64,000 nt of DNA from positions 186,001 through 250,000 of the forward strand of contig NZ_PJJO01000058.1 of NCBI RefSeq assembly GCF_002929535.1, read 5' to 3'. Source of the stretch: Cryobacterium sp. Y11. GTDB taxonomy: Bacteria; Actinomycetota; Actinomycetes; Actinomycetales; Microbacteriaceae. Of this stretch, positions 1-64,000 are shown piece after piece; the first letter of the stretch is position 1, and each line of letters starts with the position of its first letter. The notes beneath the pieces are model-generated. The model saw only the letters and a list, made by a program, of their open reading frames with translations, searched no databases and had not been told where the DNA came from. The position numbers and the translations under genes were made by a program.

Positions 1-23
1 GACGTGGTGTCTGGGCGCGGGCA

Positions 24-584
24 CTAGCCGGTCAGCTGGGCTGCGCGGCGCACCAGGCGGTGCCGGAGCTGGGGCCGCAGCTGGTCGAGTTCGACCGCCG
101 TGAGCGGGTCGGGTAGGCGCAGCGCGGCGATGCCCAGCCCGTCGATCACGCTCTCAAGCGCTGATCGCGACCACAGGTGACCACTCAGGTGCAGCAGCAC
201 GTCGTCGTCAGAGTCGAGCACATAGAGATGTGGCAGATACTCGACCGTGCTGCTCTGATACAGATCGACCAGCAGAAGACTGCCGATAGTGCTGGTGGCA
301 AGGCGTGTCCGGTGACCGAGCAAGCCCCGAATAGAGAGACCGTCGGTGTTGACTTTGAGGGTCATTTTGTTGACCCCGACGACGAAGATCGCGCCGACGG
401 TGGTGAGTCCGCTTTGAGCCTCGAGCACAAAAGGCCAGGTCTGGCGCGGAATGGACAGCCAATACAACACGGCAAAGAGCGGGATAAACAAGGCGAGCGC
501 CCCAATGATCGCGTGCGGCACGATCCGCTCTCGCGGGCGCAATACCCGTTTTTGTAGTCGTTCGCTCCCCGCGTGCATCATCAT
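24..584 (-). CDS. Two-TM membrane protein of unknown function
   Basis: A 186-residue protein if translation begins at the first of three consecutive ATG codons at 584, which follow a GGGGGAAAT stretch; the frame stays open upstream but that part reads like non-coding sequence. Two hydrophobic helices are visible at about residues 21-43 and 52-71. They are followed by a soluble domain of about 110 residues that alternates hydrophobic and polar positions like a small beta-rich fold. I do not recognise the family. It is transcribed divergently from the potassium channel gene across about 140 bp, which gives no strong functional hint. Confidence 0.7.
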   Translation of the reverse strand: MMMHAGSERLQKRVLRPRERIVPHAIIGALALFIPLFAVLYWLSIPRQTWPFVLEAQSGLTTVGAIFVVGVNKMTLKVNTDGLSIRGLLGHRTRLATSTIGSLLLVDLYQSSTVEYLPHLYVLDSDDDVLLHLSGHLWSRSALESVIDGLGIAALRLPDPLTAVELDQLRPQLRHRLVRRAAQLTG

Positions 585-711
585 TGATTTCCCCCGTTCT
601 CGAGTATTGCGCACATGCTGCGACGGTGATGCGCCCCAGAGAGGGGCTAGACGCAGCGCTCCTCCGCGGCTGCATTGGCGGGTCGCAGAATTACGTGTCG
701 GCGCCCCCGCG

Positions 712-717
712 TAGAGT
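712..717 (+). promoter_or_regulatory. Leaderless -10 box of the K+ uptake operon
   Basis: TAGAGT lies 7 nt before the GTG at 725. This is the typical actinobacterial leaderless arrangement and decides the start codon of the transporter gene, because the ATG codons further upstream would not be transcribed. Confidence 0.6.
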
Positions 718-724
718 TGGATCC

Positions 725-2134
725 GTGCACTCACGGGCCGTCGGCGAACGCGGCAACATAACGAAACCTCTCCGCCTGCATCCGGCGCAGGTCGTCGTCT
801 CTGGTTTTGCCCTCACGATTCTTAGCGGAACTGCCCTGCTCATGCTGCCTAACGCCCGGGTCGGACCCGGCGGAGCATCGTTTCTGGAAGCGCTGTTCAC
901 CGCGACAAGCGCCGTCTGTGTGACCGGCCTCACCGTCGTCGACACGGCCGTCTACTGGACCCCATTCGGCCACATCGTCATCCTGCTGCTGATCCAAGTC
1001 GGCGGTTTTGGCATCATGTCCTTTGCCTCGGTGGTGGGCCTCGCCATCGCCCGCAAGCTCTCCCTGCGTTCGCGCATCACGGCCGCCGCCGAGACCAAGA
1101 GCGTCGGCCTTGAAGACGTCAAGGGTCTGGTCTTGGGCGTGGTGCGCATCTCCCTGGCCATCGAGGTGACGGTCGCCGTACTGTTGGCCCTGCGTTTCAT
1201 CATCGGTTACGGCGAACCGGTCGGGCGCGCGGTCTGGCTCGGGGTGTTTCACTCCGTTTCGAGCTTCAACAATGCCGGCTTCGCTCTCTTCAGCGACAAC
1301 CTCATGGGTTACGCAACGGATGCCTGGATCTGCCTGCCGATCAGCGCGGCGGTCATCTTGGGGGGCCTTGGGTTTCCGGTGATCGTGCAGCTGCGGCGGC
1401 AACTGCGCAGCCAAATGCAACATCCACTGCGCTGGTCAAAACAGCGCTGGTCGATTCGCACCTGGACCATGAACACCCGCATCGTCATGGCCGGCACCAT
1501 CGTGCTACTTATTCTCGGAACGGCATATATCACCGCCGTCGAGTGGGGCAACCCGAATACCCTCGGACCGCTGGACTGGCCGGGCAAATTGCTCACCGGA
1601 TTCTTTCAGGCGGTGCAGACTCGTACCGCCGGTTTCAACAGCATCGACATCGGCCAGATGGACTCGGCGAGCCTGCTCGGCATGGACGTGCTTATGCTGA
1701 TCGGTGGCGGCCCGGCGGGAACCGCCGGCGGTATCAAGATCACCACGTTTGCCGTGCTGTTCTTCATTCTGTGGACCGAGGTGCGCGGCCAGGTCGCCGT
1801 CAACGTGTTCGGCAAGCGCCTGTCGCGCGCTGTGCACCGCGAGGCCATCACCATCGCGTTGCTCGCGGTCGGTGTGATCATCGCGGCGACGGCAGCACTC
1901 ATGCTGATGACCGACATCTCGCTGGACGCCCTGCTGTTCGAGGCGATCAGCGCGTTTGCAACGGTGGGCCTGTCAACCGGCATCACCGCGGGGCTGCCCT
2001 GGGAGGGGCAGGTCATTCTCATTTTGCTCATGTTCATCGGTCGGCTCGGCCCCATCACTTTTGCATCGGCCATCGCCCTGCGCGAGCGGCACTCCACCTA
2101 CGAACTCCCCAAGGAGAGGCCGATCATTGGCTAA
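725..2134 (+). CDS. ktrB: TrkH/KtrB-type potassium uptake channel subunit
   Basis: A 469-residue membrane protein that forms the K+-translocating subunit of a Trk/Ktr uptake system. Four pore loops of the SKT superfamily are visible, each with its filter glycine: VTGLT (66-70), NNAGF (182-186), RTAGF (300-304) and VGLSTG (414-419). The glycine-rich intramembrane segment GPAGTAGGIKITTF (329-342) after the third pore is also present. The length fits KtrB or actinobacterial TrkH. GTG 725 is chosen because a leaderless -10 box sits 7 nt upstream. The stop overlaps the start of the next gene, which encodes the nucleotide-binding regulatory subunit, so the two are translationally coupled. Trk versus Ktr naming is uncertain. 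Confidence 0.93.
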   Translation: MHSRAVGERGNITKPLRLHPAQVVVSGFALTILSGTALLMLPNARVGPGGASFLEALFTATSAVCVTGLTVVDTAVYWTPFGHIVILLLIQVGGFGIMSFASVVGLAIARKLSLRSRITAAAETKSVGLEDVKGLVLGVVRISLAIEVTVAVLLALRFIIGYGEPVGRAVWLGVFHSVSSFNNAGFALFSDNLMGYATDAWICLPISAAVILGGLGFPVIVQLRRQLRSQMQHPLRWSKQRWSIRTWTMNTRIVMAGTIVLLILGTAYITAVEWGNPNTLGPLDWPGKLLTGFFQAVQTRTAGFNSIDIGQMDSASLLGMDVLMLIGGGPAGTAGGIKITTFAVLFFILWTEVRGQVAVNVFGKRLSRAVHREAITIALLAVGVIIAATAALMLMTDISLDALLFEAISAFATVGLSTGITAGLPWEGQVILILLMFIGRLGPITFASAIALRERHSTYELPKERPIIG

Positions 2135-2825
2135 ATATCCGCTGTTCGGGCATCGCGACTCGGCCCGCCTAGCCGAGGCCGAATCGGTCGTCGTGATCGG
2201 TCTCGGTCGCTTCGGCAGTGCCCTCGCCCTCGAACTCATGACGAGCGGCACCGAGGTGCTCGGCATCGATGGTGACGAAGAAATCGTGCAGGCACACAAC
2301 CGGCTGCTCACCCACGTAGTGCGTGCAGATTCGACCAAGGAGGCGACGCTGCGGGAGCTCTCGGTACCCGACTTCGCGAGCGTCGTTGTGGCGATCGGCG
2401 GCGACATTCAGGCCAATATCCTCACCGCGTCCCTGCTGCTGAAGCTGGGTATTCCCAACATTTGGGCGAAAGCGGTGAGCGACCCGCACGGTGAGATTCT
2501 CACCCAGCTCGGTGTCAACCATGTCATCTATCCCGAGAAAGATATGGGAAAGCGCGTCGCCCACCTCGTGCGCGGTGCCATGCAGGACTATATCGAGATC
2601 GGTGAGAACTTCGCGTTGGTCAAGACGACGCCGCCGCGCTCGCTCATCGGCGTGCCGCTCGGCCAGGCCAAGGTGCGGGCCCGCTATGGTGTGACGGTGA
2701 CAGCGTTTCATCGGCCAGGCGTCGGCTGGAGCTACACCTCACTCGACACCGTCATCGAGGATGGCGATATCATCCTCATCGCCGGAGACTCCGCGCGGGT
2801 CGAAAAGTACAGCCTGATGCGATGA
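2127..2825 (+). CDS. ktrA: KtrA/TrkA-type cytosolic RCK regulatory subunit
   Basis: A 232-residue peripheral regulator of the K+ channel. The N-terminal RCK_N domain has a Rossmann glycine motif (VIGLGRFGSALA), an acidic residue ending the second strand (GIDGD) for dinucleotide binding, and the GGDIQANILTA region. A C-terminal RCK_C (TrkA_C) domain follows from about residue 150. The start is TTG 2127, because AAGGAGAGG lies 8 nt upstream (2111-2119) and the codon overlaps the stop of the channel gene. An upstream in-frame ATG exists but lies deep inside ktrB. A single RCK unit of this length is typical of KtrA rather than the double-length TrkA of enterobacteria. Confidence 0.92.
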   Translation: MAKYPLFGHRDSARLAEAESVVVIGLGRFGSALALELMTSGTEVLGIDGDEEIVQAHNRLLTHVVRADSTKEATLRELSVPDFASVVVAIGGDIQANILTASLLLKLGIPNIWAKAVSDPHGEILTQLGVNHVIYPEKDMGKRVAHLVRGAMQDYIEIGENFALVKTTPPRSLIGVPLGQAKVRARYGVTVTAFHRPGVGWSYTSLDTVIEDGDIILIAGDSARVEKYSLMR

Positions 2826-3049
2826 GTGGTCCGTTCGCTTTTCTAACGGATGCCCCGCTCGGCATGCGGGTCGTCGTGCGCACGCGCATTTCCGGTGGGT
2901 ACACCGATGCGCTGGGGTTTCTGCGCAGCCGCGACGCGGCATCCGTTTCGGTGGAAACCAAGCGCGGGCTAGTAAGACTGGCCATGGTCGACGTGGTCGC
3001 CGCGAAAGAGGTGCCGCCGGCGCCTGAGCCGCGGGTGCGCCGAGGTTAG
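2822..3049 (+). CDS. Small SH3-like domain protein
   Basis: A 75-residue protein starting at an ATGA overlap with ktrA, so it is the third gene of the operon. The sequence (GMRVVVRTRISGGYTDALG ... VDVVAAKEVPPAP) resembles the short N-terminal SH3-like domain found in front of some actinobacterial GNAT acetyltransferases such as Rv0428c. Here that domain stands alone with no acetyltransferase behind it. Its stop codon (TAG, 3047-3049) overlaps the stop codon of the convergent regulator gene (3046-3048). Function unknown; family assignment is from memory of the motif. Confidence 0.65.
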   Translation: MSGPFAFLTDAPLGMRVVVRTRISGGYTDALGFLRSRDAASVSVETKRGLVRLAMVDVVAAKEVPPAPEPRVRRG

Positions 3050-3774
3050 GTCTCGGGAGCGGCGGCCGGATCGGAAACGATGGGCGGCTCGACGGATGGC
3101 GCCCCGGACGGGAGCGGGTCGCCCCAGTCAGCGCCGAGATGAACCATGCAGAGGTTCGGGCCGACGAAGGGGAGGAGCTGCACCGTGCTGTCGTCGTGGC
3201 CGAGGGTGCGGGAAACCTGTTGGATCAGGCCGAGGTGCACGGCGCAGACCACGCCGGGGTTGGCCCGGGCTGCCTCGCGGAATGGGCAGGCGGTGAGCGC
3301 GATCGATTGGCCGGTAGCGTCCGGTTGTGGATCGAACTCGAGTTGATCGAGTAGTTCGATGAGCGGTTCGGCGCCCGTGCCGGTTGACGCGGAGAGCCCG
3401 CCGGCAAATGCTGCAGACCATTTCTCGCCGGCGCGAATGGCTCGGGCACGACCACCATCGTCGTCCTCGGCCAGCGCACCGGCCAGGGCGTCACTGAGCT
3501 GATCGTTCAGATCGCCGCGGGGCGCGCGCACAGCGCTGAAGCGGATGCGCGGTCGCCCGCGCTGGCCCGACCGGTCGGGCTCCCGTTCAATCAGCCGAGC
3601 CGACTGCAGCTGGTCCAGATGAAACCGGGCCGTTGTCACGTGCAAGTTGAGGTGCGTGGCCACCGCAGTCGCGTCGAGCGGCACGGTGGAGTCGACCAAA
3701 AACTCCAGCACACGTCGCCGTACTGGCGACGCCAACGCGGCGTGCCAGGCGGGACTGCGCTCTTGGGGATCCAC
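3046..3774 (-). CDS. Winged-helix regulator with C-terminal Cys/His ligand set (SufR/ArsR-like), copy 1
   Basis: A 242-residue regulator. Residues 10-80 form a winged helix (ASPVRRRVLEFLV, then a recognition helix near HVTTARFHLDQL). The C-terminal part has C163-P-F, C177-A-V-H180 and C209. This spacing resembles the cysteine pattern of SufR-type repressors that carry an iron-sulphur cluster, so a redox or Fe-S sensing role is an inference. The paralogue at 7467-8156 has the same pattern, and the two bracket the pdhABC operon. The start is GTG 3774, 6 nt after a TACTCT box that lies within an inverted repeat, implying leaderless transcription and autoregulation. Zinc binding instead of Fe-S is possible. 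Confidence 0.82.
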   Translation of the reverse strand: MDPQERSPAWHAALASPVRRRVLEFLVDSTVPLDATAVATHLNLHVTTARFHLDQLQSARLIEREPDRSGQRGRPRIRFSAVRAPRGDLNDQLSDALAGALAEDDDGGRARAIRAGEKWSAAFAGGLSASTGTGAEPLIELLDQLEFDPQPDATGQSIALTACPFREAARANPGVVCAVHLGLIQQVSRTLGHDDSTVQLLPFVGPNLCMVHLGADWGDPLPSGAPSVEPPIVSDPAAAPET

Positions 3775-3788
3775 TACTTTAGAGTAGT
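3773..3788 (-). promoter_or_regulatory. Palindromic operator overlapping the leaderless -10 box of the copy-1 regulator
   Basis: ACTACT-TTAG-AGTAGT is a perfect 6-bp inverted repeat. The minus-strand -10 box TACTCT (3786-3781) is embedded in it and the GTG start (3774) lies at its other edge. A repressor bound here would cover the -10 box and the start codon, so autoregulation is likely. Confidence 0.55.
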
Positions 3789-3818
3789 CCTGATTTATGA
3801 GTAATAACGTGCTCTCAA

Positions 3819-5111
3819 TTAGAGAACGATGCGCAACGGCTCTTCGAGCAGCTGCGTCAGGTCGCGCAGGAACGCTGCGGCGACGGCTCCGTCGAGCACC
3901 CGGTGATCGACGGTCAGGGTGATTTTGACCGTTGGCACGTTCACGAGCACACCGTCACGCACGGCTGGCAAGTCGCTCGCAGCACCGATGGCCAGAATTC
4001 CGGCTTCCGGCGGGTTGAGCACTGCGGTGAACGAATCGATGCCGAACATGCCGAGGTTGCTGATGGTGAACGTTCCGCCCGACATCTGAGCCAGGGACAG
4101 GCCGCCCGTTCGGGCCAGACCGGCCAGGGCGCGCGTCTCGGTGGCAATGGCGGCGAGCGACTTCTGGTCGGCGTCAGCGACTACCGGAACGAGCAGCCCG
4201 TCGTCGGTCGCGACGGCAACGCCAACGTTGACGTGGTTATGGCGCAGAATGACTCCATCGCCCCACGAGGCATTCACCTCGGGGTGCGCGCGCAGCACAA
4301 CCGCGCTGGCCCGCACGAACAAGTCGTTCAGGCTGACCTTGCTGCCGACCGTCTCGAGCGAGGCGTTCACGTCGGCGCGAAACGCGACGAGCCGCTCCAC
4401 ATTGACGACGCTGGTCAGGAAGAAGTGCGGAACGGCCTGGCTCTCGGTGAGCCGACGGGCGGTGACGGCGCGAATGCGGCTGACCGGCACGGCGACAGAG
4501 TCGGTCGTAACGGCTGCCTTGGTGGGCGTTGCAGCGACGGTTACCGCGGCCGGTGCCGGAGCGGATGCTGCGCTCTCCTGTGCCAGGATCGCGGCGTCCA
4601 CGTCGGTGCGAGTGATGCGGCCTTGGGGCCCGGTGCCGACGAGCGTGTGCAGGTCGATGCCGTGCTCGCGGCCGATCTTGCGGGCCAGCGGTGAGGTACG
4701 AAGCTCGCCGGTGGGGTTTGGGCCAGGGGTAGGGGCAGGGACAGCGGCAGGTGCAGCGGCAGCGGCCGGTGCAGGGGTTGGAGCTGGAGCTGGAGCTGGC
4801 GCGGCGGCATCCGCTACTGGAGTCGCGATCGGAGCGGCCGGAGCGGCCGGAGCAGCGCCGTCCTCGACGATGTTGCTACCGTCTCCGATACGGGCGACCG
4901 GAGCGCCGATCGGCACGAGGGCACCAGCAACGACGAAGAGCTGCTCAAGAATGCCAGTGTCGAAGGCTTCGAGGTCCATCGTGGCCTTGTCGGTTTCGAT
5001 TTCAGCGAGCACGTCGCCCTTGTGAATCTCGTCGCCGACCTGCTTCACCCAGCGGCTGAGTTCGCCCTCCTCCATGGTGTCGGAGAGACGGGGCATAATG
5101 ACGTCGGGCAT
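3819..5111 (-). CDS. pdhC: Dihydrolipoamide acyltransferase (E2) of a 2-oxoacid dehydrogenase complex
   Basis: A 430-residue E2 subunit. The N-terminal lipoyl domain (residues 1-76) carries the lipoylated lysine K42 in ETDKA. An Ala/Pro-rich hinge (86-135) leads to the peripheral-subunit-binding domain starting TSPLARKIGREHG (139-151). A second Ala-rich linker precedes the catalytic core, which ends with the active-site motif HRVLDG (H403, D407). The enzyme transfers the acyl group from lipoamide to CoA. It is the last gene of pdhA-pdhB-pdhC, 9 bp after pdhB. No E3 (lpd) gene is nearby, so dihydrolipoamide dehydrogenase must come from elsewhere. Substrate (pyruvate, branched-chain 2-oxoacids or acetoin) cannot be fixed from sequence alone. 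Confidence 0.93.
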   Translation of the reverse strand: MPDVIMPRLSDTMEEGELSRWVKQVGDEIHKGDVLAEIETDKATMDLEAFDTGILEQLFVVAGALVPIGAPVARIGDGSNIVEDGAAPAAPAAPIATPVADAAAPAPAPAPTPAPAAAAAPAAVPAPTPGPNPTGELRTSPLARKIGREHGIDLHTLVGTGPQGRITRTDVDAAILAQESAASAPAPAAVTVAATPTKAAVTTDSVAVPVSRIRAVTARRLTESQAVPHFFLTSVVNVERLVAFRADVNASLETVGSKVSLNDLFVRASAVVLRAHPEVNASWGDGVILRHNHVNVGVAVATDDGLLVPVVADADQKSLAAIATETRALAGLARTGGLSLAQMSGGTFTISNLGMFGIDSFTAVLNPPEAGILAIGAASDLPAVRDGVLVNVPTVKITLTVDHRVLDGAVAAAFLRDLTQLLEEPLRIVL

Positions 5112-5120
5112 AGCCGGCTC

Positions 5121-6149
5121 CTACTTGTCGTTCGTGGAAATATTGAGTACTTCGCGCACGACCTTGGCAAGGTCAGCGGCGCTGGGCAGCGCTGCCTTCT
5201 CCAGGGACTTGGCGTAGGGCAATGGAACCTCTGCGGCCGCGACGCGGCGCACGGGGGCGTCGAGAAAGTCGAACGCGCCCTCGCCGATGGTTGCGGAGAT
5301 CTCGGCGCCGATACCGTAGCTGAGCCAGTCGTCTTCAAAGACAACGGCGTGGCCGGTCTTCTTCACCGAGGCACAGATGGTGTCGCGGTCGAGCGGACGT
5401 AGGCTGCGGAGGTCGACGACCTCGATCGAGAGGCCCTCGGCTTCGAGCTGATGTGCCACGTCGAGGGCGGTCGTTGTACCGCGCGAGTAACTCACGATGG
5501 TGAGGTCGGTGCCGGTCTTGACGACGGCGGCCTTACCGATCTCGGCGACCTGTTCGCCGTCGGGTACTTCGCCCTTGGCGCTGTACAATGAGAGGTTTTC
5601 CAAAAAGATCACCGGGTCGTCGTCGCGAATAGCGGCCGCCAGCAGAGCTTTCGCATCGGCCGGGGTCGAAGGGGCGACGACCTTGAGCCCGGGAATGTGC
5701 GCGTACCACACCTCGAGGTTCTGCGAGTGGGTCGCGGCGAGTTGCTGACCGCCGCCACCGGGCATGCGAATGACTAGCGGAATCGAGACCTGACCGGCGA
5801 ACATGGAGCGCATCTTGGCCGCATGGTTCACGATCTGGTCGATCGCGATGAGGCTGAAGTTGATGGTCATGATCTCGACAACTGGGCGCATGCCGAGCAT
5901 CGCGGCTCCGAGGGCTGCGCCCACGAAACCCTCCTCGGCGATCGGTGCGTCGAGCACACGTTCTGGTCCGAAGTCCTCGAGCAGCCCCGCGGTGATCTTG
6001 TATGACCCCTCGAAGATTCCGATCTCTTCGCCGATCAGAAAGACCTTCTCGTCGCGTTCGAGCTCGGCGCGCAGGGTCTCATTGAGCGCCTGGCGGTAGG
6101 TGATCGTGCGGGTGGTTGTTACTTCAGTATTCACGATTTCAGTGTTCAC
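5121..6149 (-). CDS. pdhB: 2-oxoacid dehydrogenase E1 component, beta subunit
   Basis: A 342-residue transketolase-like E1 beta subunit. It has the N-terminal pyrimidine-binding domain (GEEIGIFEGSYKIT and DAPIAEEGFVGAALGAA) and a C-terminal transketolase domain with the CASVKKTGHAVVFEDDW stretch. With PdhA it decarboxylates a 2-oxoacid and passes the acyl group to the lipoyl arm of E2. Its ATG overlaps the pdhA stop by 4 nt, so the two subunits are translationally coupled. The sequence resembles the pyruvate/acetoin branch at least as much as the branched-chain branch; substrate remains open. Confidence 0.93.
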   Translation of the reverse strand: MNTEIVNTEVTTTRTITYRQALNETLRAELERDEKVFLIGEEIGIFEGSYKITAGLLEDFGPERVLDAPIAEEGFVGAALGAAMLGMRPVVEIMTINFSLIAIDQIVNHAAKMRSMFAGQVSIPLVIRMPGGGGQQLAATHSQNLEVWYAHIPGLKVVAPSTPADAKALLAAAIRDDDPVIFLENLSLYSAKGEVPDGEQVAEIGKAAVVKTGTDLTIVSYSRGTTTALDVAHQLEAEGLSIEVVDLRSLRPLDRDTICASVKKTGHAVVFEDDWLSYGIGAEISATIGEGAFDFLDAPVRRVAAAEVPLPYAKSLEKAALPSAADLAKVVREVLNISTNDK

Positions 6150-7216
6150 AGTGCGTCCATAACGGGTTCTCCGGGCAACGCTGATGGCGCATTCGCCACC
6201 GCCGTCGCGTATACATACTTGAACAGGTCGTCGACGTCCGGCTCCGGGCTCTCGTCGGCGAAAACGACCGCTGCAGAGACGCGCACGTCGGCGGCCTCGT
6301 CGATGGCGGCGGCATCCGCTTCAGTGAGCACGCCGGAAGCGATCAGCTCGGCGCGAAAGCTCGGCACTGGGTCGGATTGCTGGGCGATTGTGGTGTCCTC
6401 GGGCGCGCGGTAGCGGGCCGGGTCGACCACGGAGTGGCCGCGCAGCCGATAGCACATGACCTCGAGCAGCACCGGCTGGCGTGACTCGCGCGCCTGCTTG
6501 AGGGCGTCGCGGGCGGCGTCGCGCACGGCGAGAACGTCGTCACCGTCAACGCGTACGCCGGGCATACGGTACGACGCGGCACGCTTGTACAGATCGGGTT
6601 CAGCGGATGCCTTCTCCACCGTCGTTCCCATGCCGAGACCGTTGTTGACGATGACATACACGATTGGCAGCTTCCACAGCCCGGCCAGGTTGAGTGATTC
6701 GTGGAAGGCACCGATGTTGGTGGTGCCGTCGCCGAGCAAGCACATTACTGCCGCAGCGTCTGCACCAGCGGCTTCCTGATATTTCAGGGCGAGCGCGGCC
6801 CCGGTCGCCGGGGGGATCTGACCGCCGACGATGCCGTACCCGCCGAGCAGGCGCGCTTCGGAGTCGAACATGTGCATCGAGCCGCCGCGTCCGCCGGAGA
6901 CTCCGGTGACCTTGCCGAACAGTTCGGCCATGACGCTCTCGGGAGAGATGCCGCGCATGAGGGCGTAACCGTGGTCGCGGTACCCGGTGAACAGGTAGTC
7001 GCGCTTTTCGATGGCGGCCATCAGGCCGACAACGGTGGCTTCCTCACCGAGGTTCAGGTGGCAGTAGCCGCCGATTTTGGCGCGGGCGTACATCTCGCTG
7101 GAGCGGAGCTCGAAGGATCGCACCAGTGACATTTGCTCGTAATAGGAACGAAGGGTGTCTGCGGGTTCACCACCAGTGGATTCGACTACTGCTTTCGATT
7201 GGGCTTTTGCCGCCAT
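6146..7216 (-). CDS. pdhA: 2-oxoacid dehydrogenase E1 component, alpha subunit
   Basis: A 356-residue thiamine-diphosphate-binding E1 alpha subunit. The ThDP/Mg motif is GDGTTNIGAFHESLNLAG, closing with VIVNN. The regions GYCHLNLGEEA and GGRGGSMHMFD are also typical. The conserved phosphorylation-loop area RGHSVVDPARYR is present, although bacteria rarely use it. ATG 7216 is preferred over the in-frame ATG at 7246 because AGGAAG lies 9 nt before it. First gene of the pdhABC operon, divergent from the copy-2 regulator across about 250 bp that holds a duplicated promoter segment. That regulator is the obvious candidate to control it. Confidence 0.92.
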   Translation of the reverse strand: MAAKAQSKAVVESTGGEPADTLRSYYEQMSLVRSFELRSSEMYARAKIGGYCHLNLGEEATVVGLMAAIEKRDYLFTGYRDHGYALMRGISPESVMAELFGKVTGVSGGRGGSMHMFDSEARLLGGYGIVGGQIPPATGAALALKYQEAAGADAAAVMCLLGDGTTNIGAFHESLNLAGLWKLPIVYVIVNNGLGMGTTVEKASAEPDLYKRAASYRMPGVRVDGDDVLAVRDAARDALKQARESRQPVLLEVMCYRLRGHSVVDPARYRAPEDTTIAQQSDPVPSFRAELIASGVLTEADAAAIDEAADVRVSAAVVFADESPEPDVDDLFKYVYATAVANAPSALPGEPVMDAL

Positions 7217-7331
7217 GTGGTCCCACTTCCTGCGTGATTCGTCCATTAAGACTAATGCTTTGCATTGAATACTTTCCTTTCACCGTGCTCAACGGGAGAA
7301 TCTGCGGAAGGAAGGGGGAAAACTAGACGAT

Positions 7332-7510
7332 TCTGCTGCCGCCCGTTGCAATTGATTTACGCGTAAGCGGTCATAATAAAGGCATGGCCGCACAACCCCC
7401 GAGTTCCTCGCGAGTCTGAGCTGGAAGGGTCTGCTGCCGCCCATTATGGGAGGACATAATAGAGTTATGGCCGCACAACCCCCGAGTTACAAAACGCTCG
7501 CAAGTCTGAG
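7332..7510 (+). repeat. Tandem partial duplication of a promoter and gene start
   Basis: Copy 1 (7332-7420) and copy 2 (7430-7510) share TCTGCTGCCGCCC, a CATAAT box followed by 6 nt, the start ATGGCCGCACAACCCCCGAG, and an AAGTCTGAG-type end. Copy 2 is the live start of the regulator gene. Copy 1 would encode an 11-residue leaderless peptide (MAAQPPSSSRV) before a TGA. The blocks between the shared pieces differ: copy 2 contains CCCATTATGGG, copy 1 does not. Confidence 0.75.
7443..7466 (+). promoter_or_regulatory. Leaderless promoter and likely operator of the copy-2 regulator
   Basis: CATAAT (7455-7460) is followed by 6 nt and ATG 7467. Just upstream (from 7440) the sequence CCCATTATGGG is an 11-bp palindrome that would place a bound dimer against the -10 box. 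A second CATAAT box (7372-7377) with the same 6-nt spacing belongs to the duplicated copy upstream. Confidence 0.5.
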
Positions 7511-8156
7511 CCGCATGAACCTGCTTTACCAACTGCAGAGCCGCGGAACGATGACGGTCAATGACCTCGCCGAAGCCGCTGGCCTGCACCCCAACACCGC
7601 CCGTGAACACCTCGATCGCCTGATCCATGATGGTTTCGTCACCTGTGCGTCCGAGCCGCGTGAAAGCAAGGGTCGCCCGAAGATGCTGTACAGTGCCGCC
7701 GGCGGGGTCAGCACAGAGCTCGGCTCCATTCGCGCTCGCAAGATCGAAGCGGCCCAGGAGCGTGCTGAGCAGCTACGACGGATGCTTCCGCTGCGTTCCG
7801 CCAGCCAGCCAGCCTGGGCTGGCTGCACCGGCCCCGCAGTGCAGCGTCAGCTCGACGCCCTCGACGACCACCTCGACCAGGCTGGCTTTGATGCGAGCCG
7901 TTCGGCCACTAGCGAACAGCTCAGCCTGCACGACTGTCCGTATTCGGAGATGGTCAAGGACCACCCCGAGGTCTGCGGCGTGCACTACCGCCTGATTCAG
8001 GGCGTGCTCGAGCAAGCCGACGGCCCGCTGCGCGCGGTGGGTCTCAACCTCAGCGACGCCCCGCGCCTCTGCGTGATCGACGTGGTGGCCCGGTCTGTTG
8101 TGAGCGACGACGCCGCGCCCGCGGCTGTGCCGGGCGTGGGAATTGTGTCTGCCTGA
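7467..8156 (+). CDS. Winged-helix regulator with C-terminal Cys/His ligand set (SufR-like), copy 2
   Basis: A 229-residue regulator related to the 3046-3774 product. The winged helix spans residues 10-80 (LASLSRMNLLYQLQ, then HPNTAREHLDRLI). The C-terminal sensor carries C157-P-Y, C170-G-V-H173 and C202, the same order and near-identical spacing as its paralogue. Two further cysteines (C60, C120) are not shared. Iron-sulphur coordination as in SufR-type proteins is inferred. It is divergent from pdhA and about 230 bp upstream of narG on the same strand, which suggests control of pdhABC, narGHJI or both according to oxygen, NO or Fe-S status. ATG 7467 is supported by the leaderless promoter. 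Confidence 0.83.
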   Translation: MAAQPPSYKTLASLSRMNLLYQLQSRGTMTVNDLAEAAGLHPNTAREHLDRLIHDGFVTCASEPRESKGRPKMLYSAAGGVSTELGSIRARKIEAAQERAEQLRRMLPLRSASQPAWAGCTGPAVQRQLDALDDHLDQAGFDASRSATSEQLSLHDCPYSEMVKDHPEVCGVHYRLIQGVLEQADGPLRAVGLNLSDAPRLCVIDVVARSVVSDDAAPAAVPGVGIVSA

Positions 8157-8169
8157 GCGCTCGTCTGCA

Positions 8170-8265
8170 CGAGATGGCAACTCTGGCCCCGTGCGGGCGC
8201 TGATGGGGCCAAAGGTGGCATCTCGCGGCGTCCGCGAGGTGTGCATGGGGCCCAAGGTGGTACCT
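8170..8265. repeat. Palindromic intergenic repeat upstream of narG
   Basis: The arm 8170-8190 pairs with 8205-8225 at 18 of 21 positions across a 14-nt loop (CGAGATGG...GGCCCC against GGGGCC...CATCTCG). A third, direct copy of the second arm lies at 8244-8265 with a few changes. It could terminate transcription from the regulator gene or form a structure in the nar leader. No U-tract follows, so a simple terminator is not clear. Confidence 0.6.
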
Positions 8266-8383
8266 CAAGCCCGGGCAAATCATTATTCACGGTACTTCGC
8301 GGTTGTCGCGCTTCTGCCCAGCGGCGAAGCTCGTTGTGAGGGTGATTGCCACTGCGGCATTCCCCGGCAGGCAAGGGGCAGCC

Positions 8384-11300
8384 GTGAAAACGCGCACAAG
8401 CAAGACCACCACCACCAGCACCACAACTAAGTCAGGCACCGACGGCCCGGTCGCCGACTCGCTGTTGAAGCTCGGTCGTTTTCTTCGCCGCGGAGAAACC
8501 AGCGAAGACCTGCGCAGCGTGTTCAAGACGGGCGGCCGCGCCGCCGACGCGTTCTACCGTGACCGCTGGACCCACGACAAAGAGGTGCGCTCGACCCACG
8601 GCGTGAACTGCACCGGCAGCTGCTCGTGGAAGGTGTACGTCAAGGACGGCATCATCACCTGGGAGACCCAGCAGACCGACTATCCCAGTGTCGGCCCGGA
8701 CAGCCCCGAATACGAGCCCCGCGGTTGCCCGCGCGGCGCCGCGTTCAGCTGGTACACCTACTCGCCCACTCGGGTGCGGTACCCCTACGTGCGTGGCGTG
8801 CTGCTCGATATCTACCGCGAAGCGAAGGCCCGCCTCGGCGACCCGGTGCTGGCCTGGGCCGAAATCACGGGCAACCCCGAGACCGCCCGTCAGTATAAGA
8901 GCGCCCGCGGCCAGGGTGGCTTGGTGCGTGCCAGCTGGGATGAGGCCGCCGAAATCGTCGCGGCCGCCCACGTGCACACCATCAAGGAGTTTGGCCCCGA
9001 CCGGGTCGCCGGCTTCAGCCCGATTCCGGCCATGTCGATCGTGTCGCAGGGCGTTGGCAACCGCTTTATCTCGCTGCTTGGCGGTACCATGCTCTCGTTC
9101 TACGACTGGTACGCCGATCTGCCCGTCGCCAGCCCGCAGGTGTTCGGTGATCAGACCGACGTGCCCGAATCGGCCGACTGGTGGAACTCCAGCTACCTGA
9201 TCATGTGGGGCAGCAATGTTCCCGTCACCCGCACGCCCGACGCACACTTCATGGTCGAGGCTCGCTATCGCGGCCAGAAGGTCATCACGGTCTCACCCGA
9301 CTACGCCGACAACTCCAAGTTTGCCGACGAGTGGCTCGCCGTGCACCCCGGTACCGATGGCGCCCTCGCCCTCGCTATGGGCCATGTCATTCTGAAAGAG
9401 TTCCTGGTCGACCGCCGCACCCTGCGCTTCGTCGATTACATGAAGAAGTTCAGCGACTCGTCCTATTTGATCGCGCTCACCCCGCGCCAGGATGCCTGGG
9501 TTCCCGGCAAGTTCCTCACGGCCGACGCGCTGCCCGGCACCGACGCATCCGTTTCAAGTGCTGCGTTTAAGACGGTCATGCTTGATGAGAACGGAACGGC
9601 CTTCGTGCCGAACGGTTCGATCGGCCACCGGTTTAGCGAGGCCGATAAGGGCAAGTGGAACCTTGACCTCGAGGGTCGCGACCCGCTGCTCTCCATAGCG
9701 GATGCCCCCGATTACGACGGTCGCTCCGTCGTCATTGACCTGCCCCGCTTCGACATCACGCCGAGCGGAGACAGTGTCGGCGAACGGCATGCCGGAGCGG
9801 CCGGCGTCGTGCGCCGAGGCGTGCCGGTGCGCGAGGTCGGCGGCGTGCTCGTGACGACCGTGTTCGACCTGCTGCTCGCCCAGTACGGCGTTGGCCGCGA
9901 CGGCCTTCCAGGCGAATGGCCCACCGGCTACGACGACGCCTCCACCCCCGGCACCCCCGCCTGGCAAGAAGAGATCACCTCGGTACCGTGGCAGGCCGCC
10001 GCGCGCATCGGCCGCGAATTCGCCCAGAACGCCGAGGACTCCGAGGGGCGGTCGATGATTTTGATGGGGGCAGGCACCAACCACTGGTTCCACTCCGACA
10101 CCATTTACCGCGCCTTTCTCGCGCTCACCACCATGACCGGCTGCCAGGGCGTGAACGGCGGCGGCTGGGCCCACTATGTCGGCCAGGAAAAGGTGCGACC
10201 GCTCACCGGCTACGGCCAGTACGCCTTTGGCCTGGACTGGGTGCGGCCGCCACGCCAGATGATCGGCACCGGCTTCTTCTACCTCGCCACCGATCAGTGG
10301 CGCTACGACGGGTTGAGTGCAGACACCCTCGCTAGCCCGCTCGGCACCGGGATATTCAAGGGACGCACCACCGCGGACACCATGGTCGAATCGGCCAAGC
10401 GCGGCTGGATGCCCAGCTACCCCACCTTCAATCGCAACTCGCTCGACCTCGTCGATGATGCGGTCGCTGCGGGGCAGGAGCCAGCCGAATACGTGGTTGA
10501 TTCGCTCAACGACGGCTCACTCGAGTTCTCCTGCGAAGACCCGGATGCTCCAGAGAACTTTCCGCGGGTGCTCGTGGTCTGGCGGGCCAACGTGCTCGGC
10601 TCCTCCGGCAAGGGCAATGAGTATTTTCTCAAGCACCTGCTCGGAGCCGACTCCGCTGTGCGCGCCGTCGAATCCATGCCGGCTCGTCGCCCGAAAACCA
10701 TGAAATGGCACGAGAGCGCGCCGGAAGGCAAGCTCGACCTGATGGTCACGAGCGACTTTCGCATGACGAGCACCACCATCTACAGCGACGTGGTGTTGCC
10801 GCCGGCCACCTGGTATGAGAAGAATGATCTCTCGACGACGGATATGCATCCGTTTATTCACTCCTTCAACCCGGCGATCGCGCCGCCGTGGCAGGCCAAG
10901 ACGGATTTTGACATCTTTCACGTGCTGGCCGCGAAAATCTCCGAAATGTCGGTGGAACACCTCGGGGTACGTAAGGACCTCGTCGCGGCGCCGCTGCAAC
11001 ACGACACCCCTGATGGCATGGCCACCCCGCACGGCACGGTGTTGAATGACCAGCCGCTCATTCCCGGGGTCACCATGCCCAAGCTCGTCGTGGTCGAACG
11101 TGACTACCCGGCGTTCGCCGCGCAGCTTGGCGCACTCGGGCCGCTCACCGCGAAGCTTGGCATGGTCACCAAGGGTGTGAAATTCAACCCGGATGTTGAG
11201 GTGGAGTACCTCGGCAAGAAGAACGGCCTGGTGCCGAGCGGGCCCGCGAAAGGCCGCCCGCGCCTGTCGACCGCGATTCACGCCTGCGAAATGGTGCTCG

Positions 11301-12148
11301 CCCTGTCGGGCACGACCAACGGGCGCCTCGGCACCCAGGGTTTTCGCCAGCTCGAGGAACGCACCGGCGTGAAACTGGCCCAGCTGGCCAGCGACAACGA
11401 AGGCCGACGATTCAGCTATCCGGATGTCCAGGGCGCGCCGGTTCCGGTGCTCACCTCCCCGGAATGGTCCGGCTCAGAGCACGGTGGTCGCCGCTACAGC
11501 GCCTTCACCATCAACGTCGAGCACCTGAAGCCTTGGCACACCCTCACCGGCCGCCAGCACTTCTACCTCGACCACGACTGGATGATCGAACTGGGCGAAC
11601 AGATGCCGATCTATCGGCCGCCGCTCGACATGCACCGCCTGTTCGACGACTCGATCGTTGGTGCCACGAGTAAGGACCCGGCCGGGCACGCCGAGGTGGC
11701 CGTGCGCTACCTGACCCCGCACTCAAAGTGGTCGATCCACTCCGAATACCAGGACAACCTGCTCATGCTCTCGCTCTCCCGCGGCGGCCCGACCATCTGG
11801 ATGAGTCCGCAGGACGCCGAAAAAATCGGTGTTAAAGACAACGAGTGGATCGAATCGTACAACCGCAACGGCGTCGTCGTGGCGCGGGCAATCGTCTCGC
11901 ACCGCATGCCGGAGGGCACGGTGTACATGTACCACGCGAAGGACCGCACCATCAATGTGCCGGTCGCCGAGACCAGCGGCATGCGCGGCGGCACGAACAA
12001 CTCGCTCACTCGCATCCTCTTAAAACCCAGCCATTTGATCGGCGGCTACGCCCAGCTGTCCTTCGCCTTCAACTACCTCGGCCCGACCGGGAACCAACGC
12101 GACGAGGTCACCGTGATTCGTCGTCGCAGCCAGAAAGTAGATTACTAA
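8384..12148 (+). CDS. narG: Respiratory nitrate reductase, catalytic alpha subunit
   Basis: A 1254-residue molybdenum subunit that reduces nitrate to nitrite with quinol electrons, on the cytoplasmic face of the membrane. The FS0 [4Fe-4S] ligands are H72, C76, C80 and C115 (THGVNCTGSCSW, then RGCPRG), with spacing equal to E. coli NarG. FYDWYADLPVASPQ contains the aspartate expected to bind molybdenum. The C-terminal molybdopterin-binding domain is complete. There is no twin-arginine leader, as expected for NarG. GTG 8384 is chosen because AAGGGG lies 5 nt upstream. First gene of narGHJI; its TAA overlaps the narH ATG. Confidence 0.97.
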   Translation: MKTRTSKTTTTSTTTKSGTDGPVADSLLKLGRFLRRGETSEDLRSVFKTGGRAADAFYRDRWTHDKEVRSTHGVNCTGSCSWKVYVKDGIITWETQQTDYPSVGPDSPEYEPRGCPRGAAFSWYTYSPTRVRYPYVRGVLLDIYREAKARLGDPVLAWAEITGNPETARQYKSARGQGGLVRASWDEAAEIVAAAHVHTIKEFGPDRVAGFSPIPAMSIVSQGVGNRFISLLGGTMLSFYDWYADLPVASPQVFGDQTDVPESADWWNSSYLIMWGSNVPVTRTPDAHFMVEARYRGQKVITVSPDYADNSKFADEWLAVHPGTDGALALAMGHVILKEFLVDRRTLRFVDYMKKFSDSSYLIALTPRQDAWVPGKFLTADALPGTDASVSSAAFKTVMLDENGTAFVPNGSIGHRFSEADKGKWNLDLEGRDPLLSIADAPDYDGRSVVIDLPRFDITPSGDSVGERHAGAAGVVRRGVPVREVGGVLVTTVFDLLLAQYGVGRDGLPGEWPTGYDDASTPGTPAWQEEITSVPWQAAARIGREFAQNAEDSEGRSMILMGAGTNHWFHSDTIYRAFLALTTMTGCQGVNGGGWAHYVGQEKVRPLTGYGQYAFGLDWVRPPRQMIGTGFFYLATDQWRYDGLSADTLASPLGTGIFKGRTTADTMVESAKRGWMPSYPTFNRNSLDLVDDAVAAGQEPAEYVVDSLNDGSLEFSCEDPDAPENFPRVLVVWRANVLGSSGKGNEYFLKHLLGADSAVRAVESMPARRPKTMKWHESAPEGKLDLMVTSDFRMTSTTIYSDVVLPPATWYEKNDLSTTDMHPFIHSFNPAIAPPWQAKTDFDIFHVLAAKISEMSVEHLGVRKDLVAAPLQHDTPDGMATPHGTVLNDQPLIPGVTMPKLVVVERDYPAFAAQLGALGPLTAKLGMVTKGVKFNPDVEVEYLGKKNGLVPSGPAKGRPRLSTAIHACEMVLALSGTTNGRLGTQGFRQLEERTGVKLAQLASDNEGRRFSYPDVQGAPVPVLTSPEWSGSEHGGRRYSAFTINVEHLKPWHTLTGRQHFYLDHDWMIELGEQMPIYRPPLDMHRLFDDSIVGATSKDPAGHAEVAVRYLTPHSKWSIHSEYQDNLLMLSLSRGGPTIWMSPQDAEKIGVKDNEWIESYNRNGVVVARAIVSHRMPEGTVYMYHAKDRTINVPVAETSGMRGGTNNSLTRILLKPSHLIGGYAQLSFAFNYLGPTGNQRDEVTVIRRRSQKVDY

Positions 12149-13848
12149 TGCGTGTCATGGCCCAGATGTCGATGATTATGAACCTCGACAAGTGCATCGG
12201 GTGTCACACCTGCTCGGTCACCTGCAAGCAGGTGTGGACCAACCGCACCGGTGTGGAATATGCCTGGTTCAATAACGTGGAGACGCGGCCCGGACTTGGC
12301 TACCCGCGCGAGTACGAAAACCAGGACAAATGGAAGGGCGGCTGGGTGCGCAACAGTCGCGGCCGCCTGCAGCTGAAGGCCGGCGGTCGCCTGAAGAAGC
12401 TCTCGCAGATCTTCAACAACCCCAACCTGCCGCAGATCGACGACTACTACGAGCCGTGGACCTACGACTACGACATGCTCACCACAGCTCCGGCCGGCAC
12501 GCAAAGCCCGGTCGCCCGCCCGAAGTCCCTTCTGACCGGCCAGGACATCGACATTAAGTGGTCGGGCAACTGGGACGACGACCTCGGCGGCTCGCAGGAA
12601 ACCGCGGCGCAGGACCCCATTCTCGCCACGATGAGCGAGAAGGTGAAGATGGAGTTCGAAGAGACCTTCATGTTCTACCTGCCGCGCATCTGCGAGCACT
12701 GCCTGAACCCCGCCTGCGTGGCGGCCTGCCCCTCCGGCGCCATGTACAAGCGTGAAGAAGACGGCATCGTGCTCGTGGACGAAGACGGATGCCGCGGCTG
12801 GCGCATGTGCGTCTCCGCCTGCCCCTACAAGAAGGTCTACTTCAACCACAAAACGGGCAAGGCCGAGAAGTGCACGCTGTGCTACCCACTGATCGAACAG
12901 GGTAAGCCCACCATCTGCTCCGAAACCTGTGTGGGACGCCTGCGCTACCTGGGCCTTATGCTCTACGACGCCGACGCCGTGCTTGAAGCAGCTTCGATCG
13001 AAAACGACCAGGACCTGCTCAATGCCCAGCGCGCCTGCTTCCTCGACCCGTTCGACCCCGAGGTTATTGCAGCAGCCAAGGCTGAGGGCATGGCCGACGA
13101 CTGGATTGAAGCCGCCCAGAACAGCCCCATCTACAAGCTCATCACCGAGTATGAGGTCGCGCTGCCGCTGCACCCGGAATACCGCACCATGCCCATGGTC
13201 TGGTACATCCCCCCGCTGTCGCCCGTTGTCGACGTTGTCAGCAACTCGGGCAACGATGGCGAAGACGCCCGCACCCTGTTCGCTGCCATCGACAAGCTGC
13301 GCATTCCGGTGGAATACCTCGCCGGGCTGTTCTCGGCCGGCGACGTCGTTCCCGTGGAGCTCTCGCTGCGCAAGCTCGCCGCGATGCGCGCCTACATGCG
13401 CGATATCAACCTCGGCAACGAGCCCGATGAGCGCATTCCGAACGCGGTCGGCATGACTGGTGAGAGCATGCAGGCCATGTACCGGCTGCTTGCGATCGCC
13501 AAGTACGAGGACCGTTACGTCATTCCCAAGGCCCACGTCGAGACCGCGCGTGAGCTCGACGAGCTCGGCTGCTCGCTCGACAACGATGGGGGCCCCGGCA
13601 TGGGTGGACCTAACTCGCACGCTGGCCCCCACAACGGCGGCGACGCTGGCCCTGCGGGCCCTTACGGTAACACCCCCGGCATGCCGCTGAACGGGACCGT
13701 CTACAACTACAACGAGATGGTCGGCGACTCGCCGATCATCAAGACCCGCCCGACGACCTCGGGCCGGGTCAACCTGCTCAATTGGAACGGCAGTGGAGCG
13801 CCAACGGGCATGTTCCCGCCGCGGCCGGCAGCCGGCAGCCTGGCATGA
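12148..13848 (+). CDS. narH: Respiratory nitrate reductase, iron-sulphur beta subunit
   Basis: A 566-residue electron-transfer subunit. Cysteines for four clusters are visible: C16-x2-C19-x2-C22-x3-C26, then CEHCLNPACVAAC, CRGWRMCVSAC and CTLCYPLIEQGKPTIC. In the third group tryptophan replaces one cysteine, which is the signature of the [3Fe-4S] cluster in NarH. It passes electrons from NarI haems to NarG. TAATG overlap with narG and ATGA overlap with narJ indicate coupled translation. The C-terminal 60 residues are rich in Gly, Asn and Pro. Confidence 0.97.
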   Translation: MRVMAQMSMIMNLDKCIGCHTCSVTCKQVWTNRTGVEYAWFNNVETRPGLGYPREYENQDKWKGGWVRNSRGRLQLKAGGRLKKLSQIFNNPNLPQIDDYYEPWTYDYDMLTTAPAGTQSPVARPKSLLTGQDIDIKWSGNWDDDLGGSQETAAQDPILATMSEKVKMEFEETFMFYLPRICEHCLNPACVAACPSGAMYKREEDGIVLVDEDGCRGWRMCVSACPYKKVYFNHKTGKAEKCTLCYPLIEQGKPTICSETCVGRLRYLGLMLYDADAVLEAASIENDQDLLNAQRACFLDPFDPEVIAAAKAEGMADDWIEAAQNSPIYKLITEYEVALPLHPEYRTMPMVWYIPPLSPVVDVVSNSGNDGEDARTLFAAIDKLRIPVEYLAGLFSAGDVVPVELSLRKLAAMRAYMRDINLGNEPDERIPNAVGMTGESMQAMYRLLAIAKYEDRYVIPKAHVETARELDELGCSLDNDGGPGMGGPNSHAGPHNGGDAGPAGPYGNTPGMPLNGTVYNYNEMVGDSPIIKTRPTTSGRVNLLNWNGSGAPTGMFPPRPAAGSLA

Positions 13849-14570
13849 GCACCCGCACGCTCGGCGCTCGAATGAACTTTGGCTTTCGGGCGCCCAAGGT
13901 GGCCCCGCGGGCGATTGCCTCGGTGCCGTTGTCGGCGGAAGACGGGGTTATCGCGCACATGGCGGCGTCGATTCTGCTGGACTACCCCACGCCGGAGCGG
14001 CAGCGGCAGTTTTCGCTGGTGCGCGCATCCGTTATTCAACTGCCCGGCCCGCTGCGGAAGGCGTTCGACGCGTTCTTCATGGCGGTCGACGGCTGGAGTG
14101 AGCAGCAGCTCGCGACCCACTTCACCGCGATTTTCGATTTAAAGCGCAAGTGCTGCCCGTACCTCACTTACTACGCCGCGGGGGACACCCGCCGGCGTGG
14201 CATGGCGTTGGTGCGGTTCGTCGAGGCGTACCGGGCGGCCGGTTGGCAGGTCGACGCCGACGAACTGCCGGACTATCTGCCCATGGTGCTCGAGTTCTCG
14301 GCGCTGTCGGATTCCCCAATCGCGCAGGAGCTGCTCGCCGCGCACCGCGACGGCATCGAAGTTTTGCGCGCTGCCCTGGAGAAATTCGAGAGCCCATACG
14401 CCCACCTCGTTGAGGCGGTGTCGCTGTCGTTGCCGAAGATTGACGACGAGACCCGCGAACGCTACCTCACCCTGGTCAACGAGGGGCCGCCGACCGAGAC
14501 GGTCGGCATGACCTACCTCGGCAATTTGAAGCCGTTTTCCGCACACTCACATGAGGATGTAAGCCGATGA
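13845..14570 (+). CDS. narJ: Nitrate reductase maturation chaperone
   Basis: A 241-residue TorD/NarJ-type helical chaperone that holds apo-NarGH until the molybdenum cofactor is inserted and the complex docks on NarI. Features typical of the family are HMAASILLDYPTPERQ near the N-terminus and DLKRKCCPYLTYYAAGDTRRRG in the middle. Start and stop both overlap neighbouring nar genes by ATGA. It is not part of the final enzyme. Confidence 0.94.
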   Translation: MSTRTLGARMNFGFRAPKVAPRAIASVPLSAEDGVIAHMAASILLDYPTPERQRQFSLVRASVIQLPGPLRKAFDAFFMAVDGWSEQQLATHFTAIFDLKRKCCPYLTYYAAGDTRRRGMALVRFVEAYRAAGWQVDADELPDYLPMVLEFSALSDSPIAQELLAAHRDGIEVLRAALEKFESPYAHLVEAVSLSLPKIDDETRERYLTLVNEGPPTETVGMTYLGNLKPFSAHSHEDVSR

Positions 14571-15325
14571 CCGCCTGGGATTACCTGCTCTGGGTCGCTT
14601 TTCCCTACGCCGCGTTTGGGGTGTTCGTGGTTGGGCACCTGCTGCGCTACCGCTACGACCAGTTCGGCTGGACAAGCCGCTCGAGCCAAACCTACGAGAA
14701 CCGGCTGCTGCGTTGGGGATCGCCCATGTTTCACTACGGCATCCTCATGGTGATCGGAGGGCATGCGGTTGGCCTGTTCATTCCGAAACAGTGGTTAGAA
14801 TTCTTCGGCGTGACCGAGCACCTCTATCACCTCGGCGCCACCTGGCTGGGTAGTTTCGCAGCCGTGCTGACCGTTGCTGGGCTGGCCATTTTGATTTACC
14901 GGCGTCGCCTGACCAAGCGAGTTCTGCTCGTGACGACGGTGATGGACAAGGTCATGTACGTGTTTCTGGCCGGCACCATCACGTTCGGTACGACGGCGAC
15001 CGTGCTGTACCAAATTTTCGGTGGCGGTTACGACTATCGCGGGTCGATCTCGCCGTGGATTCGCTCACTGTTCAGCTTTCAGCCAGACCCCTCGCTGATG
15101 AGCGACGTACCGTTCTTCTTTCAACTGCACGTGCTCACGGCGGTCACGTTGTTCTTGCTCTGGCCATTCACCCGACTGGTGCACGTGTTTTCGGCACCGC
15201 TGGGCTACCTGGTGCGGCCATACGTCGTGTACCGTTCACGGGATAACCCCCATGGCGCGGGGGCGCGCCCGCCGCGCCGCGGTTGGGAGAAGAGCGAGCG
15301 CCCGCTGGAGCGCTCAAGAAAGTAG
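14567..15325 (+). CDS. narI: Respiratory nitrate reductase, cytochrome b gamma subunit
   Basis: A 252-residue membrane subunit with five predicted helices that oxidises quinol and carries two b haems. The four axial histidines fall in MFHYGILMVIGGHAVG and in FFFQLHVLTAVTLFL plus TRLVHVFSAP, the usual NarI arrangement. The C-terminus after the last helix is basic and cytosolic. It starts at an ATGA overlap with narJ and ends the narGHJI operon. Confidence 0.95.
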   Translation: MTAWDYLLWVAFPYAAFGVFVVGHLLRYRYDQFGWTSRSSQTYENRLLRWGSPMFHYGILMVIGGHAVGLFIPKQWLEFFGVTEHLYHLGATWLGSFAAVLTVAGLAILIYRRRLTKRVLLVTTVMDKVMYVFLAGTITFGTTATVLYQIFGGGYDYRGSISPWIRSLFSFQPDPSLMSDVPFFFQLHVLTAVTLFLLWPFTRLVHVFSAPLGYLVRPYVVYRSRDNPHGAGARPPRRGWEKSERPLERSRK

Positions 15326-15330
15326 GGGCT

Positions 15331-15684
15331 GTGCTGCGTATTAAGAGGGCGTATGAACCGGCATCCGCAACCGACGGATGCCGGGTGCTGGTTGATCGCC
15401 TCTGGCCGCGTGGCGTCTCTAAGGAACGTGCAGAGCTCGACGAGTGGCTCAAAGAGGTCGCGCCGTCGCCCAGCTTGCGCACCTGGTGGGACCACGACCC
15501 GGAGCGCATGGACGAGTTCGCGCTGCGCTACCGGGCCGAACTTGATTCGCATACCGAAACGCAGGCGGCCGTTGTCACGTTACGGGCGCTCGTCGCCGAG
15601 GGCGACACGACCTTGGTCTACGGGGCCAAGGACCCGCACGTAAACCACGCTCGCGTGCTCGCGGAGTACCTCGAGGCTCGTTGA
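15331..15684 (+). CDS. DUF488 (YeaO-like) family protein
   Basis: A 117-residue protein of the DUF488 family. Family hallmarks seen are RVLVDRLWPRGVSKE near the N-terminus, DEWLKEVAPSPSLRTWW, and LVYGAKDPHVNHARVL at the end. The biochemical function of the family is not established. It begins 5 bp after narI, so it may be cotranscribed with the nar operon. GTG 15331 is chosen from the family length; the AGGGG before it is closer than ideal. Confidence 0.85.
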   Translation: MLRIKRAYEPASATDGCRVLVDRLWPRGVSKERAELDEWLKEVAPSPSLRTWWDHDPERMDEFALRYRAELDSHTETQAAVVTLRALVAEGDTTLVYGAKDPHVNHARVLAEYLEAR

Positions 15685-15697
15685 TCGAGGGTTCCGC

Positions 15698-15732
15698 TGA
15701 TCGAGGCGCGAGCTTGCGAGCGATCGAGATCC
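15698..15732 (+). repeat. 35-bp direct repeat, copy 1
   Basis: TGATCGAGGCGCGAGCTTGC followed by GAGCGATCGAGATCC is identical to 17367-17401 downstream of the symporter gene. It contains inverted arms (GATCGAG ... CGATC) and looks like a dispersed intergenic element. A degenerate third piece starts at 15681. Confidence 0.8.
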
Positions 15733-15965
15733 TTCGCGCGTCTCGACCGTTTGTTCCTCGCGCTTCGACTGGCGGGTTCCTCGCGCCTCGACCGGCGGGG
15801 GAAGTAGTTGACGCACAGCGTCACAATCGGCTCCAAGGAATACTGGGCGAACTGTCAGCCTTGGGTTTAGAGCCGCCTGCACGCGAAAGGAAATCCTGAG
15901 GGTTCCCAGCAATGCGGGTCTGGGCGTCAGCGTGTCTCACGAATGACTACAGAAAAGGTCGACCA

Positions 15966-17348
15966 GTGTCTTCAGCAATTCCCGTCAGTACCAGCAGAAT
16001 TCCCAAGTGGGCAAAGTCCTTCGGTGTTCAGATCATCGCCGCGCTCATCATTGGCCTCGGCCTTGGCCTCGTGGCCAAGTACACCGGCAGCACGGAAGCG
16101 AGCCCCAACGGCCTTGGTGCCACGCTGAAAATTATTGGGTCGAGCTATGTCTCACTGCTGCAGGCGGCCGTTGTGCCCCTCATCTTCACGGCCGTGGTCA
16201 GCTCCATCGCCAACCTGCGTCAGGTGGCCAACGCGGCAAAACTGGCCTGGAACACACTGCTCTGGTTCGCCATCACCGCCTTGATTGCCGTTCTCATTGG
16301 TATCGGGCTCGGCGTGCTGGTGCGGCCGGGAGCCGGCACCGGCATCGCCGAAGGCGGCGAGTACTCCGGCAGAACCGGTGACTGGTGGGCCTTCCTGACC
16401 GGGCTCTTCCCCAAGAACTTCCTCGGCATCGGGGCCAGCACCAACGTCGTCGACGGCACCGCGACCACCAACATCAGCTTTAACGTGTTGCAGATTCTTG
16501 TCATCGCCATCGTCGTGGGTATTGCAGCCCTGAAGGTGGGCAAGGCGGCCGAACCCTTCCTCAACCTGAACGCATCCGCTTTGGCAGTCATTCAGAAGGT
16601 GCTCTGGTGGATCATTCGCGTCGCGCCGCTTGGCACGATCGGCCTGATCGGCAACGCCGTTGCGGTCTACGGCTGGGACACGATGGGGTCGCTCGGTAAA
16701 TTTGCGATCACCATTTACATTGGCTTGATCCTGGTGTTGTTCGTGGTGTACCCCGTTCTCATCAAGTCCCACGGGCTTTCCGTCAAGCAGTACTACTCGG
16801 GCGTGTGGCCGGCGGTTCAACTCGGATTCGTGTCGCGCTCGTCTATTGGCACCCTGCCCCTGACCCAGCGTGTGACCGAACGCAGCCTCGGCGTGCCCCG
16901 CGGCTATGCATCCTTCGCCGTTCCGCTCGGCGCGACGACCAAAATGGATGGCTGCGCAGCGATTTATCCGGCCGTCGCCGCCATTTTCGTGGCCCAGTTC
17001 TTCGGCATCCAGCTTGACCTCACCCAGTACCTGCTCATCGTTCTGGTTTCCGTACTGGGTAGCGCGGCGACCGCCGGCACGACGGGCGCCGTCGTCATGC
17101 TGACGCTGACCCTCTCCACGCTGGGACTGCCGTTGGCCGGGGTTGGCCTACTGCTGGCCATCGACCCGATCATCGACATGGGCCGCACCGCGGTTAACGT
17201 CGCCGGCCAGGCACTCGTGCCGACCATTGTGGCCAAGCGACAGGGAATGCTCGACGAGGCGCTCTACAACGCGCCGCGAACGGCGCAGCCGTTCACGGAC
17301 GACTCCGACGTGGCCGCGCCGAGCGAGCTGGCCGACACGCGGGCCTAG
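15966..17348 (+). CDS. Dicarboxylate/amino acid:cation symporter (DAACS family)
   Basis: A 460-residue secondary transporter of the GltP/DctA family. The re-entrant serine-rich loop is SRSSIGTLPLTQR, followed by GATTKMDGCAA (the NMDG motif with Lys in place of Asn) and DPIIDMGRTAVNVAGQA, which carries the substrate-binding Asp and Arg in this family. Arg in this last motif favours acidic substrates such as glutamate, aspartate or C4-dicarboxylates. GTG 15966 has AAAAGG 8 nt upstream. The gene stands alone between two identical 35-bp direct repeats, in the middle of the nitrate block, with no metabolic partner beside it. Confidence 0.9.
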   Translation: MSSAIPVSTSRIPKWAKSFGVQIIAALIIGLGLGLVAKYTGSTEASPNGLGATLKIIGSSYVSLLQAAVVPLIFTAVVSSIANLRQVANAAKLAWNTLLWFAITALIAVLIGIGLGVLVRPGAGTGIAEGGEYSGRTGDWWAFLTGLFPKNFLGIGASTNVVDGTATTNISFNVLQILVIAIVVGIAALKVGKAAEPFLNLNASALAVIQKVLWWIIRVAPLGTIGLIGNAVAVYGWDTMGSLGKFAITIYIGLILVLFVVYPVLIKSHGLSVKQYYSGVWPAVQLGFVSRSSIGTLPLTQRVTERSLGVPRGYASFAVPLGATTKMDGCAAIYPAVAAIFVAQFFGIQLDLTQYLLIVLVSVLGSAATAGTTGAVVMLTLTLSTLGLPLAGVGLLLAIDPIIDMGRTAVNVAGQALVPTIVAKRQGMLDEALYNAPRTAQPFTDDSDVAAPSELADTRA

Positions 17349-17366
17349 CTCGCTCGTGCAACTCGT

Positions 17367-17401
17367 TGATCGAGGCGCGAGCTTGCGAGCGATCGAGATC
17401 C
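17367..17401 (+). repeat. 35-bp direct repeat, copy 2
   Basis: Identical to 15698-15732 and in the same orientation, 19 bp after the symporter stop. The two copies enclose exactly one gene. A CGTGCCTCGTGCCTCGTGCC triplication follows at about 17424. Confidence 0.8.
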
Positions 17402-17503
17402 GTGATGGGTCTCGTTCGCTCGTGCCTCGTGCCTCGTGCCTCGACCGGCGGCTTCTGACCGGCGCTGCGGCATCCGCTTTGCTCGAGGTGTGAGCCAGGG
17501 GCG

Positions 17504-18733
17504 CTAGACCTGGTCGAGGGGGATCGATTCGTCGGCGAGCCGGGCTGGATCAACCGGTTCACCCCGGCGAATGAGCGCTTGCACGGCGTCGTTGACGTCC
17601 CAGACGTTCACGTTCATGCCGGCGACGACCCGGCCGGCGTTCAGCCAGAACACGATGAATTCGCGGGCCTCTCGGTTGCCCCGGTAGACCAGATCGGCAT
17701 TGCTGGTCAGCGGGCCGAAGCCGGAGTACTCCATGCCCACGTCGAACTGGTCGCTGTAAAAATACGGGATGGTGTCGAACGACACGCTCTGGCCGAGCAT
17801 CGCCCTGGCGGCGACCGGGCCACCGTTGAGTGCATTCGCCCAGTGCTCGCTGCGCAGGCGCATGCCGGCAAGCGGATGCTCGGCGTTGGCCACATCGCCC
17901 GCCGCAAAGACGTGGGGGTCGCTTGTGCACAGGCTCGCGTCGACCAGAATTCCATTGTCGACCGCGAGCCCCGCTTTCTGGGCCAGTTCGACGTTGGGCA
18001 CAGCGCCGATGCCCACCAAGACGAGGTCAGCCGGCACGGTTTCGCCGCCGGCCAGGAGGACCCCGGTGACCCGGCCATCCGTTCCAACCAGGCTGTCAAC
18101 GACGACGGATCGGCGGATGATCACGCCGTTTGCTTCGTGTAGGGTCGCGAACATATTGCCAAGCTCGGTGCCGAGCGCTGCCGCGAGTGGTACCGGGCCG
18201 CGTTCGAGGATGGTGACCTCGTTGCCGAGGGTGCGCGCCGTCGCCGCCACTTCCATGCCGATCCAGCCGGACCCCACGACGACGAGTCGTGTGCCGCCGT
18301 CGGTCAGCAGCGCATGGAGCTGGTCGGAGTGGTCGAGGGTGCGCAGATAATGCACGCCGCCGAGAGAGGCTCCCGGCAGGGTCAGCCGGCGCGGCCGGGA
18401 ACCGGTGGCCAGCAGCAGCCGGTCATAGCTCATCTGCGCGCCGTCATCGGTGCTGAGTAGATGAGTGCCGAGGTCGAGACCGACAGCGCGGGTACCGGGG
18501 TGAAACTGCACCCCATGGTCGGGGTACCAGCTCTCACTCTGCACAAAGATGGAGTCGCGCTCGGCCGTGCCAGCGAGGTAATCCTTCGACAGCGGCGGCC
18601 GAATGTACGGACGATGCTCCTCGGCGCCGATCAGGTGGATATCCCCGTCAAAGCCCTCCTCGCGCAGCGCACGGGCCGCGCTCGCCCCCGCGAGGGACGC
18701 CCCGACGATCACAAAATTCTGCTGGCCGGCCAT
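17504..18733 (-). CDS. FAD-dependent NAD(P)H oxidoreductase (ferredoxin/rubredoxin reductase type)
   Basis: A 409-residue flavoprotein. The N-terminal FAD motif is VIVGASLAGASAA (Ala/Ser variant of GxGxxG), and the NAD(P)H motif is VVVGSGWIGMEVA. The second FAD motif HVFAAGDVANAEH is present. A C-terminal reductase domain of about 85 residues is typical of BenD/rubredoxin-reductase-like enzymes. ATG 18733 has AGGAAGGA 7 nt upstream, and a TACAGT box lies at 18769-18764. Its place between narGHJI and narK suggests electron supply to a nitrate or nitrite reductase, but no partner ferredoxin is visible here. Confidence 0.9.
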   Translation of the reverse strand: MAGQQNFVIVGASLAGASAARALREEGFDGDIHLIGAEEHRPYIRPPLSKDYLAGTAERDSIFVQSESWYPDHGVQFHPGTRAVGLDLGTHLLSTDDGAQMSYDRLLLATGSRPRRLTLPGASLGGVHYLRTLDHSDQLHALLTDGGTRLVVVGSGWIGMEVAATARTLGNEVTILERGPVPLAAALGTELGNMFATLHEANGVIIRRSVVVDSLVGTDGRVTGVLLAGGETVPADLVLVGIGAVPNVELAQKAGLAVDNGILVDASLCTSDPHVFAAGDVANAEHPLAGMRLRSEHWANALNGGPVAARAMLGQSVSFDTIPYFYSDQFDVGMEYSGFGPLTSNADLVYRGNREAREFIVFWLNAGRVVAGMNVNVWDVNDAVQALIRRGEPVDPARLADESIPLDQV

Positions 18734-18738
18734 GTCGT

Positions 18739-19063
18739 GGTCCTTCCTGAGGGGTGTGCTCCGACTGTACGTGGGTTTGCCTGATTGGGCGAGGTGCCTC
18801 TTCGGGGGCGCGAAGCGGCGCGGCGTGGAACGCTGGTGCTCGCAGGCATCCGCTCGGCGCACCATTGCACTGCGGACCGCTGGCGTCAACGGCGGCTGTC
18901 TGCGGAGCTTGATCATTTCCGTTGGTCGAGCTCGCCGGGACCGCCATGGACGGACGCTGGCTGGTCTGCCGAGCCGGGCCGCACCGTGAGCGGGCTGGGT
19001 AGCGGGCTGCTTGTGGTGCGGCGGGGCGGCATCCGCTTGAGAGAGGATGCCCAGCTCAAGCTC
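18739..19063. other. Intergenic region without a recognisable gene
   Basis: About 325 bp between the oxidoreductase and the zinc-ribbon gene. Apart from the TACAGT promoter box of the oxidoreductase near 18764 I see no convincing reading frame, RNA or repeat. The open frames crossing it have biased Arg/Pro/Ala composition and no family resemblance. Confidence 0.5.
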
Positions 19064-19207
19064 TCAGGACGGCGAGACCACGGTGTCGCAGCGCCAGCAA
19101 CGCTGGGGCAGTTCGCCGGGAACGAAGGCGCCGCATTCCGGGCAGACCTGTTCAAGCCAGCAGGCCGGGTCGCCGCCGCTCGATTCGTTGTCGCCGCGTG
19201 TGGTCAT
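19064..19207 (-). CDS. 47-residue double zinc-knuckle protein
   Basis: A very short gene, ATG 19207 to TGA. The product begins MTTRGDNESSGGDP and contains ACWLEQVCPECGAF, then a second knuckle CWRCD. The two CxxC pairs would bind one zinc ion as a zinc ribbon. The DPACW...VCPECG pattern is one I associate with small conserved actinobacterial proteins of unknown role. It sits on the same strand downstream of narK, beyond the narK terminator, so it may have its own promoter. No clear ribosome-binding site is visible. Function unknown. Confidence 0.65.
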   Translation of the reverse strand: MTTRGDNESSGGDPACWLEQVCPECGAFVPGELPQRCWRCDTVVSPS

Positions 19208-19233
19208 GGGTTTCAGTATGACCCCGGCCACGG

Positions 19234-19273
19234 AAAAACCCGAAGCCCCCGCTGGAGGAGTAGGGGCTTCGGG
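19234..19273 (-). terminator. Intrinsic terminator of narK
   Basis: Perfect 11-bp stem, CCCGAAGCCCC (19239-19249) with GGGGCTTCGGG (19263-19273), 13-nt loop, and TTTTT on the minus strand directly after the stem. It lies 15 bp beyond the narK stop. Confidence 0.85.
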
Positions 19274-19288
19274 TGGCAGGAGGGAGCG

Positions 19289-20614
19289 TCAGCTCGGGTT
19301 GGGCGCGCCGGGACGGGCGTAGTAAAACCAGGCCAAGCCCGTGCAGAGCACGCAGAACATGGCGCAGCCGATGAAGAAGGTGGTCGGGCTCATTGTTGTG
19401 AGCGCCATGCCCACGATGAACGGGCCGAAGGCGGCGATCGCGGCGGTCCAGCCGATCGCTCCGCCGGCCTGGCGCTTTGGAAAGATCATCGGCATCTGCT
19501 TGAACGTTCCGGCGTTGGCCAGGCCAGAGAAGAAGAAGATGATGAGCATGCCGGTCAGAAAACCATAGAATTCGTCCACGCTGGTCGGGGTGAGAAAGAA
19601 CGCCGTGATGGTGGTACCAACGGCCATGCCCGCGCCGCCGATGAAGGTGAAGATGGCGCCGCCGAACCGGTCGCAGAGTGGGCCAGAGGCCGCACGCACC
19701 AGGGCTCCGACGACGGGGCCGATAAAGGCGAAGGCGAGCGGATTAGGCGCATCGGGAAAGTCGCCGTAGACGTTGAGAATGATCAGGCCCATTTGCGCGG
19801 CCAGGCCGCTGAACGCGCCGAAGCTCATCAGGTAGATCAGCGTCATGATCCAGGTGTGCTTGACCTTGAAGATGTCCAGCTGCTGCCGAAAATTAGCCTT
19901 GATCGGCACCCGCTTCAGAAACAGGAGGGCGAGGATGACGGCCAGAAGCACCCACGGCACGAGCACGAGCCCGCCGTTATGTAGCCAGACGAGTTCGCCG
20001 TTTGCATCGCTTTTCGGGGTGAGCACCGCGGTGCCGAGTAGACCGAATCCGACGACCCAAGGAGTGAGCAGCTGAATGAGACCGATACCGAAGTTGCCCA
20101 GGCCTGCCTGCAAGCCCAGCGCAGTGCCGGCCAGGCGCTTGGGGAAGAAATAGCTGGTCGACGCCATGAAACCCGAGAAACTGCCGCCGCCGATGCCGGC
20201 CGCGAAGGAGAGTGCGAGCAGCACCCAGTACGGCGTCGAGGTGTCGCGGGCTACCAGTGTCCAGCCGATCATCGGCAGAAGCAGCAGCGCGCTGGAGAGC
20301 GCGACGAGAATGCGGGTGCCGAGAATCGGCGGCAAGAACATGAACACGAGCCGCAGAAGACCAGCAGCCAAACCGGGCAGAGCAACGAGCCAGTAGAGCT
20401 GGCCGGTGCTGAGGTCGAAGCCGATGTCGTTGAGGCGGGGAGCGATCGCGCTGACCAGGTACCAGGCCGCGAAACCGAGGGTCATGCTGAACGTGGTGAT
20501 CCACAGGGTGCGCCAGGCGAGGCGCGAGTCCCAGGTTTCTTCGTTTTCTGGATCCCAGTTGGAAAGATCCGGCTTCAGCGTGGACGTGACGCGTGGTGGT
20601 GAGACGGTTGACAT
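19289..20614 (-). CDS. narK: NarK-family nitrate/nitrite transporter
   Basis: A 441-residue MFS transporter with 12 predicted helices. Both nitrate-signature regions are present: GIGGGSFSGFMASTSYFFPK after helix 4, and the glycine-rich SGLANAGTFKQMPMIFPKRQ in the second half. It imports nitrate or exchanges it for nitrite. The start ATG 20614 has GAGGAAGA 3-10 nt upstream. It is transcribed away from moaB across about 160 bp. Placed next to narGHJI it most likely serves nitrate respiration rather than assimilation; no assimilatory reductase is present in the window. Confidence 0.95.
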   Translation of the reverse strand: MSTVSPPRVTSTLKPDLSNWDPENEETWDSRLAWRTLWITTFSMTLGFAAWYLVSAIAPRLNDIGFDLSTGQLYWLVALPGLAAGLLRLVFMFLPPILGTRILVALSSALLLLPMIGWTLVARDTSTPYWVLLALSFAAGIGGGSFSGFMASTSYFFPKRLAGTALGLQAGLGNFGIGLIQLLTPWVVGFGLLGTAVLTPKSDANGELVWLHNGGLVLVPWVLLAVILALLFLKRVPIKANFRQQLDIFKVKHTWIMTLIYLMSFGAFSGLAAQMGLIILNVYGDFPDAPNPLAFAFIGPVVGALVRAASGPLCDRFGGAIFTFIGGAGMAVGTTITAFFLTPTSVDEFYGFLTGMLIIFFFSGLANAGTFKQMPMIFPKRQAGGAIGWTAAIAAFGPFIVGMALTTMSPTTFFIGCAMFCVLCTGLAWFYYARPGAPNPS

Positions 20615-20765
20615 GGTCTTCCTCGGGCAGTTTGATCGGGCAGATGGCCCGCTTGATACTTAGCTTGTTCGTTTGCCGCCGTGGGTGCATAGCGCAAACA
20701 CCGTGAAAAATGATTCCGAGAAAAGCGGATGCCGGCGCGCTGGCTGAGAGCGTCGCGCGTCGCGG

Positions 20766-20771
20766 TACTGT
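20766..20771 (+). promoter_or_regulatory. Leaderless -10 box of moaB
   Basis: TACTGT is followed by 6 nt and the GTG start at 20778, which supports this start codon and leaderless translation. Confidence 0.6.
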
Positions 20772-20777
20772 GGAACG

Positions 20778-21293
20778 GTGAAAACTCAGCTCAAACTTGG
20801 GGCCGAACTTGGGGCCGTCGTGATCACCGTGTCTGATCGCTGCTCGCGTGGCGAACGCGAGGATCGATCGGGGCCGGCCACAGTGGATGCGCTCGGCGCT
20901 GTTGGCATTCCGTGCGGGGCGCCGCGGGTAGTGCCCGACGGCATCGAGAGCGTTGCCGGTGCCATCGCCGCCGCGCTCGGCGACGGCGCCCGCCTCGTCG
21001 TGACGACCGGCGGTACCGGTGTATCGGCGCGAGACCTGACGCCGGAGGGCACGGCAACGGTGCTGCACACGATTCTGCCGGGCATTTCCGAGCGGATGCG
21101 CGCCATCAGCGTCGCGACGATCCCCACCGCCGCTCTCGCGCGCGGCCTCGCCGGCATCGCCGATTCGGTCGGCAATAACGGCGCCCTGGTCGTGAATCTT
21201 CCCGGTTCGGTCGGCGGGGTGCTGGACGGCGTGGCCATTCTGGCGCCGCTGGTGCGGCACATTATCGATCAGCTCGACGGCGGTGACCACTGA
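20778..21293 (+). CDS. moaB: MoaB/MogA-type molybdopterin adenylyltransferase
   Basis: A 171-residue MoCF-domain protein. TVSDRCSRGEREDRSGP and the nucleotide-binding TTGGTGVSARDLTPEGT are the family motifs, followed by ALARGLAGIADS and LVVNLPGSVGG. It activates molybdopterin by adenylation before molybdenum insertion by MoeA. Leaderless GTG start. The stop overlaps the moaE start (TGATG), so the pair is one operon. Confidence 0.93.
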   Translation: MKTQLKLGAELGAVVITVSDRCSRGEREDRSGPATVDALGAVGIPCGAPRVVPDGIESVAGAIAAALGDGARLVVTTGGTGVSARDLTPEGTATVLHTILPGISERMRAISVATIPTAALARGLAGIADSVGNNGALVVNLPGSVGGVLDGVAILAPLVRHIIDQLDGGDH

Positions 21294-21727
21294 TGGCTGT
21301 GGCTGAGTCGCTCGGGTTTGCCAAAGTCACCGAGTCGCTGCTCAACGTGGCCGAACACGTTTCGGCTGTTTCCGGTGTCTCCCACGGCGCCGTTGTGACG
21401 TTCATCGGGCAGGTGCGCGACCACGATCCCGACGCCGCCGGACGGGTGACCGGCCTCGACTACAGCGCACATCCCGACGCTGGGCGCATTATCGGTGAGA
21501 TTGCCGCGCGGGTGCTGGCGCAGCATCCGCTTGTCGTGTTGGCGGTCAGTCACCGAATCGGACACCTCGACGTTGGCGACCTGGCCTTGGTCGCTGCGGT
21601 AGCGAGCGCCCATCGGGGCGACGCCTTTGCCGCCTGCGAAGCCCTGGTCGAAGCCGTGAAAAAAGAGGTTCCGATCTGGAAGAAGCAGTTTGAGGTCGAC
21701 GGAACCCATTCCTGGGTCGGTCTGTAA
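21293..21727 (+). CDS. moaE: Molybdopterin synthase catalytic (large) subunit
   Basis: A 144-residue MoaE. GAVVTFIGQVRDHD near the N-terminus, SHRIGHLDVGD in the middle and the C-terminal lysine motif KKEVPIWKKQ are characteristic. With MoaD it adds two sulphurs to precursor Z (cPMP) to form molybdopterin. Its partner moaD lies 105 bp away on the opposite strand, an unusual split of the two subunits into convergent operons. Confidence 0.94.
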   Translation: MAVAESLGFAKVTESLLNVAEHVSAVSGVSHGAVVTFIGQVRDHDPDAAGRVTGLDYSAHPDAGRIIGEIAARVLAQHPLVVLAVSHRIGHLDVGDLALVAAVASAHRGDAFAACEALVEAVKKEVPIWKKQFEVDGTHSWVGL

Positions 21728-21832
21728 TGAGTGCCGTTTAGAACTGCGCAGATTTGAACGAAATCGCTGTTTCGCAGGGCTGATTGGGGTCGCTAGGCGA
21801 CGTTCTCCGCAGTTATCCAATGCCCCGCGTAC

Positions 21833-22072
21833 TCAGCCGCCGGCGAAGGGCGGGAGCACGTCGACGGTGTCGGTGGGCGCGAGCGTGACGGCGTCACTGC
21901 TGGCGCGGGTGCCGTTCACGAGAAGCGAGCACAGCCCGAGCACGCGCACGAACTCGCTGCCGTAGCGCTCGCCGAGGTTGGTGCGCAGCTCGCCAATCGT
22001 GCCGGCATCGAGTGTGGCCGTGTCGGCCCCGGCGGTTTCGGCCGCGCCAGCAAAGAATCGCAGGGTGGCCAT
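21833..22072 (-). CDS. moaD: Molybdopterin synthase sulphur carrier (small) subunit
   Basis: A 79-residue ubiquitin-fold protein ending in the invariant Gly-Gly that becomes the thiocarboxylate. LVNGTR...L.PTDTVDVLPPFAGG is the typical MoaD C-terminal half. Last gene of the minus-strand cofactor operon; its start touches the end of the DUF6457 gene. MoeB, encoded at the head of the same operon, is the expected adenylating enzyme. Confidence 0.93.
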   Translation of the reverse strand: MATLRFFAGAAETAGADTATLDAGTIGELRTNLGERYGSEFVRVLGLCSLLVNGTRASSDAVTLAPTDTVDVLPPFAGG

Positions 22073-22344
22073 CAGAGCTTCTCTGGCGCCCAGTCGCGGG
22101 CGAGTTCGCTCGCGACGGCGCAGGCGGCCTCAATGTCGGCGCCGGTTCCGCCGTTTTTCGCGGCGGCGAGACCGATCAGAAAGGTGCTGAGCGGCGCGGC
22201 CGGCCGGGCTACATTGTGGGCAACGTCGCGGGCGACATCGAGCAGGTCGCCGACCGGAACGTCGGCCGGGTCGAGCTGGAGCCGGTCGGCGAGGGCGGTG
22301 AGCCAGTCGTCGAGCGCCTCGGGAGGCAACGGTGCAGAACTCAT
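22072..22344 (-). CDS. DUF6457-like protein
   Basis: A 90-residue helical protein (LPPEALDDWLTALADRLQLD ... DLLDVARDVAHNVARPAAPL). I recognise the pattern as a small actinobacterial family often placed between mobA and moaD genes, named DUF6457 as far as I recall. Its function is unknown; a role in cofactor assembly is inferred only from position. ATG 22344 is preferred over GTG 22353 because GAGGAG would be too close to the latter. It starts 5 bp after mobA. Confidence 0.75.
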   Translation of the reverse strand: MSSAPLPPEALDDWLTALADRLQLDPADVPVGDLLDVARDVAHNVARPAAPLSTFLIGLAAAKNGGTGADIEAACAVASELARDWAPEKL

Positions 22345-22349
22345 GGGGC

Positions 22350-23132
22350 TCACTCCTCGGGTGGGGCTTCGGGGGCAGCGCTCAAACGCGCGGTGCTGCT
22401 CTCAACATCCTGCCACGTGTCGACGTCGACACCGGCTCCGGATTCGTCCAGCACCCCGAGAAGGGTGAGCCCGGCGAGCAGCTGACGCATGCTGGCGCCG
22501 GCGACGTGATCGCCGAGCCGGTCCACGGCGGCTTGCAGAGCGGGAGCGCGGTAGATACCGGCAAGCCACTGGGCGTGGCCGGTGTCGTCGACGAGGTGCA
22601 CGCCGTCAACCGTGGGTGCTGTACCGGTCGCCGCAAGTGTGGGCGTGTCGCAAGCGGATGCCGCAGCGACCAGCAGGTGCGCGGCATCCGCTCCCCAGGG
22701 GAGGTCGCAGGCGAGCACGAGGAGCCAGCTGGCGGGTTCTCGGAGTTTCGGCTGGTCGGTGCCTGCGGTGCCGGATGTGCTGGTGAGGGCGGCTAGGCCG
22801 GCCGCGAGTCCGGCGACCGGGCCGCCGAACGGTGGGTCTTCGAGGGCCCAGATGAGTGCCGACGGCGTCGCGGCCGTGTGGTCATCGGGCGCCGATGACG
22901 TGTGATCGGGTGGGGAGTCGGGTTCGGGAAGCGGCGGCGCGCCAGCGGCGGGCCGCGCTGCGGGCGGGCCGACGACAACGACGCGCCGGGCGAGGGGGCT
23001 GGCATCGAGTACGCGGGAGAGCAGGGTGCGCCCGGCTACCTCGACCGCGGGTTTGAGCGCGCCGCCGAGTCGGCTGCCGCGTCCGCCCGCGAGCACGATC
23101 AGGTCGACGGTGGGGGTGAGGTGTGCGCTCAT
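22350..23132 (-). CDS. mobA: Molybdenum cofactor guanylyltransferase (MobA-like)
   Basis: A 260-residue nucleotidyltransferase. The N-terminal LAGGRGSRLGG-LKP motif binds GTP and the metal-binding CDLPWG is typical of MobA. A Pro/Asp-rich insertion (about residues 60-85) separates the motifs. It attaches GMP to molybdopterin; NarG needs bis-MGD. ATG 23132 aligns with the usual N-terminus, but no good ribosome-binding site is seen. A 147-bp gap containing a dispersed repeat separates it from moaC upstream. Confidence 0.87.
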   Translation of the reverse strand: MSAHLTPTVDLIVLAGGRGSRLGGALKPAVEVAGRTLLSRVLDASPLARRVVVVGPPAARPAAGAPPLPEPDSPPDHTSSAPDDHTAATPSALIWALEDPPFGGPVAGLAAGLAALTSTSGTAGTDQPKLREPASWLLVLACDLPWGADAAHLLVAAASACDTPTLAATGTAPTVDGVHLVDDTGHAQWLAGIYRAPALQAAVDRLGDHVAGASMRQLLAGLTLLGVLDESGAGVDVDTWQDVESSTARLSAAPEAPPEE

Positions 23133-23192
23133 TCGACATGTCCGGGGTGTGAGCGCGCCCAATTTCGTGCCCCGCACGGTTCCGGCCATGAG

Positions 23193-23212
23193 CGCGCCCG
23201 ATAGAGGGGCCC
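23193..23212. repeat. Dispersed GATAGA/GGGCCC repeat, copy C
   Basis: GCGCCCGATAGAGGGGCCCG in the gap between mobA and moaC. It resembles 27914-27940 and 62641-62668, in which a GGGCCC arm, the core CGATAGA and a second GGGCCC arm occur in the same order. Confidence 0.5.
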
Positions 23213-23279
23213 GCTCCGGTAACGGGCGTAGCGGCTACCCGTTTCGGGCGCGGTTATGGTGGTGGGTGGCGGCATCCGC

Positions 23280-23795
23280 TTAGATTTCGGCGCGTAGCCA
23301 GTCGCCGCTTTTGCCGCCGCTCTTGGCGAGCAGTCGCACGTTCTCGATCGTGACGGATTTGTCGAGGCCCTTGACCATGTCGACGACGGCGAGGGCGGCG
23401 ACCGAGACGGCGGTGAATGCCTCCATCTCGACGCCGGTGCGGTCGGCGGTGCGCACGGTCGCCGTGATGCTGACGCCGTCATCCTCGACCGTGAGGTCGA
23501 CGACGGCTCCGTGCACGCCGATCACGTGGGCCAGGGGGAGCAAGTCGGCGGTCTTCTTAGCGCCCTGAATTCCGGCGATGCGAGCCACAGCGAGCACATC
23601 GCCCTTGGGAGCTGTGCCATCGCGCAGGGCCGCGATGACCCTGGCGCCGCAGCGCACGAAACCCGCAGCGGTGGCGCTGCGCACGGTTGGAAATTTATTG
23701 GTGACGTCGACCATGCGGGCCTGTCCGGCCGAGTCGAGGTGGGTGAAGAGCTGGGCGGGCACGGTCGCGCCGGGAGTGTCGGTGGTGGGCGTCAT
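23280..23795 (-). CDS. moaC: Cyclic pyranopterin monophosphate synthase
   Basis: A 171-residue MoaC that makes cPMP from the MoaA product. Family motifs seen are [47 protein letters not shown] and [20 protein letters not shown], which supply the active-site residues. Its ATG overlaps the moeA stop. The partner radical SAM enzyme MoaA is not encoded in this window. Confidence 0.95.
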
Positions 23796-25138
23796 GATGT
23801 AAGCATGACAGTGATCAGGTCGCCGCCGCGAATGTGAGTCGTGTCCTCGGGCACGATGGCAAGACCAGTGGCCTGCGCCAGGCCGGCGACGAGGTGCGAA
23901 CCCGAACCCCCTCGGGAGGCCGGGCGTGCCTCGAGGTGGGTGCCGTCGGCCTGGGCGCCGTGCGTGACTAGGACAGGCATGTACTGGGCACGTCCTGGAG
24001 GCGACGTCCAGCCGTCGACGACCGTTGCCGTGACGGTGCGGCGCTGCACGGTCGGTTGACCGAGCAGCCGGCGCAGCGCTGGCCGCACGAACACCTCGAA
24101 CGACACGTAGGCGCTGACCGGGTTGCCGGGCAGGGCGAAGATCAGCGGTCCGGGCGCTTTATCGGTCGCGGGCCAGCGTCCGAACCCCTGGGGCTTACCG
24201 GGCTGCATCTTGACCGGTCCGAAGTGCACCGTGCCGAGCGGTTGCAGCACGGCTTTGACGACGTCGTACGCTCCGACGCTGACACCACCGGAGAGCACGA
24301 TCACGTCGACCGTGCCGGCCAGGTCGGTGAGTACCGCGTGCAGGGCATCGTCGTCGTCGGGCACTGCGCCGACTCGAATGACAACACCGCCGGCCTCGGC
24401 GACGGCCGCAGCGAGCAGAAAGGAGTTGGAGTCGGGAATCTGACCGCGCCGGGTCGGGCTGCCCGGGGTGACGAGTTCGCTTCCGGTGGAGATCACAGCG
24501 ACGCGCGGCGCCGGGTGCACGAGCACCGAACTGGTTCCGGCGCTCGCCGCTGCGGCGACCCTGGTGGGCCAGAGCACGCTGCCGGCGCTCAGTACTCGGT
24601 CGCCAGCGTGGGCGTCTTCGCCGGCGCGGCGCACGTGCGCCGCGGCTTTGGGGGCCCGCACAATGGTGACCCTCTCGGTGCCCTGATCGGTATCTTCGAT
24701 CGGAACGATGGCATCCGCGCCGTCGGGAATGGGCGCGCCCGTCATGATGCGCGCAACCTGCCCCGGCACCAGGTGTGGATTCTCGGCCGTACCGGCGGCG
24801 AGGTCGGCAACGACGGGCAACGTGATTGGGTTCTCGGCCGAGGCATCGAGCAGGTCCGCGCGGATCACGGCGTAGCCGTCCATCGCGGAGTTGTCGAAGG
24901 GAGGAGTGTCTGTCGCGGTCAGCACGTCCTCGGCGAGCACGAGGCCGCGCGCAGCGTCGAGCGACACCCGCACCGGAGGCAGCGGGGCTACGGACCCCAG
25001 CACGATCGCGAGCTGCTCGGTAACGGTGCGAGCGGATGCGGCGGGCGCGCAGGCATCCGCTCCGCCGGTGTGCGTGTGGTCGCGGCGCGAGTCTTCGCCG
25101 TCGGGAGTGGCCGCGCCGGGCTGAGGGGCGGTGGTCAT
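23792..25138 (-). CDS. moeA: Molybdopterin molybdenumtransferase
   Basis: A 448-residue MoeA that inserts molybdate into adenylated molybdopterin. Visible motifs are [34 protein letters not shown], the MoCF-domain segment [26 protein letters not shown] and [17 protein letters not shown]. The first 35 residues are an acidic, Thr/Asp/His-rich extension not needed for the fold. It begins 3 bp after moeB and overlaps moaC by 4 nt. Confidence 0.95.
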
Positions 25139-25141
25139 CGG

Positions 25142-26455
25142 CTAGGCGAGGCTGTCGGGGTTGCTCGTGCTGCCGGCGTCGTCCAGCGCCGATGCGTGCC
25201 GGCCGGTCTGGGTCGGCTCAAGGGCTGGCTCGAGGGTCGGATCGAGTGATGGCCATCGGCTGCCGATTCCGGGCGCGCGTCCGGCCGTGACGAGGTCGTC
25301 CCAGGCTAGGATTCCGCCGGTGAGCACGGAGACATCGGTGTAACCGGCCTCGTGTAGGGCAGCAGCGGCGCGGGCGGCGCGGCCGCCGGCGTGGCAGTGC
25401 ACGATGAGCGGGGTATCGCTTGGCAGCGCGGCGCGGCCACGATCGGAGAGCACCCCGTCGGTCAGCAATTCGCCCAGCGGCAGCAGTTGGGCATCCGGAA
25501 TCGAACTCTCGGCGTGCTCGCTCGGCTCACGAACGTCGACGACGAGAAAGTTGTCGGTTCCGGCGCGCTGAGCATCGAGGCGATCGACGAGGTCGGCGCT
25601 GGAGACCTCTGCGGCGCTCGTTGTTGCAGCCTGCGCGAGCTCGGCGGCAATTTCGGCGCTGCTCGGCTCGGCAGCAATGCCCGTTCCAAGCAGCGGAATC
25701 TCGCTGAACCGGCCAGACAGTGCGTCGATTACGAGCACGCGTCCGATCAGCGGGGTACCGATTCCGGTGATGAGCTTGATGGTTTCGGTCGCCATAAGCG
25801 ACCCGATCTGGCCGCACAGCGCGCCGAGCACACCGGCGTCGGCACAGTTGGGCACCTCTCCGTCGGCCGGCGGCGTCGGAAACAAATCGCGCAGGTGCAC
25901 GCCTGTGACGCCCGAGCCGGCCGGCGGTGTCGCCCAGAACACGGACAACTGAGCGTCGAAGCGCAAAACGGATGCCCATACCAGTGGCAGCCCGAGCCGC
26001 GCGCAGGTGTCATTCACGAGGAACCTGGTCGGAAAGTTGTCGGTGCCATCGATGACCACGTCATAGCCGCTGATAATCTCGGCAGCGTTTGCCGCGACCA
26101 ACCGTTCGGCGTGGCGCACGACGGTGGTTTCCGGGGCAATTTCGGCGATGCGCTCGGCGGCGCTGTCTACCTTGGGGCGGCCGACATCCGCTTGGCCGTG
26201 GGCAATCTGCCGTTGGAGGTTGCTCGGTTCGACGTCGTCACCGTCGACGATTCCAATGGTTCCGACGCCGGCTGCCGCCAAATACAGCAGCGCGGGGGAG
26301 CCGAGTCCGCCGGCGCCGAGCACGAGCACCCGGGCGTTGGCCAGGCGGCGCTGGCCGATTTCATTGAGTTGGGGGAGGCGGCGCTGGCGAGCGGTACGCA
26401 CGGATTCGGACGCACTGAGCCGATCAACGGGTTCAACAAGGGGAGGAATTGCCAT
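25142..26455 (-). CDS. moeB: MoeB/MoeZ-type adenylyltransferase with rhodanese domain
   Basis: A 437-residue fusion. The E1-like domain (residues 20-270) has the ATP-binding VLVLGAGGLGSPALLYLAAAGVG, DGDDVEPSNLQRQ and the cysteine in NCADAGVLGALCG. The C-terminal rhodanese domain has the active-site loop HCHAGGRAAR. It activates MoaD (and perhaps other sulphur carriers) by adenylation and thiocarboxylation. The zinc CxxC pairs of E. coli MoeB are not obvious. First gene of the operon, with a leaderless promoter (TAGCCT at 26467-26462, 6 nt before ATG 26455). Confidence 0.93.
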   Translation of the reverse strand: MAIPPLVEPVDRLSASESVRTARQRRLPQLNEIGQRRLANARVLVLGAGGLGSPALLYLAAAGVGTIGIVDGDDVEPSNLQRQIAHGQADVGRPKVDSAAERIAEIAPETTVVRHAERLVAANAAEIISGYDVVIDGTDNFPTRFLVNDTCARLGLPLVWASVLRFDAQLSVFWATPPAGSGVTGVHLRDLFPTPPADGEVPNCADAGVLGALCGQIGSLMATETIKLITGIGTPLIGRVLVIDALSGRFSEIPLLGTGIAAEPSSAEIAAELAQAATTSAAEVSSADLVDRLDAQRAGTDNFLVVDVREPSEHAESSIPDAQLLPLGELLTDGVLSDRGRAALPSDTPLIVHCHAGGRAARAAAALHEAGYTDVSVLTGGILAWDDLVTAGRAPGIGSRWPSLDPTLEPALEPTQTGRHASALDDAGSTSNPDSLA

Positions 26456-26653
26456 GGCTTAAGGCTAGGCGCTTCGAAGCCCCGCGGCCACCGATGTGAC
26501 GCTGGGCCCTGCCGCGTCGGCCGCCGCCGTGGCTAAATCAAAAAATCCGCTGACAATGTGCCCAGAACGGCCCTACATCGGCCGTCGCCACCCGGATTGC
26601 CTGAATTCGCCACGGGCAGCTATGGGGATAGTTCGACCGGCGGCGGCATAAAT

Positions 26654-26681
26654 CCGCAAATGCGGTGCTAATCTGCCATTC
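26654..26681 (+). promoter_or_regulatory. Palindrome plus leaderless -10 box of the mod operon
   Basis: CCGCAAATGCGG (26654-26665) is a perfect 5-bp inverted repeat with AA centre. TAATCT (26669-26674) follows 3 nt later, then 7 nt to ATG 26682. A regulator bound at the palindrome would block the promoter; the ModE-like product of the first gene is a candidate. Confidence 0.5.
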
Positions 26682-27086
26682 ATGACGCACTATCGGATCA
26701 GTGAGGCCGCCGAGCTGCTCGGCGTCAGCGACGACACCGTGCGACGCTGGGTCGACGGTGGCCGTCTCGCGGCGGATACCGACGCATCCGGTCGCCTCGT
26801 CGTTGACGGAGCGGCGCTCGCCGCCTTCGCGGTCGACCAGGCAAGCACCCCGCCCGATCCGTCGAGTGTGGGCCGCAGCGCCCGCAATCGCTTCGTCGGA
26901 ATCGTCACCGCCATCACCATGGACACGGTCATGGCCCAGGTGGAATTGCAGTGCGGGCCGCACCGCGTCGTCTCGCTCATGTCGAGCGAGGCCGTGCGCG
27001 AACTCGGCCTCGAGATCGGCTCGCTGAGCGTCGCCGTGATCAAGGCCACCAATGTGATCGTCGAAACTCCGGGACGGATATCGTGA
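26682..27086 (+). CDS. Molybdate-responsive regulator: HTH plus TOBE (molbindin) domain
   Basis: A 134-residue protein. Residues 1-50 form a helix-turn-helix of the MerR/excisionase type (ISEAAELLGVSDDTVRRWVD). Residues 65-130 form a TOBE/molbindin domain (SARNRFVGIVTAITMDTVMAQVEL ... AVIKATNVIV) that binds molybdate. This compact architecture differs from E. coli ModE, which has a larger winged helix and two TOBE repeats. It heads the mod operon and its stop overlaps the modA start (GTGA), so autoregulated control of molybdate import is likely. Confidence 0.87.
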   Translation: MTHYRISEAAELLGVSDDTVRRWVDGGRLAADTDASGRLVVDGAALAAFAVDQASTPPDPSSVGRSARNRFVGIVTAITMDTVMAQVELQCGPHRVVSLMSSEAVRELGLEIGSLSVAVIKATNVIVETPGRIS

Positions 27087-27883
27087 GTCGGCTCCCACAA
27101 ACTCTGGCCGTTCTCGCCGCGGTCGCCGTGGTTCTCACCGGCTGTGCGCCGTCGAACTCGGCGGACGCCGGCGCAACGAACGCCGGCGCACCGACCGCTT
27201 CGGGGCTCGAGCCCCAAACCCTCAGCGTCTATGCCGCAGCCTCCCTGTCCGGCCCTTTCGACGAACTCGCGACCCTGCTCGAGCAGCAGAACCCGGCCCT
27301 CGACGTGCAGATCAGCTACGACGGATCCTCCACCCTCGCGACCCAGATTGCCGCCGGTGCTCCCGCCGATGTGTTCGCCAGTGCCGACCAGAAGAACCTG
27401 CAGCCGCTCGCCGATAGCGGGCTGGTCGGCCCGGGCAGACTGTTTGCCGGCAACACCCTCCGCATCGCTGTCGCCCCCGGCAACCCGCTCCAGATTGAGG
27501 CGCTCAAAGACCTGACCCGTCCCGGCGTGATTACCGTGCTGTGCGCGGTGCTGGTGCCGTGCGGGGCGGCATCCGCTACCCTGCTCGCCAACGCGGGCGT
27601 CACACTCACACCCGCGAGCGAGGAACAGAACGTGACGGCGGTCGTCACCAAGATCGCCGGCGGCGAAGCGGATGCCGGCCTCGTCTACGCCACGGATGTC
27701 GCTGCCAACCCCGGCCGCATCGAGGGCGTGACTCCGGCCGGAGCCGACGCGGTCGTCGGACACTATCCGATATCCGTTGTGGCCGATAGTGAGCACGCCG
27801 CAGCCGCCCAGGCCTTCGTCGACCTCGTGCTCTCGCCAGCCGGCCAGTCCGTGCTCGCCGCCCACGGATTCCTCGCCCCGTGA
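27083..27883 (+). CDS. modA: Molybdate ABC transporter substrate-binding lipoprotein
   Basis: A 266-residue lipoprotein; the signal peptide ends in the lipobox LTGC. Mature-protein motifs LSVYAAASLSGPFDELA, SYDGSSTLATQIAAGAPADVFASAD and GGEADAGLVYATD are those of ModA, including the serine and tyrosine positions that bind molybdate. GTG 27083 overlaps the upstream stop and has only a weak GGGACGG site. It delivers molybdate (or tungstate) to ModBC. Confidence 0.95.
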   Translation: MSRLPQTLAVLAAVAVVLTGCAPSNSADAGATNAGAPTASGLEPQTLSVYAAASLSGPFDELATLLEQQNPALDVQISYDGSSTLATQIAAGAPADVFASADQKNLQPLADSGLVGPGRLFAGNTLRIAVAPGNPLQIEALKDLTRPGVITVLCAVLVPCGAASATLLANAGVTLTPASEEQNVTAVVTKIAGGEADAGLVYATDVAANPGRIEGVTPAGADAVVGHYPISVVADSEHAAAAQAFVDLVLSPAGQSVLAAHGFLAP

Positions 27884-27913
27884 CCCTCCACTACTTTCCA
27901 CCGGGCCCGAAAA

Positions 27914-27940
27914 CCGGGCCCGCGATAGAGCATGGGCCCA
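27914..27940. repeat. Dispersed GATAGA/GGGCCC repeat, copy A
   Basis: In the modA-modB gap, CCGGGCCCGCGATAGAGCAT is followed by GGGCCCA; further GGGCCC words flank it (27901, 27953). The same order of arms and core occurs at 62641-62668 inside the radical SAM gene. Confidence 0.55.
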
Positions 27941-27992
27941 CCGACCGGGACCGGGCCCGGAAAGACAAGACCCCGATCCGCGGGCGCCGCGC

Positions 27993-28775
27993 ATGATCCC
28001 GCGCCTGCTATACCTGCCCGCGAGCATCGGCCTCGCCCTGCTCGTGCTGCCGCTCGCCGCACTCCTCGTCAAGGTCGACTGGCCCGGCCTCCCGGCCCTG
28101 CTCCTCTCACCCGAAGCCCTGCAGCCGCTGGGGTTGTCGCTGGCGACGGCATCCGTTTCGACCGTGCTCTGCCTGTTGCTCGGCGTGCCGCTCGCCGTCG
28201 TCATCGCCCGGTCACGGCCGCGCACCGCCGGGCTGCTGCGCGCACTCGTAACCGTGCCGCTCGTGCTTCCGCCGCTCGTCGGCGGCATCGCGCTGCTTTC
28301 CCTGCTCGGACGCGGCGGCGTGCTCGGCAGCACCCTCGAACTCGCCGGACTGCGCATTCCCTTCACGACCGCAGCCGTCGTCATCGCCCAAACCTTCGTG
28401 GCCCTGCCGTTCCTGGTGATCGCGGTCGAGGGCGCGCTGCGCACCGCCGGCATCCGTTACGAACGGGTCGCCGCGACCCTCGGCGCCGGCCGCGGCACCG
28501 TCTTCGCGCGCATCACGCTGCCGCTCGTTGCCCCCGGACTGCTCGCCGGCACCGTTCTCAGCTTCGCCCGCGCCCTCGGCGAATTCGGCGCGACCGCCCT
28601 CTTCGCCGGCAATCAGGCCGGAGTCACCCGCACCATGCCCCTCGCCATCTACACCGCCTTCAATGGCTCGGGCGTGACGACCGACCAGGCCGTCGCCCTG
28701 TCGCTGCTTTTGATCGCGGTCGCCGTAATCATCCTCGTGCTGGTCGGAACCCGCCGAGCGAGCGTGCTCTCATGA
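27993..28775 (+). CDS. modB: Molybdate ABC transporter permease
   Basis: A 260-residue permease with six predicted helices. The EAA-type loop is seen around ARALGEFGATALFAG, which is the ModB signature for contact with ModC. The start at 27993 is inferred from family length because the upstream frame (110 bp) is repeat sequence; no good ribosome-binding site is visible. The last codons are part of a short duplication that extends into modC. Confidence 0.92.
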   Translation: MIPRLLYLPASIGLALLVLPLAALLVKVDWPGLPALLLSPEALQPLGLSLATASVSTVLCLLLGVPLAVVIARSRPRTAGLLRALVTVPLVLPPLVGGIALLSLLGRGGVLGSTLELAGLRIPFTTAAVVIAQTFVALPFLVIAVEGALRTAGIRYERVAATLGAGRGTVFARITLPLVAPGLLAGTVLSFARALGEFGATALFAGNQAGVTRTMPLAIYTAFNGSGVTTDQAVALSLLLIAVAVIILVLVGTRRASVLS

Positions 28776-28833
28776 CCTCCATAAAAGCGGATGCCCGCTG
28801 CTCCCGTCGGACCCGGAGCGTGCTCTCATGACC
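28761..28833 (+). repeat. Short direct repeat spanning the modB-modC junction
   Basis: AGCGTGCTCTCATGACC occurs at 28761-28777 (end of modB) and again at 28817-28833 (proposed start of modC), with weaker similarity upstream of both. The segment between encodes a stray MTSIKADA... peptide ending in the same SVLS. Confidence 0.75.
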
Positions 28834-29931
28834 CCCGCCCTCTGGAAGTCCGCCGTCAACGCCTTGCTCGAGGCCAACCTGCAGCTCACCCGCGGCTCGT
28901 TCACCCTCGACGTGCAACTCACCCTCGTGCCCGGCGAGGTTCTCGCGCTCCTCGGCCCAAACGGCTCGGGCAAATCGACCGTGCTCGACCTGCTGGCCGG
29001 CCTCGCCACCCCCTCCAGCGGCACGGTCTCCCTCGACGGTGCGACCCTCGTTGCGCCCGGCCGCTTCGTGGCGCCCGAAAAGAGGGCGATCGGTTTGCTT
29101 GGGCAAGAACCCCTGCTGTTTCCGCACCTCAGCGCCCGGGCCAACGTGGCCTTTGCCCTGCACGTTGGTGAAGCGCAATTGCCTACCGCCCAGGCACAAA
29201 AACAGGCCGACCGCTGGCTCGATCGCGTTGGTTTACAGGGCTTTGGAGACCGCAAACCTGGAGCGCTCTCCGGCGGTCAGCAGCAGCGCGTCGCCCTCGC
29301 CCGGGCGCTCGCGGCTGGTCCGCGCGTGCTGCTCCTTGACGAACCAATGGCCGCCCTCGACGCCGAAACCGCGCCGTTCATGCGCCAACTCATCCGCGAG
29401 CAGCTCGCCGAAACCGGAACGAGCGCCATCATCGTCACGCACGACATCGTTGATGCCGTCGTGCTCGCCGATCGCGTCGCCGTGCTGCACAATGGCGCGC
29501 TTATCGACGAGGGCGCGACCGCCGAGGTGCTTGCGGCTCCGCGAAACCCGTTCGTCGCGGCCCTCGCCGGCGTCAACCTCGTGGTCGGCACCGCGCAGAA
29601 CGGCGCGATCGTCGCCCCCGACGGCCGCATCTTTTGGGTGCGTCCAACGGATGCCGACCTCACGCAAGCCACGCCCGCCGCGGCCGTCTTTCGCCCGGCA
29701 TCCGTTGTTGTACAGACGGAACGGCCGCGGAACGCGAGCCCGCGCAACGTCTGGTCGGCGCGCGTGACCGGCATTGAGCCGGGCAATGGCGGAGTGCGCC
29801 TGCGCACGAGCGGCGATCCCGAGATCATCGCGGAACTCACCCCCGCCGCGGTCGCTGACCTCGGCCTACAGCTCGGCTCACCCGTCTGGCTCTCGGTCAA
29901 AGCCACCGACGTGAGCGCCTACCGCCGCTAA
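28828..29931 (+). CDS. modC: Molybdate ABC transporter ATP-binding protein
   Basis: A 367-residue ATPase. Walker A is GPNGSGKST, the Q-loop is LLGQEPLLFPHLS, the signature is LSGGQQQRVALARAL, Walker B is VLLLDEPMAALD, and the H-loop is IIVTHD. The C-terminal 90 residues form a TOBE domain. ATG 28828 lies in the duplicated junction and has no clear ribosome-binding site; an in-frame TTG about 12 codons later is the alternative and would match the usual ModC N-terminus (LLEANLQL) better. Last gene of the mod operon. Confidence 0.93.
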   Translation: MTPALWKSAVNALLEANLQLTRGSFTLDVQLTLVPGEVLALLGPNGSGKSTVLDLLAGLATPSSGTVSLDGATLVAPGRFVAPEKRAIGLLGQEPLLFPHLSARANVAFALHVGEAQLPTAQAQKQADRWLDRVGLQGFGDRKPGALSGGQQQRVALARALAAGPRVLLLDEPMAALDAETAPFMRQLIREQLAETGTSAIIVTHDIVDAVVLADRVAVLHNGALIDEGATAEVLAAPRNPFVAALAGVNLVVGTAQNGAIVAPDGRIFWVRPTDADLTQATPAAAVFRPASVVVQTERPRNASPRNVWSARVTGIEPGNGGVRLRTSGDPEIIAELTPAAVADLGLQLGSPVWLSVKATDVSAYRR

Positions 29932-29957
29932 ACCCGAACGAGAGCAGGGGGCAGCAG

Positions 29958-30236
29958 ATGCCGACATTACGCGTTATTGATTCGTTGCTCGCCGACCTGT
30001 CCGCGACCTTGTCCGGCGGGGCGGCGCAACTGAGCTTGTCCGACTGGATTTTTCGGTGGCCAGAAGGTGCACTCCAGAGCGATTCGGTCGCGGCGGCCCT
30101 GCACGACACGACGTCACAACAGATCGAACGATCCGATTTGGTCGCGCGAGCCCTGACCACGCTCGGCGATTTTCCGGCGGCCGTGGCCGAACAGTTTCGG
30201 GCGACCGATTCCCTACTCGGTCGAGAATTGAACTGA
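29958..30236 (+). CDS. Small helical protein, possibly WXG100-like
   Basis: A 92-residue protein with two predicted amphipathic helices separated by a short turn, and no signal peptide. Size and helical pattern resemble WXG100/ESAT-6-type proteins, although the exact W-x-G turn is absent (RWPEGA is nearest). AGGGGG lies upstream of the ATG. It is the first of three closely packed genes, the third of which encodes a lipoprotein. I do not recognise a specific family, and the secretion-related reading is a guess. Confidence 0.55.
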   Translation: MPTLRVIDSLLADLSATLSGGAAQLSLSDWIFRWPEGALQSDSVAAALHDTTSQQIERSDLVARALTTLGDFPAAVAEQFRATDSLLGRELN

Positions 30237-30238
30237 TC

Positions 30239-30574
30239 GTGTGGAGCATCGCGAATCCGAGATGGGGTGAGCCCGAGAGCATTCTCTCCGAAGCGAGAAT
30301 CCGTTCCGGTCAAGCGGATGCCCTCCGCACCCTGCAAACAACGCTGGCCGTCGCGCAATCCCAGGCTCAATCCACCGGCTGGACGGCGGTCTCCCGCGAC
30401 GCCTTCGCCGCGGGTATCTGCTACGAAGGTCCCAAGCCCGCCTCTACGATCGATGGGGACGGGACACAAATATGGCACCCGACCGTACTGGTGGACAACC
30501 ACAGCCTCGTTGCGACAAGTCACCTGGACAACACAGAGGTCCTCAGAGACCTTCCGGAGCTGATTTACGAATGA
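30239..30574 (+). CDS. Unknown protein with WXG-like N-terminus, possibly internally deleted
   Basis: A 111-residue protein if GTG 30239 is used, 2 nt after the previous stop. The first 55 residues (ESILSEARIRSGQADALRTL ... STGWTAVSRDAF) look like the N-terminal WXG helix pair that precedes larger secreted enzymes in actinobacteria. The remainder (DGDGTQIWHPTVLVDNHSLV) looks like the tail of a longer protein. A joined head and tail with the middle missing is one explanation; an intact small family is the other. Its stop overlaps the next start (ATGA). Confidence 0.5.
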   Translation: MWSIANPRWGEPESILSEARIRSGQADALRTLQTTLAVAQSQAQSTGWTAVSRDAFAAGICYEGPKPASTIDGDGTQIWHPTVLVDNHSLVATSHLDNTEVLRDLPELIYE

Positions 30575-31074
30575 ACTCCAGGGGAAAATTGGCGGCCGTT
30601 GTCGGAATGTTCGCGCTCTCGATGGTGCTGGCATCGTGTGCGTCGACGAATCAGTTCGGTGAGACAACGATGGATCTTAAGACGGCAAAGGGAATCGCGA
30701 TGGCAACGAAAGATGAGGCTGCCGCGCTGGTCCCCGCCCAGAATGTCGGCGACCAATCCCAGACGAAGACGGCGCACCTGGTGGGTTGCGCAAATGGCGA
30801 GGTGGCGTGGCCCGGTAGAACAACGGTATCTCTAATCGGTGATGTTGATGCGGAAGCAATGATCGAGGTCATTGCTTCCGCGTGGGAGCAAAAAGACGCA
30901 GTGGTGGTGGAGCGGCGCAGAACCCGGCAAGATGCACCGCGCGTAGATATGACGGGCACGCAGGGAGATTTCTACAGTGCGTCGATTTGGTCTCCCGGCA
31001 CCGAACTGAAAATCACCTCTTTTTCGCCGTGTTTTGAGCTGGAAGAGGGGCAGCATCCGTCGGATGAGTATTAG
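30571..31074 (+). CDS. Small lipoprotein of unknown function
   Basis: A 167-residue protein with a lipoprotein signal peptide (lipobox VLASC, Cys about residue 23). The mature part has two more cysteines (GCANGE and PCFELE) that could form a disulphide, and a central alpha/beta stretch around IGDVDAEAMIEVIASAW. No family recognised. It is translationally coupled to the preceding gene, so the triad probably acts together, for instance as a secreted product with its envelope partner. Confidence 0.7.
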   Translation: MNSRGKLAAVVGMFALSMVLASCASTNQFGETTMDLKTAKGIAMATKDEAAALVPAQNVGDQSQTKTAHLVGCANGEVAWPGRTTVSLIGDVDAEAMIEVIASAWEQKDAVVVERRRTRQDAPRVDMTGTQGDFYSASIWSPGTELKITSFSPCFELEEGQHPSDEY

Positions 31075-31129
31075 TTGTGACCCACGGTCGAGCGCCGGGG
31101 TACGGTGGCAGAACCGATTAAGGAGACCC

Positions 31130-31642
31130 ATGACCCCGTCCGAACTGCTCATCGAAGAATTTTCCCGCATCCAGGGCAGCGTGCGCACGGCCCTGAAAAA
31201 CGCGACCATCGCCACCCTCACTTATCGAGCGGATGCCGATGCCAACACCATCGCCTGGCTCACCTGGCACCTCTCCCGCGGGCAGGACGACCACATCGCC
31301 GACCTCGCCGGTACCGAGCAGGTGTACACCGCCCAGGGGTGGGACGAGCGATTTGACCTGCCGTTCGGTCCGACCAGGATCGGCTATGGCTTCACCTCCG
31401 CCGAGGTCGCCGCCGTTCGCGCCGACGCCGAGCTGCTCGGCGGCTACTACGACGCCGTGCACACCGCGACCCTCGCCTATCTGGCCACCCTGAGCGCGGC
31501 GGATCTTGACCGAGTCGTCGACGAGTCCTGGACCCCGGCCGTCACCGTCGGCGTGCGCCTGGCCAGTGTGCTCGCCGACGATTTGCAGCACGCCGGCCAG
31601 GCCGGCTTCGTGCGCGGCCTCGCCGATCGCGCCGGTGTCTGA
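31130..31642 (+). CDS. DinB/DUF664 family protein
   Basis: A 170-residue four-helix-bundle protein of the DinB-like superfamily. LTYRADADANTIAWLTWHLSRGQDDHIADL is the DUF664 signature region with histidines expected to bind metal, and a third histidine lies in ADDLQHAGQAGFVRGL near the end. Actinobacterial relatives include mycothiol-dependent enzymes, so a thiol-transfer role is possible but not shown. ATG 31130 has AAGGAGA 4 nt upstream. Confidence 0.87.
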   Translation: MTPSELLIEEFSRIQGSVRTALKNATIATLTYRADADANTIAWLTWHLSRGQDDHIADLAGTEQVYTAQGWDERFDLPFGPTRIGYGFTSAEVAAVRADAELLGGYYDAVHTATLAYLATLSAADLDRVVDESWTPAVTVGVRLASVLADDLQHAGQAGFVRGLADRAGV

Positions 31643-31819
31643 GCCGCCGCCTCACCGACCCATCGCCGCATTTTTGTAAACGGGGCAGCCAGAAGCCGGC
31701 CTGACCGGTGAACACGCGGGTTTGGACGCCGCAAGCGTGCCACTCGCAACTGTGCTGCCGCAGATATCTCGCAGGCCGGTCCCTCCTGCAATGAGGCATC
31801 ACGGAAGTTAGGGATCAGC

Positions 31820-31915
31820 ATGACCGCATCACGGAGGCGCTTTACCCGAGTGTTCACAGATGAGTTGTGCCGCGAGGTAGTCGATATCTCCACGTCAGGA
31901 AGCAGATTGGCCTGA
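31820..31915 (+). pseudogene. Remnant of an IS3-family transposase OrfA
   Basis: A 31-residue frame beginning MTASRRRFTRVFTDELCREV, which matches the N-terminus of IS3-type OrfA (RRRFTREFKDELCREVV). It then diverges and stops. No OrfB and no terminal inverted repeats were found nearby, so this is a decayed end of an element. Confidence 0.65.
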
Positions 31916-31984
31916 CCTCTGCCTCCCATCACCATGCGGGTGCACGCATTCCCCTTGACAAATCCCGCAACCATGATTGGCTCG

Positions 31985-31996
31985 TGTCACGTGACA
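31985..31996. promoter_or_regulatory. Perfect 12-bp palindrome upstream of the aldehyde dehydrogenase
   Basis: TGTCACGTGACA, about 40 bp before the GTG start, is a likely operator for a dimeric regulator. No regulator gene is adjacent, so the factor is unknown. Confidence 0.5.
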
Positions 31997-32036
31997 ATTT
32001 CCGGCACAGTAGTCCAACCGTGAAAGGAAGTGGCTC

Positions 32037-33404
32037 GTGAGCCAGTACGCCGTTATCAACCCCGCCACCGGCGAAACCATCAAGACGTACCCCCAAATTT
32101 CAAATGATGAACTTGAGCAGGTCATCGCATCGGCAGATGAAGCCCACGTCGGCTGGTCACGAAGTTCCTCGATCGATGAGCGGGCCGCGCTCCTGCGCCG
32201 GGTCGGTGATTTGCACGAGGAGCGTCGCGACGAGCTGGCGGCCATGATCGTGCGCGAGATGGGCAAGCCCGTCGATCAAGCGCTCGGCGAGGTCGACTAT
32301 GCCGCCGACATCTACCGGTACTACGCCGAGAACGCGCAGAATTTTCTGAAGGACGAACCAATCACCCTGCGTAGCGGCGAGGGTTCCGCCTTCATGCGCT
32401 CCACATCGCTCGGTGTGCTGATCGGTGTCATGCCGTGGAATTTCCCGTACTACCAGGTTGCGCGCTTCGCTGCACCGAACCTCATGACGGGCAACACGAT
32501 CATCCTCAAGCATGCCTCGCAGTGCCCGGAGTCGGCCGCGGCGATCGAGCAAATCTTTCACGACGCAGGCTTTCCGGCCGGCGCCTATACCAATGTGTAC
32601 GCGGACAGCGAGCAGGTCGCCACGATCATCGCCGACCCGCGGGTACAGGGCGTTTCCCTCACCGGTTCGGAGGGCGCCGGCGCGGCCGTTGCCGAGGTCG
32701 CCGGTCGCCACCTCAAGAAGGTCGTGCTGGAACTGGGCGGGTCAGACCCGTTCATTTTGCTGAGCACCGACGACATGGCCGCCGCAGTGGATGCCGCCGT
32801 CGCCGGTCGCCTCCGCAATGGCGGACAGGCCTGCGACGCCGCCAAGCGATTCATCGTGATCGATGAACTTTACGATGAGTTCACGGAGAAGTTCACCGCC
32901 GCCATCCTGGCGTGCTCTCCTAGCGATCCGACAGTGCCCGGGGCAGACTACGGACCCATTTCGTCGCTCGCCGCAGCCGAGCATCTTGAGGAGCAGGTCG
33001 AGCGCGCGGTCGCGCAGGGAGCGACCCTGGCGAGCACGGGCAAACGTTCTGGCACCTTCTACCCATCGGCCGTGCTCACCGACGTCACGCCAGACAACAA
33101 CACGTACCATGAGGAGTTCTTCGGCCCCGTCGCATTCGTCTATCGGGCAGCCTCAGAAGATCACGCCGTCACCCTCGCCAACGACACTCCGTTCGGGCTG
33201 GGCTCCTACCTGTTCACGACCGATCCTGAGCAGGCCCTGCGAGTCGCCGATCGCATCGAAGCCGGCATGGTGTTCGTCAACCTCGTCGACGCCGGCAGCG
33301 CAGAGCTACCGTTCGGCGGGGTGAAAAGAAGCGGCTTCGGGCGCGAACTCGGACGCTTCGGTGCCAGCGAGTTTGTGAACAAGAAACTCATCCGCATCGG
33401 CTGA
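32037..33404 (+). CDS. gabD: Succinate-semialdehyde-type NAD(P)+ aldehyde dehydrogenase
   Basis: A 455-residue ALDH. The active-site cysteine is in NGGQACDAAKRF and the general-base glutamate in VLELGGSDPF. The cofactor loop is LTGSEGAGAAVAE and the substrate region is GVMPWNFPYYQVAR. Length and the GGQACxAAKR motif fit the short succinate-semialdehyde dehydrogenase group (GabD/Sad type). GTG 32037 is supported by GAAAGGAAG upstream. It stands alone with no GABA transaminase beside it, so the physiological aldehyde is uncertain. Confidence 0.88.
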   Translation: MSQYAVINPATGETIKTYPQISNDELEQVIASADEAHVGWSRSSSIDERAALLRRVGDLHEERRDELAAMIVREMGKPVDQALGEVDYAADIYRYYAENAQNFLKDEPITLRSGEGSAFMRSTSLGVLIGVMPWNFPYYQVARFAAPNLMTGNTIILKHASQCPESAAAIEQIFHDAGFPAGAYTNVYADSEQVATIIADPRVQGVSLTGSEGAGAAVAEVAGRHLKKVVLELGGSDPFILLSTDDMAAAVDAAVAGRLRNGGQACDAAKRFIVIDELYDEFTEKFTAAILACSPSDPTVPGADYGPISSLAAAEHLEEQVERAVAQGATLASTGKRSGTFYPSAVLTDVTPDNNTYHEEFFGPVAFVYRAASEDHAVTLANDTPFGLGSYLFTTDPEQALRVADRIEAGMVFVNLVDAGSAELPFGGVKRSGFGRELGRFGASEFVNKKLIRIG

Positions 33405-33500
33405 CCCACTGCCGACCGCGGTAGCCGATGGGGCGAACACGCCCTGAAAGACCGCAGTGACGAACGTAGTGCGCGCAGCAACGCGCTGCGCTTATTGGTG

Positions 33501-33588
33501 TGGCGGAGAATGGGGGATTCGAACCCCCGAGGGCTTTCACCCAACACGCTTTCCAAGCGTGCGCCATAGGCCACTAGGCGAATTCTCC
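33501..33588 (-). tRNA. serT: tRNA-Ser (anticodon GGA)
   Basis: 88 nt including encoded CCA. The 7-bp acceptor stem GGAGAAT/ATTCTCC, the D-arm, an anticodon loop CTTGGAAAG with GGA, a long variable arm typical of class II tRNAs and the T-arm GGGGGTTCGAATCCCCC are all visible. It reads UCC/UCU serine codons. The gene symbol is only a generic name. Confidence 0.97.
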
Positions 33589-33674
33589 TGGCCGCCGTTC
33601 TACAAAGCAACGGCACCAGAGAATCTTACCTGTTTCCAGCGGATGCTGTCGCCACCCGCGCAAACCACCCTCGG

Positions 33675-33704
33675 TTGGTCTCGACCAGCGTCGTGCCCTA
33701 AACT
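33675..33704 (+). promoter_or_regulatory. Promoter of the SRP RNA gene
   Basis: TTGGTC (33675-33680) and TAAACT (33699-33704) are separated by 18 nt, and the RNA begins 7-8 nt after the -10 box. Confidence 0.6.
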
Positions 33705-33710
33705 GAAGTT

Positions 33711-33803
33711 CGGCTCCTCGCGTGGCGCCACCCAGGCCAATTCCCCTAGGACGGAAACGTAGCAAGGGTAACCGGGCTCTGGCGGGTGCGCGAGGAGTCT
33801 TTT
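33711..33803 (+). ncRNA. ffs: Signal recognition particle 4.5S-type RNA
   Basis: A short bacterial SRP RNA. The 5' end GGCTCCTCGCG pairs with CGCGAGGAGTC at the 3' end. The apical domain contains the conserved AGGACGGAAACGTAGCAAGG, with the GGAA tetraloop and the asymmetric loop that binds Ffh. A T-run follows directly (33798-33803) as terminator. The location near dnaX is common in actinobacteria. Confidence 0.93.
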
Positions 33804-34036
33804 CTGTACCCAGAGCTCGCACCGGTAACCGGAACTTAGCCCCGACGCCAGCATGCGCGACGAGCTCGACCCGCCTGCCGAGGCCGCCATCGCCCAACGC
33901 GACCCGTCTGCGAAACCCGGCCATCCGCTGGTCGCTACACCCCCAACCGCCATCGAGCAGCCCCATCTCGGTATAGCGTGGAATACGACTTACCTCTAAG
34001 TTTCCGCCGACGCACTCCCAACTTGAATACGTTTGA
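33804..34036. other. Spacer between SRP RNA and pta
   Basis: About 230 bp with no convincing gene. A 48-codon frame from 33854 has no family resemblance. The pta promoter presumably lies in its last 80 bp; no clear box with good spacing was found. Confidence 0.4.
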
Positions 34037-36256
34037 ATGGACACCGTGGCTCGCAGCATCTATATCACCAGCGCAGAAGGCAATACCGGCAAGTCGAGCA
34101 TCGCCCTCGGCGTGCTTGACACCCTCACCCACCTCGTCGAGCGGGTCGGCGTGTTCCGACCGGTCGCCCGTACCGCTACCGAGCCCGACTATGTCGTCGA
34201 GCTTCTCCTTGGCCACTTGCAGGCGAACGCCGGCCCCGGCACCGCCGCCGTCCAAACCTACGAGCAGAGCATCGGTGTCAGTTACGACGACGTTAACACC
34301 GATCCAGACGCCGCCCTGGCCGCGATCGTTGCGCGGTACAAAGCTGTCGAAGCCAACTGCGACACCGTCGTCGTTATCGGCAGCGACTACACCGACGTCG
34401 GCAGCCCCACCGAGCTCGCCTTCAACGCACGCATCGCCGCCAATCTCGGTGCCCCAGTGCTGCTCGTGCTCGGCGGCCGCGTCGGTCCCGGCGAGGGTGA
34501 ACGTCTCGGCCAGAGCGACGCCCGCTCCGCCGTAGATATTGGCCAGCAGACCGACGTGGCGCTCGCGGAATTGCGCGACGAACACGCATCCGTTCTGGCG
34601 ATCATTATCAACCGGGCCGACGAGAACGCCCTGCCGCAGATCATTGAAGCCGTGCGCGCCACGACCAACGCTCAGCCGGCGCGGTCGGGCGGAGCCTTCG
34701 GCGTGCCGATTTGGGCCATTCCCGAAGACCCCTATCTCGTTGCCCCGAGCATGCAGAGCATCATGGAGGCCACAGAGGGAACCCTGATGAAGGGCGACCC
34801 CGCCCTACTCGCCCGCGAAGCGCTCGGCGTTGTCGTGGCCGCCATGTCGATGGTCAACGTGCTCCCGCGCCTCATTGAGGGCGCCGTCGTTGTTGTTCCC
34901 GGCGACCGGGAAGACGTGTTGCTCGCCGTGCTGTTGGCCAACGCTTCCGCGACGTTCCCGTCAATTGCCGGCATCGTGCTGAACGGCGGCTTCGAGCTGC
35001 CCGACGCTATTCAACGCCTGATGGAGGGCCTCGCTCCCTCGCTGCCGATCATCAGAACTGCGCTCGGCTCGTACGACACGACCATGCGCATCACGCGCAC
35101 CCGCGGGCGCCTCGCCGCGGACTCGCAGCGCAAGCACGACACAGCGCTGGCGCTGTTCGAGACCCACGTCGACGCATCCGCTCTGCTCGACCGGCTCGAT
35201 GTCAGCCGGGCCGAGGTCGTCACGCCGCTCATGTTCGAGTACGCGCTACTCGAGCGCGCCCGGCAGAACCGCCAGCACATCGTACTGCCGGAGGGCGAGG
35301 ATGACCGCGTGCTGCGCGCCGCCGCTACCCTGCTGGCCCGCGATGTGGTCGAGCTGACGATTCTCGGCGAGGAGTTCGAGGTGCGCTCGCGCGCGATCGG
35401 CCTCGGCCTCGACATTTCCAAGGCCAAGGTCGTGAGCCCGTACGACGATCTGTTGCGCATCAAGTTCGCTCAGGAATATATGCAGTTGCGAGCACATAAG
35501 GGAATCACGCGCGACCAGGCCAATGAAACCGTCACCGATGTGAGCTATTTCGGCACCATGATGGTGCAGCTTGGCCTCGCCGACGGCATGGTTTCCGGCG
35601 CGACGCATACGACCGCGCACACTATTCGGCCGAGTTTCGAGATCATCAAAACGCAGGCCGGTGTCGGAGTGGTATCGAGCGTGTTCCTGATGGCGCTCGC
35701 TGATCGGGTGTTGGTCTACGGCGACTGCGCCGTCATCCCGGTTCCGACTGCTGAGCAGCTCGCGGACATCGCCATCTCGGCCGCGGCGACGGCGGTGCAG
35801 TTCGGCATCGAGCCGCGCATCGCGATGCTGTCGTACTCCACCGGAACCAGCGGCGAGGGCGCCGACGTCGACAAGGTGCGCACCGCCACTGCGCTCGTCC
35901 GCGAGCGCCGGCCCGACCTGCTGGTCGAGGGTCCCATTCAGTACGATGCAGCAGCGGATGCCGCGGTCGCCGCCACCAAGATGCCCGGTTCCACCGTGGC
36001 TGGCCGCGCCACCGTGTTCATCTTCCCCGACCTCAACACCGGCAATAACACCTACAAGGCTGTGCAGCGAAGCGCCGGCGCTGTCGCGATCGGACCTGTT
36101 CTGCAGGGCCTGCGCAAGGCGATCAACGATCTCTCGCGCGGCGCGCTCGTGCAGGACATTGTGAACACCGTGGCGATTACGGCCATCCAGGCGGCCGGGC
36201 TGACGGATGCCGCGACCCCGGCTCTGGACGCAACTCCGGCCGGAGCAACCCGATGA
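34037..36256 (+). CDS. pta: Phosphate acetyltransferase (long form)
   Basis: A 739-residue Pta that converts acetyl-CoA and phosphate to acetyl phosphate. The N-terminal BioD-like P-loop domain (SAEGNTGKSSIALGVL) and the central DRTGG domain mark the long regulatory form. The C-terminal catalytic domain (from about residue 405) has VLPEGEDDRVLRAA, FGTMMVQLGLADGMVSGATH and VFIFPDLNTGNNTYKAVQRS. ATG 34037 lacks a good ribosome-binding site; GTG 34046 is an alternative. It overlaps ackA by ATGA, so both enzymes of the acetate pathway are coupled. Confidence 0.96.
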   Translation: MDTVARSIYITSAEGNTGKSSIALGVLDTLTHLVERVGVFRPVARTATEPDYVVELLLGHLQANAGPGTAAVQTYEQSIGVSYDDVNTDPDAALAAIVARYKAVEANCDTVVVIGSDYTDVGSPTELAFNARIAANLGAPVLLVLGGRVGPGEGERLGQSDARSAVDIGQQTDVALAELRDEHASVLAIIINRADENALPQIIEAVRATTNAQPARSGGAFGVPIWAIPEDPYLVAPSMQSIMEATEGTLMKGDPALLAREALGVVVAAMSMVNVLPRLIEGAVVVVPGDREDVLLAVLLANASATFPSIAGIVLNGGFELPDAIQRLMEGLAPSLPIIRTALGSYDTTMRITRTRGRLAADSQRKHDTALALFETHVDASALLDRLDVSRAEVVTPLMFEYALLERARQNRQHIVLPEGEDDRVLRAAATLLARDVVELTILGEEFEVRSRAIGLGLDISKAKVVSPYDDLLRIKFAQEYMQLRAHKGITRDQANETVTDVSYFGTMMVQLGLADGMVSGATHTTAHTIRPSFEIIKTQAGVGVVSSVFLMALADRVLVYGDCAVIPVPTAEQLADIAISAAATAVQFGIEPRIAMLSYSTGTSGEGADVDKVRTATALVRERRPDLLVEGPIQYDAAADAAVAATKMPGSTVAGRATVFIFPDLNTGNNTYKAVQRSAGAVAIGPVLQGLRKAINDLSRGALVQDIVNTVAITAIQAAGLTDAATPALDATPAGATR

Positions 36257-37587
36257 CCGCGGTTCTCGTCGTCAACTCGGGGTCGAGTTCCTTTAAATAC
36301 CAGCTGATTGACATGGACACCGAGACCACCCTCGCGAGCGGTCTGGTCGAGCGTATCGGCGAGCTCATGGGGCACTCGTCGCATTCGGTTGCTTCGGGCG
36401 TAGCTGCTTCGGTGGCGTCGGGCGCGGGTGTCGATATGACTTCTTTGATAGCGTCGAGCGCAGCTTCGAGCACGGCGACGCGCGTGATGACCAGCCTGGT
36501 GGCGCAACCGGCGACGCAAACAGAGGTTGCGGCATCCGCTTCACAAAAATGGAAGCGCGAACTTCCCATCCCAGACCACACCGCCGGATTCGCGGTCATG
36601 CTGGAGGCGTTCGCCACCCACGGTCCCTCGCTCGGCACCCACCCGCCGGTCGCGGTGGGGCACCGGGTCGTGCACGGCGGGGCCCGGTTTCACGAACCCA
36701 CCCTGGTCACGCCGCAGGTAGAGCGTGACATTGACGAGTTAGCAGCGCTTGCTCCGCTGCACAATCCGGGCGCGTTGCAGGGTATCGTGGCCGCCGAGAT
36801 CGCTTTTCCCGCTGTGCCGCACGTGGCCATTTTCGACACGGCCTTTCACCAGACTCTCCCGCCCGAGGCGTTCACCTATGCGATCAACGCGGACCTGGCC
36901 GAGCGGTTTCGAATCCGGCGCTACGGGTTTCACGGCACGAGCTACAGCTTCGTCTCGCGTGCCGGTGCGGAATTTCTCGGCCGGAAGCTTACCGACCTGA
37001 ACCAGATTGTGCTGCACCTCGGCAACGGAGCATCGGTTTGTGCCGTGCGCGGCGGCCAATCGGTGGAAACGAGCATGGGTATGACCCCGCTCGAGGGGCT
37101 CGTCATGGGTACCCGCTCTGGCGACATCGACGCCGGCGTGCTCTTTCACCTGCACCGCCGTGCTGGTCTCGACATTGACGATCTCGACACCCTGCTCAAC
37201 CGCGGGAGCGGACTGCTCGGCCTCACCGGTCGCGGCGATATGCGCGACGTGATCATGGCCGCCGAGGCTGGCGACGGTCCATCCCAGCTCGCGATTGACG
37301 TCTACGTGCACCGGCTCAAGCACTACGTTGGCGCCTACTTTGCCCAGCTCGGGCGGGTCGACGTGATCTCGTTCACGGCGGGGGTCGGCGAGAACGATCC
37401 CATGCTGCGTGCTCGCACGCTCGGCGAGCTCGAGGCATTCGGCATCCGTATCGACCCGGCACGCAATGCCGCCACCGATCGCGGCCCGCGCGTTATCAGC
37501 ACGGACGACTCCGCGGTCACCGTGCTCGTTATTCCCACCAACGAAGAGCTGGAGATCGCCCGCCAGACCCTCGCCACGGTGCGCTAG
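36253..37587 (+). CDS. ackA: Acetate kinase with an Ala/Ser-rich insertion
   Basis: A 444-residue acetate kinase, about 45 longer than usual. Catalytic landmarks are intact: VNSGSSSFKY (Asn8), GHRVVHGG, IFDTAFHQT, GFHGTSY, MGTRSGDID and FTAGVGEND. The extra length lies at residues 41-97, a low-complexity Ala/Ser/Thr/Val stretch between the first domain strand pair and KRELPIPDHTAGF. It has no counterpart in standard AckA. The enzyme transfers phosphate between acetyl phosphate and ADP. The stop codon TAG is part of the first unit of a tandem repeat that continues downstream. Confidence 0.95.
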   Translation: MTAVLVVNSGSSSFKYQLIDMDTETTLASGLVERIGELMGHSSHSVASGVAASVASGAGVDMTSLIASSAASSTATRVMTSLVAQPATQTEVAASASQKWKRELPIPDHTAGFAVMLEAFATHGPSLGTHPPVAVGHRVVHGGARFHEPTLVTPQVERDIDELAALAPLHNPGALQGIVAAEIAFPAVPHVAIFDTAFHQTLPPEAFTYAINADLAERFRIRRYGFHGTSYSFVSRAGAEFLGRKLTDLNQIVLHLGNGASVCAVRGGQSVETSMGMTPLEGLVMGTRSGDIDAGVLFHLHRRAGLDIDDLDTLLNRGSGLLGLTGRGDMRDVIMAAEAGDGPSQLAIDVYVHRLKHYVGAYFAQLGRVDVISFTAGVGENDPMLRARTLGELEAFGIRIDPARNAATDRGPRVISTDDSAVTVLVIPTNEELEIARQTLATVR

Positions 37588-37715
37588 CTCGCCTGGCCCG
37601 CCTGGCCCGCCTGGCCCGCCTAGCCCGCCTGGCTCGCGCCTGGCTCGCGTAGCTCGCCTGGCTCGCGTAGCTCGGGCAGCCTCGTCGCGCCTGGCTCGCG
37701 CCTGGCTCGCGTCCG
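37582..37715 (+). repeat. Degenerate tandem repeat of 9-11 bp units after ackA
   Basis: Units of the form GCCTGGCCC or GCGTAGCTC repeat about a dozen times, three of them exactly (37591-37617). The ackA stop codon lies in a CTAGCTC unit at the left edge. No spacers of CRISPR type are present. Confidence 0.8.
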
Positions 37716-37728
37716 CCCGCCGGTCGCT

Positions 37729-37815
37729 GGTACGTAATGCCGGTAAATCTGGGACGCACCGAGCGGCCATGGCCTCATGCCCGGCGTGTCGCGAATATTG
37801 CCGGTGTTACGTGCG
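37729..37815. repeat. Left inverted palindrome flanking the DUF559 gene
   Basis: About 86 bp. Read inwards from the left it matches the reverse complement of 38825-38911 without gaps, with conserved outer blocks GGTACGTAA..CCGGTA.ATC and CCGGCGTGTC.CGA and a variable centre. Each copy is also internally palindromic (GGTACGTAAtgCCGGTAAAT against AATATTGCCGGTGTTACGTGC). It ends 5 bp before the stop codon of the nuclease gene. Confidence 0.85.
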
Positions 37816-37819
37816 CGAC

Positions 37820-38728
37820 TTACCACCACGGCTCGTTCTGGCCGCGCAATTGGCGACCGCGATGGCGATCCCGGACCCATCGTGCGTCAGCAACCGTGCG
37901 TTCGATAGTCGCGAGCGTCGTCTCCCATTCATACATGATGTGGCGGTAGGACAATCGAAGGGTTCGGCGGCCCAGCCCCTCGACCATGAGGTCTCGGTCG
38001 TAATCAGAGATGAATTTGGTCGCCCCGTGCCACTGCCTGCCATCGATCTCGAGTGCGACACAATCGTCAACGACGAGGTCCTCGTAGATCGAGCCGACTC
38101 TCGCCTGCGCGACGACGGCAAAGCCGCGATGGCGCAGCCGTCGTCGCGTCAGAGTCTCGAGCCCGGAGTCTGCCGTGTCCTCCATCTCCCGAATGCCGGG
38201 CTGAAGTCGTGCCGGTGCGAGCACGCAGAGGTGGTGTACTTGCGAGGCGGTGAGGAACTTGAGATGGAGTGCCGATTCCAGACATGCGATGGCGTGTTCT
38301 TCGTTGAGACAATGGATAGCCTGCCAGACGGCTTCCACGGGGTCGACCATCCACGACGTTCCGGCAAGAGCGAAGCGCGGCTTTGCTCCGTGAAAATGAA
38401 GACTTCGCCCGCTCGGGTCGGCGCTCGGGCGCGCGGTCTCGCCGCCCCCGCGGGCATCCGCTGGACGCATCAGGTGGAGTGCCGAGTCCACGCCGCACCA
38501 CACATCAGACCGATGCACGGCACTGACGCAGGCAATTTGGGCGTGCAATGCCGCGGCTTGACGTTGCTCGGCATCGGCGTGTTCGCAGACATAGGTGCCG
38601 CGAGCGGCCCTGGCGATAAGGCCGAGGTGCAGTGCAGCCCGAATTTCCCGCGCGCTCACGCCGCTCCGAAATAGTTCGTCGGTCGTGGCGACATGACCGA
38701 GTGAGCAAATCAACTGAAGTGGGCGCAT
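37820..38728 (-). CDS. DUF559 nuclease-like protein with AbiEi-type winged helix
   Basis: A 302-residue protein from ATG 38728. The N-terminal 50 residues (GHVATTDELFRSGVSAREIR, then LIARAARGTYVCEHA) form a winged helix like that of AbiEi-type antitoxin/regulator domains. The C-terminal 110 residues are a DUF559/Vsr-like domain of the PD-(D/E)xK nuclease fold: DLVVDDCVALEIDGRQWHGA supplies the acidic residues and DYDRDLMVEGLGRRTLRLSY the following helix and strand. Biological function of such proteins is not established. The gene is enclosed by matched inverted hairpin repeats, which is the main reason to suspect a mobile or self-maintaining element. The 45 residues upstream in frame read like non-coding sequence. 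Confidence 0.85.
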   Translation of the reverse strand: MRPLQLICSLGHVATTDELFRSGVSAREIRAALHLGLIARAARGTYVCEHADAEQRQAAALHAQIACVSAVHRSDVWCGVDSALHLMRPADARGGGETARPSADPSGRSLHFHGAKPRFALAGTSWMVDPVEAVWQAIHCLNEEHAIACLESALHLKFLTASQVHHLCVLAPARLQPGIREMEDTADSGLETLTRRRLRHRGFAVVAQARVGSIYEDLVVDDCVALEIDGRQWHGATKFISDYDRDLMVEGLGRRTLRLSYRHIMYEWETTLATIERTVADARWVRDRHRGRQLRGQNEPWW

Positions 38729-38824
38729 GCCGAGATGATGCCGGCTCCGACTCGGCTGCGAGGTTCGGTCGGCAATTCTGGGGAGAAACGGATGCTGCGC
38801 CCGGCTGGGGAGGAGACATCCGTT

Positions 38825-38911
38825 GGGTAATACCGGTAAAAATCGTGACACGCCGGTGCTCAATGCGCCGTCAGACGGCGTGTCTTAGATCTACCGGTTT
38901 TACGTACCGCG
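38825..38911. repeat. Right inverted palindrome flanking the DUF559 gene
   Basis: Reverse-oriented partner of 37729-37815. Of 86 aligned positions the outer 33 and the block 53-82 agree at most positions, while the centre differs but keeps hairpin potential (CGCCGTC...GACGGCG). It lies about 95 bp upstream of the nuclease start. Confidence 0.85.
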
Positions 38912-38989
38912 ATAGACAGGGTCGGGCGCTGTCGCTGCGGGCGCGTAGCGCGTGACGAATCGGCGCGGCCGAGTGTCGGTGGGGGCAAG

Positions 38990-38995
38990 TACCAT
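38990..38995 (+). promoter_or_regulatory. Leaderless -10 box of dnaX
   Basis: TACCAT is followed by 7 nt and GTG 39003, which fixes the dnaX start at VVTALYRRYRP, the expected N-terminus of the family. Confidence 0.6.
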
Positions 38996-39002
38996 TGGAA
39001 GC

Positions 39003-41783
39003 GTGGTTACCGCCCTGTATCGCCGCTACCGGCCAGAGACCTTTGCCGAAATGATCGGTCAGTCCCAAGTGACTGATCCGCTGATGACGGCGCTGCGCAC
39101 AAACCGGGTGAATCATGCCTATTTGTTTAGTGGTCCGCGCGGCTGTGGCAAGACGACGTCGGCGCGCATTCTTGCGCGCTGCCTCAATTGCGCCGAGGGT
39201 CCAACTGACACTCCCTGCGGTGTCTGCCCCAGCTGTGTTGAGCTGGCCCGTGACGGTGGCGGCTCCCTCGACGTCGTCGAGATCGACGCGGCCAGCCACA
39301 ACGGTGTCGATGACGCCCGCGACATTCGCGAGCGTGCGATCTTCGCGCCCGCCCGTGACCGCTACAAAATCTTTATCCTCGACGAGGCGCACATGGTGAC
39401 GCCGCAGGGCTTCAACGCCCTGCTCAAGATCGTCGAAGAGCCGCCGGAACACGTGAAGTTCATCTTTGCGACCACCGAACCCGAAAAGGTGATCGGCACC
39501 ATCCGTTCGCGTACTCACCACTATCCGTTCCGGTTGGTGCCGCCGGGGCCGATGCTCGAATACGTGCAGCAGATGTGCGACGCCGAGAAAATGATTGTCG
39601 CGCCCGGAGTGCTGCCGCTCGTTGTGCGCGCCGGCGGAGGCTCGCCGCGCGACACCCTGTCGCTGCTCGACCAGCTCATGGCCGGGTCCGACGGGCAGTC
39701 GATTGAGTACGAGCGCGCCGTGGCGCTGCTCGGTTACACCAGCGCGTCACTGCTCGACGAAGCCGTCGAGGCCATCGGCGCGCGCGATGCCGGGGCAGCA
39801 TTTGACGCCGTTGACCGGGTTATTCAGACCGGGCAAGATCCGCGCCGGTTCGTTGAAGACCTCCTGGAGCGGATGCGAGACCTCATTATCGTCGCGGCCA
39901 CGAGCGTCGCCGGCGCCGCAGCGGTGCTGCGCGGAGTGCCACAAGACGAGCTCGAACGCATGAGCGTACAGGCCTCGGCGTTCGGACCGGCCGAGCTCTC
40001 GCGCACCGCCGATATTTTGAACGCCGCGCTCACTGAGATGAGCGGGGCTACCTCGCCGCGCCTGCACCTCGAGCTGATGATCGCCCGCGCGCTGATTCCC
40101 GCGAGCGATGACACGACGCGCGGTGCGCTCGCCAGAGTCGAGCGCCTCGAGCGTCGCATCGGAGTCGACGGATTCACTGCGCCCGCTGGTGCCGCTGGTG
40201 TGCCCGCCGGTGGTGCCGCTGCCGTGCCGGTTGGTGCATCCGCCGCTGCGCTCGCTGGGGCCGCGGCTCGGCCGGCTGCCACCGGCGCGAGTTCCCCAAA
40301 TGGCGATCTCGGCACGCTCGATCACCGGGTGGGAACGTCAGTCCCACCCGCCACGGCCCCGCGGGCTGGCGGCTTCGCCGCTCCCGCCTCTCAGCTGCCG
40401 TCCGCCGTGAGCTCGGCCGAGCCAGGGTCCGCTTCGCCGTCCGCAACCGGAGCGACCTCCGCCCGTCCGCTTGCCGAGCCCGCCATCCCAGCAACGCAAG
40501 CTGTCCGCTCTGCCGTGGTCCCCGGAGCCCCGGTCTCGCTGCAGCAGCTCAAGGACGCCTGGCCGGAGATTCTCGAAGCAGTAAAAACAGAGAAAACGAC
40601 CGCGTGGCTCGTCGTCTATACCGCGCACGTACTCAGTCTGAACGGCGACGTGCTCGCCCTCTCGTTCCCGAGCCATGCCGATGTCGAGAGTTTCAAGCAG
40701 CAAAAGGTCCCCGGAATGGGAACCAGCGACTTCTTGCGCACCGCAATCGTCGCGGTGCTCGGACTCCGGGTCAAGTTCATCGCGCGCGTCGACACCGGTC
40801 GCGAGATTTCTTCACCGAGCGCGTCATCGTCGGGCGACTCGACAACGGTCGCCGCGGAGCCTGCGCCAGCTGCCCCGACGCGCGAGTTGACTGACAGTGC
40901 GGCGGCGTCTGCGTCAACCGAACCGACTTCGGCCGAGCCCGACCTGGTTGGGACTGCATCCCCCGCAACGACGGTGCACGCGCCCAACGGAACGGAATCG
41001 GTCGTGCCGCTCGCGCCCAACGCGCCCCCGCCAACCGAAATCGCTCCCGACCTCGCCGCGTCACCCGCGCCCCCGTCAACGGAAGTCGCGGCCGCCGCTG
41101 GGCGAGAAGCGACGCCGCCCAATGCAGCACCGGCTGGTGTGTCACCCGTGGCGAAGTCGACCAGTGGGTGGGCCACGGTGGCCATTCCCGGCTCGCCCAA
41201 CGGTCCGGCGCTACCCATTGTTGCCGACGACACAACGGATGCCCCGGGCACTGCCGCCCCCGCCGGTCAGCTACCGAACGCTGCCCCGTTCCCGCCGTCG
41301 ACGGCCGTGCCGTCGCCAGCTCCGCGGCGCCAGGATGAGCCGCCGTTCGACGATGTGCCCCCGCCGTTTGACGACGATGATGCGCCGCCCGAGATGGACG
41401 CACCCGCCGAGGAACGCGTGCCAAACTACGAGGCGCATGTTGAGGCATCCGCTTCGCATCCGCGCGCGGAGCAGGGTCGACAGCCTCAGAACTCGGGCCA
41501 GCCCGCCGTGGGTCAGCAGGGTTCCGGCCAGCCGGCCGCCGGCCAGGCCGCTGCCGGTCAGCCCGCTGTGGGCCAGCAGGCATCCGGTCAGCAGGGCGGG
41601 TCGGCCCAACGCCAGCATCCGAATGCTTCCGGCCAGCGCGACAGTGCGAAGGACCGGTCGCGCGCGCCATCGTTCGCCGAGAAGCAGCGCTATGGCGAAG
41701 CCGTCGTGCGCGAGATTCTTGGTGCGACTTTCATCGAGGAACAGCCCTATTCCGCAGCACCCCGAACCAGAAACGACCACTAG
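39003..41783 (+). CDS. dnaX: DNA polymerase III subunits gamma/tau
   Basis: A 926-residue clamp-loader ATPase. Residues 1-370 are the canonical core: YRRYRPETFAEMIGQ, Walker A GPRGCGKT (44-51), the zinc module C63-x8-C72-x2-C75-x2-C78, Walker B ILDEAH and the SRC-like IRSRTHHY. The long C-terminal half is Ala/Pro/Thr-rich and poorly ordered. It includes a tau-like segment near LQQLKDAWPEILEAV and a Gly-Gln-Pro-Ala repeat near residues 833-865. recR follows 3 bp after the stop. Confidence 0.96.
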   Translation: MVTALYRRYRPETFAEMIGQSQVTDPLMTALRTNRVNHAYLFSGPRGCGKTTSARILARCLNCAEGPTDTPCGVCPSCVELARDGGGSLDVVEIDAASHNGVDDARDIRERAIFAPARDRYKIFILDEAHMVTPQGFNALLKIVEEPPEHVKFIFATTEPEKVIGTIRSRTHHYPFRLVPPGPMLEYVQQMCDAEKMIVAPGVLPLVVRAGGGSPRDTLSLLDQLMAGSDGQSIEYERAVALLGYTSASLLDEAVEAIGARDAGAAFDAVDRVIQTGQDPRRFVEDLLERMRDLIIVAATSVAGAAAVLRGVPQDELERMSVQASAFGPAELSRTADILNAALTEMSGATSPRLHLELMIARALIPASDDTTRGALARVERLERRIGVDGFTAPAGAAGVPAGGAAAVPVGASAAALAGAAARPAATGASSPNGDLGTLDHRVGTSVPPATAPRAGGFAAPASQLPSAVSSAEPGSASPSATGATSARPLAEPAIPATQAVRSAVVPGAPVSLQQLKDAWPEILEAVKTEKTTAWLVVYTAHVLSLNGDVLALSFPSHADVESFKQQKVPGMGTSDFLRTAIVAVLGLRVKFIARVDTGREISSPSASSSGDSTTVAAEPAPAAPTRELTDSAAASASTEPTSAEPDLVGTASPATTVHAPNGTESVVPLAPNAPPPTEIAPDLAASPAPPSTEVAAAAGREATPPNAAPAGVSPVAKSTSGWATVAIPGSPNGPALPIVADDTTDAPGTAAPAGQLPNAAPFPPSTAVPSPAPRRQDEPPFDDVPPPFDDDDAPPEMDAPAEERVPNYEAHVEASASHPRAEQGRQPQNSGQPAVGQQGSGQPAAGQAAAGQPAVGQQASGQQGGSAQRQHPNASGQRDSAKDRSRAPSFAEKQRYGEAVVREILGATFIEEQPYSAAPRTRNDH
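41496..41610 (+). repeat. In-frame Gly-Gln repeat in the dnaX tail
   Basis: Codons for GQPAVGQQGSGQPAAGQAAA and continuing give repeats of G-Q-[PAQ]-[AS]. The DNA units GGCCAGCC and GGTCAGCAGG recur, so the array probably varies in length between strains. Confidence 0.7.
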
Positions 41784-41786
41784 ACC

Positions 41787-42386
<600 letters not shown>

Positions 42387-42606
42387 CCAGAACCGTCCTC
42401 CACCGGTCGCCGCCCCTCGCGCCATCGTCCTATTTCCCGGGCCCGGCGACCCAAGGTAGGCCCAAGGCCCCAACCCGGGCGCTGGCTAGCGCGTGTCCCC
42501 ATGCCGCGCACCGTCACATGGCACCCACCCGCTGGCACCAGCATTTAGGATGGGAACTTGGACGCGGCCCAGCAACCGGTCGGCGACACCCCATCTCAGG
42601 AGTCAC
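42387..42606. promoter_or_regulatory. recR-ask spacer with ask promoter
   Basis: Contains GGGCCC-rich palindromic sequence around 42435-42480, a TAGGAT box at about 42546-42551 that could serve ask, and the ribosome-binding site AGGAGT (42599-42604) before ATG 42607. No attenuator-like leader peptide was seen. Confidence 0.4.
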
Positions 42607-43884
42607 ATGAGCTTGATCGTGCAGAAGTTCGGCGGGTCATCCGTCGCCGATGCCGAAAGCATCAAACGTGTCGCCAAACGCATCGTCGATACCCGCAAGG
42701 CCGGTAATGAGGTCGTCGTCGCCGTCTCTGCCATGGGCGACTCCACCGACGAACTGCTCGACCTCGCCCACCAGGTCACGCCCCTGCCAGCTCCGCGCGA
42801 GCTCGACATGTTGCTCACCGCTGGCGAACGCATCTCGATGGCGCTTTTGGCAATGTCCATCAAAAGCCTCGGCTACGACGCCCGCTCCTTCACCGGCAGC
42901 CAGGCCGGCATGATCACGGATGCCCGCCACGGCTCGGCGCGCATCGTCGACGTCACGCCCGGACGCATCCGCTCGGCCCTCGACGAGGGCGCCGTCGCCA
43001 TCGTCGCCGGGTTTCAGGGCTTTAGCCGCGACACCATGGACATCACGACCCTCGGACGCGGCGGCTCCGACACCACGGCCGTTGCCCTCGCCGCCGCCCT
43101 CGACGCCGATATATGCGAGATTTACACGGATGTCGATGGCATCTTCACCGCCGACCCGCGCGTCGTTCCCCACGCCCGCAAACTAGAGCGCGTCACGAGC
43201 GAAGAGATGCTCGAACTCTCGGCCGCTGGAGCCAAGGTTCTGCATATTCGCGCAGTGGAATATGCCCGGCGCCACGGCGTCACGCTGCACGTTCGTTCCT
43301 CGTTTAACAACAACACTGGCACCATCGTGTACAACGCCGTGACCGCGCGAGAAAATGGAGAAATTGTGGAAGAGCCCGTCATCGCTGGAATCGCCGCCGA
43401 CCTGAGCGAGGCGAAGGTCACCGTCGTCGGAGTTCCCGACATTCCAGGCAAGGCCGCCCTGATCTTCAAAATTGTGGCGAAGACGAATGCCAACGTCGAC
43501 ATGATCGTGCAGAACGTGTCGGCCGCGGCGACCGGGCTCACCGATATCTCGTTCACGCTGCCCAAGTCGGAAGGCCAGCAGGTGTTGACCGCGCTGACTA
43601 ACGAACAGAGCCGCATCGGGTTCGCCGGCCTGCAATACGACGACCAGATCGCCAAGCTTGCCCTCGTCGGTGGCGGTATGCGCACCAACACCGGCGTCTC
43701 GGCGAAGCTGTTCGAGGCACTGTACGAGGCTGGAATCAACATCGAGATGATCTCGACCAGTGAGATTCGCATCTCGGTCGTCACCCGGGCCGACACCATC
43801 AACGAAGCCCTCCGCGTGGTGCACACCGCGTTCGGGCTCGACGGAGAGGCCGAAGCCGTCGTGCACGGCGGCTCCGGCCGCTAG
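42607..43884 (+). CDS. ask: Aspartate kinase
   Basis: A 425-residue aspartokinase that phosphorylates aspartate, the first step to lysine, threonine and methionine. The kinase domain starts with [16 protein letters not shown] and contains [19 protein letters not shown] and [15 protein letters not shown]. Two ACT domains follow (about residues 265-425), which bind the feedback inhibitors. The internal in-frame start region typical of an alpha/beta overlapping gene in actinobacteria may exist but was not verified. asd follows 55 bp downstream. Confidence 0.96.
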
Positions 43885-43930
43885 CTGGCAAATCTGCCGA
43901 CTGAATCAGCCACTCCCCGAACGACGTTAG

Positions 43931-45016
<1,086 letters not shown>

Positions 45017-45061
45017 CGCCCACCCCCTCATTTGGGGGCACGTCGCGTAGACTTTGACTGC

Positions 45062-45499
45062 GTGAGCCGAAGTCGATTATCGGGCGTGTTGCAGCGCGTC
45101 TCCTTTGGCGTACTCGGGGTGCTGGGCCTCGTTTTTATTCCCATCACGATCGCCATTGTGCTCGCTGAACCCGGCACCAGAATTGCGCTCGCCGTCGCTG
45201 GTGGGCTCTGCGTTGCGGCCCTCGAAATCGCCTGGATTCGGGTCGGCAGCGTCGCGCATCGATCACCGACCATCACGGTACCCGTGCTGGCCGTGCCGGC
45301 ACTGATCCCGGTCCGGCCCTGGCCGGCCATCAACGGCAATCGCGGTGACGCAGAGGCCACCGCGGCGCTGTTCATCGACCTCGACGCATTCAAACGCCTG
45401 AACGACACGCACGGGCACCAGGCCGACGACCTGGAATTCGGGGCGCAGGCCGTTCTGCCTGACCCAGTGCTCACGCCCGAAACGGGGGCCCAACCGTGA
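45062..45499 (+). CDS. Small membrane protein with a truncated GGDEF domain
   Basis: A 145-residue protein from GTG 45062. It has two hydrophobic helices (residues 12-32 and 39-58), then a linker and ALFIDLDAFKRLNDTHGHQADD, which is the start of a diguanylate cyclase GGDEF domain (metal-binding Asp and the Asn-Asp-x-x-GH motif). The protein stops about 20 residues later, so the GGDEF loop itself is missing. The stop overlaps the start of the histidine kinase gene (GTGA), so the truncation is built into an operon and may be functional. A TAGACT box lies 8 nt before the start. Confidence 0.65.
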   Translation: MSRSRLSGVLQRVSFGVLGVLGLVFIPITIAIVLAEPGTRIALAVAGGLCVAALEIAWIRVGSVAHRSPTITVPVLAVPALIPVRPWPAINGNRGDAEATAALFIDLDAFKRLNDTHGHQADDLEFGAQAVLPDPVLTPETGAQP

Positions 45500-47121
45500 T
45501 ATCACGCCGCATACAGCCAGACCGGGCGCACCAGGAACGGGTGGAACGGTCCATCTTTATTACTCAACTTCTGGTCGGATCGGCGACGCTCGTGCTGACC
45601 GCCGTCGCGGGACTGGTCGATGATCAGCTCTTTTCCCAGGAGCTGTTTCTTGCGGGAATACTGATCATCTTCGCCACCACGGCGCTGTCCGCCGCTCTAC
45701 CGTGGCGACGGCTGCCGAAGGGCGCGATCGCGGTTCTACCCGTGCTCGACCTGCTCGGGCTGGTCATCGCTCGCGAGGGCGAACCGCTGCTCGGCACGAC
45801 CTTTCTGCTCGTGTTTCCGGTGATCTGGCTAGCAACGCACTTCGGCGCCCGCGGAGCGGCTGGCAGCGTTGCGCTTGCCACGATTCTGCTCTGGGGCGCT
45901 GGTTGGCTGCGCGGCGTACCGATGACCGCAGATGAAATTCCGCGGCTCGCGATTGTGCCGGTCATGCTCGCGTTCGTCGCGGCCACGACCTACACGACGA
46001 CGAGGCGCGCGGCAGCGCAGTGGGTGCTGCTCACCCAGCAGTCGGAGCTCTTTGAGGGGGCGCTGCGTCGCTCGAGACGCCAGGAGAACACGCTCGACGC
46101 GATCTTCAACACCATCGACTTCGGCGTTGTCGGCTTCGACCGCCAAGCCAAGCCCAACTTCATCAATCGCGCCCAACGCGAGATGTTCTCCCGATTCGGG
46201 GTGAAAGATGGCCAACTCTCCTCGGTCGTGGTCTATCGCGATGACCATTTCACGCCGTACGCGGAGCAGGATCGCCCGTTTCAGCGGGCCATCCGCGGCG
46301 AGAGCGTCGACCGCGCCACCGTCTGGGTGGGTGAACCTGGCCACCAGTCCGCCGTGCTCATCTCCGCCACTCCCATCCTCGACGAGAACGAGAACTACGA
46401 CGGCGGCGTTATGGTGGCCCGCGACGTGACCGCCGAGTTGCGCGCGATCAAGGCTCGCGACGACCTCGTGGCATCCGTGTCGCACGAACTGCGCACCCCG
46501 CTGACCTCGATCATCGGCTATCTCGAACTCGCGCTCGACGACGAGTCCCTCGACCCGTCCACCCGGCGCATGCTCGAGGTCGCGTCCAAGAATTCCGACC
46601 GGCTGCTGGCCCTGGTAGCCGACTTGCTGACCACCGCGTCCCAGCACGAGCTCGAGATCGTTCGGGGTTCCTGCGATCTGTCGGTGATCGTGACCGACGC
46701 AATCGAATCGCTGCGTGTGGTCGCGGCTGAACGGGACATCCGTTTCATCGTGTCTGCACGTGCACCGGTGCACCTTGAAGCGGATGCCCTCCGCTTGCGT
46801 CAGGTGATCGACAACTTGTTTTCGAATGCGATCAAGTACAACAACCATTCGGGAAGTATTACCGTGAGCCTGATCGAGGGCGCTACCGAGGTTGAACTGC
46901 GAGTCACAGACACCGGCCGCGGAATGACGCCGGGGGAGCAGATCAAACTGTTCGACCGGTTCTACCGGGCGGATTCGGTGCGCGGTTCGAGCGTTCACGG
47001 CACCGGGCTCGGGCTCAGAATCAGTCGCGACATTTGCCGCCAACACGGCGGCGACCTGCGGCTCGAATCGGCTTCGGGCCGGGGCGTTACGGCCATCGCG
47101 ACATTACCGCGCGCATCATGA
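45496..47121 (+). CDS. Membrane-bound PAS-domain sensor histidine kinase
   Basis: A 541-residue kinase. Six hydrophobic helices fill residues 18-170. A PAS domain follows (about 200-310, NTIDFGVVGFDRQAKPNFIN). The HisKA domain has the phospho-accepting H330 in VSHELRTPLTSIIGYLEL. The HATPase domain shows the N-box LFSNAIKYN, G1 DTGRGM, and G2 GTGLGLRIS. Translationally coupled to the truncated GGDEF protein. The nearest response regulator is at 48815-49693 on the other strand and is its probable partner. Confidence 0.93.
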   Translation: MISRRIQPDRAHQERVERSIFITQLLVGSATLVLTAVAGLVDDQLFSQELFLAGILIIFATTALSAALPWRRLPKGAIAVLPVLDLLGLVIAREGEPLLGTTFLLVFPVIWLATHFGARGAAGSVALATILLWGAGWLRGVPMTADEIPRLAIVPVMLAFVAATTYTTTRRAAAQWVLLTQQSELFEGALRRSRRQENTLDAIFNTIDFGVVGFDRQAKPNFINRAQREMFSRFGVKDGQLSSVVVYRDDHFTPYAEQDRPFQRAIRGESVDRATVWVGEPGHQSAVLISATPILDENENYDGGVMVARDVTAELRAIKARDDLVASVSHELRTPLTSIIGYLELALDDESLDPSTRRMLEVASKNSDRLLALVADLLTTASQHELEIVRGSCDLSVIVTDAIESLRVVAAERDIRFIVSARAPVHLEADALRLRQVIDNLFSNAIKYNNHSGSITVSLIEGATEVELRVTDTGRGMTPGEQIKLFDRFYRADSVRGSSVHGTGLGLRISRDICRQHGGDLRLESASGRGVTAIATLPRAS

Positions 47122-47143
47122 ACGGCAACACGGGGGTAAGCCC

Positions 47144-48301
47144 ATGAATTTGGACACGCACACACTGCTGGTACTCAACGGCATCGTTGTGGCACTATGT
47201 GGGGTCTCGTTCATCGTGAACACCGCGTTCAATCACGACGATTCCGTCGGCCGAATCTGGAGCATTGCCTTCATCGCGGCGATGGCGGTGACCATTGCGC
47301 ACGGAGCTTCGGCCGGCGGGCAGACCCTGTGGTGGGCCGTCGTGTTCGCCAATGTGGCGTTGACTATCAGCGTCGGTTCGGTGTGGGCAGGGCTGCGTCA
47401 CTACAACGGTCGCAGGCGCGCATTCTGGATGATCGTGGCCGTAGCAGCCATCGTGCTCGCGGCCACTCTGCTGCACGGAGCGCCGGCCGACCGCTGGGCT
47501 GGCACGGTCGAGTTGTGTTTGGGCATTGCGCTGCTGGCCACGCTCGGTGCCTGGGAAGCGATGCGCGGCCGGCTGCGCCGCAACCCGTGCGGCCGCATTT
47601 TGGCCTTCGTGCTCTGGATTGCGGCGCTTGCTGCGATGGGCAGGGCCGTGGCCTTCGCCCTCGATGGCACGACTTTTTTAAACTACTTCGGCACCGCCAA
47701 CCTCACAGCGCTGAGCATCTGTCTGGTGGTTCCGCTAACCATCGCCGGGTCGGTATTGCGCGCGCAACAAGCGCAGGGGAGTGCCGTCGGCGACCAGACC
47801 GACGGCATCCACTCGGCAGCCGGAGTGCTCTCGGCCAGCGCGTTTCTGCAGGCGGCCGCCGACCACCTCGCTCGTGGCCACGACGCGGGAGCCGGGCTCG
47901 CGCTGATCGGCGCCGACATTGACAACCTGCCCGAGATCAATATCGCGTTCGGGCGGGTGGCCGGCGACGAGGCTATCGCCCGGTTCGCGAAGGATCTGCG
48001 CGCGGGCGCACCGGTGCTGTCGATCATCGGCCACCGGGCGAGCGGGCGGTTTCTCGTGCTGGCCGGCGTGGAATCGGCCGCCGAAGCACGCACACTGGCC
48101 GAACGCATTCGAACCACGCTCGTCGACGCGCCGCTGCAGCAGACCGCGCTGATTCGACTGACAGCGAGTTTCGGCATCGCAGACACCTTCGAGCGAGGCT
48201 ACGACCTGACGGCGCTCGGCAGTGCGGTCAATGACGCCATTGCCGAGGTTCGTGGCCGTGGTGGCAACGACATTGCCGTGCACGCCTCGACCGGATCTTG
48301 A
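47144..48301 (+). CDS. Membrane protein with degenerate GGDEF domain
   Basis: A 385-residue protein. Seven or so hydrophobic helices occupy residues 5-205. The C-terminal 160 residues have the fold pattern of a diguanylate cyclase (LALIGADIDNLPEINIAFGRVAGDEAIARF). The catalytic GGDEF loop is replaced by HRASGRF, so c-di-GMP synthesis is unlikely. The late stretch LTASFGIADTFERGYDLTALGSAVNDAI is conserved. It may bind nucleotide or act as a scaffold. It lies 22 bp after the kinase gene. Confidence 0.8.
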   Translation: MNLDTHTLLVLNGIVVALCGVSFIVNTAFNHDDSVGRIWSIAFIAAMAVTIAHGASAGGQTLWWAVVFANVALTISVGSVWAGLRHYNGRRRAFWMIVAVAAIVLAATLLHGAPADRWAGTVELCLGIALLATLGAWEAMRGRLRRNPCGRILAFVLWIAALAAMGRAVAFALDGTTFLNYFGTANLTALSICLVVPLTIAGSVLRAQQAQGSAVGDQTDGIHSAAGVLSASAFLQAAADHLARGHDAGAGLALIGADIDNLPEINIAFGRVAGDEAIARFAKDLRAGAPVLSIIGHRASGRFLVLAGVESAAEARTLAERIRTTLVDAPLQQTALIRLTASFGIADTFERGYDLTALGSAVNDAIAEVRGRGGNDIAVHASTGS

Positions 48302-48406
48302 TCAAATCTTGACGAGAAACCGGCTCACATCACTCCCATAATGGGGGCCAATCTGTCAGAGTTGACGCGTGAGATTCCGCTATCCTGACGCCGCCCCGAC
48401 CAGCGG

Positions 48407-48769
48407 ATGCCCAGCATGAGCCCGCTCGTCGACCCAGCTCCGCTGCACATTCTGTTCAGCCAGCTCGGGGGTGATCGGGCTGTTTGTAATCGCTTTGTCA
48501 ACGACTTCATTGCCCTCTGGCAGGCCCGCACGCAGCGGCTTCGGGCGGCGCTGGCCACGGCCGATGTCGACGAGGCCGACGTCGTGCTGCTGAGCATCTG
48601 TGCAAGCAGTAACATGCTCGGCGCGGTTCGCCTGGAGCGCACCGCGTTTGCGGTGCACAGCGCTTTGAAGAATAACGATCTGTCCGGGTGTGCATTGCAG
48701 CTGCCGGGGCTGAGTGAGGTCGGTAACGACACCTGCCTTGCATTGTCGCAGCACATCGCTCGGGGGTAG
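48407..48769 (+). CDS. HPt-like protein lacking the phospho-accepting histidine
   Basis: A 120-residue helical protein. Its LLSICASSNMLGAVRLER stretch aligns with the HPt active-site helix (H-x2-K-x6-GA). The histidine position, ten residues before Gly72, is Leu62, so phosphotransfer through this site is not possible. Related actinobacterial HPt-like proteins also seem to lack it. It could be a non-catalytic partner of the response regulator encoded convergently 46 bp away. ATG 48407 and ATG 48416 are both possible starts. Confidence 0.65.
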   Translation: MPSMSPLVDPAPLHILFSQLGGDRAVCNRFVNDFIALWQARTQRLRAALATADVDEADVVLLSICASSNMLGAVRLERTAFAVHSALKNNDLSGCALQLPGLSEVGNDTCLALSQHIARG

Positions 48770-48814
48770 GGGCTAGCCGCTTCGGTCTAAACCCTGAGCT
48801 CGAGGCAGGTACGG

Positions 48815-49693
48815 CTACGCCAGATCGCCCGGCTGGCCAGCGGCGAGTCGGTAGCCAACGCCGCGCACGGTTTCCAGCCAGCGCGGACTTGTGCTGCTGT
48901 CGCCGAGCTTGCGCCGCAGGTTACCCATGTGCACCTCGACCGCTCGCCGATCGGCCCCGTCGACCGGGTACGCGCTGGCATAGGCCTCGCCGCGCAGCAG
49001 CAGGGCGAGATCGTTCTTGCTGCGCACCGTGCGCTTGGAATCCAGCAGCGCAGCGAGCAGATCGAACTCCGTGCGGGTCACATCGAGCTGGGCGCCGGCG
49101 AGCTCCACGATGCGTTCCGCGGGATTGAGCTTGAGGCCGTTGTGGCTGAACCAGGCATCGGCCGGCTGGGCGGCGGTCTCTTCGCCCGGCGGCGGCGCGG
49201 AAACGGATGCTTCCACCACTGCCTCGGGGTTCGACACCGCAGTGGTCGACTGGGGTGTGCGAGCGTCAGCCGTCTCGACGACGGGGGATGCAACATCCGT
49301 TCTGACGGACTGTCGCGGGCGTCGCAGCATCGCCTCGATGCGGGCGCGCAGCTCGCGGGGGCGAAACGGCTTGGTGAGGTAGTCGTCTGCACCGGCGTCG
49401 AGGCCTTGAAGTGTGTCAATTTCGTCGTTGCGGGCGGTGAGCATGACGAGGTAGGTGGGGCTGAAGGCGCGAATGCGTCTGGCGGTTTCGAAGCCGTCGA
49501 TGCCGGGCATACTCACGTCGAGGGTCGTCACGATCGGGTCGTTGGCGCGCACCGCAGCGATACCGTCGAGTCCGTTGCACGTGGGGATCGTCTCAAAGCC
49601 GGCCTGCGTCAGTACGGCCTCGAGCAGAGCGCGAATATCGGCGTCATCTTCAATGATGACGGCGACGCGACGGTCGGTGTTTTCAAACCCCAT
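48815..49693 (-). CDS. OmpR/PhoB-type response regulator with long linker
   Basis: A 292-residue regulator. The receiver domain (7-125) has the acidic pair EDD, phospho-acceptor D59 in TTLDVSMPG and the KPF lysine in DDYLTKPF. A 55-residue Ala/Thr/Pro-rich linker separates it from the winged-helix DNA-binding domain (195-285), which ends in the typical LRRKLGD..WLETVRGVGYRL. It is convergent with the kinase/GGDEF/HPt cluster and is the likely output of that system. CCCCTATTCGGGG just upstream of the start may be an operator. Confidence 0.93.
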   Translation of the reverse strand: MGFENTDRRVAVIIEDDADIRALLEAVLTQAGFETIPTCNGLDGIAAVRANDPIVTTLDVSMPGIDGFETARRIRAFSPTYLVMLTARNDEIDTLQGLDAGADDYLTKPFRPRELRARIEAMLRRPRQSVRTDVASPVVETADARTPQSTTAVSNPEAVVEASVSAPPPGEETAAQPADAWFSHNGLKLNPAERIVELAGAQLDVTRTEFDLLAALLDSKRTVRSKNDLALLLRGEAYASAYPVDGADRRAVEVHMGNLRRKLGDSSTSPRWLETVRGVGYRLAAGQPGDLA

Positions 49694-49756
49694 AACTTAA
49701 GTATCCCCTATTCGGGGGACTAGTTGGCGGCGGTCAGGGTCATCCACCGGCAGCGA

Positions 49757-49762
49757 TACACT
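49757..49762 (+). promoter_or_regulatory. Leaderless -10 box of mqo
   Basis: TACACT followed by 7 nt and GTG 49770. The box overlaps a small inverted repeat, ACACT-CGAA-AGTGT, that ends at the start codon. Confidence 0.55.
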
Positions 49763-49769
49763 CGAAAGT

Positions 49770-51248
49770 GTGAATTCTCAGGGAACCGTCGACGTTGTAC
49801 TCATTGGTGGTGGCATCATGAGCGCCACCCTCGGAACGCTCCTCAAGGAGCTGCAGCCCGACTGGCGCATTGAGGTCTACGAGCGCCTCGGTGAAGTGGC
49901 GCAGGAAAGCTCGAACCCGTGGAATAACGCCGGAACCGGCCACGCCGGATTGTGCGAACTCAACTACATGCCGCAGGCGCCCGACGGTTCGGTCACCGCC
50001 GACAAAGCCGTCGTGATCAACGAGCAGTTTCAGATCAGCCGTCAACTGTGGGCACATCTCGTTTCGAGTGGCGCCCTGCCGGAGCCAAATAAGTTCATCA
50101 ATTCCACGCCGCATATGACCTTCGTGCACGGCAAGGCCAACGTGGAGTACTTGCGCAAACGTCACGCCGTGCTCGTCGGTCAGCCGCTGTTCGCTGGTAT
50201 GGAATTCAGCGATGACGCCTCCAAGATCGGCACCTGGACCCCGCTCTTGACCCGCAAACGTGCGGCCGGCCAGAAGATCGCCGCCACCCGCATTACGAGC
50301 GGAACCGACGTGGACTTCGGCGCTCTCACCCGGTTCATGTTCGACAACCTCAAGCAGCAAGGTGTTGGCATTCACCTGAATGAGCAGGTTGTCGGCCTGG
50401 GGCACGAAGCGGATGGCACGTGGAACCTTAAATTGCTGCGTCAGGTCGGGCAGACCCGCAGCACGATCAACGCCCGCTTCGTCTTCGTCGGTGCCGGTGG
50501 CGGGGCTCTCGCGCTGCTGCAGCAGAGTGGAATTCCCGAGATCAAAGGCTTCGGCGGGTTTCCGATCAGCGGCCAGTTTTTGCGCACAACCAACCCCGAG
50601 CTGGTCGCTCAGCACCAGGCGAAGGTGTACGGCAAGGCGGCCAAGGGCGCGCCGCCCATGTCGGTGCCGCACCTCGATACCCGCGTGGTTGATGGCGAGA
50701 TGTCGCTATTGTTCGGCCCATACGCCGGATTCAGCCCGAAGTTTTTGAAGTCGAGCACGTGGTTTGATCTGCCGTTCTCCATTCGCACGCACAACCTTGG
50801 GCCGATGCTCGCCGTAGCCAAGCACAACTTCGACCTCATGAAATACCTGGTTGGTGAGGTGTTTGCCTCACGAGCTGCCAAGCTGAAGGCACTCCGCGAG
50901 TTCATTCCCGCCGCGGTCCCTGACGACTGGGAACTCATCACGGCAGGCCAGCGCGTTCAGGTGATGAAGACGGATGCCAAGCTCGGCGGAGTGCTGCAGT
51001 TCGGCACCGAGGTCATCACCTCGAGCGACGGCTCGATTGCCGGGCTGCTGGGCGCATCGCCCGGTGCCTCAACGGCCGCGCCGATCATGGTTGACCTGTT
51101 GGCCCGCTGCTTCCCCGACCGCATTGACGGCTGGAAGCCGCGCATCCGCGCCATGATCCCCAGCTACGGCACCCGTTTGTCAGACGACCCCGCAGCCGCT
51201 GCTGCATCGCTCGCCGCGACCGCCGAGGTGCTGCACCTCAGTAACTAG
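49770..51248 (+). CDS. mqo: Malate:quinone oxidoreductase
   Basis: A 492-residue FAD enzyme that oxidises malate to oxaloacetate at the membrane and reduces menaquinone. The FAD motif is VVLIGGGIMSATLGTLLKEL. The family blocks NPWNNAGTGHAGLCELNYMP, FGGFPISGQFLRTTNP, FGPYAGFSPKFLK and LGASPGASTAAPIMV are all present. The start follows a leaderless promoter. It feeds the same quinone pool as NarI. Confidence 0.97.
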   Translation: MNSQGTVDVVLIGGGIMSATLGTLLKELQPDWRIEVYERLGEVAQESSNPWNNAGTGHAGLCELNYMPQAPDGSVTADKAVVINEQFQISRQLWAHLVSSGALPEPNKFINSTPHMTFVHGKANVEYLRKRHAVLVGQPLFAGMEFSDDASKIGTWTPLLTRKRAAGQKIAATRITSGTDVDFGALTRFMFDNLKQQGVGIHLNEQVVGLGHEADGTWNLKLLRQVGQTRSTINARFVFVGAGGGALALLQQSGIPEIKGFGGFPISGQFLRTTNPELVAQHQAKVYGKAAKGAPPMSVPHLDTRVVDGEMSLLFGPYAGFSPKFLKSSTWFDLPFSIRTHNLGPMLAVAKHNFDLMKYLVGEVFASRAAKLKALREFIPAAVPDDWELITAGQRVQVMKTDAKLGGVLQFGTEVITSSDGSIAGLLGASPGASTAAPIMVDLLARCFPDRIDGWKPRIRAMIPSYGTRLSDDPAAAAASLAATAEVLHLSN

Positions 51249-51599
51249 CCTCCCGCGCTTATCGGTGACTCGCGCTTCACAATCCCGGGTCGAAAGGTCT
51301 CCGAGCCGGTTCTGACGACGGTCGCCGGCGGCGTAACTCCGGCCAGTGCCGACACCTAAAAGCGCGCCGCTGGTGCCCACTGTGCGCGCACATGGCGTGT
51401 GCTAGTTTTTAACAATGGACAATGTCGAAGACCGCTTGGGTATGTTCGATTTGTACTGTGTGCACTGAACAGCGATGGGGCGTTGCCGCGGATGCCCTCG
51501 TCGAGCTAGCCGGCTAATGCGAATTCAGAGAAGCACTCCGCCTCGGGCGCCTCTGCTCCGCGCACGGAACGGCGATGTCGATCACCGATTACTGACCCC
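51249..51599. other. Upstream region of the phosphoesterase gene with a possible leader ORF
   Basis: About 350 bp. A TAGTTT box at 51403-51408 is followed by 6 nt and ATG 51415. This opens a 17-codon frame (MDNVEDRLGMFDLYCVH, stop at 51468) in exactly the leaderless arrangement used elsewhere in the window. The rest shows no gene. Confidence 0.45.
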
Positions 51600-53819
51600 A
51601 TGACAGAGAGCCGAAATTCTATGCACGGAATCGTCATCCATTCGGATGGTCAGCCGGCCGCCGGCATCGCCGTCTCTACCGGAGCGATCGTCACCACGAC
51701 AGGCGTGGACGGACGGTTCACCCTTCCGCGCCAGGATGAATGGGGCAACTTCATCACCATCAGCCGGCCGCGCGGATACACCGCAGCGCCCTGGTGGCTG
51801 CCCGTCACCGCCGACGACACAACCGAATACCGATTCGTACTGCTGACGGAGGAACAACCCCTCCCGTATGAGTTTCTCCACGTTACTGACACCCACACGA
51901 CGACGCAGGCCGTCGTCGACGCCGGGTGGTACGACACCGCACTCTATTCCGAAGGTAGCCTCCCCGCGCAGATCACCGGCTTTTTCGACCGGCTGCACGA
52001 GCTCGCCCCCGACGCGCGCCGCATCATGATCACGGGCGACCTCGTCGACCACGGCTTCGCCGAAGAATTCGAAGCCTACATCGCGACCCTGGCTACCAGC
52101 CCGATCCCGGTCGATGTCATTCCCGGCAACCATGACCACATGAACGGCACCCACCAGAGCATCATCAGCCGCAACAACTACTTCACCCACGACGGCGACC
52201 CGACGCTGTACGAGGCCTACCTTGGACCACGGTGGTACAGCTTCGACGTCGCTGGTCTCCATGTGGTCGCCATGGACTGGCACTCCCACGAAATCGGCAT
52301 CGACCACGCGACGCAGAACGCGTGGGTCCGCGCCGACCTCGCGCAGCTCGACCCGGGAGCTCCGTACATTCTGCTCTTCCACGACCAGCCGAGCGGCTCC
52401 ATCGTTGACGAACTGCCCTGGCAGCCCGTTGCAGCGTTTTCCGGGCACTGGCATACCAGCCGGGTCGTCGATGTCAACGGCACCCTCCACGTCAACAGCC
52501 CGCCCACGTTCTTCGGTGGTCTCGACTACAGCCCTCCCGCTTTCCGCCACGTCACATGGGACGGTAGCAGCATCACCCTGCGCACCGAGACGTATTCGGA
52601 CAGGCAGTCGCCAGCGCAGCTCGGAGACGTTGGAACCTCGACCTATGCGCCCACCCCGGTCAGCTCGACCAGCGACGCAGTGCTGTGGCAGGCCAGCATG
52701 GCGAGTGCCGGACATCGCCAATCCGCGGCGGTCGAAAACGGCGTCGTGTTCGTCGGCGGCCAGGTCGAAGACCGCCCCGCCGGCACCGTCGAAGCATTCG
52801 ACGTGGCTACAGGGCGCCTCCTTTGGCGCAGCGTCACCCGTTCAGCGGTCAAGACGACCCCGGCCCCCGCGGGTGATGTCGTCATCGCCGTCGAAGTCTC
52901 CGGCGACCTCATTGCCCTCGACTCGGCCACCGGCGAGACCAGCTGGCGGCAGGCATCCAGGGACCCGCTTCGCCGCTTTGCGTGGGGTGCACCCACCGTC
53001 TCCGATGGAATTATCTACGTCGGTGACCAGTCTGACCTCCGCGCCATCGACGTTCAAACCGGGCAGACGCTGTGGCATCGTACGGATCTCTCCCCGCACC
53101 ACAACCTGGTCAACCATGCCGCGCCGCTCATCGTCGGTGACCTTCTCATTATGGGATTCTGGCCAACCCCCACCGATCCGATCGGCCTCGATATCAGAAC
53201 CGGCAAATCCGTGTGGGAACGATCCGACCTCGACACCACGGACACCTTCGAAGCGCTCAAAAAGCTGTTGATCATAGGAACCGCGGCCTACGACAGTGAT
53301 CGCGACACCATCCTCATGCCAGCGCACGGGCAGACCTCCGCTCTCGACCGCGCCACCGGGCGCAACAGGTGGACCGCAGACCACGACGGTGGATTCAGCC
53401 CGGCCACACCGCTCGTCACGCCTGCCGGGTACCTTGTAACCGTCACCGGCCACGGAATCCGCATGCTCGACCCCGACACCGGGGCAACCATCTGGGACAC
53501 CCCTGTCACCGGCGACGCACCGTTCCCCATGGGCTCCTATAAGAAGGCGGCACACCCGGTCATAGCCCCGCCAATCCTCGTCGAGGATCATCTTCTTCTG
53601 CCCGGTCTCGACGGCACAATCCGCAGCTATACCCTCGATGGTATCGAGCGCGAACGAACCCAACTCGCGTCACCGATCGCCGCAGCCCTTACGCGCGCCG
53701 GGGATAAGATCATTGCCGTTGGCACCGACGGGGTCGTGCTTGCCCTCGATATCGCCCGTCTCGCGCCGGCTGCGAAGGGCGCGCAGTCCGATCTGCAGTC
53801 CGACGTCGGCAACCGCTGA
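51600..53819 (+). CDS. Metallophosphoesterase fused to a PQQ-like beta-propeller
   Basis: A 739-residue protein in three parts. Residues 8-85 are a small beta-sandwich (GIVIHSDGQPAAGIAVSTGA), like the N-terminal domain of calcineurin-type phosphoesterases. Residues 92-340 are a calcineurin-like phosphoesterase with all metal motifs: DTH (97-99), GDLVDHG (146-152), GNHDH (176-180), FHDQP (260-264) and GHWH (282-285). Residues 365-730 hold seven or eight PQQ-like propeller blades (repeats such as AFDVATGRLLWRS and AIDVQTGQTLWHR). No signal peptide is seen, which is unusual for a propeller protein and implies cytosolic action or an unrecognised export route. It converges on a carbohydrate-type ABC operon and may hydrolyse its imported phosphodiester; substrate unknown. 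Confidence 0.88.
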   Translation: MTESRNSMHGIVIHSDGQPAAGIAVSTGAIVTTTGVDGRFTLPRQDEWGNFITISRPRGYTAAPWWLPVTADDTTEYRFVLLTEEQPLPYEFLHVTDTHTTTQAVVDAGWYDTALYSEGSLPAQITGFFDRLHELAPDARRIMITGDLVDHGFAEEFEAYIATLATSPIPVDVIPGNHDHMNGTHQSIISRNNYFTHDGDPTLYEAYLGPRWYSFDVAGLHVVAMDWHSHEIGIDHATQNAWVRADLAQLDPGAPYILLFHDQPSGSIVDELPWQPVAAFSGHWHTSRVVDVNGTLHVNSPPTFFGGLDYSPPAFRHVTWDGSSITLRTETYSDRQSPAQLGDVGTSTYAPTPVSSTSDAVLWQASMASAGHRQSAAVENGVVFVGGQVEDRPAGTVEAFDVATGRLLWRSVTRSAVKTTPAPAGDVVIAVEVSGDLIALDSATGETSWRQASRDPLRRFAWGAPTVSDGIIYVGDQSDLRAIDVQTGQTLWHRTDLSPHHNLVNHAAPLIVGDLLIMGFWPTPTDPIGLDIRTGKSVWERSDLDTTDTFEALKKLLIIGTAAYDSDRDTILMPAHGQTSALDRATGRNRWTADHDGGFSPATPLVTPAGYLVTVTGHGIRMLDPDTGATIWDTPVTGDAPFPMGSYKKAAHPVIAPPILVEDHLLLPGLDGTIRSYTLDGIERERTQLASPIAAALTRAGDKIIAVGTDGVVLALDIARLAPAAKGAQSDLQSDVGNR

Positions 53820-54149
53820 GCCATCAATCTGCACGACGGACGTACCGGCTCGCCGGGCCAGCGCGATCTGGGGCAGAGTGCCCCAGATCGCGCCAACGGC
53901 CACCACGTCGTCAGCGAGGCCTCTGGTGACGAGGTAGACGTCGTTAGAGCGCACCAGGGCGGCGGCGATATCGTGCGCTCACTGCTTGTCGGTAGTCGTC
54001 GCATCCTCTTCCGGGGCCGACGATTGCACTGCATTTCATCTGGCTCATTTTTCTCTCCGTTTCTGTCTCTCCTGACCGCGCAAAACCGCCCCGGGTACCG
54101 TGATGGCATCCGGGGCGGTTTTGCGCGGTAGTTCCTGGTTTGACGCCTA
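53820..54149. other. Convergent spacer with decayed coding sequence and terminator
   Basis: About 330 bp. On the minus strand the stretch 53840-53960 translates to ADDVVAVGAIWGTLPQIALA followed by RRAGTSVVQIDGSA, which looks like genuine protein but has no intact frame upstream. A short frame MSQMKCSAIVGPGRGC begins nearby in another phase. These may be remnants of a frameshifted gene. The ABC operon terminator occupies 54076-54128. Confidence 0.45.
54076..54128 (-). terminator. Strong hairpin terminator of the ABC operon
   Basis: Perfect 17-bp stem, CCGCGCAAAACCGCCCC (54076-54092) with GGGGCGGTTTTGCGCGG (54112-54128), and a 19-nt loop. It lies 21 bp after the stop of the binding-protein gene and could act in both directions. 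Confidence 0.8.
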
Positions 54150-55445
54150 CTACTTCACGCCAATCAGGGCGTTTGCCGCCTCTGCGGCGTCGTCGAGAGC
54201 CTGTTGGGGAGTCTTGATCCCCTTGAGCGCTGCCTCGATCTCTTTCGCGATGCGTTCGGTGATTTCTACGCTGCGATTGCCCGAGTATGTCGTCCACGGC
54301 TCGAGCCGCGGCAACTCTTCAATTGCCGGTTCACGAAGCGGCTGCGATGCAAGAAAATCTTTCAAGTAGCTACTGGACTCCCGTGCAGTTTTGTTGATGG
54401 GGAGGTACCCCGTTGATGTCGTGAGGCTTGTGGACGTCTCGGGAGATCCGAACTCGGCAAACACGGCGGCCGCGCGCTTCTGCGACGACTCATCTTTGGT
54501 GAGCATCATGATTGCTGCTCCTCCGGCTGCTAGCGGGGTAGGTGAGCCGTCAGCGCTTGGGAAGGTTGTGGTCCGCACGTCGAACGAGACCTGCGAAGTC
54601 ACACTAGCTGCAACATTCGACGAGCCCACCCACATGCCGATTTTTCCCTCAGTGAAGGCCGTGAGAGCGTCTGGAGTGGGGGTGCTTGCTAAAACGGGGA
54701 ACAGGCCGTTATCGGCGAGGTCAACCCATTCCGTAAGAGCTCTCACACCGTTTTCATCATTAAAAGCGACTTGAGTACCGTCGTCGGTGAGCATCGAGCC
54801 ACCGCCACTGCGAACTTGCGACTGGAAGATCCATTGGTCGTTATCCCACGCATAGACGACGCCGCCGTGGCCATGGGCCACAAGGGCCTCCGCGGATTCT
54901 CGCACTTCGTCCCAGGTAGCGGGGGGCGTCGCCGGGTCCAGACCTGAGTCGATGAAGAGGTCGGCATTGAAATAGAGCATCGGGGCGCTTAGGGCGAGCG
55001 GCATCCCGTAAAGCTTGCCGTCGACCTTGCTCAGCGACAGCGCGGTCGGATCGATCGTGCTCAGGTCGACGCCCTCGCTCTCAATCAGCGCGTCGATCGG
55101 TTGCGCAATGCCTTGCTCAACGAAATTTGAGATCTGATTCAATGAAACCAGAGCGAGATCCGGCACGGTTCCGGCCGCTGCATCAGTGGCGATGCGTTGC
55201 GTGAGGTCGTTATACGTGTTGCCAATAGACTCCGCAGAAAGCGTGACATCGCCGTCCATACGTGCAGTGACATCCTCCATGGTCGTGGTGAACACGTCTG
55301 GCATTGTGTAGGACAAGGAGACCTCACCGCCCCCATCTACATTCTGGCCGGCGCCTGTGCTGGACGAGCAGCCGCCTAACGCCAGGGTCCCAATAACGAC
55401 AATGGCCCCCGCCGCCGTCATCGTTAATTTTGTATTTTTATTCAT
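54150..55445 (-). CDS. ABC transporter solute-binding lipoprotein (carbohydrate type)
   Basis: A 431-residue extracellular binding protein of the SBP type 1 (MalE/UgpB-like) family. A signal peptide with lipobox LALGGC is followed by a Ser/Gly linker. QRIATDAAAGTVPDLALVSL, KLYGMPLALSAPMLYFNADLF and AFTEGKIGMWVGSSN are typical of sugar or glycerol-phosphate binding proteins. ATG 55445 is the start that gives the signal peptide. Last gene of the rpiR operon; no ATPase gene is present, so a shared MsmK-like ATPase is presumed. Confidence 0.9.
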   Translation of the reverse strand: MNKNTKLTMTAAGAIVVIGTLALGGCSSSTGAGQNVDGGGEVSLSYTMPDVFTTTMEDVTARMDGDVTLSAESIGNTYNDLTQRIATDAAAGTVPDLALVSLNQISNFVEQGIAQPIDALIESEGVDLSTIDPTALSLSKVDGKLYGMPLALSAPMLYFNADLFIDSGLDPATPPATWDEVRESAEALVAHGHGGVVYAWDNDQWIFQSQVRSGGGSMLTDDGTQVAFNDENGVRALTEWVDLADNGLFPVLASTPTPDALTAFTEGKIGMWVGSSNVAASVTSQVSFDVRTTTFPSADGSPTPLAAGGAAIMMLTKDESSQKRAAAVFAEFGSPETSTSLTTSTGYLPINKTARESSSYLKDFLASQPLREPAIEELPRLEPWTTYSGNRSVEITERIAKEIEAALKGIKTPQQALDDAAEAANALIGVK

Positions 55446-55521
55446 ATTTGCGGTCTCTTTTTCTTTATTGGGTGGGACTGTGGAAGGAAATGAGAAGTGT
55501 TTCACCCGCGCATCGACCATT

Positions 55522-56343
55522 TCAGCGTTGGGACCCGGAGAGAATCGACGACTGAAAATACCGCTGCAGCACGAGGAACGCGATCACCATGGGGAGAATT
55601 GCCATCGTCGCCGAAGCCATTTGCAGAGGAAAGTCTGTCCCCATCTCGTTTGAGGCAAACCGTGCAATCGCAAAGGGGATGGTCGCTGCACTGTCGCCTC
55701 GCAGCGTGAAGAATGGCCAGAAGAAATCATTCCAGTGGGCCGTAACACTGAAAACAGAAAAGGCAATCATCGTTGGTCGTGCCAACGGCAAAACGATGCG
55801 CACCAGAATGCGCACCTCGCCTGCGCCATCGAGTCGGGCTGCCTCTATCAGTTCTTCAGGAAACTGCAAGAAAAATTGACGAAACATATACACGCCAAAC
55901 GCGCTGGCAAGAAATGGAACAATCAACCCGGCTAGGGTGCCGACGAGCCCGACTTTTGAAAGCGCGAGGAACAGGGGAACGGCGATAACTTGCAAAGGCA
56001 CCATCGTCGCACCCAGAACAATCCATACAATCGCCTGACTCAGCCGCTTATTCTGCATGCGAGCGAGTGCAAAACCCGCGGGAATTGCAGTGAAGAATTG
56101 GCTGATCAGAATAGTTGCTGTCACTATGACGCTGTTGGACAGGTATCGCAGCACCGGCACGGTTTGCCATACCTGAACAAAGTTCTCTACCGTGAACTCA
56201 GCGGGGAAGACCGAGCCGCTGTTGAGGTCGATTTGGGTGCGGAAGGCAGTGAGCAGCATCCAACCAAAAGGTCCCAGGGCGAAAATTGCACAGCAGATCA
56301 AGAAGACGTAGACCAGCAGATCCCGTCGAAGGTTTCGAATCAT
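55522..56343 (-). CDS. ABC transporter permease (MalG/UgpE type)
   Basis: A 273-residue permease with six helices. The EAA loop is EELIEAARLDGAGEVRILVRIVLP, typical of CUT1 carbohydrate importers. The start overlaps the upstream permease stop by ATGA. It pairs with the 56340-57236 product to form the translocation channel. Confidence 0.92.
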   Translation of the reverse strand: MIRNLRRDLLVYVFLICCAIFALGPFGWMLLTAFRTQIDLNSGSVFPAEFTVENFVQVWQTVPVLRYLSNSVIVTATILISQFFTAIPAGFALARMQNKRLSQAIVWIVLGATMVPLQVIAVPLFLALSKVGLVGTLAGLIVPFLASAFGVYMFRQFFLQFPEELIEAARLDGAGEVRILVRIVLPLARPTMIAFSVFSVTAHWNDFFWPFFTLRGDSAATIPFAIARFASNEMGTDFPLQMASATMAILPMVIAFLVLQRYFQSSILSGSQR

Positions 56344-57236
56344 CGTGACGTACCGCTTTCCTCGAGATGACGCAGTCGGCGTACCTGCCAGACGGTGACC
56401 AACATGACAATGGCAAGCATCGCCGTGGCCAGCACAGCACCGCCTCCGATATCTAGATAGGACATCCCTCGCGAATAGATCATGAGAGGCAGCGTCCTGG
56501 TTGAATCGCCGGGTCCACCACCGGTCATCACCTGAATCTGATCGAACGCTTTCAGTGCGGTCATGGTGCTTGTCACGATGGCAAAAACCACGGACGGGCC
56601 CATCATCGGAAGCATGATGCGCCAGAAACGCTGCCAAGCATTGACGCCATCGAGGATCGAAGCTTCCATTGGTTCCCGCGGTAGCGTAGACAGCCCCGCT
56701 GCGAACAGCACAGTATTGTAGCCAAACTGTTGCCACACTCCAACGATTGCGATCGCGGGCAGGGCGAGCCTGTAGTCCGAGAGCCAGTCAGAGACTCCCG
56801 ATATGTCACCGACCAGGGCGTCGAACGGTCCTCCTGGTGCCATCATCGCTTTCCAGGCGACGGCCATCGCCGCGAGGGTAGCCGCAGCCGGCAGAAAGAA
56901 TGCGGTGCGCCAGAATGACCGCGCGAACCGAACTCGGTCGATCGCCAATGCGCAACACATCCCCAGCGCGAGTGACGTAGGAACAGTAAGGAGGGCGTAG
57001 CCCAGGGTGTTCGCGGTGCCAGTGATAAGTTCACCGTTAGCGACTTCTGCTGCCCAGTTCTGAGTGCCAACAAATGAGATGACACCACCGAAAAGGTCGA
57101 CATGGAAGAAAGAAAATATGGGGGTCAGCAGCACTGGCAGCACAATCAACAGTGCGAGCAATGCGAGAGCCGGAGTGAGCATCGTCGTGAGGACAAGCCG
57201 TTCCCGACGAGCGGCACGGCCAAGTCTGGGCGCCAT
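56340..57236 (-). CDS. ABC transporter permease (MalF/UgpA type)
   Basis: A 298-residue permease with six helices and the EAA loop REPMEASILDGVNAWQRFWRIMLP. PGGPFDALVG and the periplasmic loop after helix 3 fit the MalF-like group. Its ATG overlaps the rpiR stop (TAATG), placing it second in the operon. Confidence 0.92.
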   Translation of the reverse strand: MAPRLGRAARRERLVLTTMLTPALALLALLIVLPVLLTPIFSFFHVDLFGGVISFVGTQNWAAEVANGELITGTANTLGYALLTVPTSLALGMCCALAIDRVRFARSFWRTAFFLPAAATLAAMAVAWKAMMAPGGPFDALVGDISGVSDWLSDYRLALPAIAIVGVWQQFGYNTVLFAAGLSTLPREPMEASILDGVNAWQRFWRIMLPMMGPSVVFAIVTSTMTALKAFDQIQVMTGGGPGDSTRTLPLMIYSRGMSYLDIGGGAVLATAMLAIVMLVTVWQVRRLRHLEESGTSR

Positions 57237-58114
57237 TAGATTTGGTTCGTGGCGGTCACGCTGTGGAGGTATTCCAGCGCAGCTGCGGATCGGTCCCTGT
57301 GACGCAGAGCAACCGCGGTCACGAGAGCGTCTAACACCAGAAGATGGGCGACACGGTTCATCGCTGCCTCAGGGCGGAAGGTTGGGGTCAGTCCTCCAGT
57401 GACGAGCAGGAGCTCGACTTTGCCCTGCAATGGCGTCGTACGGTACGAGCTGACGGCGACGCGGGTGGCCCCCGCAGCACCGGCTGCGTCCGCGCACCGG
57501 AGTATGTCGGTGGTCGTTCCCGTATGGCTGATGATGAGACAGACGTCACCACGTTCCAGTCGTCCCGCTTCAAATAATTGGGTGAATGGATCTATGGGTG
57601 AGTCAACACGCAAACCAATCGTGCGTAGCTGCTGCGCGGCGTCTTGTGCGATCGCCGACGACGCCCCGATCCCCAGAACGAGAAGCCGATGGGTAGCACC
57701 CACGGCATCAACTGCACGGGAGAAGTTGGCATCCATTTCGGCGGTTATGCGACCGGCAATCGTCTCGAGGAGCCGTGCAGCATGACCGAGCGTTTTCACC
57801 AGTATTTCGTGATCGGACTCATCCAATTCGATCGGCCCGCGAGCCAGGTCGACCGGGTCAACGCTCCGCCGTGACAGCAACAGCCTGAGCTGGCCGTAGC
57901 CTCGGAGACCAAGGCGCTGACAGAGGCGCACGACGGTCGCCTCTGAACATTCGACAGCGCGGCTCACCTCAGTGATGCTCAGCAGCGGCACCCGATCCGG
58001 GTCGGCGAGGATCCACTCGAGCAGACGCCGCTCGGTGGCCGTCAGGCCTGGCAAAAGCTCACGAGAGTGTGCTAGCAAGTCGTCGGGCCGTGCGTCTGCG
58101 AAGTTTTTGATCAT
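57236..58114 (-). CDS. RpiR-family transcriptional regulator
   Basis: A 292-residue regulator. The N-terminal HTH_6 domain (residues 10-85) contains ISEVSRAVECSEATVVRLCQ-like sequence (read SITEVSRAVECSEATVVRLC). The C-terminal SIS domain has VLGIGASSAIAQDAAQQL and VCLIISHTGTTTDILRCA, which binds a phosphosugar. ATG 58114 is preferred because a 16-bp palindrome lies directly upstream; an earlier in-frame ATG at 58198 would make that operator coding. It heads the ABC operon and should control it in response to a phosphorylated sugar. Confidence 0.92.
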   Translation of the reverse strand: MIKNFADARPDDLLAHSRELLPGLTATERRLLEWILADPDRVPLLSITEVSRAVECSEATVVRLCQRLGLRGYGQLRLLLSRRSVDPVDLARGPIELDESDHEILVKTLGHAARLLETIAGRITAEMDANFSRAVDAVGATHRLLVLGIGASSAIAQDAAQQLRTIGLRVDSPIDPFTQLFEAGRLERGDVCLIISHTGTTTDILRCADAAGAAGATRVAVSSYRTTPLQGKVELLLVTGGLTPTFRPEAAMNRVAHLLVLDALVTAVALRHRDRSAAALEYLHSVTATNQI

Positions 58115-58130
58115 GAAGAAAATTTTCTTC
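58115..58130. promoter_or_regulatory. Palindromic operator of the rpiR-ABC operon
   Basis: GAAGAAAATTTTCTTC is a perfect 16-bp palindrome abutting the rpiR start codon. AT-rich inverted repeats of this kind are known targets of RpiR-family proteins. Confidence 0.65.
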
Positions 58131-58153
58131 AGAACAGGTTTCTTGAAGATGAC

Positions 58154-58169
58154 TTCCGTAGAAACGGAA
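58154..58169. promoter_or_regulatory. Second inverted repeat upstream of rpiR
   Basis: TTCCGT-AGAA-ACGGAA has perfect 6-bp arms, centred about 39 bp upstream of the first palindrome. It may be a second binding site or mark the promoter. Confidence 0.45.
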
Positions 58170-58405
58170 AGTAAACGGCCAGAATACAGTTCATGCATTG
58201 TCGCGCTCAGCGTGGACTAGTCGCCACCGAGGCTGGCCCCCTGACTGTGCGGTCACGTTCTACTGACAAATCGCCTGCGGTTCTCGACGCAACACGCCGG
58301 CGCCTTGAGGCCACGTGCTCGTTGAGTAGGAGCGTCCTGTCAACCCCTTGAAAGAGGCGGTGAGCTGTTGTCTACTGGAGAATCAAACGGGCCCGGAGGC
58401 GGCAA

Positions 58406-58702
58406 GTGAACCCGAACAATGGCGTTTCGGATGCGGATGACCTGCGCGTATCGCAGCTCGGCATTCTCCAGCTCACACCCACAGAATGGTTGGTGCGAGA
58501 TTCACAAATTCTTGACGGCGACCCAGCCGCGCTGCTCGGAGTTATCCAGCAGAGCAAAGACGTCTACGAGGTAACAAAGCTCGGCGTGCTCACCACGAGG
58601 TGGTTCTACTCGTCGTTCGATCGGGCGCAGGCGAGCTTTCTGGTGCGGGGCACTCCGGCGCGGCAGTCCAGCCCGCAGCGAGCCACGCTCGTAGCAGACT
58701 AG
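58406..58702 (+). CDS. Small conserved protein of unknown function
   Basis: A 98-residue protein from GTG 58406 with GGAGG upstream. The middle part (LTPTEWLVRDSQILDGDPAA ... VYEVTKLG) has the look of a conserved actinobacterial protein of about 75 residues. The last 20 residues are encoded by a repeated segment (58658-58712) and are probably a run-on tail after the original stop was lost. Function unknown. Confidence 0.65.
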   Translation: MNPNNGVSDADDLRVSQLGILQLTPTEWLVRDSQILDGDPAALLGVIQQSKDVYEVTKLGVLTTRWFYSSFDRAQASFLVRGTPARQSSPQRATLVAD

Positions 58703-58780
58703 CCACTCCGCGTCGGCTGCTCCCGCGCGGTGGTCCAGCCCGCAGTGAGGCGTGCTCGTGACGGACTAAACACCCCGCGC
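58658..58780 (+). repeat. Imperfect tandem duplication of about 55 bp
   Basis: Copy 1 (58658-58712) and copy 2 (58724-58780) share GCGCGGYRGTCCAGCCCGCAG, GCTCGTRRC, GGACTA-type and CCCGCG blocks. Copy 1 encodes the tail of the 58406 gene; copy 2 is non-coding. Confidence 0.6.
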
Positions 58781-58797
58781 GGGATGCCGGCGCCGGT

Positions 58798-59079
58798 TTA
58801 CGTGTCGTGGGTGTCGGCATCCGTTGTGTGATTGGCCTTGCGCTCTTCTTTTTTAATGGATGCCTCGGCATGGTCCAGCAGACCGCTCACCTTCGTCTGG
58901 GCGACGGTGGCGGCGTCGCGCGCTATCCCTTCGGCCTGCGAGACAACCTTCTGTGTGCCGGGGTCGCCCCACATGATGCGGGCTTTCGCGGCGATGCGGT
59001 CGTAGGCCTGCCGGCCGGCCTTGGATCCGAGTACAAAGCCGGTGGCGGCGCCGGCGAAAAACAGTAGCTTGCCCTTCAT
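58798..59079 (-). CDS. YtxH-like small membrane-anchored protein
   Basis: A 93-residue protein. KLLFFAGAATGFVLGSKAGRQAYDRI is the glycine-rich helix of YtxH-type proteins, followed by a charged helical region (AEGIARDAATVAQTKVSGLL) resembling stress-related coiled coils. AAGGAG lies upstream of ATG 59079. Such proteins are often stress induced; no direct evidence here. Confidence 0.82.
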   Translation of the reverse strand: MKGKLLFFAGAATGFVLGSKAGRQAYDRIAAKARIMWGDPGTQKVVSQAEGIARDAATVAQTKVSGLLDHAEASIKKEERKANHTTDADTHDT

Positions 59080-59107
59080 GGGGAACTCCTTGGAGTTAGG
59101 TGGTGGA

Positions 59108-59518
59108 TTAGGCGGTCGGTTCGGCCTGGCCGTGGCCGACCAGATCGGTGTTCGACGGATTGTCGGCGGGATCGACATCGTCGAGGTCGCTGTCGTCGGT
59201 GCGTGCCTCGTTGTCGACGTTGTCCTGGTCGTCTTCGGCGTCACTGTCGGCATCGGCGTGAGTGGCGACGGCGGCTTCACCGGGGGTCGACCCGTCCGCG
59301 CTTGGGGCCGGGCCGTCAGGACCGGTTCCTGCGCTGGCGACCGGAACAGCTTCGGCCGCGTCGGGTTTCGAGGCCGAACCGGCGTGTTCCTCGGTCGGGC
59401 CGTCTGGTCCGTCTGGTCCGACAAGCTGGTCGGGGTTGGTCGGCGAGCTGGGAGCCTCGGGCCCGGGGTTGGGGGCGTCGAGCGGCGGCTGTTCAACGGG
59501 GTCAGAGTCGTGGGTCAT
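59108..59518 (-). CDS. Acidic, intrinsically disordered protein
   Basis: A 136-residue protein composed almost only of Asp, Glu, Pro, Gly, Ser, Thr, Ala and Asn, for example NPGPEAPSSPTNPDQLVGP and DDQDNVDNEARTDDSDLDDV. No fold is expected. ATG 59518 has GAAAGGTAGG upstream and the gene lies 28 bp before the YtxH-like gene, so the two are probably one transcript. Function unknown. Confidence 0.7.
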   Translation of the reverse strand: MTHDSDPVEQPPLDAPNPGPEAPSSPTNPDQLVGPDGPDGPTEEHAGSASKPDAAEAVPVASAGTGPDGPAPSADGSTPGEAAVATHADADSDAEDDQDNVDNEARTDDSDLDDVDPADNPSNTDLVGHGQAEPTA

Positions 59519-59618
59519 GGGCCTACCTTTCTCATAGTCCACAGCCGGATCGGCTGGTGGCATTCAAGTTATACCCCGAACGGGTGACATTCTTAAGCAT
59601 TAGGTTTAAGCGTCAGGT

Positions 59619-60779
59619 TTAAGCGTCATCGCCGAGCACGAGCGCCCGCAGCGCCGTCTCGGCTGAGACCCGTGCGGCGGGGTCGATCGTCTCGCCGGCC
59701 AGAAACAGGTCCACAACTCGTGGGTCGACGTAGCTCGTGCGGGCGATCGCCGGGGTATTGCCGAGAACATCCGCGGCCTGCCGCATCGCTTCGGCAATGG
59801 CACGGGTGTCGGCACGCCGGCTGCGTGTCGCCGCCCGCGGTGGTCGTGAAGCGGATGCCGTCGGCTCGTCCGCGACGCTGGTCGCCGTCGCGCCGGTCGC
59901 TGCGGTGCTCGGTTTCGACCCCGTCGCGATGGTCGACCCCGCCGCGCCCGCCTTCGACCCCGCCGCCGCGCCCACCTTCGCTGCTACCGCCGCCGTCACC
60001 GCGAGACTCTGCCCGAGGCTCTCGGCCAGGCTCTGCGCGGCAGCAGCCGTGCCCCGCAGGGTGCGAAAGTCCTTCGCGGTGAATTCGCCACCGGTGTGAT
60101 CCTTGATGAAATCGTTGATCTCGGAGGCCGAGACGGCGCTCTCGACACCGTCGACCACCCAGGAGAGCAGCGGTGAAGCCGGGCGCTCGCGCAGGCGGGC
60201 GCGCAGGTAGGTCGCGAGGTCGGCATCCGTTATCAGGCCCTGAAATTGCTGGCCACTCTTAGCTGGAAAATCCAGGCGCACCGTGTCGCCCCGCACCGAG
60301 ACGTGCGAGCAGAGCAGGGTCGAGAGGCCGTGGCTGCCGTAGGCGTCGGCATAGCGCTCGCTGCCGATGCGCAGCGAGGCGAGGTCGAGCATGCGAAACG
60401 CCGCGGCGATGGCCCTGCTGCGCGGAGGGCCATCGCCGCGCAGCTCCCTCGTGACCTGGCCGCGCACCCGTGGCAGCGATTCCGCGAGTTGCAGCGCGCG
60501 TTCGAACTTGAGGCGGTCCTTCTGTTCGCGCCAGGCCGGATGGTAAATGTACTGGCGGCGTCCGGCGGCATCGAGCCCGATGGCCTGAATATGACCATTT
60601 GGCTGCGGCGCGATCCACACCTCGGTCCACGCCGGCGGAATCGCGAGGGCCGCGAACCGTTGCCGCAGTTCGCTGTCGGTCACCGTGTCGCCGGCAAGAT
60701 CGCGGTAGCTGAAGCCTGTGCCGGCGCGCCGTCGGGTGTACCCGGGCCGAGCCGGGTCGCTCCGCCGTAGCCGGGTCAC
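59619..60779 (-). CDS. DNA topoisomerase IB
   Basis: A 386-residue poxvirus-like type IB topoisomerase. GTGFSYRDLAGDTVTD and AIPPAWTEVWIAPQPNGHIQA form the N-terminal domain. KDFRTLRGT supplies catalytic residues and Y350 in ARTSYVDPRVVDLF is the nucleophile. Between these, about 60 residues (260-330) form an Ala/Thr/Gly-rich insertion (GAAAGSKAGAAGSTIATGSK) not found in typical members. GTG 60779 overlaps the TGA of an 8-codon leader ORF. The enzyme relaxes supercoils without ATP. Confidence 0.92.
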   Translation of the reverse strand: MTRLRRSDPARPGYTRRRAGTGFSYRDLAGDTVTDSELRQRFAALAIPPAWTEVWIAPQPNGHIQAIGLDAAGRRQYIYHPAWREQKDRLKFERALQLAESLPRVRGQVTRELRGDGPPRSRAIAAAFRMLDLASLRIGSERYADAYGSHGLSTLLCSHVSVRGDTVRLDFPAKSGQQFQGLITDADLATYLRARLRERPASPLLSWVVDGVESAVSASEINDFIKDHTGGEFTAKDFRTLRGTAAAAQSLAESLGQSLAVTAAVAAKVGAAAGSKAGAAGSTIATGSKPSTAATGATATSVADEPTASASRPPRAATRSRRADTRAIAEAMRQAADVLGNTPAIARTSYVDPRVVDLFLAGETIDPAARVSAETALRALVLGDDA

Positions 60780-60814
60780 GCGGGTACCCTGTGAGTGCGC
60801 ATGCCGGCAGAGTA
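60780..60814 (-). promoter_or_regulatory. Leaderless promoter and 8-codon leader ORF before topoisomerase IB
   Basis: TACTCT (60814-60809) is followed by 6 nt and ATG 60802. This opens MRTHRVPA, whose TGA overlaps the GTG of the topoisomerase gene (GTGA). Translation of the short leaderless ORF would deliver ribosomes to the main start by coupling. Confidence 0.5.
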
Positions 60815-60925
60815 GTGCGAATCGCCCGATAGTGGATGCCGCACCGCGGGTCGCGCAGGCCTGGCGGGTGTCGCGGCACTCGTTTGGGCTCGGAGTCCGT
60901 GTGCGGTACCGCCGTCCCCCGCCCC

Positions 60926-61395
60926 GTGGCACGTGTTTGGGAAGTGCGCACGTGTTCAAACCAGTGCCAACTTCTCAAACACGTGCGGCGAGAGGCCAGG
61001 CCGACCCCGCGGTCCCTGCCCGCACCAAGCTCTGTTGCGGCACTCGTTCGAACTCGCGGCACTCCTAAGAATGAGTGCCCCCATCCCCAGCGCGTGCCGC
61101 GAGTGCTGGGACACGACCATTCCCGGGAGTGCCCCCGTTGTGGCATCCGCTTAAATGACGGTGCCGCCGCTTGCCGTGCGGCGGCCTGCCGCGTCGTGGC
61201 ACGTGTTTGGGAAGCGCGCACGTGTTCAAACCAGTGCCAACTTCTCAAACACGTGCGGCGAGAGGCCAGGCCGGCCCCGCGGCCTCTGCCCGCCCCCAAC
61301 CTCCGTCGCGGCACTCGGTAAGGATCGCGGCACTCGTTCGAACTCGGGGCACCCCTAAGAACGAGTGCCCCCATCCCTAACGCGTGCCGCGAGCG
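60926..61395. repeat. Large hairpin-rich direct repeat (two copies)
   Basis: Copy 1 (60926-61105) and copy 2 (61196-61395) are nearly identical over their first 90 bp and similar beyond. Each contains a hairpin with 15-bp arms (CACGTGTTTGGGAAG and CTTCTCAAACACGTG) and a second hairpin GGCACTCGTT / AA(C/T)GAGTGCC. Further GCGGCACTCG words continue to about 61480. No gene is credible in this 600-bp stretch between topoisomerase and the radical SAM gene. Confidence 0.8.
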
Positions 61396-61571
61396 GTGCG
61401 GCCAACCTCGCGGCACTCGGTAGAGCTCGGGGCGCACCTACGAAGGAGTGCCGTGCCGCGACGCGACAACGCGAGCAAACCGGCACGGCGACGCGGCCAG
61501 CGGCATCCGTTTCACACCGAGTTTTTCGCGGCACGCTTGCAATTGGCTCGAACTTGTGTTCGACTATAACC

Positions 61572-62756
61572 ATGCGGTGGAGCGGACAAGAACTACAGAC
61601 CGAGCAGGTTGGTGCGCTACCCGGCCTTGCTCGTCTCAACAACCTCGTGCGCACAGTGCAAACGCCCGAGTTCGCCGGAATCACGTTTCACGAGATCCTC
61701 GCCAAGTCGGCACTCAACCACGTGCCGGGGCAGAGCGCGATGCCATTTGGGTACACCATCAATCCCTACCGCGGATGCTCGCACGCCTGCACGTATTGCT
61801 TCGCGCGGCCCACGCACCAGTACCTCGATCTCGATGCCGGTAAAGACTTCGATAGCGAGATCATCGTCAAGGTCAACGTGGCCGAGGTCTTGAGAAAAGA
61901 GCTTGCGAAGCCGACGTGGGGGAGGCATCCGGTCGCCCTCGGTACGAACACCGACCCGTACCAGCGCGCCGAGGGGCGCTACCGGCTCATGCCGGGCATC
62001 ATCGCGGCCCTCGCCGACAGCAAGACGCCCATCTCCATTCTCACCAAGGGCACCCTGCTGCGCCGAGACCTCGACTTGCTCGTCGAGGCGAGCGAGCGCG
62101 TTCCGGTCGACCTGGCCATGTCCATTGCAATCTATGACGACGACCTGCAGCAGTCGGTCGAACCGGGCACCCCCACCACGAAGGCGCGCCTCGCCACGGT
62201 TACCGCGGTGCGCGAACGCGGACTCGACTGCGGCGTGTTTCTCATGCCCATTTTGCCGTTTCTCACCGACACCCGCGCTCACCTCGACGAAGCCCTGCGG
62301 CAGGCCAAGGCGGCCGGTGCCACGAGCGTGCTCTACTCCGGTCTCAACCTCAAGCCCGCCGTTAAAGACTGGTACCTGCAGTGGCTCGCCCGCGATCACC
62401 CCGAGCTCGTCGGCCGCTACCTCGAGCTGTACGCCGGCGGCCAGTACGCGCCCAAGGAGTACCGCACCTGGCTCGCCGCGCGCATCAAACCGCTCATCCG
62501 CGCGCACGGCCTCGAGCGCGGAATCGTCGACCCCGCCACCGGTGGCCTGCGCTCGAGCGCCCTTCCTGCCTCCCCGGAACGGATGCCGGTGCCCGCCACC
62601 CGTCCGACCTTCGCCCCCGCTCCTTCGCCGGGCCCGGTCGCCGGGCCCACGATAGATCAGGGGCCCCACTCCCTGAGCTGGGCCCGGACCACGGAGACAC
62701 CTCAGTCCCTGATCGCCGCGGAACTCCCGCCCGACCTGACCCCCACCCTGTTCTGA
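61572..62756 (+). CDS. Rv2578c-family radical SAM protein
   Basis: A 394-residue radical SAM enzyme. The cluster cysteines are C69, C73 and C76 in YRGCSHACTYCFARPTH; AEGRYRLMPGIIAAL and ISILTKGTLLRRDLDLL are family features. The reaction is unknown; members resemble spore photoproduct lyase and DNA-repair-like radical SAM proteins. After residue 340 the C-terminus becomes Pro/Ser-rich and includes a copy of the dispersed GGGCCC repeat (62641-62668) read in frame. ATG 61572 is the family start; the -10-like TATAAC sits too close for a leaderless start, so the promoter is unclear. Confidence 0.9.
   Translation: MRWSGQELQTEQVGALPGLARLNNLVRTVQTPEFAGITFHEILAKSALNHVPGQSAMPFGYTINPYRGCSHACTYCFARPTHQYLDLDAGKDFDSEIIVKVNVAEVLRKELAKPTWGRHPVALGTNTDPYQRAEGRYRLMPGIIAALADSKTPISILTKGTLLRRDLDLLVEASERVPVDLAMSIAIYDDDLQQSVEPGTPTTKARLATVTAVRERGLDCGVFLMPILPFLTDTRAHLDEALRQAKAAGATSVLYSGLNLKPAVKDWYLQWLARDHPELVGRYLELYAGGQYAPKEYRTWLAARIKPLIRAHGLERGIVDPATGGLRSSALPASPERMPVPATRPTFAPAPSPGPVAGPTIDQGPHSLSWARTTETPQSLIAAELPPDLTPTLF
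62641..62668. repeat. Dispersed GATAGA/GGGCCC repeat, copy B (inside a CDS)
   Basis: CCGGGCCCACGATAGATCAG followed by GGGCCCCA, the same arm-core-arm order as 27914-27940. Here it is translated as part of the C-terminal tail of the radical SAM protein (AGPTIDQGPH). Confidence 0.55.
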
Positions 62757-62809
62757 GCCCTAGCGCCCACCCCTCCAACCCCCAGTGGCATACTTATCTT
62801 GGGGGAACT

Positions 62810-64000
62810 ATGTCCTTAGGATTACCTGGTCACCTGGTCCAGCTGACGCTGGCGCGCGCCATCGCGCGGGCCGCACACTGGTTCGCACTGACCTGCCTGA
62901 TGTCCGCGGTCGTGTCGGTTGCCATCCTGAGCCTGCATCGCAGTCCAGGGCTCTGGTTCACCATTTTCATCGTGCTTGTCATGGGCGGCCTGCTCATCCT
63001 CTTTACCCGGCACCGCATCATCGCCTTCGCCGTGGCGTACCTGCTGGTTGGCACCGTGGGCGTCTACGCCTTCACGGCAGCTGTGCTCGGTGAGCCGGAT
63101 GTATTCCCAGCGTCGAATATGTTCCTCGTCGCCCTGCCGAAGATGGCCCTGGTCATGGTCGGCGGAGCCGGGTCGAGCGCCCTCGCTGGAGTGCTCTGGA
63201 GTACGGCAGCCTTCATCCTCGCCGAGGCGGCCGCCTTTCTGGCCATCGTCGGCACCACGGTGCCGTACCGGCCAGACCTGTTCACGCTTTCGACCTACCT
63301 GGTGCTCGTCGGGGTCATGGTGCTCGCCGGCATCGATCGGCGTGCGAGCAACGCCGCTCAGCCGGCGATCCACCGTGCCGTGCAAGACGGATCGAACCGT
63401 CAGCTGCGGGATGCCCTCGATACCAGGGCCATCGCCTTGCTCAATGACACGACCGTCACCCAGCTCGTTGCCCTGTCTCTGGCCGAACCTGGGGCTCTTT
63501 CTCCTGGCCTGAAAGCGAGCCTGCAATACACCCTCACCACGCTGCACGACACAAACTGGCTCACCGACACGGATTCCCGAGATGCCCCAGCGCCCGCGGA
63601 CGCTTGGCAATCCAGCGCCGTCTACGCCGCCATTGAGCGCGGTCGCGACCGCGGGCTCGTTGTCGACTTCATCGGCGACCGCGCTGCCCTGCGGCGCCTC
63701 GACGCTGGTAGTGATCGCGACGTCGGTCTCGCCGTACAACAGTGCCTGGTCAACGTCATTTTGCACGCCGGCATCGCCGCCGCCGAGGTCACTATTGAAT
63801 CCGACAGCACGACGCTGTCCGTGCTCATCACGGATGCCGGCCGCGGGTTCACCGAATCCGAATCGGCGTCCGATCGGCTCGGTTTACGACAGTCCGTGAG
63901 AAGGCGCATCGAGCAACTGGGCGGATCCGTGCTGATCTGGAGCCGTCCAGGCGCCGGAACCAGCGTGCGCCTCACCGTGCCGGTCGGCGCCCTGCACCAG
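62810..64000 (+). CDS. Sensor-kinase-like membrane protein with HATPase domain (incomplete at window end)
   Basis: An open frame of 397 codons from ATG 62810 to the window edge without a stop. Five or six hydrophobic helices span residues 20-185 (for example FTIFIVLVMGGLLILFTRHR). A linker helix follows, then a GHKL ATPase domain with N-box VQQCLVNVILHAG, G1 ITDAGRGF and a final block LGGSVLIWSRPGAGTSVRLT. No HisKA_3 phospho-accepting histidine motif is recognisable, so it may be an atypical kinase. GGGGGAA lies 2-8 nt upstream of the ATG. A response regulator gene probably follows beyond the window. Confidence 0.82.
   Translation, partial: MSLGLPGHLVQLTLARAIARAAHWFALTCLMSAVVSVAILSLHRSPGLWFTIFIVLVMGGLLILFTRHRIIAFAVAYLLVGTVGVYAFTAAVLGEPDVFPASNMFLVALPKMALVMVGGAGSSALAGVLWSTAAFILAEAAAFLAIVGTTVPYRPDLFTLSTYLVLVGVMVLAGIDRRASNAAQPAIHRAVQDGSNRQLRDALDTRAIALLNDTTVTQLVALSLAEPGALSPGLKASLQYTLTTLHDTNWLTDTDSRDAPAPADAWQSSAVYAAIERGRDRGLVVDFIGDRAALRRLDAGSDRDVGLAVQQCLVNVILHAGIAAAEVTIESDSTTLSVLITDAGRGFTESESASDRLGLRQSVRRRIEQLGGSVLIWSRPGAGTSVRLTVPVGALHQ

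Follow-up and report, generated by a model that had tools for sequence, protein, structure and literature searches.

RAYT/REPIN pairs are the well-known example of a resident nuclease that is accompanied by its own private family of dispersed palindromes. Rickettsia palindromic elements (RPE) are palindromes that can sit in frame within genes. In the REP/RAYT literature, RAYT genes are described as being flanked by REPs, the abundance of REPs appears to depend on the cognate RAYT, syntenic RAYTs in related genomes are flanked by different REP classes (termed 'orthoswitch'), REPs decay once the RAYT has been lost, and the mechanism of REP dissemination was stated as unknown in 2013 (PMC3686654). 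A second report mentions RPE and REPs that are located inside genes, and describes the CGTC-type repeats, R. conorii RPE included, as apparently having no dedicated transposase (PMC3733652). Our searches of open-access literature showed no account of DUF559 or Vsr-like genes that occur with palindromic repeats, and we know of no repeat system that is paired with this nuclease fold.

The locus studied lies in a window of 64,000 nucleotides from Cryobacterium sp. Y11 (the window being the whole stretch of DNA that was analyzed). A single nuclease gene with an ATG start and a product of 302 aa (37820..38728, minus strand) was found between a left neighbour (36253..37587, plus strand) and a right neighbour (38952..41783, plus strand), which are named ackA and dnaX respectively from their sequences and which also served as search queries. 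The interval contains no other gene, and the statement of the initial annotation that one gene alone (37820-38728) is enclosed was confirmed. An alternative ORF of 347 aa with its start at 38863 would open within one of the flanking palindromes; the ATG at 38728 is where the alignments of the close homologues begin.

On either side of the gene stands an imperfect palindrome of about 87 nt with arms of about 29 nt; the two are here called type 1. Our palindrome model places one on the 3' side (37727..37816, minus strand) and the other on the 5' side (38821..38910, plus strand), both with the longer arm towards the gene. These bounds agree within 4 nt with the two enclosing elements originally noted at 37729-37815 and 38825-38911, and the blocks that had been described as reverse complements do pair as inverted repeats, over 33 nt at 79% and over 30 nt at 83% complementarity. 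Each element also folds on itself as DNA, as had been claimed, with -19.5 kcal/mol (z -1.6) for the first and -19.3 kcal/mol (z -3.1) for the second, the first being unexceptional by folding energy alone. The arm pattern has 2 matches in the window against a mean of 0.02 in 100 shuffles, none of which reached 2; as the pattern was drawn from these two copies, the wider evidence comes from the copies elsewhere in the genome.

A total of 44 palindrome copies, taken from the window's own genome and from the gene flanks of relatives, were aligned, and 83.6% of the cells were found to be paired. Two-sided pair changes gave a covariation score of 0.259 compared to 0.137 for shuffles, a difference that is inflated by relatedness among the 44 copies, and compared to at most 0.076 for slid structures, a comparison that is favoured because the structure was read from the same sequences. 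By inspection, the outer ends of the aligned copies are of the GTACGTAA type or other, with no common GTAG/GTGG tag among them, and the outer motif varies by clade (CCGGTA, TCGGAG, GATGGAG and GAGGAG). In the six loci of the window type, the two palindromes lie in opposite orientations, the 3' palindrome 7 nt beyond the last matched codon and the 5' palindrome 93-95 nt from the gene start, while in seven loci from other clades the two palindromes share one orientation. A known RNA family was rejected as an identity for the palindromes, as Rfam gave no match at E <= 1 in seven loci.

The protein was proposed to join an AbiEi-type winged helix to a Vsr/DUF559 domain, and this holds though every Pfam score is below its curated cut-off (MTES_1575, 31.4 bits against 38.2; AbiEi_4, 24.6 bits against 25, E 2.8e-5; DUF559, 17.4 bits against 20.6). 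MTES_1575 was matched by all 17 family members (17/17, E <= 0.01). The winged-helix region (residues 6-47; 38588..38713, minus strand) is supported by the AbiEi_4 match and by an AbiEi fold match, and PADLOC also reported an N-terminal similarity to AbiEi (E 4.6e-5). The PD-(D/E)xK-like nuclease domain (residues 186-289; 37862..38173, minus strand) is supported by invariant residues, by the structural model and by fold matches. The residues found to be invariant across 17 aligned homologues include E191, Q208, D217, E227, D229, H234, D242, D246 and R258. Among these, E191, D217, E227, D229, H234, D242 and D246 would lie in the active site according to the motifs of the family, and the pattern is as expected of a working nuclease of the PD-(D/E)xK/Vsr type.

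An AlphaFold2 model of the window protein has a mean pLDDT of 61.8, with a poor middle part. Its C-terminal part matched an endonuclease-like protein (3hrl; Z 11.8 over 90 residues, rmsd 2.0), the catalytic domain of the EDxHD homing endonuclease I-Bth0305I (3r3p; Z 10.7), and Vsr (1cw0; Z 8.4). The Holliday junction resolvase Hjc followed at Z 7.9, and residues 1-51 of the model matched the AbiEi antitoxin 6y8q at Z 6.3, where fold matches with Z below 8 may reflect merely a common arrangement. A sequence search of the PDB returned 3hrl as its sole match (E 0.26), and NCBIfam held no family for the three members searched. PF18741 was considered as an order-wide marker of the family, and 97 of 119 genomes of the order match it; this marker was dropped, as the matches listed were mostly large ORFs, unlike this small protein, and the window's own genome gave no match at the same cut-off. 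Cargo of a plasmid or phage was rejected as well, since the DNA search of plasmids gave no match, the protein search of plasmids gave one record at 28% identity, and no phage record was matched.

Nineteen close homologues were identified (window included, E <= 6e-63), and the relatives with a named record are Cryobacterium at 17 of 17 loci. Type-1-like palindromes (E <= 1) occur on both sides of the gene in 17 of the 18 close homologues that have both flanks, the exception being a broken gene (L034) with both flanks available and a palindrome on one side only. At one locus (L023) one of the two palindromes is weak (E 0.008), and at another (L033) there is a contig edge on one side and a palindrome on the visible side. 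The protein and the palindromes thus belong together, as the initial annotation had suggested, and related genomes that carry the gene here without any repeats, which would have spoken against it, were not seen among these loci. Many of these flank copies were included in the training set of the type-1 model and the similarity between the two flanks is therefore the independent test. In 15 of 17 cases, the local similarity between the two 450-bp flanks reached or exceeded the 99% level set by 667 control windows. The cross-locus null of this test is stricter because it takes in related loci (maximum 415).

The gene adjoins ackA and/or dnaX in 17 of the 19 close homologues (window included). 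We examined 29 dnaX loci from genomes without a close homologue, with ackA in view in ten of them. At eight gene-less loci (L102-L108 and L123), a gap of 69 to 301 bp separates the ackA match from the dnaX match, and a search of this gap gave no palindrome. The gap is 0.98 kb at L110 and 0.87 kb at L112, where a weak palindrome is present together with no detectable gene. The eight loci are thus candidates for a clean absence of the 1.18-kb unit, at a resolution short of the exact junctions. The idea that the gene and its hairpins form a self-contained mobile unit is not supported, as the gene keeps its place beside ackA and/or dnaX and only the palindromes are dispersed and variable. The nuclease gene appears as if inherited in place, and the unit of gene and palindromes does not look like a jumping gene.

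Solitary copies of the palindrome do exist, as had been anticipated. The arm pattern gave 14 matches at up to 3 mismatches in the window's own genome compared to 1 in the reversed control. Twelve of the 14 are palindromes, two at the gene and ten elsewhere, with three of the ten clustered on contig C47; the other two matches (L015 and L016, 3 mismatches) showed no palindrome and were set aside. Across the genus, the median number of type-1 matches per genome is 24 in the 19 genomes with the gene versus 4 in the 33 genomes without it (Mann-Whitney p 5e-7), where both strands were counted, host phylogeny was ignored and the model was built from gene-bearing genomes only. This comparison leaves out G011, G047, G049, G046 and G056, and p is 2e-7 when they are added to the gene-less group. 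Exceptions were observed in four genomes without a close homologue (G018, G026, G028 and G031), which hold 27-32 type-1-like matches. In G056 and G049, a nuclease fragment adjoins a palindrome. Both the copy numbers and the flank test show an association, and the palindromes are therefore not random with respect to the nuclease genes.

The dispersed copies were also found to match the resident type in their outer block. Within the best 150 of 189 matches, the outer CCGG block occurs in 23 of 24 dispersed copies of G000, G053 and G029 and in none of the 12 dispersed copies of G021 and G040, each element being counted once (three C47 elements appear in two overlapping loci), with weak G021 and G040 copies missing from the count and some sites common to relatives.

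The strongest result of our analysis is that the palindrome type tracks the nuclease rather than the host. In L035 and L036, the place next to ackA at this locus is taken by nucleases that are 33-37% identical to six type-1 proteins, in ORFs that are open to about residue 282. Their palindromes represent a second type (type 2), with AACTGCGGAGA outer arms and a sequence unlike type 1. The AckA protein of L020 (C. glaciale) is 96/95% identical to those of L035/L036, which makes the hosts close relatives, yet the nucleases are 36% identical and the palindromes are type 1 versus type 2. Between L020 and L001, the window species, AckA is 77% identical, the nuclease is 76% identical and the palindrome type is the same.

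The type-2 model, which was trained on nine copies at L035, L036 and L214, scored 67-83 bits at these training copies and at most 19.7 bits at 23 other loci, and the type-1 model gave no match at L035, L036, L214 and ten other non-type-1 loci. At E <= 1e-11, type 2 was found at 18 places in the genus. Fifteen of them lie in the three genomes that have type-2 nucleases (G011, G047 and G050) and comprise the nine training copies beside the genes and six dispersed copies; the remaining three occur one each in G019, G015 and G020. Weaker matches were found in 34 further genomes and may be other palindrome types caught by a model with few base pairs. Match number does not distinguish the type-2 genomes (G011, 37; G047, 22; G050, 54) from others, whose matches are weaker (G030, 63; G028, 58; G031, 55; G007, 38; G039, 32), and score alone separates them. 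The flank test was passed by L036 only among the three type-2 genes. In G050 a type-1-like nuclease coexists with a type-2 one, and each is accompanied by palindromes of its own. Although the nuclease of G047 is of type 2, this genome holds a type-1 copy at the dispersed site L143 described below, which is readable as a relic.

The association between nuclease and palindrome extends to distant relatives. A second nuclease in the window's own genome (L002) is 27% identical to the window protein and is bracketed by type-3 palindromes (GCGCATAACTCCTGCAATTT). The type-3 arm has 15 half-sites in this genome and none in the control, and these half-sites make up three palindromes at the gene, three complete ones elsewhere and a number of single arms. 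Five of eight distant Cryobacterium paralogues pass the flank test, and types 3, 4 and 5 were found. Of 20 small homologues taken from other genera in the same order, 8 pass the flank test and 12 fail, the 20 genes having been hand-picked from about 45 small-ORF rows among the matches listed. For four of the twelve that fail (L267, L277, L284 and L285), only the C-terminal part was matched, so that one flank window lies inside the gene and the test is unfair. Two genes that pass (L269 and L273) have repeats common to the flanks in one orientation only, hence not palindromes. The other six of the eight are palindromic by a stricter measure (e.g., L283, L266 and L272/L276), which takes the lower of both orientations (null 99% 27-28) and was passed by L266, L272, L274, L276, L278, L279, L281 and L283. 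The Tsukamurella plasmid homologue did not pass the flank test (24/28). Most of the distant cases escaped an ungapped palindrome finder, with bulges as the suspected cause, and flank-to-flank alignment took its place.

Single palindromes were found to be present or absent between species, with the short intergenic slots of many relatives being empty. Fourteen of 20 palindrome stretches from G053 and G021 align with a palindrome stretch of a sister genome (G029 or G040) and turnover is therefore slow. We looked for the flanks of eight sites in 18 genomes, and three of the sites could be read. The first (L143) is empty in 13 genomes, carries a type-1 palindrome in G053, G000 and G047, a type-2 palindrome in G011, which has a type-2 nuclease, and other DNA in G019. 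The second (L145) is empty in at least eight genomes and occupied in at least three; at these two sites G021, G040 and (for L145) G034 were judged from search rows, not alignments. At the third (L162), a palindrome lies in frame inside the gene of an Rce1-like CAAX protease (Pfam PF02517, above cut-off) in G029 and G020, where 69 and 65 residues separate two conserved motifs compared to 30-40 residues in six relatives without the palindrome. A seventh relative (L206) could be aligned but lacked the motif in the comparison, and G053 has no match to most of this gene region. At a further site (L151), G040 differs by about 5 kb. Some flanking DNA differs as well at the compared sites, besides the palindrome, and the exact ends and any target-site duplications are unreadable because the flanks have diverged. 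The presence or absence of single copies could be either gain or loss.

Compared to the described systems, this locus resembles the REP/REPIN-RAYT systems ('REPtrons'), and a REP/RAYT-like layout with an unrelated nuclease fold, as proposed in the initial annotation, is supported by the Vsr-type fold match together with the flanking and dispersed palindromes. Both have a nuclease gene between palindromic repeats on both sides, dispersed cognate copies whose abundance is linked to the gene (here for type 1, with four exceptions) and a repeat class that switches at the syntenic gene locus in relatives as in the 'orthoswitch', and the decay of repeats after gene loss has a counterpart here. On the other hand, the enzyme is of the PD-(D/E)xK/Vsr type with a winged helix whereas RAYT is a HUH Y1 transposase, the repeats are about 87 nt with arms of about 29 nt and no GTAG/GTGG tag seen, and the nuclease itself is replaced when the palindromes switch. 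As the enzyme is non-homologous and the REP tag is lacking, the system is not a member of the REP/RAYT group though it appears to work like one; classed by layout alone, it could be counted as a REPtron variant.

Other known systems also share features with this one. The DUF559/MTES_1575 REase-like proteins of the Vsr superfamily have the same C-terminal domain (MTES_1575 in 17/17, 3hrl at Z 11.8), but the present protein has in addition a winged helix at its N terminus and a family of palindromes paired with it, and its scores lie below the curated cut-offs. I-Bth0305I and the Vsr repair nuclease have the nuclease fold (Z 10.7 and 8.4), whereas the present enzyme is linked to dispersed palindromes and its neighbours are ackA and dnaX, not a methylase or an intron gene. 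The AbiEi antitoxins have the winged helix (residues 1-51 against 6y8q, Z 6.3), which is here fused to a nuclease domain with no adjoining gene for an AbiEii nucleotidyltransferase toxin. RPE are alike in that palindromes are able to sit in frame inside genes, but the CGTC-type repeats apparently have no dedicated transposase, whereas palindrome types go with nuclease types here. The bracketing and scattered palindromes, together with their difference where relatives have another version of the enzyme, suggest a previously unrecognised enzyme-and-repeat partnership, like REP/RAYT but on a different enzyme.

Other explanations of these observations have to be weighed. The palindromes might be operators through which the winged helix would repress a regulon together with the gene that encodes it, the nuclease fold being incidental or regulatory. 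Palindromes are natural operators, the winged helix is of the AbiEi type, and one palindrome lies upstream of the gene at 93-95 nt from its start in the six window-type loci; nevertheless we consider this explanation improbable, because residues of the catalytic type are invariant in the 17 aligned proteins, the other palindrome follows the last matched codon by 7 nt in the same six loci, and a regulon is expected to stay conserved in place, whereas one copy is inside a coding gene and others occupy short intergenic slots, empty in many relatives. A homing or gene-drive element, in which the nuclease cuts element-less sites or the palindromes and gene conversion follows, with the palindromes as the homology arms that carry the gene, would account for a fold close to the catalytic domain of I-Bth0305I (Z 10.7) and for the finding that one locus can hold different nucleases accompanied by different palindromes, a pattern that an exchange of cassettes would produce. 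The gene stays at one locus in 17 of the 19 close homologues, however, and the dispersed part is the solitary palindrome and not the gene, which makes homing decidedly improbable.

In size and form, the dispersed inverted repeats of about 87 nt are like MITEs and REPINs, and they might be MITE-like transposon ends or REPINs moved by a RAYT encoded elsewhere, with the nuclease as a passenger. Against this, the palindrome type follows the nuclease instead of the host, and other members of the same nuclease family are flanked by different palindrome types. The transposase search, which covered Y1_Tnp (PF01797) only, found it in none of 57 Cryobacterium genomes while the same search detected it in 5 of 14 control genomes, and RAYT-driven REPs were rejected on this ground; a RAYT is therefore very unlikely, and we hold the same of this explanation as a whole. 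The initial annotation named an immune or addiction role as its alternative, which would take the form of a nuclease fused to an AbiEi-like antitoxin, a module that the palindromes would protect or regulate. PD-(D/E)xK nucleases are common in defence, and the N-terminal similarity to AbiEi (PADLOC, E 4.6e-5) points the same way, but this alternative gained little support: the interval holds no other gene that could be a partner, the neighbours are housekeeping genes, no phage record and one plasmid record were matched, and dispersed cognate palindromes are foreign to any immune or addiction system of this sort known to us. It is considered highly improbable.

The explanation that we prefer, with a probability of roughly 0.6, is that the nuclease, together with the dispersed palindromes cognate to it, is a functional analogue of the RAYT/REPIN pair built on a non-homologous enzyme. 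Judging from the fold and the linkage, the nuclease probably recognises and cuts its cognate palindromes and spreads or maintains them. The winged helix and the nuclease domain would recognise the cognate palindrome as a duplex, or extruded as a hairpin or cruciform; the nearest folds include Vsr and Hjc. The nuclease would then nick or cut the palindrome, and repair or replication may copy it to new places or keep the copies alike. The gene would stay in place while the palindromes disperse, and once the nuclease is lost or replaced, the old palindromes would decay and a new type would spread.

We lean, with less assurance, towards a broader form of this functional-analogue explanation, in which the winged-helix/Vsr-fold nucleases of Actinomycetota would be a large counterpart of RAYT of independent origin. 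Each lineage would have its private palindrome type, which is recognised, copied genome-wide (sometimes into reading frames) and replaced upon exchange of the nuclease, and several non-overlapping systems per genome would be possible.

If the preferred explanation is true, there would be a second, non-homologous enzyme with the RAYT/REPIN layout, and this layout would be one that arises generally in evolution instead of being peculiar to HUH transposases. The explanation would also suggest a function for actinobacterial proteins that are annotated as DUF559 or as 'AbiEi family antitoxin domain-containing', the latter label being found on actinobacterial proteins of this sort. Many natural enzyme-palindrome pairs of differing specificity would then exist, even within one cell as with types 1 and 3, and these pairs would account for a class of palindromes that lie between genes or in frame within them in the genomes studied.

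A solitary type-2-like palindrome (AGAACTGCGCAGATTT ... TTCTCCGCAGTTAT) was found at 21733-21824 of the window. The only nucleases found in this genome are of type 1 and type 3, and the palindrome is probably a relic. Elsewhere in the same genome, a type-2-like palindrome is clustered with three palindromes of type 1 within a span of ~1.5 kb on contig C47 (locus L305, C47:14000-24000, at about 4968-6489), where no nuclease gene was detected by profile search.

Single weak type-1-like palindromes were observed in the ackA-dnaX intervals, each of ~0.9 kb, of two of the fetched loci (L110, 2900-2987; L112, 2740-2827). No nuclease was detectable in either interval, which is possibly the scar left by a lost gene. 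Between ackA and the left type-1 palindrome of the window, the whole gap (37588-37720) is occupied by GC-rich short direct repeats with the units GCCTGGCCCG and CTGGCTCGCG.

Further repeats and differences were observed at other palindrome loci. An extra inverted repeat with arms ATTTCCTGAATTAGCCAC, resembling the type-4 palindromes, occurs at 990-1091 of locus L021, which also holds a type-1 palindrome pair. A stretch of ~1.6 kb (3198-4780 of locus L138) is present in genome G053 and missing in its sister genome G029 (locus L157), near a palindrome that is common to both. Finally, an in-frame palindrome was found within a gene for an Rce1-like CAAX protease (about 3001-3090 of locus L162; 12862-12951 of locus L133); this palindrome is missing in relatives and present in two Cryobacterium species.
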